Below are positions 1 through 33,669 of a stretch of 33,669 bases of DNA, in pieces. Position 1 is the stretch's first letter; each line of letters begins with the position of its first letter. The notes beneath the pieces were generated by a model. It did no database searches. It was not told the DNA's origin and worked only from the letters and a program-made list of their open reading frames with translations. The stretch is from assembly GCA_007126035.1 (NCBI GenBank), contig SLCC01000053.1:1-33669 (forward strand), in the 5' to 3' direction. The DNA comes from Gemmatimonadota bacterium (GTDB lineage: Bacteria > Gemmatimonadota > Gemmatimonadetes > Longimicrobiales > RSA9). The translations under genes and the position numbers were made by a program.

Positions 1-172
1 CAGGTGGGCGCCCTGCGGGCGCAGGTGGGTTCGGCCTGCGGCCTCACAGGTGGGCGCCCTGCGGGCGCAGGTGGGTTCGGCCTGCGGCCTCACAGGTGGG
101 CGCCCTGCGGGCGCAGGTGGGCTCGGCCTGACGGCCTCGCAGGTGGGCGCCCTGCGGGCGCAGGGGGGCTCG
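1..172. repeat. Tandem 46-bp repeat array, about 3.7 copies, each copy with two mini-hairpins
   Basis: Copies start at 1, 47, 93 and 140. The first two are identical 46-mers, the third is 47 bp and the fourth is cut short near 172. Each unit holds two perfect short inverted repeats with a TGC loop: GCGCCC-TGC-GGGCGC and GGCC-TGC-GGCC. In the third copy an extra A falls in the second loop (GGCC-TGAC-GGCC), so the stem is unchanged. The array begins at the window edge and may extend to the left. It lies directly after the stop codon of the leftward sfsA gene, so its transcript would fold into a row of hairpins. A run of ten G (174-183) separates array and stop codon. It could act as a terminator or RNA stabiliser, or be a REP-like element; the sequence does not decide which. 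Confidence 0.9.
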
Positions 173-183
173 CGGGGGGGGGG

Positions 184-918
184 CTAGGTGGCGGGGACGG
201 GGGTTCCCAGTTCCAGGGCGTCGAAGGTGACGCGGCAGCGGCGGCCGAGTACGCGTACGCCGGCGGCCTTGGCTTCGGCCAGGGCGTCGGCGAACACGGG
301 GTCGATGGAGCGGGCGGCTTCGACGCGGTGGGCGTCGTCGCGCTGGAGCACGAACAGGATTGCCGCCTCCCAGCCGTCCCGCTGCGCCAGCTCGGCCAGC
401 TCCCGGACGTGGCGGGCGCCGCGGGCGGTGATGGCGTCGGGGAAGAGGGCGACGCCGTCCTCCACCAGTGTCACGCTCTTGACTTCCAGGGCCAGCCGCC
501 GATCTCCGTTGGCGAGGAGGAAGTCGATGCGGGAGCGGCCATGGGTCCACTCTGCGCGCTCGAGAGTCCAGCCCTTCAGCTCCGGGAGCGCGCCTGCCTC
601 CAGTGCGGCGTGGATCAGGCGGTTCGGGATGCTGGTGTCCACGGAGATCAGGCCCTTGCCGTCAGGTGACTCCACGAGGACGGCGGACCAGGCGGTCTTG
701 CGGGTGGGCGAGGCGGCCGGCCGCACCCACACCCGTTGACCTGGCAGCAGGAGCTCCTTGAGTCGGCCCGGGTCGGCCAGGTGCACCCCTGCCACCTTGC
801 CTTCCAGCTCACAGTGGAGGAGGAACCGGTTGGGCCGCTCGACGAACCGCGTCTCCCGCAGGCCGGCGGCGAAGGGGACCCGGATGACCGCCTGCTCTGG
901 CTTCGTTCTCGTCGTCAA
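184..918 (-). CDS. sfsA: DNA/RNA nuclease SfsA (sugar fermentation stimulation family)
   Basis: The product has about 244 residues, the usual SfsA length. It carries the N-terminal block with FVERPNRFLLHCELEG followed by HLADPGRLKELLLPG, which matches the OB-like part of the family. The nuclease-like half has SRIDFLLANG, LALEVKSVTLVEDG, FPDAITARGARHVRELAEL and AILFVLQRDD, placing the acidic and Lys residues (D, E-x-K) expected of a PD-(D/E)XK-type fold. The frame stays open far upstream, but conserved sequence begins only near residue 11. I chose the TTG at 916-918; no ATG or GTG lies between it and the conserved block. The AGGA just upstream is very close to this TTG, so the start is uncertain. 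The family is reported to bind or cut nucleic acid; its role in the cell is poorly defined. It stands alone, with a hairpin-capable leader upstream and the 46-bp repeats downstream. Confidence 0.9.
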   Translation of the reverse strand: MTTRTKPEQAVIRVPFAAGLRETRFVERPNRFLLHCELEGKVAGVHLADPGRLKELLLPGQRVWVRPAASPTRKTAWSAVLVESPDGKGLISVDTSIPNRLIHAALEAGALPELKGWTLERAEWTHGRSRIDFLLANGDRRLALEVKSVTLVEDGVALFPDAITARGARHVRELAELAQRDGWEAAILFVLQRDDAHRVEAARSIDPVFADALAEAKAAGVRVLGRRCRVTFDALELGTPVPAT

Positions 919-967
919 TTCCTGCCGCTCACCGAAAACGTTTCGGGTTTCGCTTCGACTCCCTATT

Positions 968-1001
968 GCTCGTGGACCGTGGCTTCGTCGTCGCCACGAG
1001 C
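968..1001 (-). other. Two mutually exclusive hairpins upstream of sfsA
   Basis: GCTCGTGG at 968-975 is the exact inverse complement of CCACGAGC at 994-1001. CGTGGC at 978-983 is the exact inverse complement of GCCACG at 993-998. The two left arms compete for the same right arm, so only one stem can form at a time. The element lies 50 to 83 nt upstream of the chosen sfsA start and would be in its leader if the promoter is further upstream. This could be chance in GC-rich DNA. Confidence 0.3.
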
Positions 1002-1130
1002 CTGGCCCGCCGCCCGCGAGCCCGATCGCGGCTTCTGGCCCCTGGAGATGGTCCCTCTCCTTGATGCTCTCCGGGGACGGGGAGCCGTCGCCCTGGGCGA
1101 GGGTGCAAGGCAAAGGCCAGCAGAGACTTG

Positions 1131-1565
1131 CTACTCCAGGCGGACTGGGGCGCCGACCTGGATCACGCCACCGACCTCCACCACGCCGTAGGCTCCGCCG
1201 CTCCGGGACCTGGCCATGGCGCGATGGAGGCCGGGCAAAGCTTCGTCCATCCGCTCGCAAGACTGGCTCTCGCCCACGATCCGGATCCGGCAGTCCCCGA
1301 CGTGAAGCAGCTTGCCACTGGAGCCGCGGAGTCCCAACTGGCTCACCATGAGGTTGGCGCGACGAGCGGACGGATCCAGGTCCGATTTCAGCTCTCGCAT
1401 GAGGCTGGCCCAGACCTCCTCCTCGATGATCAAGACCTGCCGCTGACCTCCCTGGTCCGCATTGTTCACGATGCCCCGGCCGATCTCCAGCGTCACCTCG
1501 TCCGCTGGGTCCATGGGGCCACGCTTGAACCGCTTGAGCCAGATCCGTTCCAGGCGACCACTCAT
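1131..1565 (-). CDS. MOSC domain-containing protein
   Basis: This 144-residue protein consists of little more than one MOSC domain, the fold found at the C-terminus of molybdenum-cofactor sulfurases and in YiiM/YuaD-type proteins. Visible family features are the early RGIVNNADQGGQRQVLIIEEEVW segment, then RRANLMVSQLGLRGSSGKLLHVGDCRIRI (the R-x-NL-x-V...G-x-LL-x-VGD core) and the single conserved Cys in SQSCERMDE (around residue 103), followed by the closing GGVIQVGAPV. In this family the Cys is thought to carry sulfur. No Moco synthesis or molybdoenzyme gene is visible in the window, so the partner is unknown. The start is ATG at 1563-1565. The next gene in the same direction, sfsA, begins 212 nt further on, so they need not be one operon. 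Confidence 0.87.
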   Translation of the reverse strand: MSGRLERIWLKRFKRGPMDPADEVTLEIGRGIVNNADQGGQRQVLIIEEEVWASLMRELKSDLDPSARRANLMVSQLGLRGSSGKLLHVGDCRIRIVGESQSCERMDEALPGLHRAMARSRSGGAYGVVEVGGVIQVGAPVRLE

Positions 1566-1765
1566 CAGTCTCTCCGGGCGTTGATCTCACGAAAACGGGA
1601 TACCTGGTCCCGATAAGGTCCACCCCGTGATGTAACCCGCGATGGCCGATGCCGCCACTTCGTAAGGCGACGCCAGGTTACTGTCTCCGCCCCTGGCCGG
1701 CGCGCACCCTCGCGCATCCGCTCGCGCTGATGTAGCCTGTATTCGAGTTCAACAACGGAGTGGAG

Positions 1766-2710
1766 ATGTCGATGATGATGGTACGACATGGATCGGTGGA
1801 GTCGTTCCTGGTCGCGGTGGCGCGGGTTGTGCCAGCTCTGGTGGTCATGTTAGCACTTGCCATGTCCGCCTCGGCGCAACAGCCGTTGCGGGTCTACATA
1901 TCGGCAGACATGGAGGGCCTGGCCGGCGCGGTGTCGCCGGAGCAGCTGGGGCCCTCGGGCTTCGAGTACCAGCGGTACCGGGAGATCATGACGGCCGAGG
2001 TCATGGCCGCCATCGAGGGGGCAAGGGCAGCGGGCGCCACCGAGATCCTGGTGAGCGACTCCCACGGGAACGCACAGAACATCCTGATAGACCGGCTCCC
2101 GGATGACGTCCGGCTGATCAGGTCCTGGCCGCGGCCCCTGGGCATGATGCAGGGGATCGACGAGACCTTCGACGCGGTTCTCTTCGTCGGCTACCACTCC
2201 GGGGCGACCAATCCTGCCGGCGTACGGGCCCACACATTCTCCAGCGCGAACTATTACGCGGTGCGGCTCAACGGCGAGCCGGTGCCCGAGTCGGTGTTCA
2301 ACGCCGCCATCGCGGGCCATTTCGGTGTCCCGGTGGTCCTCATCACTGGCGACGACGTGACGGTGGCGGAGCTCCAGGCGGCGGTGCCGGGCGTGGAGGG
2401 CGCGGCGGTCAAGGAGGCCATCAGCTACCATTCCGCCGACAGCATGACGCCGGCGGCGGCGCAGGCGCTGATCCGGCGTCAGGCGGAGGCGGCGGTCCGG
2501 AACCGGGCCCGGGTCTCGCCCTACCGCCTGGGCGGGCCGGTGACGCTGGACCTGACCTTCAAGAACCATCGTCCTGCCGAGCTCCTGGCCTTCCTGCCCA
2601 TCGTGGACCGGGTGGATGCCCGGACGGTCCGGTTCGTGGCCCGGGACATGGTGGAGCTGGCGGCGTTCATGGCTTTCGTGGGCGGCTACGAGTCCGGCCT
2701 GACCCCGTGA
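1766..2710 (+). CDS. Secreted M55-family D-aminopeptidase (DppA-like)
   Basis: The N-terminus is an export signal: a short basic start, a hydrophobic stretch VVPALVVMLALA and a likely cleavage after SASA. The mature part begins RVYISADMEGLAG, typical of zinc peptidase family M55. Counting from a possible GTG at 1760, the putative ligands are D50 and E52 (ADMEG), H102 (SDSHGN), H146 (GYHSG) and E177 (PESVFNAA). The D-to-H and H-to-H spacings (52 and 44) match those I recall for Bacillus DppA. The DppA enzyme cleaves D-amino-acid dipeptides; here it would act in the periplasm, perhaps on peptidoglycan peptides. ATG 1766 has GGAG five bases upstream; GTG 1760 and ATG 1772 are alternatives. The product is about 314 residues. 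A secreted amidase gene follows after 74 nt on the same strand, suggesting a shared peptide-degrading role. Confidence 0.9.
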   Translation: MSMMMVRHGSVESFLVAVARVVPALVVMLALAMSASAQQPLRVYISADMEGLAGAVSPEQLGPSGFEYQRYREIMTAEVMAAIEGARAAGATEILVSDSHGNAQNILIDRLPDDVRLIRSWPRPLGMMQGIDETFDAVLFVGYHSGATNPAGVRAHTFSSANYYAVRLNGEPVPESVFNAAIAGHFGVPVVLITGDDVTVAELQAAVPGVEGAAVKEAISYHSADSMTPAAAQALIRRQAEAAVRNRARVSPYRLGGPVTLDLTFKNHRPAELLAFLPIVDRVDARTVRFVARDMVELAAFMAFVGGYESGLTP

Positions 2711-2740
2711 GGCCTGACCCCGTGAGGCCTGACCCCACGA
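2696..2740 (+). repeat. Three tandem 15-bp copies spanning the stop codon of the M55 gene
   Basis: GGCCTGACCCCGTGA occurs at 2696-2710 and 2711-2725, and a copy differing at two bases follows at 2726-2740. The first copy contains the TGA stop of the M55 gene, so the last codons and the stop are repeated in frame (Gly-Leu-Thr-Pro-stop). Degenerate relatives with gcccgtgag, cacgagccc and gaggtc elements continue to about 2785, the start of the next gene. The pattern is best explained by slippage duplication of the gene's tail. Confidence 0.9.
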
Positions 2741-2784
2741 GCCCGTGAGAGCCCACGAGCCCGAGGTCCCCGAGGTCTGACCCT

Positions 2785-4371
2785 GTGACCGCGGCCATGA
2801 CCTCCCGTCGCCTGCTCCTGACGGTCCTGGGCCTCTGGGCCCTCGCTTCAGGGGCCGGCGCCTGCGGGCCCCGGGCCCGGCCCATTGAAGTGGTGGAGGC
2901 GTCTATCGAAGACATCCGCGCCGCCGTGCTCGAGGGCCGCACCACCTGCCGGATGGTGGTGACGGCCTACCTGGATCGGATTGCGGCCTACGACATCGCC
3001 ACGGGCCTGAACGCCATAACCGAGATCAATCCGCAGGCGCTGACCGCGGCCGACTCGCTGGATGGTGCCCTGTCCGACGGCGCCGAGCCCGGACCGCTTC
3101 ACTGCGCGCCGATCCTGGTGAAGGACAACTTCCACACCAGGGACCTGCCCACCACCGCCGGGTCCGTGGCCCTGATGGGCTTTGTGCCATCGGACGACGC
3201 CTTCATGGTCCGGCGGCTCCGGGCGGCGGGCGCTATCGTCATTGCCAAGACGAACATGGCGGAGTGGGCCATCAGCCCTCGCCAGACGGTGTCGTCGTCC
3301 TACGGCCGGACGGCCAATGCCTACGCGCTGGACCGGACGCCGGCGGGCTCCAGCGGCGGCACGGCGTCGGCGGTGGCGGCCAGCTTTGGCGTGGCCGGAC
3401 TGGGCTCGGACACGGGCAACTCGATTCGTGGTCCCAGCTCGCACCAGGCGCTGGTGGGCATCCGCTCCACGCTGGGCCTCACCTCCCGGGCCGGGCTCGT
3501 GCCTCTGGCCTTCGATCGGGACGTGGCAGGGCCCATGGCCCGGTCCGTGGAGGACGCGGTGCGGCTCTTCGGCGTCGTCGCCGGGCACGACCCCACTGAC
3601 CCCTACACCGACCTGGGCCACGGGCGACGGGAGCTGGATTACACCGTTTTCCTCGACGCCGACGGGCTGCGGGGCAAGCGTCTGGGCGTGCTCCGGGACC
3701 TCATGGACCTGGACGCCGATACGGCGGTGCTGGCCCTGTTCGAAGAGTCCCTCGACGGCCTCCGTCGCCTGGGAGCGGAGGTGTTGGACCCGTTCGTGGT
3801 CCCGGACCTGAACGCGCTGGTCGCCGCCTCGCCCTTCTGCCCCCGCTTCCGTTACGACATGCACGTGTACCTGGAAGCGCTGGGTCCCGCCGCGCCCATC
3901 AGAGACGTCCTCGACGTGATCGAGGCCGGCGCCTTCGGCGACGACGTGGAAGAGGCCCTCCGCACCCTGGCCGACGCGCCCCGTGACGTCCACCCCGCCC
4001 ACCACGATCCGCCCTGCCCCGACTTCCCGCGCCACCAGGGCCGTCAGGCGTTGCTGAGCGCCGTGGTCGAGGCCATGGACCGGGAGGAGATCGACGCGTT
4101 CCTGTTCCCCACCTGGGGCCACCCGCCCGCGCCGCTGGACCGGGCCGACGAGGAGTACCAGGGCGACTACTCGCAGAGGGTGATACCAGCAGCCGGGCTC
4201 CCGGCCATCACCGTGCCCATGGGCTTCAGCTACGACCGCTACCCCGCCGGGCTCCAGATAGCGGGCCGCACCTTCGCCGAAGGCCTGCTCTTTAAGCTCG
4301 CGTACGCCTACGAGCAGGCGACGCTGCACCGCCGCCCGCCGGACAGCTTCCCGACCCTGCGCGGTCGCTGA
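2785..4371 (+). CDS. Secreted amidase-signature family hydrolase
   Basis: The product has 528 residues. An N-terminal hydrophobic segment (about 9-25) ends in GAGAC at residue 27; this is a weak lipobox, so it may be a lipoprotein or a periplasmic protein. The amidase signature is clear: K113 in ILVKDNF, the GSSGG motif at 188-192 with the likely cis-Ser at 189, and the nucleophile S213 in GSDTGNSIRGPSSH. The usual GGS is GNS here. The C-terminal part has FLFPTWG, PAITVPMGF and GLQIAGR as in other family members. Enzymes of this family cleave amide bonds (amino-acid amides, peptides, fatty amides); the substrate cannot be read from the sequence. I chose GTG 2785 because GAGGT sits eight bases upstream; ATG 2797 is the alternative. 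The TGA stop abuts the stop of the convergent Omp85 gene within TGATCA. Confidence 0.92.
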   Translation: MTAAMTSRRLLLTVLGLWALASGAGACGPRARPIEVVEASIEDIRAAVLEGRTTCRMVVTAYLDRIAAYDIATGLNAITEINPQALTAADSLDGALSDGAEPGPLHCAPILVKDNFHTRDLPTTAGSVALMGFVPSDDAFMVRRLRAAGAIVIAKTNMAEWAISPRQTVSSSYGRTANAYALDRTPAGSSGGTASAVAASFGVAGLGSDTGNSIRGPSSHQALVGIRSTLGLTSRAGLVPLAFDRDVAGPMARSVEDAVRLFGVVAGHDPTDPYTDLGHGRRELDYTVFLDADGLRGKRLGVLRDLMDLDADTAVLALFEESLDGLRRLGAEVLDPFVVPDLNALVAASPFCPRFRYDMHVYLEALGPAAPIRDVLDVIEAGAFGDDVEEALRTLADAPRDVHPAHHDPPCPDFPRHQGRQALLSAVVEAMDREEIDAFLFPTWGHPPAPLDRADEEYQGDYSQRVIPAAGLPAITVPMGFSYDRYPAGLQIAGRTFAEGLLFKLAYAYEQATLHRRPPDSFPTLRGR

Positions 4372-6327
4372 TCAGAACGGCTGGCCCACGGCAAGGTGGA
4401 ACTGGAGCCGGCGCCGGAATTCCCGCCAACCGCCGGGCGAGTCGTGGGTGTGGGGCGCCCAGACCACGTCGCCCAGGACCACGAGCCCCTCGGTGCCGGG
4501 CTCCTGGAGCAGCATGGGCACCATGCGGGAGGGCCTGGGGTCGTAGCCCACGTCCACCCGGATCGGGCCCATGGGGCTGAGCCAGCGGAGGCCCAGACCC
4601 GGCGCCACCATCCCGTCCCAGTCCCTGCCGCCCACGTCGCCGATGGGCGTGTCTCCCACCACCACGCCCGCGTCGGCGAAGGCCGCGAGCTGGAGCCAGG
4701 TGGTCAGCCAGAGACGGCCCTCTACGTTGCCCTCCACCACCGCCACGCCGCCCCGGGGCCGCACGCTGACCCGGTGGGGTGGTGGCATGGCGCCGGCAGG
4801 GCAGCCGCCTGGCTCCGGTGCGCACCCCGCCTCCAGGGCCGCCTCGGGGTCCGCTACCAGGACCAGCGGCCCCAGCAGGTTCTGGCGCACGCCCCGCACC
4901 GTGACCGGGCCGCCGCTGTAGAACCGGACCTGGGGCGGCAGCACGTCGTCGCCGGCCAGGAGCCCGCCCGCTCGCAACCGTACCGCCGCCTCCGTCCTGG
5001 GCGTCAGCACCCGGGCCACCGCCGCCTCGGCCTCACCCCGGAGATAGGTGAAGTCCGAGCCGGTGAGCCCCGCGCCCGACGAGACGGTGAGCCGGGCCAT
5101 GGGTCGCCAGACGGGCCCGATCGCCCCGGGCCAGAGCCCCGCCTCACGGGCCCAGGCGGGGCCGAACGGCTCCAGGGCGATGGCGGGCACCCACTGGAGA
5201 GCCGCTTCCACCGGCGCCAGCCACTGCCAGCCGGAGAGCCGGGCTATGGCAGCGTCGTCGCATGCTCCGAAATTCACGCAGAAGTAATGGCCAGCCGCCC
5301 GCAGCTCGTTCCGCTCCGGGTAGTAGGACAGGCGGACCCGCGTCTCGGGCCTGATGTCCCGGAGCGCGCTCAGGTGGAGTCCGAAGCCGTGGAGGAGATA
5401 GGACTGGGGCGACGTCCTGCGCCGGAAGAAGGCCCGTGCCTGGACGGCGGTGGTTGGGTGCACCCGCAGTGGCTGGTACAGGTCCGTGCTGAGGTAGTAG
5501 TTCGGCTGGGCGTAGACGTCCTCACCCGCCGACGCGCAGGGGAAATCGCCGTCCAGCAGCGCCGCGAACAGGTTCGTGAAGCCGCCACTGATGGAGAACA
5601 GGCGAGGCTCGCCCAGGAAGAACTGGTGCCGCCACCTGCCGCCCACCTCCACGCACTCCAGTGACGACAGCGTGGCCCGCAACCCCACGTCGGCCAGCCG
5701 GTCGGGTCGGGCCACCCTGATGATGGACGGGACCACCAACTCGCCGCGCTCCAGCCCGGGAAGCTCGACTACCACTTCGTCCACGCCCGGCAGCGCCAGG
5801 ATGGCGTGGCGCGTCGCCTCCACCGCCGAGATGCTGATCAGGTCGCCCGGCTCATATGCCACACGGGGCCGGATGTCCCGCTCCCGGAAGGGCGGCGCCG
5901 CCTGCACCTCCACCTCCCCGAATACCACCTCGGGTCCTGGATCGATCTCGAACAGGATGTGGGCCACCCCCGCAGCGTGGTCCACCGTGGCCGAGACCTC
6001 GATGCTGGCATAGGGCCGGCCACTCTCCGCCAGCGCGCTCCGCAGCACCAGCTCCGTGGCGTCGACCCGCTCCGTGCTGTACGGCTGCCCACGCCGCAGC
6101 GGGAGGCGACGAGGCAGCCGCACCGGCGGCGTCACCTCCTCGATGCCCGTCACCTCCACCGTCGCCACCCGCAGGTCATCGACCGGAGCCAGCGTCGCCG
6201 GCGAGGCCACGGCCGGAGCCTGGGCAGGGGCCACGGTGGGGTGGACGACGAGCGCGACCGCCACGGCCGCAAGCAACCGGGCGGTGGGCGGGGCTCGAGT
6301 GATCAGGTGACGGAGCGGGTGGCGCAT
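4372..6327 (-). CDS. Omp85/TamA-like outer-membrane assembly protein
   Basis: The product has 651 residues. A signal peptide spans about 17-36 and ends near APAQA. Residues about 50-210 hold roughly two POTRA-like repeats (DLRVATVEVTGIE..., then FGEVEVQAAPPFRERDIRPRV...). After this comes a C-terminal beta-barrel with alternating hydrophobic strands. The barrel carries the Omp85 hallmark VRGVRQN (VRGxR loop), the GPIRVDVGYDPR strand and a terminal aromatic residue (AVGQPF). Members assemble or translocate proteins in the outer membrane; with two POTRA units rather than five it is closer to TamA or two-partner transporters than to BamA. The start ATG at 6325-6327 is followed by a basic n-region; the ribosome site is weak. 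It diverges from the DUF362 gene across 120 bp and converges on the amidase with no gap. Confidence 0.88.
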   Translation of the reverse strand: MRHPLRHLITRAPPTARLLAAVAVALVVHPTVAPAQAPAVASPATLAPVDDLRVATVEVTGIEEVTPPVRLPRRLPLRRGQPYSTERVDATELVLRSALAESGRPYASIEVSATVDHAAGVAHILFEIDPGPEVVFGEVEVQAAPPFRERDIRPRVAYEPGDLISISAVEATRHAILALPGVDEVVVELPGLERGELVVPSIIRVARPDRLADVGLRATLSSLECVEVGGRWRHQFFLGEPRLFSISGGFTNLFAALLDGDFPCASAGEDVYAQPNYYLSTDLYQPLRVHPTTAVQARAFFRRRTSPQSYLLHGFGLHLSALRDIRPETRVRLSYYPERNELRAAGHYFCVNFGACDDAAIARLSGWQWLAPVEAALQWVPAIALEPFGPAWAREAGLWPGAIGPVWRPMARLTVSSGAGLTGSDFTYLRGEAEAAVARVLTPRTEAAVRLRAGGLLAGDDVLPPQVRFYSGGPVTVRGVRQNLLGPLVLVADPEAALEAGCAPEPGGCPAGAMPPPHRVSVRPRGGVAVVEGNVEGRLWLTTWLQLAAFADAGVVVGDTPIGDVGGRDWDGMVAPGLGLRWLSPMGPIRVDVGYDPRPSRMVPMLLQEPGTEGLVVLGDVVWAPHTHDSPGGWREFRRRLQFHLAVGQPF

Positions 6328-6447
6328 GTCCCGGCTTCGCGGCAAGGCTCGTTCCCCTGCCCCGGCCGTCCCTTGCCTTCCCTCCCATCCTGCTCCATCC
6401 TCGATGTGGCGAATGCCCCGCCCGCCCTCCCGGCACCAGAGGGTGAC

Positions 6448-7440
6448 ATGAAGCACTGGATCAACCGGCTCGGACGGCGGGACTTCCTCAAGACCGCCGG
6501 CTTCAGCCTGGCTGCGCTCCCGTCCATCGACCTGCTCCGGCTGCCGCTGCCCCGTCCGAAGGGCCCGGCGCGCGTCGCCGTCGTCCGCACCGCGGACCGG
6601 GAGGAGGGCGTCAGTCGTATCCTCAAGCTCATGGACCTGAGCCGGATGGCCGGCCGCCACGTGGTGCTGAAGCCCAACTTCAACAGCGCGGACCCGGCCC
6701 CCGCGGCCACCGACCCGGACATGCTGGCCCGGCTCGTCCGGGAGATCCAGGACCGGGGCGCCCGCAAGATCACGCTGGGCGAGTCCAGCGGGCCCCAGGG
6801 CACCGCCCGCGTCATGGCCGAGTACGGCGTCCACGACATGGCCCGGGCCATGGGCTTCGACGTGGTGAACTACGACGAGATCGCCGACACCGACTGGGTC
6901 CGATTCGGCCCCGAGGGCACCCACTGGCCCGAGGGCTTCGCCCTGCCACGCCATGTGGTGGAGGCTGAGTACAACGTGGCCACCTGCTGCCTCAAGACCC
7001 ACGGGTTCGGCGGCGTCTTCACCATGGCACTCAAGCTGTCCGTCGGCCTCACGCCCAGGCAGATCCGGCGGCCCATGCACCGGTCGGACGACATGCGCCT
7101 CATGATAGCCGAGTTGAATCTGGGCTACCGACCTGACCTGATCGTGGTCGACGGCGTCACCGCCTTCACCGACGGCGGGCCGTCCACCGGCGAGGAGAAG
7201 CGGGCTGACGTGATGATAGCCGGAGACGACCCCGTCGCCGTAGACGCCGTGGGAGTGGCCGTGCTCAGGAAGCTGGGCTCGAACGAGGCCATCATGAACA
7301 CGCCCGTCTTCCAGCAGGAGCAGATCGCACGGGCCGTGGACATAGGCCTGGGCGTCGGCAGCCCGGACCTCATCGAGTTCGTCACGCCCGACGCGGCTAC
7401 CCGGGACTACGCCGAGAGCCTGAGACCGTTGATGGCGTAG
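6448..7440 (+). CDS. Tat-exported DUF362 domain protein
   Basis: The product has 330 residues. The N-terminus has a twin-arginine signal, GRRDFLKTAGFSLAALPS (residues about 9-26), indicating folded export, often of cofactor-containing proteins. The rest is a DUF362 domain: VAVVRTADREEGV, HVVLKPNFNSADP, GARKITLGESSG, TCCLKTHGFGGVFTMALK, LIVVDGVTAFTDGGP and AGDDPVAVDAVGVAVL. Members are annotated as putative iron-sulfur or uncharacterised proteins; no ferredoxin CxxCxxC cluster is present here. The CC pair in TCCLKTHG is notable. The start ATG at 6448 has AGAGGG about five bases upstream. The gene is followed by a strong hairpin at 7483-7527, so it is probably transcribed alone. Its function is not known. 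Confidence 0.85.
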   Translation: MKHWINRLGRRDFLKTAGFSLAALPSIDLLRLPLPRPKGPARVAVVRTADREEGVSRILKLMDLSRMAGRHVVLKPNFNSADPAPAATDPDMLARLVREIQDRGARKITLGESSGPQGTARVMAEYGVHDMARAMGFDVVNYDEIADTDWVRFGPEGTHWPEGFALPRHVVEAEYNVATCCLKTHGFGGVFTMALKLSVGLTPRQIRRPMHRSDDMRLMIAELNLGYRPDLIVVDGVTAFTDGGPSTGEEKRADVMIAGDDPVAVDAVGVAVLRKLGSNEAIMNTPVFQQEQIARAVDIGLGVGSPDLIEFVTPDAATRDYAESLRPLMA

Positions 7441-7482
7441 AGCCGCCCGCGCATCGCGCAGCGAGCCTCGACCGCCGCCCGA

Positions 7483-7527
7483 GCCCCAGCCACTGCCGCC
7501 GAACCTGACGGCGGCAGTGGCTGGGGC
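7483..7527 (+). terminator. 18-bp perfect stem-loop after the DUF362 gene
   Basis: The left arm 7483-7500 (GCCCCAGCCACTGCCGCC) is exactly complementary to the right arm 7510-7527, with a nine-base loop GAACCTGAC. It lies 42 nt after the DUF362 stop and upstream of the cco operon. There is no T-run behind it, so it is either a hairpin-only terminator, an mRNA-protecting structure or a regulatory element of the following operon. It is the longest perfect intergenic stem I found in this window. Confidence 0.75.
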
Positions 7528-7556
7528 GGCTCGAAGCTCCCCAGGAGAACGATAAC

Positions 7557-7562
7557 TGTAAT
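7557..7562 (+). promoter_or_regulatory. Candidate -10 element upstream of ccoS
   Basis: TGTAAT matches the -10 consensus TATAAT at five of six positions. It lies in a locally AT-richer stretch between the 7483-7527 hairpin and ccoS, about 95 nt before the chosen ccoS start. No good -35 element is visible at normal spacing, and I see no FNR box (TTGAT-N4-ATCAA) nearby. The call is tentative. Confidence 0.25.
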
Positions 7563-7657
7563 CCTTCCACGGGTACCCTTCTTGTATCCCGGCGGCGGTC
7601 GTCTTCGAGGAGGTGGGGTCCGGGCCGGGAGCGTTTCTGTTGGCAGTGGAGGGATTG

Positions 7658-7906
7658 GTGTTCCCGTCCACGTTGGTGTTGCTCATAGTGGTGCTGGCCT
7701 TCATGGCTGGGGCGCTGGTGTTCTTCATCTGGGCCGCGCGGGCGGGGCAGTTGGGGGACCTCGATCGCCAGGCCATGCTGCCGCTGGACGAGCGGGACCT
7801 GCGGGTGTCTCATCCATGGGAGACGGCGGAGCAGGCGGAGGCGCGGCGAGAGGCGTGGGGTGAGCCATTGCCTCCGGAGCCGGGGGAGTGGGGAGGCGCG
7901 GAGTGA
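7658..7906 (+). CDS. ccoS: cbb3 oxidase assembly protein CcoS
   Basis: This small protein (82 residues from this start) has one N-terminal membrane helix (STLVLLIVVLAFMAGALVFFIW) followed by ARAGQLGDLDRQAMLPLDE, which matches the CcoS/FixS signature FxWAxxSGQxxDLxxxA. CcoS is needed to mature the haem and copper centres of CcoN. I chose GTG 7658 because GGAGG lies five bases upstream and because the distance from start to the conserved Trp (about 25 residues) equals that of known CcoS proteins. The frame is open back to GTG 7613. The tail after the signature is longer than usual and rich in Pro and Glu. The stop overlaps the ccoN start (GTGA). In proteobacteria ccoS usually follows ccoGHI; here it leads the operon and no ccoG, H or I is present. 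Confidence 0.85.
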   Translation: MFPSTLVLLIVVLAFMAGALVFFIWAARAGQLGDLDRQAMLPLDERDLRVSHPWETAEQAEARREAWGEPLPPEPGEWGGAE

Positions 7907-9408
7907 GCGGCGGTGAGGCGCGGGCTGTGGGTGTGGGCTCAGCGCTGACGGCGCCGGCCCCGCGGCCAGCGGAGGAGGCGTCCAGGCTACCGACCAGCGA
8001 GGAGCGCGAGCTGCGGCTGCGGGTCGACCGGTCGAGCCGTCGCCCGGTGCTGGTGGCGTTCGGCTGCTCGTTGGTGGCGCTGCTGCTGGGCAGCGTCTTC
8101 GGCTTGACGGCCAGCGTGCAGATGCATTCCCCGGAGCTGGCGGGTCCTGGCTGGCTGACGTTCGGCCGGGTGCGGACGGCCCACCTGAACGCCATGGTCT
8201 ACGGCTGGGCGTCGCTCGCCATGTTGGGGGTGTCCCTGTGGATGATCCCGCGGCTGGTCCACCAGGAGCTGAAGTGGGCGCGGCTGGCGGAGTTTGGGGT
8301 CTGGATCTGGGCGCTGGCCCTGGGCTACCAGCTCGTACGGATTTTGGGCGGCATCCCGTCGGGCATGGAGTGGCTGGAGATCGGCCTCTACACCGGCGAC
8401 ACCTTCCTGACCGTCGGCGGCGGCATGGTGGGCGTGGCGTTGCTCCGGACGCTGCTGGCCCGGGCGGTGCCCCACCTGTACGTCTCGGTCTGGTACATCA
8501 TGGCGGCGCTGATCTGGTTCCCGATCATCTTCATCACCGGGAACTGGCCGGCGTGGGCGGGCGCGGAGTCGGCGGCGGTGAACTGGTTCTACGCCCACAA
8601 CGCCCTGGGTCTGTGGCTGACAGCCATCAATGTGGGCGCGGCCTACTACCTGATCCCGAAGGTGCTGGGCCGCCCGGTCTACAGCTACCAGCTGTCGCTG
8701 GTGGGGTTCTGGACGCTGGGCTTCTTCTATTCGCTGAACGGGATGCACCACGTGATCGGCGGGCCCATGCCCACCTGGATGATCACCACGTCCATCACGG
8801 CCAGCGTGCTCATGGTGATCCCCGTGGCGGCGGTGGCCATCAACCACCACATGACTGTGGTGGGACGGTTCGCGGCGCTGCGCTACAGTCCGACTCTGCG
8901 GTTCGTGGTACTGGGCGCCATGGCCTACACGGCGGTCTCTCTCCAGGGCATCTTCACGGCGCTACGTGAGGTGAATCGGATCACCCACTTCACCCAGTGG
9001 ACTGTGGGCCACGCCCACGTGGGTGTCTACGCCTTCGCCACCCTGATCCTCTTCGGCTCCATCTACTACATCCTGCCCCGTGTGCTGCGGCGCGAATGGC
9101 CCAGCGCCCGTCTCATCAGCTGGCATTTCTGGCTGGTCCTGCTGGGCATCGCCCTGTACGTCACGGCCCTGACGGTGGCTGGCGTGTTCCAGGGTCTGTA
9201 CCTCATGGACCCGGCCGTCCCGTTCCGCGCCTCGGTGGACGTGACGCTGGCGGGGCTCCAGGCCCGGAGCGTGGCGGCGGTCATGCTGACAGCGGGACAC
9301 GTGGTCTTCGCCTGGCACGTGTGGCGGCTCTGGCGCCGGCCCACTCCGGAGCGGGAGTTGGCGCCGTTCCACGCGCTCCGGCCCGTGGTGCGGGAGGCGG
9401 GGTCATGA
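7903..9408 (+). CDS. ccoN: cbb3-type cytochrome c oxidase subunit I (CcoN)
   Basis: CcoN is the catalytic subunit that reduces oxygen at a haem b3/CuB site. The 501-residue product has about twelve membrane helices. All redox ligands can be placed: H94 (RTAHLNAMVYGW) for low-spin haem b, H232 (AHNALGLWLT) and H282/H283 (GMHHVIGGPMPTW) for CuB, Y276 six residues before H282 as the cross-linked Tyr, and H370/H372 (TVGHAHVGVY) for haem b3 and haem b. The 44-residue spacing from H232 to Y276 equals that recalled for Pseudomonas stutzeri CcoN. I chose GTG 7903, which overlaps the ccoS stop as GTGA and has GGGAGG six bases upstream; GTG 7888 is an in-frame alternative. The roughly 45-residue N-terminal extension before helix 1 is rich in Ala, Pro and charged residues. 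Confidence 0.95.
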   Translation: MSGGEARAVGVGSALTAPAPRPAEEASRLPTSEERELRLRVDRSSRRPVLVAFGCSLVALLLGSVFGLTASVQMHSPELAGPGWLTFGRVRTAHLNAMVYGWASLAMLGVSLWMIPRLVHQELKWARLAEFGVWIWALALGYQLVRILGGIPSGMEWLEIGLYTGDTFLTVGGGMVGVALLRTLLARAVPHLYVSVWYIMAALIWFPIIFITGNWPAWAGAESAAVNWFYAHNALGLWLTAINVGAAYYLIPKVLGRPVYSYQLSLVGFWTLGFFYSLNGMHHVIGGPMPTWMITTSITASVLMVIPVAAVAINHHMTVVGRFAALRYSPTLRFVVLGAMAYTAVSLQGIFTALREVNRITHFTQWTVGHAHVGVYAFATLILFGSIYYILPRVLRREWPSARLISWHFWLVLLGIALYVTALTVAGVFQGLYLMDPAVPFRASVDVTLAGLQARSVAAVMLTAGHVVFAWHVWRLWRRPTPERELAPFHALRPVVREAGS

Positions 9409-10070
9409 AGCAGACCTGGCTCCTGGTCGGGGGCGCCCTGGTAGTGATAGGGTTCGCCTGGATGGTCCTGGTGGGTATTCCCCACACCATGCTGGTCCGG
9501 GTGGAGGCGCCGCCCGGGCTCGAGCCATACACCGAGAGCCAGGCACGGGGTCGGACCGTTTATATCCGCAACGGCTGCATCTACTGCCACACCCAGCAGG
9601 TGCGCGACGACGCCTTCACGTCCGACGTCGCCCGTGGCTGGGGCAGGCGACCCACCGTCCCTGCCGACTACGTCTATGACCGACCGCACCTGATGGGGAC
9701 CATGCGGACGGGGCCGGACCTCATCAATGTGGGCATCCGCCTGCCGGACCCGGAGTGGCACCTGATCCACTTCTACGACCCGCGGGCGGTGGTGGAGTGG
9801 TCCATCATGCCGCCCTATCGCTTCCTCTTCGATGAGGTGCCGGAGGAGGAGGTGGGCCCGGATGACCGGGTCGTGGCGATCCCCGGCCGCGGACCGGACG
9901 AGCCGGTGGTGGTGGCGACGCCGGACGTCCTGGCACTGGTGGACTACCTGCGTTCCCTGAACCGATCCTACCCGCTGGCCCAGCCCGCCGGGGCCGCTGA
10001 GGACGCTGGCATCGCCGAGCCTGGCGAGCCCGCGGAGGTCGACGACCGGAGCGGGCGGACCATGCCATGA
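9405..10070 (+). CDS. ccoO: cbb3-type cytochrome c oxidase mono-haem subunit CcoO
   Basis: The product has 221 residues. One N-terminal membrane anchor (WLLVGGALVVIGFAWMVLVG) is followed by a periplasmic cytochrome c domain. The haem site is C58-I-Y-C61-H62 in NGCIYCHTQQVRDD and the axial Met is M135 in WSIMPPYRFLF. The CcoO-specific segments YDRPHLMGTMRTGPDL and WHLIHFYDPRAVV are present. CcoO passes electrons from CcoP or soluble cytochromes to CcoN. The ATG overlaps the ccoN stop as ATGA, so translation is coupled. The C-terminal tail (about 150-221) is acidic and Pro/Gly-rich. Confidence 0.95.
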   Translation: MKQTWLLVGGALVVIGFAWMVLVGIPHTMLVRVEAPPGLEPYTESQARGRTVYIRNGCIYCHTQQVRDDAFTSDVARGWGRRPTVPADYVYDRPHLMGTMRTGPDLINVGIRLPDPEWHLIHFYDPRAVVEWSIMPPYRFLFDEVPEEEVGPDDRVVAIPGRGPDEPVVVATPDVLALVDYLRSLNRSYPLAQPAGAAEDAGIAEPGEPAEVDDRSGRTMP

Positions 10071-10705
10071 CCGATCGGGACCTGGACCGGGACGTGGAGC
10101 GGATGCACCGTCTGCTCTACCGCGAGCCCGCCGACCCCGGTGAGGGCCGGGAGCCAGCGCCCTGGTGGCTGTGGGTCCTTGTGGCCATCACCCTGTTCTG
10201 GGGTGGCTGGTACCTGGGCCGCTACGGCGGCACCTTCGACGCCTCGGCCCATCTGGCCTTCGCGGGTCCGCCCCGGGAGCTGCCGGACGAGCGGGTCGCA
10301 CCCCCGCCCGAGGACCTGGTGGAGCTGGGCGGCTCCCTCTACGTCCGCCACTGCCAGACCTGCCACCAGGCCGAGGGCGAAGGTGTGCCGGGGGTATTCC
10401 CGCCGGTGGTCCAGACGGAATGGGTGGTGGGCTCGCCCGACGTACTGATCCGTATCCTGCTCCAGGGTCTCGAGGGCCCCATCGAGGTGGCCGGCGAGCT
10501 CTACACCGGCTTCATGCCAGGCTGGGAGGCGCTCCTGACCGACGAGGAGCTGGCCGGTGTGGCCACCTTCCTCCGCCAGTGGCAGGAGAACGACGCGCCA
10601 CCCGTCGCCCCGGAGGACGTGGCCCGAGTCCGGGCGGAGACGGCGGACCGGGTCGAGCCGTGGACCGCCCCCGAGCTGACCGACCCGTTGGAGGACGGCC
10701 CATGA
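10067..10705 (+). CDS. Shortened mono-haem CcoP-like cytochrome c subunit
   Basis: The position after ccoO and the architecture (about 32 cytoplasmic residues, one membrane helix WWLWVLVAITLFWGGWYLG, then a c-type domain) identify it as the CcoP-equivalent. Only one haem motif is present, C96-Q-T-C99-H100 in YVRHCQTCHQAEGEGV, with M150 in YTGFMPGWE as the likely axial ligand. Classic CcoP has two haems and about 300 residues; this has 212. A short CcoQ gene is also absent. The ATG overlaps the ccoO stop (ATGA). The residues after about 175 are an acidic tail with no domain I recognise. It could instead be named a generic cytochrome c family protein. Confidence 0.85.
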   Translation: MTDRDLDRDVERMHRLLYREPADPGEGREPAPWWLWVLVAITLFWGGWYLGRYGGTFDASAHLAFAGPPRELPDERVAPPPEDLVELGGSLYVRHCQTCHQAEGEGVPGVFPPVVQTEWVVGSPDVLIRILLQGLEGPIEVAGELYTGFMPGWEALLTDEELAGVATFLRQWQENDAPPVAPEDVARVRAETADRVEPWTAPELTDPLEDGP

Positions 10706-11232
10706 CCGCCTTCGCCGGACCCGCTGCCGGTCGCCCGCTGGCGGTGACCGCGCTGTTCCCGGACCGGTCGGCCACCGAGGCCGTCGTCGCAGACCTCCTG
10801 CGGACGGGGCTGCCCCGTGACCAGATCGAGGTGGTGGTGACGCCGGCTGTGGCGAGCCGCGAGTTCGCCGATGTGCGGCCGCGACCCCGGAATCGGGCGC
10901 TGGTGGGCGCCGCCGCCGGCGGCTTCCTGGGCCTGCTGTTCGGCTCGCTCCTGGGGCTGGCGCTCGTGTGGCTACCGGGGATGCACGATGTGGGCGTGCT
11001 GGCCGTGGCGCAGCTGCTGGGGCCGAACGTGGCCACGGTGGTCGGGGCCGTCATAGGCGCCGCTATCGGGTTCTTCCGCCGCCCCGGCGAATCGCCTCGC
11101 CATGACCGGCTCGACGAAGCGCCAGACCAGGTCCTGGTCACCGTATCCGCCCGGTCACGAGAGGAGGCAGAGTTCCTGGCCGGGGTCCTGGAAGAGCACG
11201 GCGGCGCGCCCCGGATCGACGACGTCGGCTGA
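10702..11232 (+). CDS. General-stress-type (YflT/DUF1269-like) membrane protein, last gene of the cco operon
   Basis: The product has 176 residues. The N-terminal part (LAVTALFPDRSATEAVVADLLRTGLPRDQIEVVV) resembles the alpha-beta domain of YflT / general stress protein 17M. A Gly/Ala-rich two-helix hydrophobic segment follows, about 68-127 (ALVGAAAGGFLGLLFGSLLG and NVATVVGAVIGAAIGFF). The C-terminal block VLVTVSARSREEAEFLAGVLEEHGGAPRID repeats the small alpha-beta motif, as in DUF1269-like proteins. Function is unknown; such Gly-zipper segments sit in membranes. The ATG overlaps the stop of the CcoP-like gene (ATGA), so it is made together with the oxidase and may act in its assembly or protection. 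That role is inference. Confidence 0.7.
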   Translation: MTAFAGPAAGRPLAVTALFPDRSATEAVVADLLRTGLPRDQIEVVVTPAVASREFADVRPRPRNRALVGAAAGGFLGLLFGSLLGLALVWLPGMHDVGVLAVAQLLGPNVATVVGAVIGAAIGFFRRPGESPRHDRLDEAPDQVLVTVSARSREEAEFLAGVLEEHGGAPRIDDVG

Positions 11233-11234
11233 TA

Positions 11235-11272
11235 GAACCTCGGAGCACCGAACCTCGCGCATCGAATCTCGA
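11235..11272 (+). repeat. Three degenerate short direct repeats after the cco operon
   Basis: GAACCTCGG (11235), GAACCTCGC (11250) and GAATCTCGA (11264) recur at 14 to 15 bp immediately behind the stop codon of the last operon gene. The pattern resembles the repeats behind the M55 gene stop at 2696-2740. The 67-bp gap to the convergent fxsA stop holds nothing else I recognise, and there is no clear terminator. Confidence 0.45.
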
Positions 11273-11299
11273 CGTCAAGTCGGAGGCTCGACGTTCGCG

Positions 11300-11701
11300 C
11301 TACCTGAGCAGCAGGACGGTGATATTGGCGTCGCCTCGCTGGACGGCGCGCTCGAAGCGGCGGCGGAGGCGTCGTTTGAAGGCGTTTCTCGTGACAGGCA
11401 CCAGCATGGCGAAGCCGAAGAGGTCGGTGAGCAGGCCCGGGGTCAGGAGCACTATCCCGCCGATCAGGATCAGGAGGCCGTCGGCCAGTGCGGAGGCGGG
11501 CATGCGACCGGCTTGCAGCTCCTGGCTGATGGCGATCCAGGCCCTGACGCCGTGGCGGCGGGCCAGGGTCGCGCCCAGGAAGCCGGTGGCCACCACCAGC
11601 GCCAGGGTCCAGGCCAAGCCGATCCACCGACCGATCTGTATGAGGAGGGCCAGCTCCACGAGGGGGAGCAGGACGAACAGGGCAAGAAGTCTGATGAACA
11701 T
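11300..11701 (-). CDS. fxsA: FxsA family membrane protein
   Basis: The 133-residue product matches the FxsA/UPF0716 family: an N-terminal helix FIRLLALFVLLPLVELALLIQIGRWIG, a second helix LALVVATGFLGATLARRHG, the LQAGRMPASALADGLLILIGGIVLLTPGLLTDLFGFAMLVP block that is the family signature, and a basic C-terminus. FxsA was named for suppressing F exclusion of phage T7 when overproduced in E. coli; its normal role is unknown. ATG 11701 is used here; GTG one codon upstream (11704) has a better spaced GAGG (eight bases) and may be the true start. The gene converges with the cco operon across 67 bp. The 292-bp region upstream, shared with the divergent nucleotidyltransferase gene, holds only a 12-bp palindrome TGAGTGGACTCA at 11742-11753. 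Confidence 0.9.
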   Translation of the reverse strand: MFIRLLALFVLLPLVELALLIQIGRWIGLAWTLALVVATGFLGATLARRHGVRAWIAISQELQAGRMPASALADGLLILIGGIVLLTPGLLTDLFGFAMLVPVTRNAFKRRLRRRFERAVQRGDANITVLLLR

Positions 11702-11993
11702 CACTGAATGATCCTCGGAGTGCCCGGTAAGCGCAAGTCGTTGAGTGGACTCAGGAATTTCCGCAGAAAGTCGTCGCTGACTTGTCGTAGCCTGCTCGAC
11801 CGCAACGGGTAGCGGATACGTGGAAGTGGAACCGGGGGCTTCGGCTGGTCCTCGACGGCCGCCCGGGGGCCGGGCATGAAGAAAGGGGAGACTACTCCTG
11901 GGGTGTTGGCCGGAACGACGCTTGCAACTGCCCAACCTGCACCTTATCGCCGGGGGATCACGCTTGCCCGCCACCAGTCCGGAGCCTGGCCAC

Positions 11994-12818
11994 ATGACGC
12001 CGGAGGAGCGGAAGTCGCTCACCCACGGCGAGTTCTGGATCCCCGAGGCGGAGCGGGAGGTCTACCGGGAGGCCCTGGGCACGTTGAACCGAGCCGGCGT
12101 GCGGTACGTGGTGAGCGGGCTCTATGCCATCAACGTCTACACCGGCGTCTACCGCCAGACGAAGGACCTGGACCTGCTGATGGAGCCCGAGTTGGTGGTG
12201 GACGCGGCGCGGGCTCTGAAGGACGCGGGGTTCAGGGTCGAGCTCGAGGAGCCCTACTGGCTGGCCAAGGCGTTCAAGGGCGCGCATATCGACCTCATCT
12301 TCGGCATGGCCAACGGGATCGGGTTCATCGACTCCAGCTGGTACGCCCATTCCCGGTCGGCCGTCCTGGCCGCCACGCCTGTTCGGGTGGCGCCGCCGGA
12401 GGAGCTGATCTGGCACCGGCTGTTCATCGGCGAGCGTCATCGGTTCGATATGGCCGACGTGGTGCACCTGATCCTGCACATGGGTGCTCGGTTGGACTGG
12501 GACCGCCTGCTGGAGCGGGTGGGCGATGACTGGCGCCTCCTGGTCTCGCAGCTCCAGTTCTTCGACTACGTCTATCCCGATCATCGGGACCGGATACCGG
12601 AAGCGGTGCGCGACAGGCTGCGGGAGCGGGACGCGGCGGAGCCGGCGGCGCGGCGCGCTGTGCCGCCGGTCTGCCGCGGGACCGTGCTGTCCCGCTACTC
12701 GTTCGCCATCGACGTGAACGAATGGGGCTTCGAGGACGCCCGCAGGGAGATGGTGACCCGGGTGCGGTCGGACCCCATCGTCAGCGAGATTCGGGCTTCG
12801 AGCGTCTGGGACGGATGA
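11994..12818 (+). CDS. Nucleotidyltransferase-fold protein (AbiEii/DUF1814-like)
   Basis: The product has 274 residues. A nucleotidyltransferase core is visible: VRYVVSGLYAINVYTGVYRQTKDLDLLM gives the G-S/G motif and the metal-binding pair D58 and D60, and IDLIFGM supplies a third Asp at residue 100. A helical second half follows (RFDMADVVHLILHMGARLDWDRLLERVGDDWRLLVSQLQFFDYVYPD). The canonical GG or GS before the helix reads SG here, with the later residues intact. Such proteins include toxin-like AbiEii enzymes, but also many uncharacterised orphans; no AbiEi-type antitoxin gene is next to it, so a toxin role is not supported. ATG 11994 has GGAG nine bases upstream; TTG 11922 would add 24 residues. 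The 3' end overlaps the convergent membrane-protein gene by 38 bp. Confidence 0.75.
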   Translation: MTPEERKSLTHGEFWIPEAEREVYREALGTLNRAGVRYVVSGLYAINVYTGVYRQTKDLDLLMEPELVVDAARALKDAGFRVELEEPYWLAKAFKGAHIDLIFGMANGIGFIDSSWYAHSRSAVLAATPVRVAPPEELIWHRLFIGERHRFDMADVVHLILHMGARLDWDRLLERVGDDWRLLVSQLQFFDYVYPDHRDRIPEAVRDRLRERDAAEPAARRAVPPVCRGTVLSRYSFAIDVNEWGFEDARREMVTRVRSDPIVSEIRASSVWDG

Positions 12819-14415
12819 CGGCCCCGGCGGCGGTGTCCATAGGCGGCCCCTGGACGGGCGGGCCTTTACCGGGCGACGCCTTGCCGGGCGGCGCCTTGAT
12901 CTGAAGTGCCGGGTCGGCGGCTGGCGGCGGCTGGCCCGTGGCCAGCGGCTCGTAAAGATGGAGGCTGCGTCGTCTGGCGGCGCCCAGGGGGTAGCGCCAG
13001 TACGTCCACGGCTCTTCGAGCAGGCGTTCCTCCGCTCGCCGGATGATGACCTCGGGCAGGTCGCCCAGCAGGTCCAGCCCCGTGTCCAGCTGGATCCGGT
13101 GCAGTGCCATCAATGGTGCGGCCAGGTCGTCGTCCTTTACCCGCTTCCACAGGGACCGGCCCACGTGACCGATGCTCCTCACCGGGATGTCGCCCCGGTC
13201 CAGGAGGAAGGAGACGCCGCGGAACATGGGCGTGTGGAAGAGCAGGTCCGCGTCCACCTCCACCACCCATACGCCGGCGGCGTCGCCCCGGACGGCAGCC
13301 TCGGACTTGGTCTTCTGGCGGGCCAGTGATTCGGGGGTGTCCAGCTTGTGGTACGGGACCCACAGCTCCCGGTAGTGCAGGTCCGTCACCACCCACTCGA
13401 GCTGGCCGGCCTCCGGGCCGTCGGCCCTTATCCACAGGTCCACCCGCTCCCAGTCCCGCTCCCAGAACTTGTTCACCTCCGCCGGTGACAGGAGGAGGTA
13501 GCGCCAGACCCAGTATGTTTCCCCCTCGAGCCACCAGGGCGAGTCATCCTCCCGGACGTACGGTTTGCCCTCACCCTTCCGCGTGTACAGCAGCAGGGCG
13601 GGTGGTACGGGCCGGGGCAGGAAGAACCAGTCCACCAGGAGGTAGAGGACGAAGATTCCTGCCAGTGACCAGAAGAAGACGGACCACTCCTGGGCTGTAG
13701 CCGGGCGGAGCACGCCCACCAGGTAGGTGCCCAGCAGGATGGGCAGCGCGCCCAGGATGGCCGTCAGCGCTTCCCGGAACATCAGGTACAGGACCAGGAC
13801 CAGGGCCGGGAAACCCACCGGGATCCAGTACCTCGCCGTCAGCTCCAGCAGGCCCATGGCCGCCAGGACCGGCGCGGCGATCCCGATCACCAGGAGCCCC
13901 GTGAGCGAGGCCAGGGGCAGCTTGTTCGCCGCCCAGAACAGGGAGCTGAAGCCCGCCACCCGGTACGGGTCCAGGATGTCGCGGGCCAGGACCGTGTCGC
14001 CCAGCCGGGCGTCGCAGCGTGGCGGGAGGTCCGGATCGCCAGCCGGATCGGGCCTGCCGCCGGCGGGGTCCAGGGTCAGCCGGTACTGGTCCAGTTGGTC
14101 CAGGATCTGGCGTCCCATCCTGGTCCCGAACCGGAGCCGGTATCGGCCGATCCGGCGGAAGGAGCGGAACGCGAAGACGAACGGCCCGATCAGGAAGAGG
14201 AGGAGGTATGGGCCCAGGCGGGGGACCTCCAGGTCAGGCCGGTCGATGCCCAGGCGGAAGAGTCCGGGATGGATGAACCCCCGCCGGCCATGCTCCTCGG
14301 GCGTGACGCCTTCCAGGCCGAAGACGTTCGCCCAATAGTCCACGTAGAGGAATGGCCCTCTCAGCAGGCCCTGCTCCCGGAACCACTGGACCAGGGAGCC
14401 GGCCGGGCGGATCAT
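12781..14415 (-). CDS. Multi-helix membrane protein of unknown function
   Basis: I do not recognise a family. The 544-residue product has a soluble N-terminal part, a helix at about 68-85, a linker (about 86-165) and a cluster of four helices (about 168-190, 196-213, 216-236, 246-266). A large soluble domain (about 270-510) follows that is rich in Trp, Tyr and charged residues (for example DDSPWWLEGETYWVWRYL and VDADLLFHTPMFRGVSFLLDRGD). The last 35 residues are low-complexity Pro/Gly/Lys. The ATG at 14413-14415 comes one base after the stop of the NfuA gene, so the two are very likely cotranscribed and coupled. That suggests, without proof, a link to Fe-S assembly or to a process using Fe-S proteins. 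The open frame runs further upstream but overlaps nfuA and should not be used. Confidence 0.8.
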   Translation of the reverse strand: MIRPAGSLVQWFREQGLLRGPFLYVDYWANVFGLEGVTPEEHGRRGFIHPGLFRLGIDRPDLEVPRLGPYLLLFLIGPFVFAFRSFRRIGRYRLRFGTRMGRQILDQLDQYRLTLDPAGGRPDPAGDPDLPPRCDARLGDTVLARDILDPYRVAGFSSLFWAANKLPLASLTGLLVIGIAAPVLAAMGLLELTARYWIPVGFPALVLVLYLMFREALTAILGALPILLGTYLVGVLRPATAQEWSVFFWSLAGIFVLYLLVDWFFLPRPVPPALLLYTRKGEGKPYVREDDSPWWLEGETYWVWRYLLLSPAEVNKFWERDWERVDLWIRADGPEAGQLEWVVTDLHYRELWVPYHKLDTPESLARQKTKSEAAVRGDAAGVWVVEVDADLLFHTPMFRGVSFLLDRGDIPVRSIGHVGRSLWKRVKDDDLAAPLMALHRIQLDTGLDLLGDLPEVIIRRAEERLLEEPWTYWRYPLGAARRRSLHLYEPLATGQPPPAADPALQIKAPPGKASPGKGPPVQGPPMDTAAGAVIRPRRSKPESR

Positions 14416-14416
14416 G

Positions 14417-14989
14417 TCAACGTTCGTAGTAGGGATTCGTTCCCGCCGCGTGGTCCGTCGCGTCCAGGACCTGCCCCAGGTCCGGGATCGCCTCCCTGAG
14501 CATCTGCTCCACGCCCTGACGCAGCGTGACCCGGGCCATGCCGCAGCCCTGGCACCCGCCGCCCAGCTCCAGGTAGATGTCGGAGCCGTCCACGTCCACC
14601 AGCGAGATCCGGCCACCGTGGGCCGCCACCGCCGGGTTGACCCGGGTGTCCAGGATCTCCCGGACCCGGTCCGCCAGCTCACCGGCTGGCTCGTTCTCGC
14701 CCAGCGTCTTCGCGTTCGGGTTGGCGACGCTGAAGCCGGAGCCGTGCTCGCCCTCGACCCAGTCCACCGTGGCTCCCTCCATTCGCTCGGCGCTCGACTC
14801 GTCCAGCAAAATCTGGAAGCCCTCGAAGTCCACCACCCGGTCACCGTTGGCCGGCTCCTCGTCCACCAACGCGAAGTCGTACTGCGGTGAGAATGGGCTG
14901 CCGCGCATCACGATCCGCACCTTCGGCTCCTCCGCCGCCTGCGCGAATCGCAGGATCATCTCCCGGGCACGTTCCGTAAACTCAATCAT
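14417..14989 (-). CDS. nfuA: NfuA-type Fe-S cluster carrier
   Basis: The product has 190 residues in two parts. The first (about 1-95) is a degenerate A-type scaffold domain: IEFTERAREMILRFA, VRIVMRGSPFSPQYDFALVDE, VVDFEGFQILLDESSAERMEGATVDWVE; it lacks the Cys residues of true A-type carriers, as in NfuA. The second is a NifU C-terminal domain: ILDTRVNPAVAAHGGRISLVDVDGSDIYLELGGGCQGCGMARVTLRQGVEQMLREAIPD, with the C-x-x-C pair that binds a 4Fe-4S cluster across a dimer. NfuA delivers clusters to target enzymes. ATG 14987-14989 has GGTGG five bases upstream; GTG 14998 is an alternative. It is followed by the membrane-protein gene with a one-base gap. Upstream it is divergent from the receptor gene across 197 bp. 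Confidence 0.92.
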   Translation of the reverse strand: MIEFTERAREMILRFAQAAEEPKVRIVMRGSPFSPQYDFALVDEEPANGDRVVDFEGFQILLDESSAERMEGATVDWVEGEHGSGFSVANPNAKTLGENEPAGELADRVREILDTRVNPAVAAHGGRISLVDVDGSDIYLELGGGCQGCGMARVTLRQGVEQMLREAIPDLGQVLDATDHAAGTNPYYER

Positions 14990-15111
14990 CCGTTCCACCC
15001 CCCTGGTTCGTCATCGTCGAGTGCGCGCAGACCTTTACACCCGCCACGCCCTGCGGTTCAAGTCCTGCCGCGCGCCTGCCGCGCGCCACCGTTGTCGGGA
15101 TGACGCCGTCG

Positions 15112-15117
15112 TTGACA
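15112..15117 (+). promoter_or_regulatory. Candidate -35 box (TTGACA) for the receptor gene
   Basis: A perfect TTGACA lies 70 nt before the receptor start in the divergent nfuA/receptor spacer. No convincing -10 follows at 16 to 18 bp; the nearest AT-containing hexamers are GCAATG and CAATGT. The box is suggestive only. Confidence 0.35.
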
Positions 15118-15186
15118 TGACTCCGCCTGTGGAAGCAATGTACCGATCCTCCTGTGAACTTCGGAACCCTGTGGGCAGGGAGTTCA

Positions 15187-18100
15187 ATGAGCCTCCGTCC
15201 AAGGCAGTCATGGCTGGTGCCGGCCCTGCTCATGGGCCTGCTGCTACCCGCTATGGCCGGGGCCCAGGTGGCTGGCTCTGCGGTGGTCCGCGGCGAGGTC
15301 CACGACGTTGCGGGCGTGGCGGTGAGCGGGGCCCGGGTCGAGCTCCGGGACGGGACCGGTCGGGTCCTGGGTAGCACCGAAACTGACGGCCAGGGTCGTT
15401 ACGTGCTGCTGGGCTTGCCGCCGGGTGGACCCTACGTCCTGGCGGCGGAGCACCCCCGACTGGGGGCCGCCGAGAACGAAGGCCTCCACCTGGCGGCAGG
15501 AGAGAGCCGGCGGCTGGTGCTGGTCCTGGACATGCGACCCGTCGAGCTGCCGGGGCTGCGGGTCAGGGTCTCCCCGGACCTGACCTTCAGCGGCACCCGG
15601 ACGGGCGCCAGGACCGTTCTGGAGGAGAGGGCGATCCGCAGCCTGCCCACGATCGATCGAGACATAGTGGCCTTCGCCGCCCTGTCACCCATGGCGTCCA
15701 TACACGAAGGATCCATATCGGTGGCGGGGCAGAACGCCCGGTTCAACTCCCTCCGTATCGACGGCGCGGTGGCCCAGGACCTGTTCGGTCTGTCGCCCAG
15801 CGGGGTGCCCGGCGGCCAGGCAGGCGCCAAGCCCCTGCCCATGGAGGCGATCCACCAGTACTCGGTCCTGGTGGCGCCCTACGACGTGCGGCAAGCCGGC
15901 TTCACGGGCGGGCTGCTGGACGCCACCACCCGGGCCGGCGGCGATCGGTGGGAGGGCACCGCCTTCGCCTACTACCGTGATGCCAGCTTCAGCGGCGACG
16001 TCCACGACAGCGAGTTCCAGAGCGTGCAGTCTCGTGGCCCCAGCCACGACTTCCGCACACAGACGGCTGGCTTCGCCCTGGGCGGCCCCCTCGGCGCCGT
16101 CCGCATCTTTGCCGCGGGGGAGGTGGAGCGTCGGAATCGTCCGTTGCCGGGCATCCACCTGGACCGGACCGAGGCGCTCCTGATCCGTCTCCATCCCGAC
16201 TCGGTCAACCGGCTCGTCCACCTGCTGGACCGCGTGCACGGGATGGATCCGGGCAGCCCGGGCACGTACACGCTCGAGAATCCCCTGGGCAACCTCTTCG
16301 TCCGCCTCGATGCGCCCAGCGCCGGCCGCCACGAGCTGACCGCCCATTACAACTACATCGCCGCCAGCGACGACGTGCCGGCAGGCCGCATGGGCTTCGG
16401 CCCCTACCAGCTCACCTCCGCGGCGACCCGGCTGGAGACCGGCACCCACTCCCTGGTAGGCCGGTTGGGCTCCCGGCTCGGCGACCGGACCACCAATCAG
16501 CTGCTGCTCAACGTCCAGCGCACCGTCGACCGGACCGTGGCCATGAGTGACCTGCCCCAGGTGGAGGTGCTGGTCTCGGGACGGGTGGACGGCCAGGTGA
16601 TACGTCGCCACGTGCAGGCTGGCGGCGACCCGCTGGCCCACCACAACAGCCTGGAGCAGACGGCTGTGCGGCTGTCGAACAGCCTCAGCCACGCCAGAGG
16701 CGACCACCTCTTCACAGCCGGCATCGAGGCCAATGTCTCGGCGGTCAGCCGCACGAACCTGCCGGCGTCCAGGGGCATCTGGCGGTTCAACAGCCTGGCC
16801 GAGCTGGAGGCGGACCTGCCCTGGGCCTACGAGCGGCTGGTCCTGGACCCATGGGCCGACCCGGCAGTCCGGTTCGGACTGTTGCAGCTCGCCGCATACC
16901 TGGGCGATGAGTGGGTCGTGGGTGATGCCCTCACCCTCACGCTGGGACTGCGCCTGGATCTGCCCGTCCCGCTTGCCCGGCCCGGACACAACCAGGCCGC
17001 CGAGTCGACCACCGGCGTCGCCACCCACCGGATGCCGTCGGGGAACGTGCAGGTCTCCCCCCGGGTCGGGTTCAACTACGCCCCGGCAACACGGCGCCAG
17101 CTCCAGTTCAGGGGTGGCGTCGGTCTCTTCGCGGGCGCGCCGCCCCTGGCATGGATAGCCGACGCCCACGCCAATACCGGCCTCAGGACCAGTTTCCTGA
17201 CCTGCACCGACGGCTACACCGTCATGGAGGACCGCATCCGTCAGGCGCCGGGCCTGACCAGTGGCGAGCCGCCGGCGGCCTGCCTCACCGGTGCCGGAGC
17301 GGTGGCAGGCGATGTCACGTTCTTCGCAGAAGGCTTCCGCTACCCTCAGGACCTGCGAGCCTCCATCGGGTTGGACCGGGAGCTGCCCTGGAGCATCATA
17401 GCCACCCTGGACGCCGTGTACACCCGTGCCATTCACCAGGTAGCGTTGGAGGACATCAACCTGGGCTCGGAGCGGACCGAACCCATCGAGCCGCGGCTCG
17501 GCTACCCCGGAGGCATCGGTACCCGGCCCATCTTCGGTGTCCCGAGGTTGCTGCCCGATCGGTTTGGCGTCCTCACGCCCCAGCGACGGTGGGACGAGTA
17601 CGGCCGGATCATCCGGGTGGGCAATCGCAGTCGGAACGCGGCCTTTGCCGTGGCCGCCGAGGTGCAGCGCCGGTTCTCTGACCGGCTGGACTTCCGACTG
17701 GCCTACAGCTTCACCCGGGCCGTGGACACGCGCACGCTCCTGTACCAGGATGCCACCCGGAACTATGGCCTCACGCCCGTCCGGTACGATCCGGGCAGAC
17801 CGGAGCCCCGGCTGTCCGGCTACGATCGGCCGCACCGGGTCATGGGTACCGTCTGGTCACGCCTGGCATCGTGGGGCGACGGCCTGGACGCCGGTATCGT
17901 GTTCGTGGGTCAATCCGGCCTGCCTTACAGCTACGTCTACGACACCGACATGAACGGCGACGGCTTCCCGGGGCCCGGCGCCGCCGCCGAGGCCTACAAC
18001 GACCTGGTCTACATCCCCATCAACACCAGCGAGGTCCTGACGGACGTGGTCTCCACGGCCATGCTGTTCCAGCTCGTGGCCGCCGAGCCCTGCCTCCAGG

Positions 18101-18480
18101 AGACCCGCGGCGCCATCGTGGCCCGGAACACCTGCCGGACACCGTGGTCCAACCGGCTCGACCTCCGGCTGTCCCAGGGACTGCGCCTGCCCACCGGCCG
18201 GCTCAGCATCACCGCGGATGTGCTGAACGTGCTCAACCTGCTGAACCGGGACTGGGGCCTGCTGCGCGTGGCTCCACCCGTCGTCCCCATCTTCAGCTTC
18301 GACCGGCGCGTTGGCTGCCCCGGCGTCCAGTGCTCCCTGCAGAACGAGGTGGTGGGCCGCTACACCGGCCCCCGTACCAGGGACCCGGGGACGGACGTGC
18401 TGGTTGCCGACCTCCCACACGTCATCTCCTACCCCGACTCCCACTGGCGGGCACAGCTCGGGCTGCGCTTCGACTTCTGA
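15187..18480 (+). CDS. TonB-dependent receptor-like outer-membrane protein with N-terminal carboxypeptidase-regulatory-like domain (Oar-like)
   Basis: The product has 1097 residues. A signal peptide (about 8-27, ending MAGAQ) is followed by a CarboxypepD_reg-like beta-sandwich (about 30-115: VVRGEVHDVAGVAVSGARVELRDGTG, GRYVLLGLPPGGPYVL). A plug-like region follows (about 130-260: RSLPTIDRDIVAFAALSP, NARFNSLRIDGAVAQDLFG, YDVRQAGFTGGLLDATTRAGG). The remaining 800 residues are a long beta-barrel that ends in GLRFDF, with a terminal aromatic. I saw no clear TonB box. Such Oar-like receptors import large or unknown ligands in Bacteroidota, Myxococcota and Gemmatimonadota; the ligand cannot be told. 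ATG 15187 has AGGGAG four to five bases upstream; the frame is open to 15154 but the signal peptide fits the later start. The metalloenzyme gene begins one base after the stop. Confidence 0.9.
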   Translation: MSLRPRQSWLVPALLMGLLLPAMAGAQVAGSAVVRGEVHDVAGVAVSGARVELRDGTGRVLGSTETDGQGRYVLLGLPPGGPYVLAAEHPRLGAAENEGLHLAAGESRRLVLVLDMRPVELPGLRVRVSPDLTFSGTRTGARTVLEERAIRSLPTIDRDIVAFAALSPMASIHEGSISVAGQNARFNSLRIDGAVAQDLFGLSPSGVPGGQAGAKPLPMEAIHQYSVLVAPYDVRQAGFTGGLLDATTRAGGDRWEGTAFAYYRDASFSGDVHDSEFQSVQSRGPSHDFRTQTAGFALGGPLGAVRIFAAGEVERRNRPLPGIHLDRTEALLIRLHPDSVNRLVHLLDRVHGMDPGSPGTYTLENPLGNLFVRLDAPSAGRHELTAHYNYIAASDDVPAGRMGFGPYQLTSAATRLETGTHSLVGRLGSRLGDRTTNQLLLNVQRTVDRTVAMSDLPQVEVLVSGRVDGQVIRRHVQAGGDPLAHHNSLEQTAVRLSNSLSHARGDHLFTAGIEANVSAVSRTNLPASRGIWRFNSLAELEADLPWAYERLVLDPWADPAVRFGLLQLAAYLGDEWVVGDALTLTLGLRLDLPVPLARPGHNQAAESTTGVATHRMPSGNVQVSPRVGFNYAPATRRQLQFRGGVGLFAGAPPLAWIADAHANTGLRTSFLTCTDGYTVMEDRIRQAPGLTSGEPPAACLTGAGAVAGDVTFFAEGFRYPQDLRASIGLDRELPWSIIATLDAVYTRAIHQVALEDINLGSERTEPIEPRLGYPGGIGTRPIFGVPRLLPDRFGVLTPQRRWDEYGRIIRVGNRSRNAAFAVAAEVQRRFSDRLDFRLAYSFTRAVDTRTLLYQDATRNYGLTPVRYDPGRPEPRLSGYDRPHRVMGTVWSRLASWGDGLDAGIVFVGQSGLPYSYVYDTDMNGDGFPGPGAAAEAYNDLVYIPINTSEVLTDVVSTAMLFQLVAAEPCLQETRGAIVARNTCRTPWSNRLDLRLSQGLRLPTGRLSITADVLNVLNLLNRDWGLLRVAPPVVPIFSFDRRVGCPGVQCSLQNEVVGRYTGPRTRDPGTDVLVADLPHVISYPDSHWRAQLGLRFDF

Positions 18481-18481
18481 C

Positions 18482-19411
18482 GTGCGGGTGCTGCTGATCC
18501 TCCTGGACGGTGTAGGCCTCGGCGCCGACTCGCCCCACACCAACCCCCTCGCCGTCGCCCCCATGCCCGCCGTGAGAGGCGTGCTCGAGGGCAACCGCCT
18601 GCTGGCCGACTCGGCAGGGTTCCGGGGGCGACGCGCCAGCCTGGCCGGATTGGACGCCACTCTCGGCGTGCCCGGGATCCCGCAGAGTGGCACCGCCCAC
18701 GCTACCCTGCTCACCGGCCAGGACGCAGTGCGGCGGTTCGGTCGCCATTACGGGCCGTGGGTGCCAACCGCCCTCCGGCCCACGGTCGTCAGGGACAACG
18801 TCCTGGCCCGCGCCAGGGCTCGGGGTCGTAGCGTGGCCTTCGCCAACGCCTACCCGGAGGAGCTGGCCCAAATGGTGGCGGGTGGGCTGGACAACGTTTC
18901 CGGGCGTCGGCTCGGGCCGTTGCGGTCGGGACCGCCCCTGGCCGCCATCGGCGCCGGCGCGCTCCACCGCCACACCACCGAGCTCGCCCGTGGCGAGGCC
19001 GTGGCCAGCGAGATAACCAACGACGGCTGGATCACCAGGCTGCGCCGCGCAGGGCTGCCCCGGGTCTCACCCGAGGAGGCAGGCCGGAACCTTGCCGCCA
19101 TCGCCGGTGACAACGATCTCACCCTCTTCGCCCACTACACCACCGACCATGTGGGCCACAGGGGCACCTTCCAGGACGCCCTGGCAGCCATCCAACGCGT
19201 GGACCGGTTCATCGCCGGGATACTCGGGGCCATCCCCGGAGATACCCTGATCCTCGTGGTGAGCGACCACGGGAACCTGGAGGACGTGACCCGGGGCCAT
19301 ACCAGCAACCAGGCCATGGGGTTCGCGGTGGGACCCGGCCACGCGACGGTGGCCGATGGTCTCCGGGACCTGCGGGACGTGGCGGAGGCGGTGCTGGGCG
19401 TGGTGGGCTAG
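18482..19411 (+). CDS. Alkaline-phosphatase-superfamily metalloenzyme (phosphopentomutase-like)
   Basis: The product has 309 residues. It starts MRVLLILLDGVGLGADSPHTNPLA, the first metal-binding segment of the phosphopentomutase / independent phosphoglycerate mutase group. QSGTAHATLLTGQ supplies the Ser/Thr nucleophile region (about 68-80). Near the C-terminus are HYTTDHVGHRGTFQDAL and LILVVSDHGNLEDVTRGHTSNQ, the remaining Asp and His metal ligands. The enzyme should hydrolyse or transfer phosphate (or sulfate) groups. It lacks the insertion domain expected of a full mutase, so the substrate is open. It is probably cytoplasmic since no signal peptide is visible. The GTG start at 18482 follows the receptor stop by one base; receptor and enzyme are probably one operon. 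Its TAG stop is one base from the stop of the convergent permease gene (TAG-A-CTA). Confidence 0.82.
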   Translation: MRVLLILLDGVGLGADSPHTNPLAVAPMPAVRGVLEGNRLLADSAGFRGRRASLAGLDATLGVPGIPQSGTAHATLLTGQDAVRRFGRHYGPWVPTALRPTVVRDNVLARARARGRSVAFANAYPEELAQMVAGGLDNVSGRRLGPLRSGPPLAAIGAGALHRHTTELARGEAVASEITNDGWITRLRRAGLPRVSPEEAGRNLAAIAGDNDLTLFAHYTTDHVGHRGTFQDALAAIQRVDRFIAGILGAIPGDTLILVVSDHGNLEDVTRGHTSNQAMGFAVGPGHATVADGLRDLRDVAEAVLGVVG

Positions 19412-19412
19412 A

Positions 19413-20183
19413 CTACAGCTCTCGCCAGGCCAGCGCCCGCCAGGCCAGCAGCAGGGCCACCGCCCCGTACGCCATGCAGAACCAGAAGGCGACCCACGGG
19501 ATGGGCTGGATCCCGACGAAAGCGGACTCCAGGGCGAACAGCTGGGCCTGAGGCGGCAGGAGGAAGGCGATGATGTCTCCCATGGGCGGCACGACGGGCA
19601 GCATCCCCACCTGTCGCAGTGTGTCCCAGACCATGGCGAACATCGCCAGCAGCAGGGTCAGCCAGGCGTCGAGCCGGGTGAACACGGACAGCAGGACGGT
19701 GAGGCTACCCCACACCACCACGTGGGCCAGGATCAGGACCAGCAGGGCGGGGCCGGCCCAGGCCCCGAGCATGATGAGGTCGAACAGGGGCATCAGTATG
19801 GCGCTGAGCAGGTATGCCAGCGCGCCCAGGACCAGGAACCGGACGCCGTACAGGAGGGCCCGGGGTGTGGGGCGCGCCGCCAGGATACGGGCGTGCCCGA
19901 CGTCCCGGTCGGCGGCCACGATCCCGCTCATCAGGACCAGCGTGGCGATCAGGGGGAACCGGCCCAGGAGCCAGCCGAGGAGGAGGACGCCGGAGATGAG
20001 CGGGTATCCGCCGATCTGGAACAGCGTGTCCAGCTCCACGTGCCCGTGCTCGTGCGCCAGCACCGCGGCCGTGGCTGCGGTGGCGATGAACAGTCCGGCG
20101 AAGGCGAGCAGCGCCATGATCCGTTGCTGGCGGGCCCTGAGCTCCAGCACGGCCAGCTCTACCGCCGCCCGGAACGCCCTCAC
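19413..20183 (-). CDS. ABC-2 type transporter permease
   Basis: The product has 256 residues and about six membrane helices: MALLAFAGLFIATAATAAVLA, LISGVLLLGWLLGRFPLIATLVLMSGIVAA, LLYGVRFLVLGALAYLLSAILMPLF, ALLVLILAHVVVWGSLTVLLSVF, LTLLLAMFAMVWDTL and VAFWFCMAYGAVALLLAW. Between helices 2 and 3 is SGIVAADRDVGHARILAARPTPRALLYGVRFL, the coupling-helix region typical of ABC-2/NosY-like permeases. With the ATPase upstream it forms an exporter; the substrate is unknown. The GTG start at 20181-20183 overlaps the ATPase stop as GTGA, giving translational coupling. There is no room for a terminator at the 3' end, since the stop lies one base from the stop of the convergent metalloenzyme gene. Confidence 0.88.
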   Translation of the reverse strand: MRAFRAAVELAVLELRARQQRIMALLAFAGLFIATAATAAVLAHEHGHVELDTLFQIGGYPLISGVLLLGWLLGRFPLIATLVLMSGIVAADRDVGHARILAARPTPRALLYGVRFLVLGALAYLLSAILMPLFDLIMLGAWAGPALLVLILAHVVVWGSLTVLLSVFTRLDAWLTLLLAMFAMVWDTLRQVGMLPVVPPMGDIIAFLLPPQAQLFALESAFVGIQPIPWVAFWFCMAYGAVALLLAWRALAWREL

Positions 20184-21079
20184 GTCCCCCCCTCGAGCCG
20201 GTCCCGGACCCGGTCCTCCAACCCGGTCTCCGGTATCACGGCGCGCACGATGCCGCCCGCGTCTATCAACGCGCCCAGGCGATGGGACAGCTCCGCCGGG
20301 TCACGGACGGTGACGGCGACGGGCCGGGCTTCGGGGTCGGCGTCGGGGAATGCGACAGCGAGCACGTCAGCGGGCGCGTCAAGGTCGAGGCGGTAACGCG
20401 TGGCCGGGCCGTCCGGGCCTGCCACGTCGAGGATCTCTTTCACCCGCCCGTCGTCCAGCAGGATAGCCCGATCGGCCACCCGCTCGACTTCGGCCAGCTC
20501 GTGGCTGGCCAGGAGCACGGTCGCCCCCCGAGCCCTGATCTCGCCCACCAGGTCCCGGAAGTGCACCCGCCAGAGCGGGTCGAGGCCCTCGGTGGGCTCG
20601 TCCAGGACGACCAGGTCTCGTTCGGCTACCAGCGTCTGCGCCAGGCCCAGCCGCTGGTTCAGGCCCCGGGACAGCGAGCCCACGATCCTGTCGGCGTACT
20701 CTGTCAGCCCGAGCCGGTCCAGTGCGCCAGCGGCCCGCGCCCGCGCCTCCTCCGCCGTCACGCCTTCCAGGGCGGCCAGCGTGCGCAGCGCGCTCCGCAC
20801 CGGCCATTCCGGAGGCAGGCTGAAGCGCTCCGGCAGGTAGGCGGCGCCGTGTCGCCTCAGGTACCTGCCAGGCGATAGCCCGCCGACCTGAACGGAGCCG
20901 GCGGACGGTCGGAAAAAGCCCAGCGCCACCCCCAGCAAAGTGGATTTCCCGGCACCGTTCGGTCCCACGATCGCCCAGACCCCCGGGCCCAGGCTCAGGG
21001 ACACGTCGCGCAAAGCGTGGACCGGCTGGCGCCGGGTGCCGAAGGTCTTGCCGACGGAATCGAGCTGGATCATGGCCAT
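20180..21079 (-). CDS. ABC transporter ATP-binding protein
   Basis: The product has 299 residues. The nucleotide-binding domain covers about 1-215: Walker A GPNGAGKST, Q-loop region AAYLPERF (Pro-Glu in place of the usual Gln), signature SLSRGLNQRLGLAQ, Walker B LVVLDEPTEGLDP and the switch His in LLASHELAEVER. The C-terminal 80 residues form an extra domain (TRYRLDLDAPADVLAVAFPDAD) as seen in ABC-2 exporters of the CcmA/NatA group. It powers the adjoining permease. The start is ATG at 21077-21079 or the ATG two codons later (21071-21073); the ribosome site is weak. It is divergent from the GspE-like gene across 87 bp. Confidence 0.93.
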   Translation of the reverse strand: MAMIQLDSVGKTFGTRRQPVHALRDVSLSLGPGVWAIVGPNGAGKSTLLGVALGFFRPSAGSVQVGGLSPGRYLRRHGAAYLPERFSLPPEWPVRSALRTLAALEGVTAEEARARAAGALDRLGLTEYADRIVGSLSRGLNQRLGLAQTLVAERDLVVLDEPTEGLDPLWRVHFRDLVGEIRARGATVLLASHELAEVERVADRAILLDDGRVKEILDVAGPDGPATRYRLDLDAPADVLAVAFPDADPEARPVAVTVRDPAELSHRLGALIDAGGIVRAVIPETGLEDRVRDRLEGGT

Positions 21080-21166
21080 AGAGTATCGCACCCGCCACGG
21101 CACGTCACGGGCCAGGCTGCCCATCCCGCCATTCCATTGCCCCGCCGGGCCCGCGATCCTGTGCCC

Positions 21167-23026
21167 ATGGCGACAACGCTGGGCAAGTTACTGGTGGAGA
21201 GAGGAGTGGCCTCGGAGAGTCAGGTCGAGGCCGCTCTCGAGGAGCAGCGCGATACCCGGGAGCGGCTTGGCATCATCCTGATCCGTCGCGGCGCGGACGC
21301 AGAGGGAGTGGCCCGGGCCCTTGCCCACCAGCTGCGCCTGGACTACGCGCCGCCACCCTTGAGGCCCGAGGCCAGCGCGCTCGAGCTGTTGCCTCGCCAG
21401 CTGGCGGCGCGGCTGCGACTCGTGCCGCTGACCGTTACCCAGCGCACCCTGCGGGTGGCCATGGCCGACCCGCTGGATGCCAGTGCCATCGACGACCTCC
21501 AATTCCGTACGGGCCGGCGGGCGGAGCCGGTGGTGGCCAGCGCGGTCGCTATCTCCAGGGCCCAGACCGAAGCCTATGGAGACGAGGCGGCACGCAGGGT
21601 CATCAGCCGCCTGGCCCATGCGCCGCAGGCGCTCAACGGCGAGGGTCGGGATGAGGAGACGGACGTATTGCGCCACGCGTCTGAAGCGCCGCCCATCGTC
21701 GCCGCCGTGGACCTGATGCTGGAGCGGGCGGTGGCTTCGGGTGCCAGCGACGTGCATGTGGAGCCATCAGCCACCGTCGTCGCCGTACGGGCACGGGTGG
21801 ACGGGGTGCTCAGATCCATTCTCGAGCTGCCTGCCGCAACCGCGGCGGCGGTGACGTCCCGGATCAAGATCATGGCCGGGATGGACATCGCCGTGAAGCG
21901 CCGTCCCCAGGACGGTCGGAGCGCCGTGACTGCGGCGGGCCGGCGGGTCGAGCTCCGCATCAGCACCCTGCCCGCCGTGGACGGCGAGAAGGTGGTGATC
22001 CGGATTCTCGACCTGGCGGAACGTCGGCCATCCCTGGCTACGCTGGGACTCGGGCCGCGGCTGGTGGTGGAGCTGGAGTCTGCTCTGGACCGGGAGCATG
22101 GGCTGTTCCTGGTCACCGGCCCCACAGGGAGCGGCAAGACCACCACCCTCTACGCCGTGCTCGAGTCACGGGACAGGGTCGGCCGGAACGTGCTGACGCT
22201 GGAGGACCCGGTCGAGTCCCGGCTCGACGGGCTGACCCAGGTCCACGTCCAGCCCCGGGCGGGGCTCACCTTCGCTGCCGCACTCCGCTCCGTCCTGCGG
22301 CAGGACCCGGACACCATCATGGTGGGCGAGATGCGGGACCGTGAGACGGCCGAGATCGGGTTGGCCGCGGCCCTGACCGGCCACCTGGTCCTGTCCACCC
22401 TTCACACTATCGACGCACCCGGAGCGGTGTCCCGGCTGGTGGAGATGGGTGCGCCCCGCTACCTGGTGGCTGGTGGCCTGGTGGGCGTGCTGGCCCAGCG
22501 GCTGGTGCGCCGGCTGTGTCCGGACTGCCGCACGGTGATCCCGGCGGGCCACTACGACCTCCACAGTCTGGGTCTCCCGACACCCACGCACCTGCCCAGG
22601 GCCGTCGGCTGCGATCGCTGCGGGGGCACGGGCTACCGGGGCCGGGTCGGGGTGTTCGAGCTCCTGCGGGTGGACGCCGCCATCCGGGAGCTGATCCTGG
22701 AAGGTGCCCCGGCGGACGCTGTGAGGGAGGCGGCCGCCGGGGCCGGTATGGTGCCGTTACCGGTGGACGCCTGGGCGAAGGTCGAGGCCGGTGTCACCAC
22801 ACTGGACGAGGTCCGCCCCTTCCTGGCCCTGCTGGCGGACGCGGCAGCAGCCTGCCGTTGCTGTGGAGCCGCCCTCGGACGGGGGCACCTTTTCTGTCCT
22901 CTCTGCGGCGGGGCCGTGGCCCGCCGCTGTCGTTGCGGCGTGGCGGCGGGTCCCCACTGGCGGTTCTGCGGCGGTTGCGGGCTCCACCTGTCAGCGGTCG
23001 AACGCGTCGGAGATCTGTCGGAGTAG
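21167..23026 (+). CDS. GspE/PilB-type secretion ATPase with C-terminal double zinc ribbon
   Basis: The 619-residue product has an N-terminal MshEN-like region (about 1-60) with two motif copies, LGKLLVERGVASESQVEAALEEQ and RLGIILIRRGADAEGVARALAHQ, which in this family can bind cyclic di-GMP. The T2SSE ATPase follows: SDVHVEP, VKRRPQDGR, Walker A GPTGSGKTT (318-326), Asp box LTLEDPVE, Walker B region DPDTIMVGEMRD and LSTLHT. The family's tetracysteine zinc site is C451/C454 and C482/C485. The unusual part is residues about 563-604, which add C563/C566, C577/C580, C588/C590 and C601/C604, a double zinc ribbon. No pilin, PilC, PilM or secretin gene is near, so partners are elsewhere. ATG 21167 is chosen; GTG 21161 is an alternative. 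Confidence 0.92.
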   Translation: MATTLGKLLVERGVASESQVEAALEEQRDTRERLGIILIRRGADAEGVARALAHQLRLDYAPPPLRPEASALELLPRQLAARLRLVPLTVTQRTLRVAMADPLDASAIDDLQFRTGRRAEPVVASAVAISRAQTEAYGDEAARRVISRLAHAPQALNGEGRDEETDVLRHASEAPPIVAAVDLMLERAVASGASDVHVEPSATVVAVRARVDGVLRSILELPAATAAAVTSRIKIMAGMDIAVKRRPQDGRSAVTAAGRRVELRISTLPAVDGEKVVIRILDLAERRPSLATLGLGPRLVVELESALDREHGLFLVTGPTGSGKTTTLYAVLESRDRVGRNVLTLEDPVESRLDGLTQVHVQPRAGLTFAAALRSVLRQDPDTIMVGEMRDRETAEIGLAAALTGHLVLSTLHTIDAPGAVSRLVEMGAPRYLVAGGLVGVLAQRLVRRLCPDCRTVIPAGHYDLHSLGLPTPTHLPRAVGCDRCGGTGYRGRVGVFELLRVDAAIRELILEGAPADAVREAAAGAGMVPLPVDAWAKVEAGVTTLDEVRPFLALLADAAAACRCCGAALGRGHLFCPLCGGAVARRCRCGVAAGPHWRFCGGCGLHLSAVERVGDLSE

Positions 23027-23707
23027 CCGGTCCACCGCGCTCCGGCTCGACGGGAAGAGGTAGCGGTCGGCGACCCGGTTCAGGGCTACCCGCAGCTCGG
23101 GGAACGCATCGGCAGCGCTCCTCAACAGTCCGTCCAGCCCGTGGTCGGCGGCGGTCGGAGTGTCGGCAGCGAGCCGGTAGCCGGTGGCTCCCATTTCCTC
23201 GAAATAGCCGATGCCAGGGGCGCCCTTCCGATGTACCCTGGCAGTCACGTAATCGGGGAATATCCCTGTGAGCCAGAGCGCGTAGTTGCCCAGGTGGGCC
23301 CGGAGCAGGAACTGGCGCCGGCCGTCCGGCCCGTCCATGGCCGCCACCAGGTCCACCAGGTAGAGGAACCGACCCTCCTCCGCCGGGTCCGCCCGGAACG
23401 CCCGGTCCTCCTGGCCGAACTCGATCAGCAACGACGCGATGTAGTCGGCCAGCGCCCGGTCGTCGACCCCGCTCTCGAGCAGCGCGTGGCGCACGAGCAG
23501 GTAGAAGACCAGCGATGATGGCGCGTTGTGGTCAGTGGTCAGCACAGCGTTCAGCGTGCGCGGATCGTCCAGTAGGGAGTCCATGCCCTCGACCCTGAGC
23601 CGATCTGCTACACGCGCGGCCGCGCCCTCGTCGCCTCCCGCCACGAGGCGGACGACCACGGTGGCCTCGGCGCGGCCGAACGCGGATCGTACGTTCGGCA
23701 GAATCAC
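22991..23707 (-). CDS. Conserved-looking protein of unknown function
   Basis: I recognise no family. The 238-residue product is soluble, mostly helical and acidic, without signal peptide or membrane segment. Notable stretches are LTTDHNAPSSLVFYLLVRHALLESGVDDRALADYIASLLIEFG, FLYLVDLVAAMDGPDGRRQFLLRAHLGNYALWLTGIFPDYV and KGAPGIGYFEEMGATGYRLAADTP. The pattern of regular helices suggests an all-alpha domain. The start is GTG at 23705-23707 with a strong GGAGG six bases upstream, which supports it as a real gene. The 3' end overlaps the convergent GspE-like gene by 36 bp, in the part coding for that protein's zinc ribbon. Upstream it is divergent from the sensor kinase gene by about 100 bp. Confidence 0.8.
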   Translation of the reverse strand: MILPNVRSAFGRAEATVVVRLVAGGDEGAAARVADRLRVEGMDSLLDDPRTLNAVLTTDHNAPSSLVFYLLVRHALLESGVDDRALADYIASLLIEFGQEDRAFRADPAEEGRFLYLVDLVAAMDGPDGRRQFLLRAHLGNYALWLTGIFPDYVTARVHRKGAPGIGYFEEMGATGYRLAADTPTAADHGLDGLLRSAADAFPELRVALNRVADRYLFPSSRSAVDRLLRQISDAFDR

Positions 23708-23808
23708 CCGCTCCTCCTTCCTCAGCCGTCGACTTGATGCAACCCCTTGCCGGATCTACGTTCTGCTATGGCCGGAACCGTGCCGGCTCCGCCGACCAGA
23801 GGCCGAAC

Positions 23809-25113
23809 GTGTCGAATCAATCCGTCGCAGCGCCGGATCCGCCATCGCCCCGGGAACGCACTCTGGAGCGACGCCTCTTCGGCTGGATCCTGGCGCTCAC
23901 CCTGCTCCCGGCCCTGGTCCTGCTCATCGCCGGTGGCTGGTCCGTGGCCACCTCCCTCAGCCTCGTAGGAGCGCTCGGGCCGTGGGAGGAAGTGGCCGAG
24001 TCGGGGCGGACGGTGGTGGAGCTGGCGAGCCCCATCGCAGACCCCGAACTGGCGGACGCCTTGGCAGTACACCGGGCTCAGCTCTCTGCCTCTCTTACAC
24101 AGGCCCGGCGCTGGGCGTTCCTGGGCGAGCGACTCCAGCAGGCCCTGCCCTGGCTGGTCCTTCTCGTCGGCCTGGTCCTGGTCTGCCTGGCCGCCGCCGC
24201 CAGCCGCCAGCTGGCCCGGCAGCTGGCCCGGCCCATCAACCAGCTCGTCGTCCTCGCCGAGCACCTGGGCCATGGCGAGCCCCTGCCCCTAGCCTCCACC
24301 GGCTCCGTCAAGGAGGTCAGGGTGCTGGACACCGCCCTCAGAGACGCCGCGGACCGCCTGGCGGAGGCGCAGCGGCGGGCCGTGGCCGCTGCGCGCCTGC
24401 GCGTCTGGGGCGAGATGGCGCGGCGGGTCGCCCACGAGATGAAGAATCCCTTGACCCCCCTCCGGCTGGCTGCCCACCGCCTGGCCCGCACAGCGGCTAC
24501 CAGCCCCGACCAGTCCGGCGAAGGCGCACCGGTGGCGGAGGTGGTAGCGGTGATCGACCAGGAGGTGCGCAGGCTGGAGGACCTGGCCGCCCAGTTCAGC
24601 GCCCTGGGCAGGCCGCCCGAGGGGCCGCCCACCGAAGTCGACGTGGGGGAACTGCTCCGGGCGCTGGTCGACGTGGACCTGCCACCAGACCTCAGCATCG
24701 ACCTGGACATCGACGACGACCTCCCGCCGGCGCTCGGCCGCTACGACGGCCTGCTGCGCGCCTTCCGCAACCTCGTCCGTAACGCCGTCGAGGCCATGGA
24801 AGGCATGCCGGACCCCCGCCTGCGCCTGACCGCCAGGCAGGCGACGGACCCCGACGGGGGCGGCCGCTGTATTGAAGTCCAGATCAGCGACAGCGGACTT
24901 GGACTGCCCTCGGGCATGGAGGACCGGGTCTTCGAGCCGGACTTCACCACCAAGACCCGGGGCACCGGCCTGGGCCTTGCCCTGGTGCGGCAGGCGGTGG
25001 AAGCGGATGGCGGGAGCATAACGGCGGCCAACCAGAACGGTGGGGCCGAGTTCCGCATTCGGATCCCCGCGGTGGATGACGCCGCAACCGACCGGACCGA
25101 GGAGAGAGAATGA
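23809..25113 (+). CDS. NtrY-like membrane sensor histidine kinase
   Basis: The product has 434 residues. Membrane helices at about 24-47 and 113-132 flank a short periplasmic loop of about 65 residues. A HAMP-like stretch (RPINQLVVLAEHLGHGE) follows. The dimerisation/phosphoacceptor motif RRVAHEMKNPLTPLRL carries H209; the HEMKNPLTP form is typical of NtrY/NtrB-type kinases that partner sigma-54 regulators. The ATPase domain has NLVRNAVEAM (N box), SDSGLGLPSG (G1), FEPDFTTK (F box) and GTGLGLALVRQ (G2). I chose GTG 23809 with AGAGG six bases upstream; the frame is open to 23734 but without a ribosome site. The stop overlaps the lipoprotein start (ATGA). It should phosphorylate the regulator two genes downstream. 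Confidence 0.92.
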   Translation: MSNQSVAAPDPPSPRERTLERRLFGWILALTLLPALVLLIAGGWSVATSLSLVGALGPWEEVAESGRTVVELASPIADPELADALAVHRAQLSASLTQARRWAFLGERLQQALPWLVLLVGLVLVCLAAAASRQLARQLARPINQLVVLAEHLGHGEPLPLASTGSVKEVRVLDTALRDAADRLAEAQRRAVAAARLRVWGEMARRVAHEMKNPLTPLRLAAHRLARTAATSPDQSGEGAPVAEVVAVIDQEVRRLEDLAAQFSALGRPPEGPPTEVDVGELLRALVDVDLPPDLSIDLDIDDDLPPALGRYDGLLRAFRNLVRNAVEAMEGMPDPRLRLTARQATDPDGGGRCIEVQISDSGLGLPSGMEDRVFEPDFTTKTRGTGLGLALVRQAVEADGGSITAANQNGGAEFRIRIPAVDDAATDRTEERE

Positions 25114-25829
25114 GACGCTTGATATGGGGTGTCGCGATTGTTGGGCTGGTGGGTTGCGCACCCACCATGGGCGAGCCCCGACCCACCAACCTGCCGACCG
25201 TGGTCCTGCGAGCGACCGCGGAGACGCCTGCCAGCGCGGCGGCCGACGCGCTGGCCGAGGTTAACCCGAGAGTGGCCCTCGTGCTCGGCCCCGCCGAGCC
25301 CGACTGGTTCGACAGCGTAGCCGCCGCAGCCGGCCTCCGGCCGACCACGGAGCCGGGGATCATCGATTCCGGACTAGGCGTAGCGTTTCTGGGTCTGGAG
25401 GCCGTGGGAGACACCACAATCCAACTCGAGTACGACGGCGGAAGCTTCACCCTTCACGACGCCCTCTACGATCTCGGCCGGCGCCGCCTGCTGGACCTGC
25501 TGGCGTTCCGCGTCGAGACGCCGGCCCAGGCGCGACCGCTCCTGACCGCCCTTGCCGAATACGTGGCCACCGACGTGCCGCCCGGCGCCGCGCTGGTCAT
25601 GGCCGTTGCGGTGCCGTCGCCGGCCGTCGGGGACAGCGTGGCAAGGCTCCTGGCACCCATGTACGACGGCGCCGGCCGCTGCGGCGCGACGCAGGACGCG
25701 GTGGCCGCCTCCGAAGTGCTACTCTTCTTCGGCCCCGGCGCCAGGATCTACTGTCGGTCCGCCAGCGCGCGACCCACGCCTGGCGGCGACCGGATCGCGG
25801 CAGAGCTGGTCGTGGGCCGCAGACCCTGA
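25110..25829 (+). CDS. Small lipoprotein between kinase and regulator, unknown function
   Basis: The product has 239 residues. The N-terminus RRLIWGVAIVGLVGC ends in a good lipobox (L-V-G-C, Cys 16), so it is likely a lipid-anchored envelope protein. The mature part alternates short strands and helices (VALVLGPAEPDWFDSVAAAAGL, LGVAFLGLEAVGDTTIQLEYDGG, GAALVMAVAVPSPAVGDSVARLLAPMYDGAGRCG, EVLLFFGPGARIYCRSA) and has two Cys late in the sequence. I recognise no family. Its start codon overlaps the kinase stop (ATGA) and the regulator gene begins six bases after its stop. This places it inside the two-component operon, where it could be the periplasmic sensor or brake for the kinase. That role is inference from position only. 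Confidence 0.85.
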   Translation: MRRLIWGVAIVGLVGCAPTMGEPRPTNLPTVVLRATAETPASAAADALAEVNPRVALVLGPAEPDWFDSVAAAAGLRPTTEPGIIDSGLGVAFLGLEAVGDTTIQLEYDGGSFTLHDALYDLGRRRLLDLLAFRVETPAQARPLLTALAEYVATDVPPGAALVMAVAVPSPAVGDSVARLLAPMYDGAGRCGATQDAVAASEVLLFFGPGARIYCRSASARPTPGGDRIAAELVVGRRP

Positions 25830-25835
25830 CGCGCC

Positions 25836-27152
25836 ATGCCATCCGTCCTGATCGTCGACGACGAGATCAACATCCGCAGGATGCTACGCGGCTTCTTGGA
25901 GGGCGAGGGATTCCGTGTGACGGAGGCGGAGGACGGTGGGGCCGGGGTGGAGAAGGCGGTGACCGAGGACCCGGACGTGGTGCTCCTGGACCTGGCCATG
26001 CCCAGGCTCGACGGGCTCACAGCCCTGGAGCGGCTCGTAGAAAGGAAGCCGCGTCTGCCCGTGGTCATGATGAGCGGTCGGGCTACACTCCAGGACGCCG
26101 TGTCCGCTACGCGGCTCGGCGCATTCCAGTTCCTCGAGAAGCCGCTGACGCCCGAGGCCGTCCTGTCCACGGTCAACGGTGCCGTGGAGCTCCGGCGGGC
26201 CCTGGAGCAGTCGGAGCCCCCGGTGACCACCGCCGACATCGTTGGCAGCAGCCAGGCGATGGAGCGGGTCCGCCAGCGCATCGCCCAGGCCGCGCCCACC
26301 GAGGCGCGGGTCCTCATCACCGGAGAGAGCGGGACCGGTAAGGAGCTGGTCGCCGCCGCCATCCACCATATGTCCCGCCGGGCAAGGGGGCCGCTGGTCA
26401 GGGTCAACAGCGCGGCCATACCACGGGAGCTCATCGAGTCCGAGATGTTCGGGCACGAGCGAGGCGCGTTCACCGGTGCCATCAGCCGTCGTCGCGGTCG
26501 GTTCGAGCAGGCGGACGGCGGGACACTGTTCCTCGATGAGGTGGCGGACCTGAGCCCGGACGCCCAGGCAAAGCTGCTCCGCGCCCTCGAGACCGGCCAG
26601 ATCCAGCGGGTGGGCGGGACCAGGGCCCTGGCGGTGGACGTGAGGGTGGTGGCGGCGACGAACGCCGACCTCCGCGCCGCCACCGAGGCGAGCAGGTTCC
26701 GCGAAGACCTCTTCTACCGGCTCAACGTGCTGCCCATCCAGGTGCCGCCCCTGCGGAGCCGGCCCGAGGACATACCCGAGCTCGTCGCGCACCTGATGGA
26801 GCGTCTCCGCCTGCGGCAGGGTATGAAACCACCAGAGGTCGGCCGCGACGGGGTAGCCGCCATGACGCGGTACCACTGGCCCGGCAACGTGCGGGAGCTG
26901 GCCAACGTGTGCGAGCGGCTCGCCATACTCCACGCCCGGGGCCACGTCGGTGAGGACCAGGTGATGGAGCTGTTGCCCGGGAGCGCCCGTCAGCCACGTT
27001 CCCTGACCGACCAGCTGGACATGTTCGAACGGGGTCGCATCGAAGCGGCCCTGAAAGCCGCCGATGGTAGCGTGGCCGAGGCGGCCAGGGCCCTGGAAAC
27101 GGACCGGGCCAACCTCTATCGACGGATGAGAAGACTGGGGATAACACGGTGA
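25836..27152 (+). CDS. Sigma-54-dependent response regulator (NtrC/NtrX family)
   Basis: The product has 438 residues. The receiver domain (1-120) has the acid pair DDE (8-10), phosphoacceptor D52 in [10 protein letters not shown]79 and K101. The AAA+ domain has Walker A GESGTGKE (162-169), the sigma-54 contact loop GAFTGA (209-214), Walker B GGTLFLDE (227-234), the [10 protein letters not shown] sensor-I region and [10 protein letters not shown] Fis-type helix-turn-helix closes the protein (about 412-437: [26 protein letters not shown]). It would activate sigma-54 promoters when phosphorylated by the kinase two genes upstream. I found no clean TGGCAC-N5-TTGC sigma-54 site in the spacers of this window, so its targets are probably elsewhere. 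The stop overlaps the next start (GTGA). Confidence 0.96.
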
Positions 27153-28837
27153 AACGCTTCCTTTTCGGCCTGCTCCTCCTCCCCGTCGCCTACCTGCCGG
27201 TGACGGCCCAGGAGATGCGCTCGCTCACGCCCGAGGCCGCCGCGGCCATCATGGACTTCTACAACGACCCGGCCACCATTCGTGTCCGGGGCGAGACCAG
27301 GATCCCTGATGGCAGCCTCGTCGCCGGGAACCTGGCATCCCTGGGCGGGCCACTGGTGGTGGCAGGTACTGTCCGGGGCGATGTGGTGGTCATCAACGGA
27401 GACCTCCAACTCCTGCCCGCCGGCCGGATCGAGGGCACGACCCGCGTGGTGGGCGGCCGCGTCGAGCACTCACCGCCTGCCTCGGCCGAGGGCGTGGTCG
27501 TATACTACGAGAACCTTCGTTTCCGACGTGAGGGCGACCTGATGGTGGCGCCTGTTCCCGAGTCGCACCCCTGGGCCGCGGCCGGGCGACCCACCCGGTT
27601 CGGTCGATTCGACCTGACGGGTGGCATCCACGGCTCGTACAATCGGGCGGAGGGTCTGCCGATCATGCTCGGCCCCCGCCTCGAGTTCGGCCGGTCCAAT
27701 CCCACCGCGGTCAACGGGCGACTCATCTACCAGACGCGCAAGGGCCTGCGCTTCCACCCGAACGAGCTGGGCTACGACCTGCGACTCGAGCAGTACATGG
27801 GCGGTGGGCGCGGAATGCTCATCGGGGTGGGCGCCCACAACGTGGTCGACCCCATCGAGGACGCCGGCCTCTCGGACACCGAGAACTCCCTCGCCACCTT
27901 CGTCTTCCACGAGGACCACCGCGACCATTACGAACGAGAGGGCTGGAGCGCCTACCTGCGGTTCATCGGCACCACCACGCCCTATGACGCTCGCATCGAG
28001 TACCGGGACGAGACGCACCGGCCCATACAGCCTGGTGCACCCTGGGCCCTGCTCAGGAACGACACCGACTGGAGAGCACAGCCCCACGCCGCCCGCGGCA
28101 CGCTACGATCTGTGACAGGATCATTCCAATGGGACGGCCGGGACAACCCCGTGGACCCCGCCGCCGGTTGGCTGGTGACGGTCGAGGTCGAGCAGGGACT
28201 CGGCGGTAGCTTGCGCTATCCTGCCGCGCCCGAGCCCACCAGCGGGGATCACCTGCCGGTGGTGGCAGGGGTCAGCACCAGCGCCGACTACGCCGACTCG
28301 GACTTCACCTTCGCGTCCGTGGACGCCCGCAGGTACCTCCGGGTCGGGCCTCGCAGCCGACTGGCATTCCGGGTCCGCGCGGCCGGTGCCCCGGACATGG
28401 GTGCCCTCCCGGTCCAGCGACAGCTCACACTGGGCGGCGAAGGGACACTGCCAGGGTTCAACCGGTTCGCTTTCGACTGCGGCGCACGCAGCGACGGCAC
28501 TCGCAGCGACGGCTTCTATCCGTACTACGGTTGCGACCGCCTGGTGCTGTTGCAGGGCGAGTACCGATTCGCTCTCCTCACCGACACCGGCATATCTCGA
28601 CGACTCGGACTGGACTTCGACCTCTTCGCCACCCCCGAGCTGGTGCTCTTTGCCAACGCCGGCCGGGCCTGGATCGAGGCCCGGGCGCTGGCAGGCCGCA
28701 CGGCTGTGGGACCGCGCTACCTCCGCGGAGACGCCGGTGTGGGACTGCGCATGGGTCGGATCGGGATCTATCTTGCGGCGCCCGTCACGAGCGGTGGCTC
28801 CACCAACTTCTTCATCAGGTTGGGGCCAAGGATCTGA
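27149..28837 (+). CDS. Outer-membrane barrel protein with N-terminal bactofilin-like strand repeat and Omp85-like C-terminus
   Basis: The product has 562 residues. A signal peptide (1-21, ending VTAQ) is followed by a segment of regular short strands (about 44-107: [46 protein letters not shown]) that looks like a right-handed beta-helix of the bactofilin/polymer-forming type. From about 150 the protein is a beta-barrel resembling the Omp85 surface-antigen domain, with [15 protein letters not shown] in place of the usual GG-x-x-x-RGY segment, and a final strand FFIRLGPRI. No POTRA domains are visible. A Cys-flanked loop near residues 445-465 holds a five-residue repeat, [10 protein letters not shown]. 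The GTG start overlaps the regulator stop (GTGA), so an outer-membrane protein is directly coupled to a transcription regulator. Confidence 0.82.
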
Positions 28838-29451
28838 TGCCGCGGCTGGTCTTCCTGGTATCGGCGGCGCTGTTCCTCGCGCTGCCGGCAACGGCCCCGG
28901 GTCAGGCGCCGCCCCTTTCCATAAGCGTGGATGGTGGCGCGCCGCGGGTGGTCCTGGGGCAGGTCTTGCACGAGAGAGCACTGGAAGACGCGCTCCGTTC
29001 AGGTCTGCCACTACGACTCGAGCTCCGACTCGAGCTGTGGCGGGACCGGCTCTTCGACGAGCTGGTGGACCACATGACCTTCACCCGGGTGCTGGCCTTC
29101 GAGCCCCTGGAGGGCATATACCTGATCGGCGGCGGCGATGACAACGAGCCGGCAAGCTACCCCTCCTACGCCCACGCCCGGGCTGCCATCGAGACCGTCT
29201 ACCGGCCGGTGCTCCGACCGTCCCGCCCGGGTCGCTACTATTACCTGGTATCACTCGAGATCGAGACGCTCTCACAATCGGACCTGGAGGAGCTTGGCCA
29301 GTGGCTGAGGGGCGATATGGCGCCCGCGGTGCAGGGAAGGCGATCCGTGGGAGGCGCGCTGGCCACCGGCATGAGGCGCCTGCTGATCCGCGTGCTCGAT
29401 CTGCCCGCTCGCCGCTACCAGGCCACCAGCGAGCGCTTCACCATCCGGTGA
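28837..29451 (+). CDS. DUF4390 domain protein, exported
   Basis: The product has 204 residues. A signal peptide (about 1-22, ending APGQA) is followed by a DUF4390 domain: HERALEDALRSGLPLRLELRLELWRDRLFDELVDHMTFTRVLAFEPLEGIYLI, then RYYYLVSLEIETLSQSDLEELGQWLRGD. From memory, DUF4390 genes also stand next to NtrY/NtrX-type genes in Betaproteobacteria, which supports both this call and the grouping with the kinase and regulator here. Function is unknown; it is probably periplasmic. The ATG overlaps the preceding stop by one base (TGATG). There is a 40-bp gap to the DUF255 gene, so the coupled cluster appears to end here. Confidence 0.82.
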   Translation: MPRLVFLVSAALFLALPATAPGQAPPLSISVDGGAPRVVLGQVLHERALEDALRSGLPLRLELRLELWRDRLFDELVDHMTFTRVLAFEPLEGIYLIGGGDDNEPASYPSYAHARAAIETVYRPVLRPSRPGRYYYLVSLEIETLSQSDLEELGQWLRGDMAPAVQGRRSVGGALATGMRRLLIRVLDLPARRYQATSERFTIR

Positions 29452-29455
29452 CCGT

Positions 29456-29485
29456 CTGGCAGAAAGTCACGATCTCCTTTATCCT
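29456..29485 (+). promoter_or_regulatory. Candidate promoter for a leaderless DUF255 transcript
   Basis: CTGGCA (29456-29461) and TATCCT (29480-29485) each match the -35 and -10 consensus at four of six positions and are 18 bp apart. The -10 ends six bases before the ATG at 29492, so transcription would begin at or near the start codon. No ribosome-binding site is visible in the 40-bp gap, which fits a leaderless mRNA. Support is by inspection only. Confidence 0.35.
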
Positions 29486-29491
29486 CTACCT

Positions 29492-31021
29492 ATGACATCC
29501 CCATTCCGGTACTCTCCAAAGCCGAATCGTGCCCACGAGATCAACTGGCGGGCCTGGGAACAGGAAGCGTTCGAGGAGGCGGCGCAAACCGACAGGCCCC
29601 TCCTGCTGAACCTGGGCGTAGTCTGGTGCCGGGCCTGCCAGGAGATGGACGAGACCACTTTCTCCGACGACGCTGTCATCCGCGTCCTGAACAGCGACGT
29701 CGTGGCCCTTCGCGTCGATGGGGACCGCAGCCCCCACGTCCAGGAGCGATACATAGCCGGCGGCTGGCCCACCACGGCGCTGCTGGCGCCCACGGGCGAC
29801 GTGTTCTGGTCCGACACCTACGTGGATGGCGACGAGCTGCGCCGGGTGGTCGACGCCGTGCTGACCGCCTGGCGGGACCGCCGCCAGGAGCTGGAGCAGG
29901 AGATCCAGCGCCGCCGCCGAGCGATGGAGGCTGCCAGGTCCCGGCGCCCCGCGCTCGGGCTGGTCCGGCGCCAGGCTGCCGACGATGTCCTCACGGGGGC
30001 CCAGGCCCTCTTCGACGCGCGGAACGGCGGCTTCGGCGATGCTCCGAAGTTCATCCACGCCGAGGCCGTGGAGCTGTTGTTCACCGAGGCGGACAGGCAG
30101 TCCAATCCCGATTGGGCAGTGATGGCTGAACGCACGCTGGACGGGATGCTGGCCGGCGAGATCGAGGACGCGGACGCGGGCGGCTTCTACCATTACGCCC
30201 TGGAAGCGGACTGGACCCGGCCGCAGGTGGAGAAGTTGCTCTCGATCAATGCCCGGGCACTCTCAGCTCTGGCCTTCGGTGCCGCGCGGGTCGACCGCCC
30301 CGACTGGAGCGCCGCCGCGGAGCGGACGGTGGACTGGGTCGAGAGCACTCTGGCAAATGACGGGCTCTGGGCCGCCAGCCAGTATGCTGACCCGGACTAT
30401 TTTCACGCCTCGGGTACAGACCGTAGTCGGCTGGAGCCGCCGCCCGTCGACGACACCGTCTATACTGCCTCCGTTGGCATGTGGGTCACAGCGCTGGCGG
30501 ATGCCGGCCATCGGCTCGGCCGCCCCGACTGGGTCCAGCGTGCGTCCACGGCCCTGGACACCCTGCTCGAGGCCATGGCCGCACCCGGCGACTCCCTGGT
30601 CCATTTCCAGGACAGCACTGGGTCGTCCGCCACCGGTCTCCTCGTCGACCTCCTGCACGCCGCCAGGGCGGCGCTGGCCGTGGCACTCGCCGCAGAACGG
30701 GACGACGCCCTCGAGCACGCTCGGCGCCTGACCCGGACGCTCGAGGCCACCCTCTGGGAATCGGCCGGCGGGTTCACAGACCACCGGCACGACGCCGGGT
30801 CCCTGGGCGCCCTACGGTTCCGGGACCGACCCTTCGAGGAGAACGCCCTCGCCGCCCGGCTCCTCCTGGGCCTGGCGCGACGGACCAGGGCGTCCAGCTA
30901 TCGCGCCATGGCCGAGCGGATCCTGGCGCTGTTGTCACCGCTGGCTGGACGGTACGCCGTCGAGGGCGCGACCTTCGCCTCAGCCGTCGACGAGTTCTTC
31001 CAGCTCCGCCACCTGCAGTGA
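29492..31021 (+). CDS. Thioredoxin-fold DUF255 (YyaL/spermatogenesis-associated-20-like) protein, variant and short
   Basis: The product has 509 residues. The N-terminal thioredoxin-like domain (about 1-130) has INWRAWEQEAFEEAAQTDRPLLLNLGVVWCRACQEMDETTFSDDAVIRVLNSDVVALRVDGDRSPHVQERY and GGWPTTALLAPTGDVFW. In typical members the motif is WCHWCHVM and the following Asp-Arg-Glu-Glu-Arg-Pro block is strict; here C46 and C49 remain (WCRACQEM), both His are lost and the block reads DGDRSPH. The rest is an alpha/alpha-barrel (GGFGDAPKFIHAEAVELL, GGFYHYALEADWTRPQVEKLLSINARAL, GGFTDHRHDA). Total length is below the usual 650-700. The family's reaction is unknown. It is cytoplasmic by appearance. The luxE-like gene starts three bases after its stop, so the three genes to 33519 are one operon. 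Confidence 0.87.
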   Translation: MTSPFRYSPKPNRAHEINWRAWEQEAFEEAAQTDRPLLLNLGVVWCRACQEMDETTFSDDAVIRVLNSDVVALRVDGDRSPHVQERYIAGGWPTTALLAPTGDVFWSDTYVDGDELRRVVDAVLTAWRDRRQELEQEIQRRRRAMEAARSRRPALGLVRRQAADDVLTGAQALFDARNGGFGDAPKFIHAEAVELLFTEADRQSNPDWAVMAERTLDGMLAGEIEDADAGGFYHYALEADWTRPQVEKLLSINARALSALAFGAARVDRPDWSAAAERTVDWVESTLANDGLWAASQYADPDYFHASGTDRSRLEPPPVDDTVYTASVGMWVTALADAGHRLGRPDWVQRASTALDTLLEAMAAPGDSLVHFQDSTGSSATGLLVDLLHAARAALAVALAAERDDALEHARRLTRTLEATLWESAGGFTDHRHDAGSLGALRFRDRPFEENALAARLLLGLARRTRASSYRAMAERILALLSPLAGRYAVEGATFASAVDEFFQLRHLQ

Positions 31022-31024
31022 CCA

Positions 31025-32137
31025 ATGCTGGACCGGGAAGGGCAGGCGCTGCGCGACGACCTGCTCGACCTCATGCGGTCGGGCGCAGGATACGAGCTGA
31101 GCACGACTGATTTCGACCGCCTGGCCCGGCGCGTTTTCGCATACAATTACCGCCACGTGCCCGCCTACGCTGCGTACTGCCGGGCCCGCGGCCGCGAGCC
31201 CGGGTCCCTGGAGTCGTGGACTCAGGTCCCGGCCGTGCCCGCAGCCGCCTTCAAGGATGTCGAGCTGGTGGCATCAGGCGCCACGGCGGAGCGGGTCTTC
31301 AGGACCAGCGGCACGACCCGGGGCGCCGAGCGGCGAGGCGAGCATCACGTGCCCGATCTATCCGTCTACCGGGCGTCGCTGCGTGCCACGTTCGCTGCCT
31401 TCGTCCTGCCCGACGGAGCGCGGCTCCCGGTCCTGTCACTGGTGCCCCACGCGGATCGGGCCCCCGATTCGTCGCTGGCCTTCATGGTCAACGATGTCCA
31501 GCGCCATTTCGGCGCCGAGCCCGGCGCCACCTTCGCCGACCCGGAGGGGGTGGACTACGACGCCCTGGACCGGGCTGTCCGACAGGCCTGCGATGAGGGC
31601 CGCCCCGTCCTCCTGGTGGGAACCACAGCCGCCTTCATCCACTGGCTGGACCGCCTGGCCGCCAGCGGCGCGCGACACGAGCTGCCGGAAGGGTCCCGGC
31701 TCATGGACACGGGCGGCTTCAAGGGCGCGGGACGCACTGTAGCGCCCCATGAGCTGCGCCAGGCCTACGGCCAGCGGCTGGGACTGTACCCCCACTACTG
31801 CGTCAACGAGTACGGGATGACGGAGATGCTGTCTCAGATGTACGACGCCGGCCTGCGGGACGCTGTCGCTGGCAGGCATGGCCCGCCGCGCAAGCAGGGG
31901 CCGCCATGGCTCCGCAGCCTGGCGGTCGACCCGGAGACGCTGGAGCCACTGGCAGCCGGCCGGCAGGGCCTGCTCCGGCATCTCGATCTGGCCAACATCG
32001 GCAGCGTCGCCGCCATCCAGACCGAGGACCTGGGTCGCGTCGACGAGCACGGCCTCGTCCTCGAGGGCCGGCTGGCCGGCGCACAGCCCCGCGGCTGCTC
32101 CATCGCAATGGACCTGATCCTGGAAGGGGGCACGTGA
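31025..32137 (+). CDS. Acyl-protein synthetase, LuxE family
   Basis: The product has 370 residues. LuxE activates a fatty acid with ATP and carries the acyl group on a Cys before passing it to LuxC. Visible features are an adenylation-type loop VFRTSGTTRGAE (residues 91-102), MVNDVQRHFGAEPG, LLVGTTAAFIHWLDRL, MDTGGFKGAGR (227-237), CVNEYGMTEMLSQMYD (259-274) and the C-terminal GLLRHLDLANIGSVAAIQTEDLGRV. C358 in QPRGCSIAMD is near the C-terminus, where the acyl-accepting Cys of luminous-bacteria LuxE lies. The ATG at 31025 follows the DUF255 stop by three bases and its stop overlaps the LuxC start (GTGA). No luciferase genes are present in the window, so the aldehyde must serve another purpose. 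I leave the symbol blank because the role differs from lux. Confidence 0.88.
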   Translation: MLDREGQALRDDLLDLMRSGAGYELSTTDFDRLARRVFAYNYRHVPAYAAYCRARGREPGSLESWTQVPAVPAAAFKDVELVASGATAERVFRTSGTTRGAERRGEHHVPDLSVYRASLRATFAAFVLPDGARLPVLSLVPHADRAPDSSLAFMVNDVQRHFGAEPGATFADPEGVDYDALDRAVRQACDEGRPVLLVGTTAAFIHWLDRLAASGARHELPEGSRLMDTGGFKGAGRTVAPHELRQAYGQRLGLYPHYCVNEYGMTEMLSQMYDAGLRDAVAGRHGPPRKQGPPWLRSLAVDPETLEPLAAGRQGLLRHLDLANIGSVAAIQTEDLGRVDEHGLVLEGRLAGAQPRGCSIAMDLILEGGT

Positions 32138-33519
32138 GCGAGCCGTTCCGCGCCTTCCACGTCCCGCGGGGCGTCACCGTTCGAGATCTCGACCTCCTGG
32201 AGGGTCGGTTTCTCTGCCTGTACCCCAGCCCCGATCCGGGGCTGCTGACAGAGGCCGTAGCCACGGCCCGGAAGGCGGGCCGACGGCTGGCGGACCGCCC
32301 GGTCATGGATCTGGTCCCTGTCATTGATGCCGCGGCCGCAACACTGGCCGACGCCGCGCACCCCGCGGGCGACGTGGCGCGTCGGCTGGTGGCAGCGGCC
32401 ACGGGATACTCCATGCCCATGACCGACATGGTGATCACGCGCATGGTAGCCGACTGGCGCTCCAGACCCCTGGAGGACCTGCTCCAGGCCGAGCTGGGCG
32501 AGCCCTCGGTGCTGGACCGGTTCGTGCCCGCCGGACCCGACCGGTGGGTCCGGGCCTACGGGCCCGACCTGTCCTTCCACGTGTTCTCCGGCAATGTCCC
32601 GGGCGTGGCCGTCACGTCACTGGTCCGGTCGCTGCTGGTCAAGGCCCCGGCCCTGGCAAAGCTCGCATCCGACGAGCCCGTGCTCCCGGTGCTGTTCGCC
32701 AGGGCCCTGGCTCGCCAGGACCCTGAGCTGGGCGACTGCCTCGTGATAACCTACTGGCCTGGCGGGCGAGAGGCCGTCGAGGCGGTCGCCATGGCAGAGG
32801 CGGACACCGTGGTGGTATACGGCGGTGGCCCGGCCGTCGAATCCCTCCAGCGCAGGGCGCCCACCGGGCGTCGCCTGGTCGTGCACGGGCCCATGTTCTC
32901 CACCGGGCTCATCGCTGCGGACGCCCTGGGGGGGGATCTCTCGCGGCTCGCCCGTGACGTGGCCCGGGCCGTGGCCACCTTCGACCAGCAGGGCTGCGTC
33001 TCGCCCCATTCGGTATGGGTCGAGGACCCAGGTGGAGCACTCGCGGAGCCGTTCTCGGCGGCCCTGGCCAGCGCTATGGAGGAGGTGGAACAGGAGCTGC
33101 CGCGCGGCGACCTGACTCCTGGAGAGGCGTACCTGATCCAGCAGCAGAGGTCCATCGCCGAGTTGAGCGGGCACGCCGCCGGTGGACGGGTCATGGCCAG
33201 CGCCGGGACCCACTGGACCGTGGTGCTCGACCCGGAGCCGGCATTCCGACCGTCCTGCCTCAACCGTTTCGTCCGCGTCCACCCGGTCCCGGACCTGGAT
33301 CGGGCCCTGCGCGCACTGGCACCCCACGGGGACCAGATCCAGTCGGTGGCCATCGAGGCGCCGGCCGACAGGCGCCTCGAACTGGCTCATCGCGTGGCCA
33401 GACTCGGAGCCAGCAGGATAACTACCTTCAGCAGGATAGCCTGGCCGCCGCCCAACTGGCACCACGACGGGAGCAGCCCCTTGCGGGAGCTGTTGCGGTG
33501 GGTCGACCTGGAAGAATGA
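32134..33519 (+). CDS. Acyl-CoA/acyl-protein reductase, LuxC family
   Basis: The product has 461 residues. LuxC reduces the acyl group received from LuxE to a long-chain aldehyde with NADPH. The family core is present: VFSGNVPGVAVTSLVRSLLVKAPALAKLASDEPVLPVLFARAL (about 150-192), the nucleotide-binding GGREAVEAVAMAEADTVVVYGG (about 210-231), RRLVVHGPMFSTGLI and the catalytic C288 in TFDQQGCVSPHSVWVE, which sits at the same position as recalled for Vibrio LuxC C286. The C-terminal part has LNRFVRVHPV and QIQSVAIEA. The GTG start at 32134 overlaps the luxE stop (GTGA) and is preceded by GGAAGGGGG. The pair is thus coupled, as the LuxC-LuxE complex needs. The aldehyde end use is unknown. Confidence 0.9.
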   Translation: MSEPFRAFHVPRGVTVRDLDLLEGRFLCLYPSPDPGLLTEAVATARKAGRRLADRPVMDLVPVIDAAAATLADAAHPAGDVARRLVAAATGYSMPMTDMVITRMVADWRSRPLEDLLQAELGEPSVLDRFVPAGPDRWVRAYGPDLSFHVFSGNVPGVAVTSLVRSLLVKAPALAKLASDEPVLPVLFARALARQDPELGDCLVITYWPGGREAVEAVAMAEADTVVVYGGGPAVESLQRRAPTGRRLVVHGPMFSTGLIAADALGGDLSRLARDVARAVATFDQQGCVSPHSVWVEDPGGALAEPFSAALASAMEEVEQELPRGDLTPGEAYLIQQQRSIAELSGHAAGGRVMASAGTHWTVVLDPEPAFRPSCLNRFVRVHPVPDLDRALRALAPHGDQIQSVAIEAPADRRLELAHRVARLGASRITTFSRIAWPPPNWHHDGSSPLRELLRWVDLEE

Positions 33520-33554
33520 GCGGCCCACTCGCCTTCCCGATCACCCTTCTAGTA

Positions 33555-33669
33555 CTACTGTGTCATAAGCTGCCCGGGCCGGGAGCCGTTGGCGCCGCAG
33601 GCGGAGCAGTAGGGCAAACTGGCCATCAGCAGGCGGGCGTAGACGCGCCGCTGGGTGGTGATGGAGGCG
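33555..33669 (-). CDS. C-terminal fragment of an unidentified gene, cut by the window edge
   Basis: On the minus strand an open frame enters from the right edge and ends with TAG at 33555-33557, giving 37 residues that finish TTQRRVYARLLMASLPYCSACGANGS... with a CxxC pair near the end. It is too short to name. The AT-richer junction around 33548-33566 (ctagtactactgtgtcat) is unlike the rest of the window and could mark the end of a mobile element, in which case this would be the tail of a transposase. The 35 bp between the LuxC stop and this frame hold nothing recognisable. Confidence 0.35.
   Translation of the reverse strand, partial: ASITTQRRVYARLLMASLPYCSACGANGSRPGQLMTQ

Follow-up and report, generated by a model that had tools for sequence, protein, structure and literature searches.

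The ATPase gene and its tail

The stretch of DNA analysed here (the window, 33,669 nucleotides of a Gemmatimonadota genome) carries at positions 21167..23026 (+) a gene that translates from ATG to stop as a protein of 619 aa, hereafter the tailed ATPase. Pfam assigned two domains to it, T2SSE (E 4.4e-115) and MshEN (E 3.2e-18). The T2SSE motor domain covers residues 173-549 (21683..22813, +) and scored 384.7 bits against a cut-off of 24.9 (PF00437), with its nucleotide-binding residues invariant; K324, E346, E388, H406 and H413 did not vary in an alignment of 44 sequences (alignment A1). Within this domain we take GPTGSGKT to be the Walker A motif, and the Walker B region and conserved histidine were named on the same presumption. 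Residues 5-55 (21179..21331, +) form a predicted N-terminal MshE-type c-di-GMP-binding motif, which reached 44.7 bits with model NF053729 (cut-off 38). The core of a full-length structural model had pLDDT values mostly above 90, and the nearest solved folds were Thermus PilF (5oiu), Vibrio GspE and Geobacter PilB (5tsh).

Two sets of cysteines were found in the protein. C451/C454 and C482/C485 (22517..22621, +) had been described in a first-pass annotation as the tetracysteine site of the family itself, and this reading holds, as the four residues stand at these positions in the translation, are kept in 65 of 66 aligned ATPases and are invariant in alignment A1. That annotation had also placed four further cysteine pairs at residues 563-604, in an order expected for two zinc ribbons; coordinates and residue numbers were right, and the ribbon order was borne out by alignment to the Pfam double zinc ribbon model DZR (22853..22978, +). 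Eight cysteines thus ordered lie within the last 57 residues, in the pattern CxxC, CxxC, CxCG, W-R-x-CxxC, the knuckles being C563/C566, C577/C580, C588/C590 and C601/C604. C565 is an additional cysteine inside the first knuckle, and the third pair is CxC, not CxxC. DZR (PF12773) spans residues 563-605, its whole model length, with 19.1 bits in the whole protein and 24.9 bits for the tail alone, short of the cut-off of 27.3. By their order and conservation the eight cysteines are predicted metal ligands in four knuckles. The ribbon block had pLDDT 44-52 in the full-length model (44 rows) and a mean of 67 when the tail was modelled alone (4 rows), a low confidence in both cases, and a PDB search with the tail profile gave weak zinc-ribbon-like matches only (best E 0.0034).

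The same annotation had set the protein apart from standard GspE and PilB, and the curated models agree. Its scores lie under the cut-offs of PilB (TIGR02538; 492.7 bits vs 675.65), GspE (TIGR02533; 517.0 bits vs 630.25) and TfpB (NF053534; 429.3 bits vs 850), GspE giving the best bit score of all NCBIfam models. The other assembly ATPase of the same organism passed the PilB model with 731.7 bits.

The coding end overlaps a convergent gene at 22991..23707 (-), as had been reported before; the overlap is 36 nt, and the partner, a conserved open reading frame with no Pfam match, ends tail-to-tail inside the ATPase gene and recurs in 9 of the 23 regions compared. It is followed by genes for a histidine kinase, a conserved small protein and a sigma-54 response regulator (23734..27152, +), assigned by Pfam and neighbourhood comparison. 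Downstream of this NtrC-like regulator, positions 27149-28837 (+) encode an Omp85-type barrel together with a weak, sub-threshold bactofilin-like stretch, a gene present in 8 of the 23 regions. Recurring neighbours in general, read by eye, were housekeeping and two-component genes. We regard the convergent gene and the histidine kinase/regulator group as context, with no shown link to the tailed ATPase. Blastp over the window and 22 related regions, 4 to 20 kb long, turned up no further protein like PilB, PilT or PilC.

Conservation and distribution of the tail

The alignment of 66 ATPases comprised 62 Gemmatimonadota orthologues, two proteins from other phyla (L035 and L036), both of them tailed, and the rows of genomes G095 and G098, which score better against PilB and were excluded as orthologues. 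The eight tail cysteines and W598 were present in the same 61 of 66 rows, all eight cysteines were found in 59 of the 62 orthologues, and cysteines and tryptophan alike were invariant in an alignment of 15 tails (alignment A2). A frameshift artefact was rejected, as 59 of 62 aligned orthologues have the whole tail in frame; with 61 of 66 rows carrying the eight cysteines, the tail is genuine, being neither such an artefact, nor a product of chance, nor absent from close homologues. The ATPase of G005 has no tail, that of G007 has a decayed one, and a frame change divides the gene in G028, whose tail is read in the neighbouring frame. Four further proteins stood outside the alignment, namely those of G060 (a fragment), G074 (interrupted), and G078 and G002 (pieces that lie at the end of a contig or on a small one); the tail profile matched the first three and not G002. 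The dN/dS ratio of the tail, computed over 42 codons by a simple counting method, ran from 0.04 to 0.43 for 19 of the 20 closest pairs listed, the remaining pair being unchanged and its ratio undefined; the core gave 0.05-0.19 over the same pairs. To judge from these alignments, the ribbon tail is a maintained part of the ATPase, and both the architecture and its conservation are brought out by the comparison.

The genome of the window itself (G000; 3.88 Mb in 218 contigs, a 98% complete draft) and 98 relatives, most of them drafts, were searched with the ATPase protein, and some match was obtained in 90 of the 99. A profile built from the 15 tails of alignment A2 was then run on 298 genomes of the phylum. 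It gave 64 matches at E 3.7e-22 or better that covered the whole profile, all of them in two families, f1 and f2, of one order. Among the matches listed, a clear gap in E-value separates this set from the weaker ones (E 3e-13 and above), which mostly cover the ribbon part only and lie in shorter open reading frames. In a wider search for related loci, of which the best 80 of 196 were taken, the tail was found in L034, L035 (Proteobacteria MAG) and L036 (Acidobacteria MAG), and no tail with at least four cysteines was seen in the other 77 of these best 80. Relatives of the L036 genome were richer in tails, the profile matching 44 of 119, and we refer to these matches as acidobacterial-type. Confinement of the tail to one lineage is ruled out by these 44 genomes. 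The tail had been introduced as an oddity of a single protein, a view that does not stand beside 59 of 62 Gemmatimonadota orthologues and 44 of 119 relatives of the L036 genome.

We compared 21 acidobacterial-type loci, 20 from the 44 matching genomes plus L036. The eight-cysteine pattern, written to allow W, F or Y at the aromatic position, was found in all 21 proteins, and all 21 have W. Four of the proteins were scanned with DZR and passed its cut-off of 27.3 with 31.0-37.3 bits, two of them being receiver fusions. Together with the matches given above, this makes the architecture a widespread one.

The surroundings of these loci are distinctive. Directly downstream of the tailed ATPase and on the same strand lies a J-domain gene in 18 of 21 loci, starting -13 to +75 nt from the ATPase stop. 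The three loci without it (L227-L229) are ATPase-ribbon-receiver fusions; Pfam recognised the receiver in L227 and L228. For the J-domain gene and for a GGDEF gene nearby, Pfam confirmed the domain in two proteins each, and the GGDEF-gene cluster has members in 16 of 21 loci. A 522-aa protein with no Pfam match is encoded just upstream of the tailed ATPase at L212:11321-12886 (-), and its cluster has 7 members in acidobacterial-type loci. Neither pilC nor a separate pilT turned up in these regions. G100, the one acidobacterial-type genome examined for this, also has a pilB-pilT-pilC set, and the tailed ATPase is therefore an additional motor or regulator there. The window and 32 Gemmatimonadota loci yielded no J-domain gene. 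Separately, two GspE/PilB-type ATPases carrying a C-terminal response-regulator receiver domain and no ribbon were observed at L151:8792-10888 (-) in G036 and at L154:9263-11695 (-) in G009.

A tree built from 82 ATPase cores united the tailed ATPases of Gemmatimonadota in one clade (100/98) that includes the proteins of G005 and G007, so their missing tail is best read as loss. The two outgroup tails fell outside that clade in the free search of this tree, and constraining all tailed rows to group with one another improved the tree by 5.7 log units (p-AU 0.66). In a larger tree of 69 rows, with acidobacterial-type proteins added, a branch supported at 96/86 split 34 rows from 35. None of the 34 is known to be tailed, and all of the 35 are tailed except the receiver-fused L151 and L154. 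These trees are compatible with, and not proof of, the tailed ATPases being one old subfamily in which the tail may have arisen once.

Pilus genes in genomes with the tailed ATPase

In G000 we found one PilC open reading frame with two T2SSF domains (contig C139), adjoining pilB and pilT, and one secretin (C134); no second PilC/GspF platform or secretin was matched in this 98% complete draft. The standard pilB holds the place linked to pilT and pilC, and the tailed gene lies on another contig. The tailed ATPase hence has in G000 neither the T2SS platform and secretin of its own that go with a GspE (TIGR02533) nor the linkage to pilT and pilC that goes with a PilB (TIGR02538). The gene order is comEA-like, pilB, pilT, pilC in G000, G032 and G036, and pilB, pilT, pilC in G010; the names sprA, comEA and lptF in pilus loci are presumptive, having been read by eye.

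The same 99 genomes, which fall into f1 (12 genomes, the family of the window), f2 (66) and f3 (21), were searched for PilC and PilB. Comparison of the 66 f2 genomes shows that the tail goes with PilC: 50 have both the tailed ATPase and PilC, 4 the ATPase only, 1 PilC only and 11 neither (Fisher p 1.4e-8, in a test that ignores kinship). The 5 discordant genomes are G040, G064, G074 and G084, with the ATPase and without PilC, and G095, with PilC alone. It also shows that a standard PilB match is missing in many genomes, as tail and PilC occur without it in 29 of the 66, a number that includes G060 (fragments, and a weak PilC match at E 2e-8) and G028 (the split gene). The earlier remark that no pilus genes are near is correct for the locus and misleading for the genome, since in f2 the tail tracks PilC genome-wide and in some genomes no other full-length assembly-type ATPase was found. 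No such tracking was seen in the 12 genomes of f1, where 7 have both, 2 have the ATPase without a PilC match (G008 and G009), and 3 have PilC without an intact tailed protein, namely G002 (an N-terminal piece running off its contig), G005 and G007. The last two, in which the tail is lost or decayed, keep PilB. In f3 a PilC match was obtained in 21 of 21 genomes, the tailed ATPase in 0 of 21 and standard PilB in 20 of 21.

A secretin was found in all seven tested genomes that have tail and PilC and lack PilB (G012, G016, G018, G022, G034, G072 and G089), and, among the PilB-less tailed genomes without a PilC match, in G008, G009 and G064 and not in G040, G074 and G084. With 7 of 7 and 3 of 6, a secretin is therefore present in 10 of 13 PilB-less tailed genomes tested. 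Ten of the 11 f2 genomes without tailed ATPase and PilC had no secretin match, and G048 had a weak one (E 3e-11). Genus g25 displays several of these states side by side: G065 and G089 have retained PilC together with the ATPase, both are absent from G071 and G096, G074 combines a broken ATPase gene with absence of PilC, and the ATPase of G040 is intact in a genome with neither PilC nor secretin. The gene in G074 (L196:5906-9838) is interrupted by a stretch of other sequence about 3 kb long; neither PilC nor a secretin was matched in this genome, and the gene could perhaps encode a decaying motor left after loss of the pilus. G040 and G084 are the clearest counter-examples to a role in pili, unless they reflect recent losses or assembly gaps.

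The case is strongest in four nearly closed genomes, of which G012, G022 and G034 consist of one contig and G072 of two; their sole full-length assembly-type T2SSE protein is the tailed ATPase. The other T2SSE matches over the cut-off there are PilT, a CpaF/VirB11-like ATPase in G012 and two fragments in G022; we take the CpaF/VirB11-like label from reading by eye, and PilT in the relatives was likewise presumed, by eye, from place and profile coverage. In G012, G018 and G022 the comEA-like open frame overlaps that of pilT, and the pilB slot is therefore empty. A tblastn search with PilB in the pilus loci of G012, G018, G022, G034, G072 and G081 found no pilB relic, the matches being of PilT type only. 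Two T2SSF domain matches (one platform) and one secretin were found in each of G012, G018, G022, G034 and G072, and in G012 PilM, PilN, PilO, the secretin and N-methyl pilins lie together. This content of genes suggests that the tailed ATPase is likely the sole extension motor where PilB was lost.

A candidate second class of pilus motor

We consider it reasonably probable that the ribbon-tailed ATPase belongs to an old subfamily of type IV pilus extension motors, which acts alone where PilB has been lost and is probably a second motor in G000. Its members would be paralogous, hexameric pilus-assembly ATPases of the order MshEN, T2SSE motor and double zinc ribbon. The hexamer would most likely power the polymerisation of pilin, which it would turn or load at the inner-membrane platform PilC of a type IV pilus encoded elsewhere in the genome. 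In G000 it would be a second extension motor beside the standard PilB, the single PilC being shared, and in several f2 lineages it would have replaced PilB outright. The N-terminal domain probably senses c-di-GMP and may thereby tune the motor, and the ribbon tail is probably a docking site that brings a regulator or adaptor to the C-terminal side of the motor. We infer that the tail binds zinc, that the core works as a motor and that it uses PilC; that the ribbon docks some additional partner is plausible. Overall, the evidence favours the usual pilus machine as the site of action over a different machine.

Other explanations have to be set against this. The tail could be a neutral leftover of a gene fusion without any function, as one might suppose from G005 and G007, where it was lost or decayed while the ATPase was kept, and from the weak DZR score of the protein in the window. 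We hold this to be very improbable, given that the eight cysteines and the tryptophan are retained in 61 of 66 ATPases and in all 21 acidobacterial-type proteins, that tail dN/dS is well below 1, and that a single old origin fits the ATPase trees. The protein could also drive a separate apparatus, of type II secretion or pseudopilus kind, whose genes are unlinked to it, in line with GspE being its best NCBIfam score (517 bits) and with no pilus gene lying beside it. That score is below the cut-off of 630, however, and such an apparatus would call for components that were not matched: G000 has one PilC/GspF open reading frame and one secretin only, G012, G018, G022, G034 and G072 have one platform and one secretin each, and the secretin of G012 sits in the PilM-N-O cluster. 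We regard this explanation as quite unlikely.

Alternatively, the tailed ATPase may be no polymerisation motor at all and instead regulate pilus or polysaccharide output in response to c-di-GMP, for instance as a signalling or chaperone-linked ATPase. Several observations point that way, namely its c-di-GMP motif, the J-domain and GGDEF neighbours of the acidobacterial-type loci, the receiver fusion in 3 of these 21 loci (confirmed by Pfam in two), its presence as an extra protein beside PilB in G100, and the intact copy in G040 where PilC and secretin matches are missing. Against it stand the intact motor residues and the presence of the protein where standard PilB is missing and PilC, PilT and secretin are kept, and we think such a regulatory role unlikely.

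PilB is the usual pilus extension motor, and second motors such as TfpB occur in some species, according to passages of two papers (PMC11656802, PMC8213720). The tailed ATPase has MshEN and motor domains and the tetracysteine site in common with PilB (TIGR02538; 5oiu, 5tsh), and is about 40% identical to the PilB of its own genome; unlike PilB it stays below the family cut-off (493 of 676), bears the ribbon and lies outside the pil locus. With GspE (TIGR02533) it shares the motor domain and its best NCBIfam bit score, yet it remains under that cut-off as well (517 of 630), in a genome with no second platform or secretin match. The likeness to TfpB of Acinetobacter baylyi (NF053534) is that of a divergent second motor beside PilB, although its score is far below the cut-off (429 of 850). 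A. baylyi is described as using PilB and TfpB as extension motors, and P. fluorescens A506 as having TfpB alone, in the consulted text of PMC8213720, in whose main text the word 'zinc' does not appear. A passage of the review PMC11656802 mentions the core zinc site and MshEN motifs. Compared with DZR (PF12773), the tail has the eight-cysteine order over the full model length, with the cut-off passed in four acidobacterial-type relatives, but the third knuckle is CxC in Gemmatimonadota proteins and the tail in the window stays under the cut-off. We found no description of a ribbon tail on PilB or GspE in open-licence PubMed Central full text.

A precedent for chaperones at pilus motors comes from cyanobacteria. 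In Nostoc, active pilus motors reportedly work together with a DnaK1/DnaJ3 system, and in a two-hybrid assay Nostoc DnaK1 and PilB interacted, whereas the Synechocystis pair did not in the same assay, according to excerpts of PMC9239167. This is a J-domain/Hsp70 system tied to pilus motors, to be compared with the J-domain neighbour of the acidobacterial-type loci; unlike these, the system has no ribbon tail mentioned in those excerpts of PMC9239167, and in the Gemmatimonadota loci compared no J-domain gene was found. By analogy with Nostoc, a chaperone adaptor may be a reasonable candidate partner of the tail, and we treat the J-domain neighbour as the best lead to that partner. On a more far-reaching and rather doubtful view, the ribbon tail would mark a second, ancient class of motor for type IV pilus extension, found at least in Acidobacteriota and Gemmatimonadota, which has displaced PilB in whole lineages; its tail would be a receptor for a J-domain/Hsp70 adaptor, or for other inputs such as receiver domains, and pilus assembly would be gated by chaperones and by c-di-GMP.

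A class of motor with a conserved, predicted metal-binding tail recurs in at least two phyla. Four nearly closed genomes keep PilC, PilT and the secretin, with the tailed ATPase as the only full-length assembly-type ATPase found. If the interpretation as an extension motor is true, absence of pilB from an annotation would not imply that pili are absent in these bacteria, and the tail together with its J-domain neighbour would offer a testable handle on why bacteria retain more than one extension motor.
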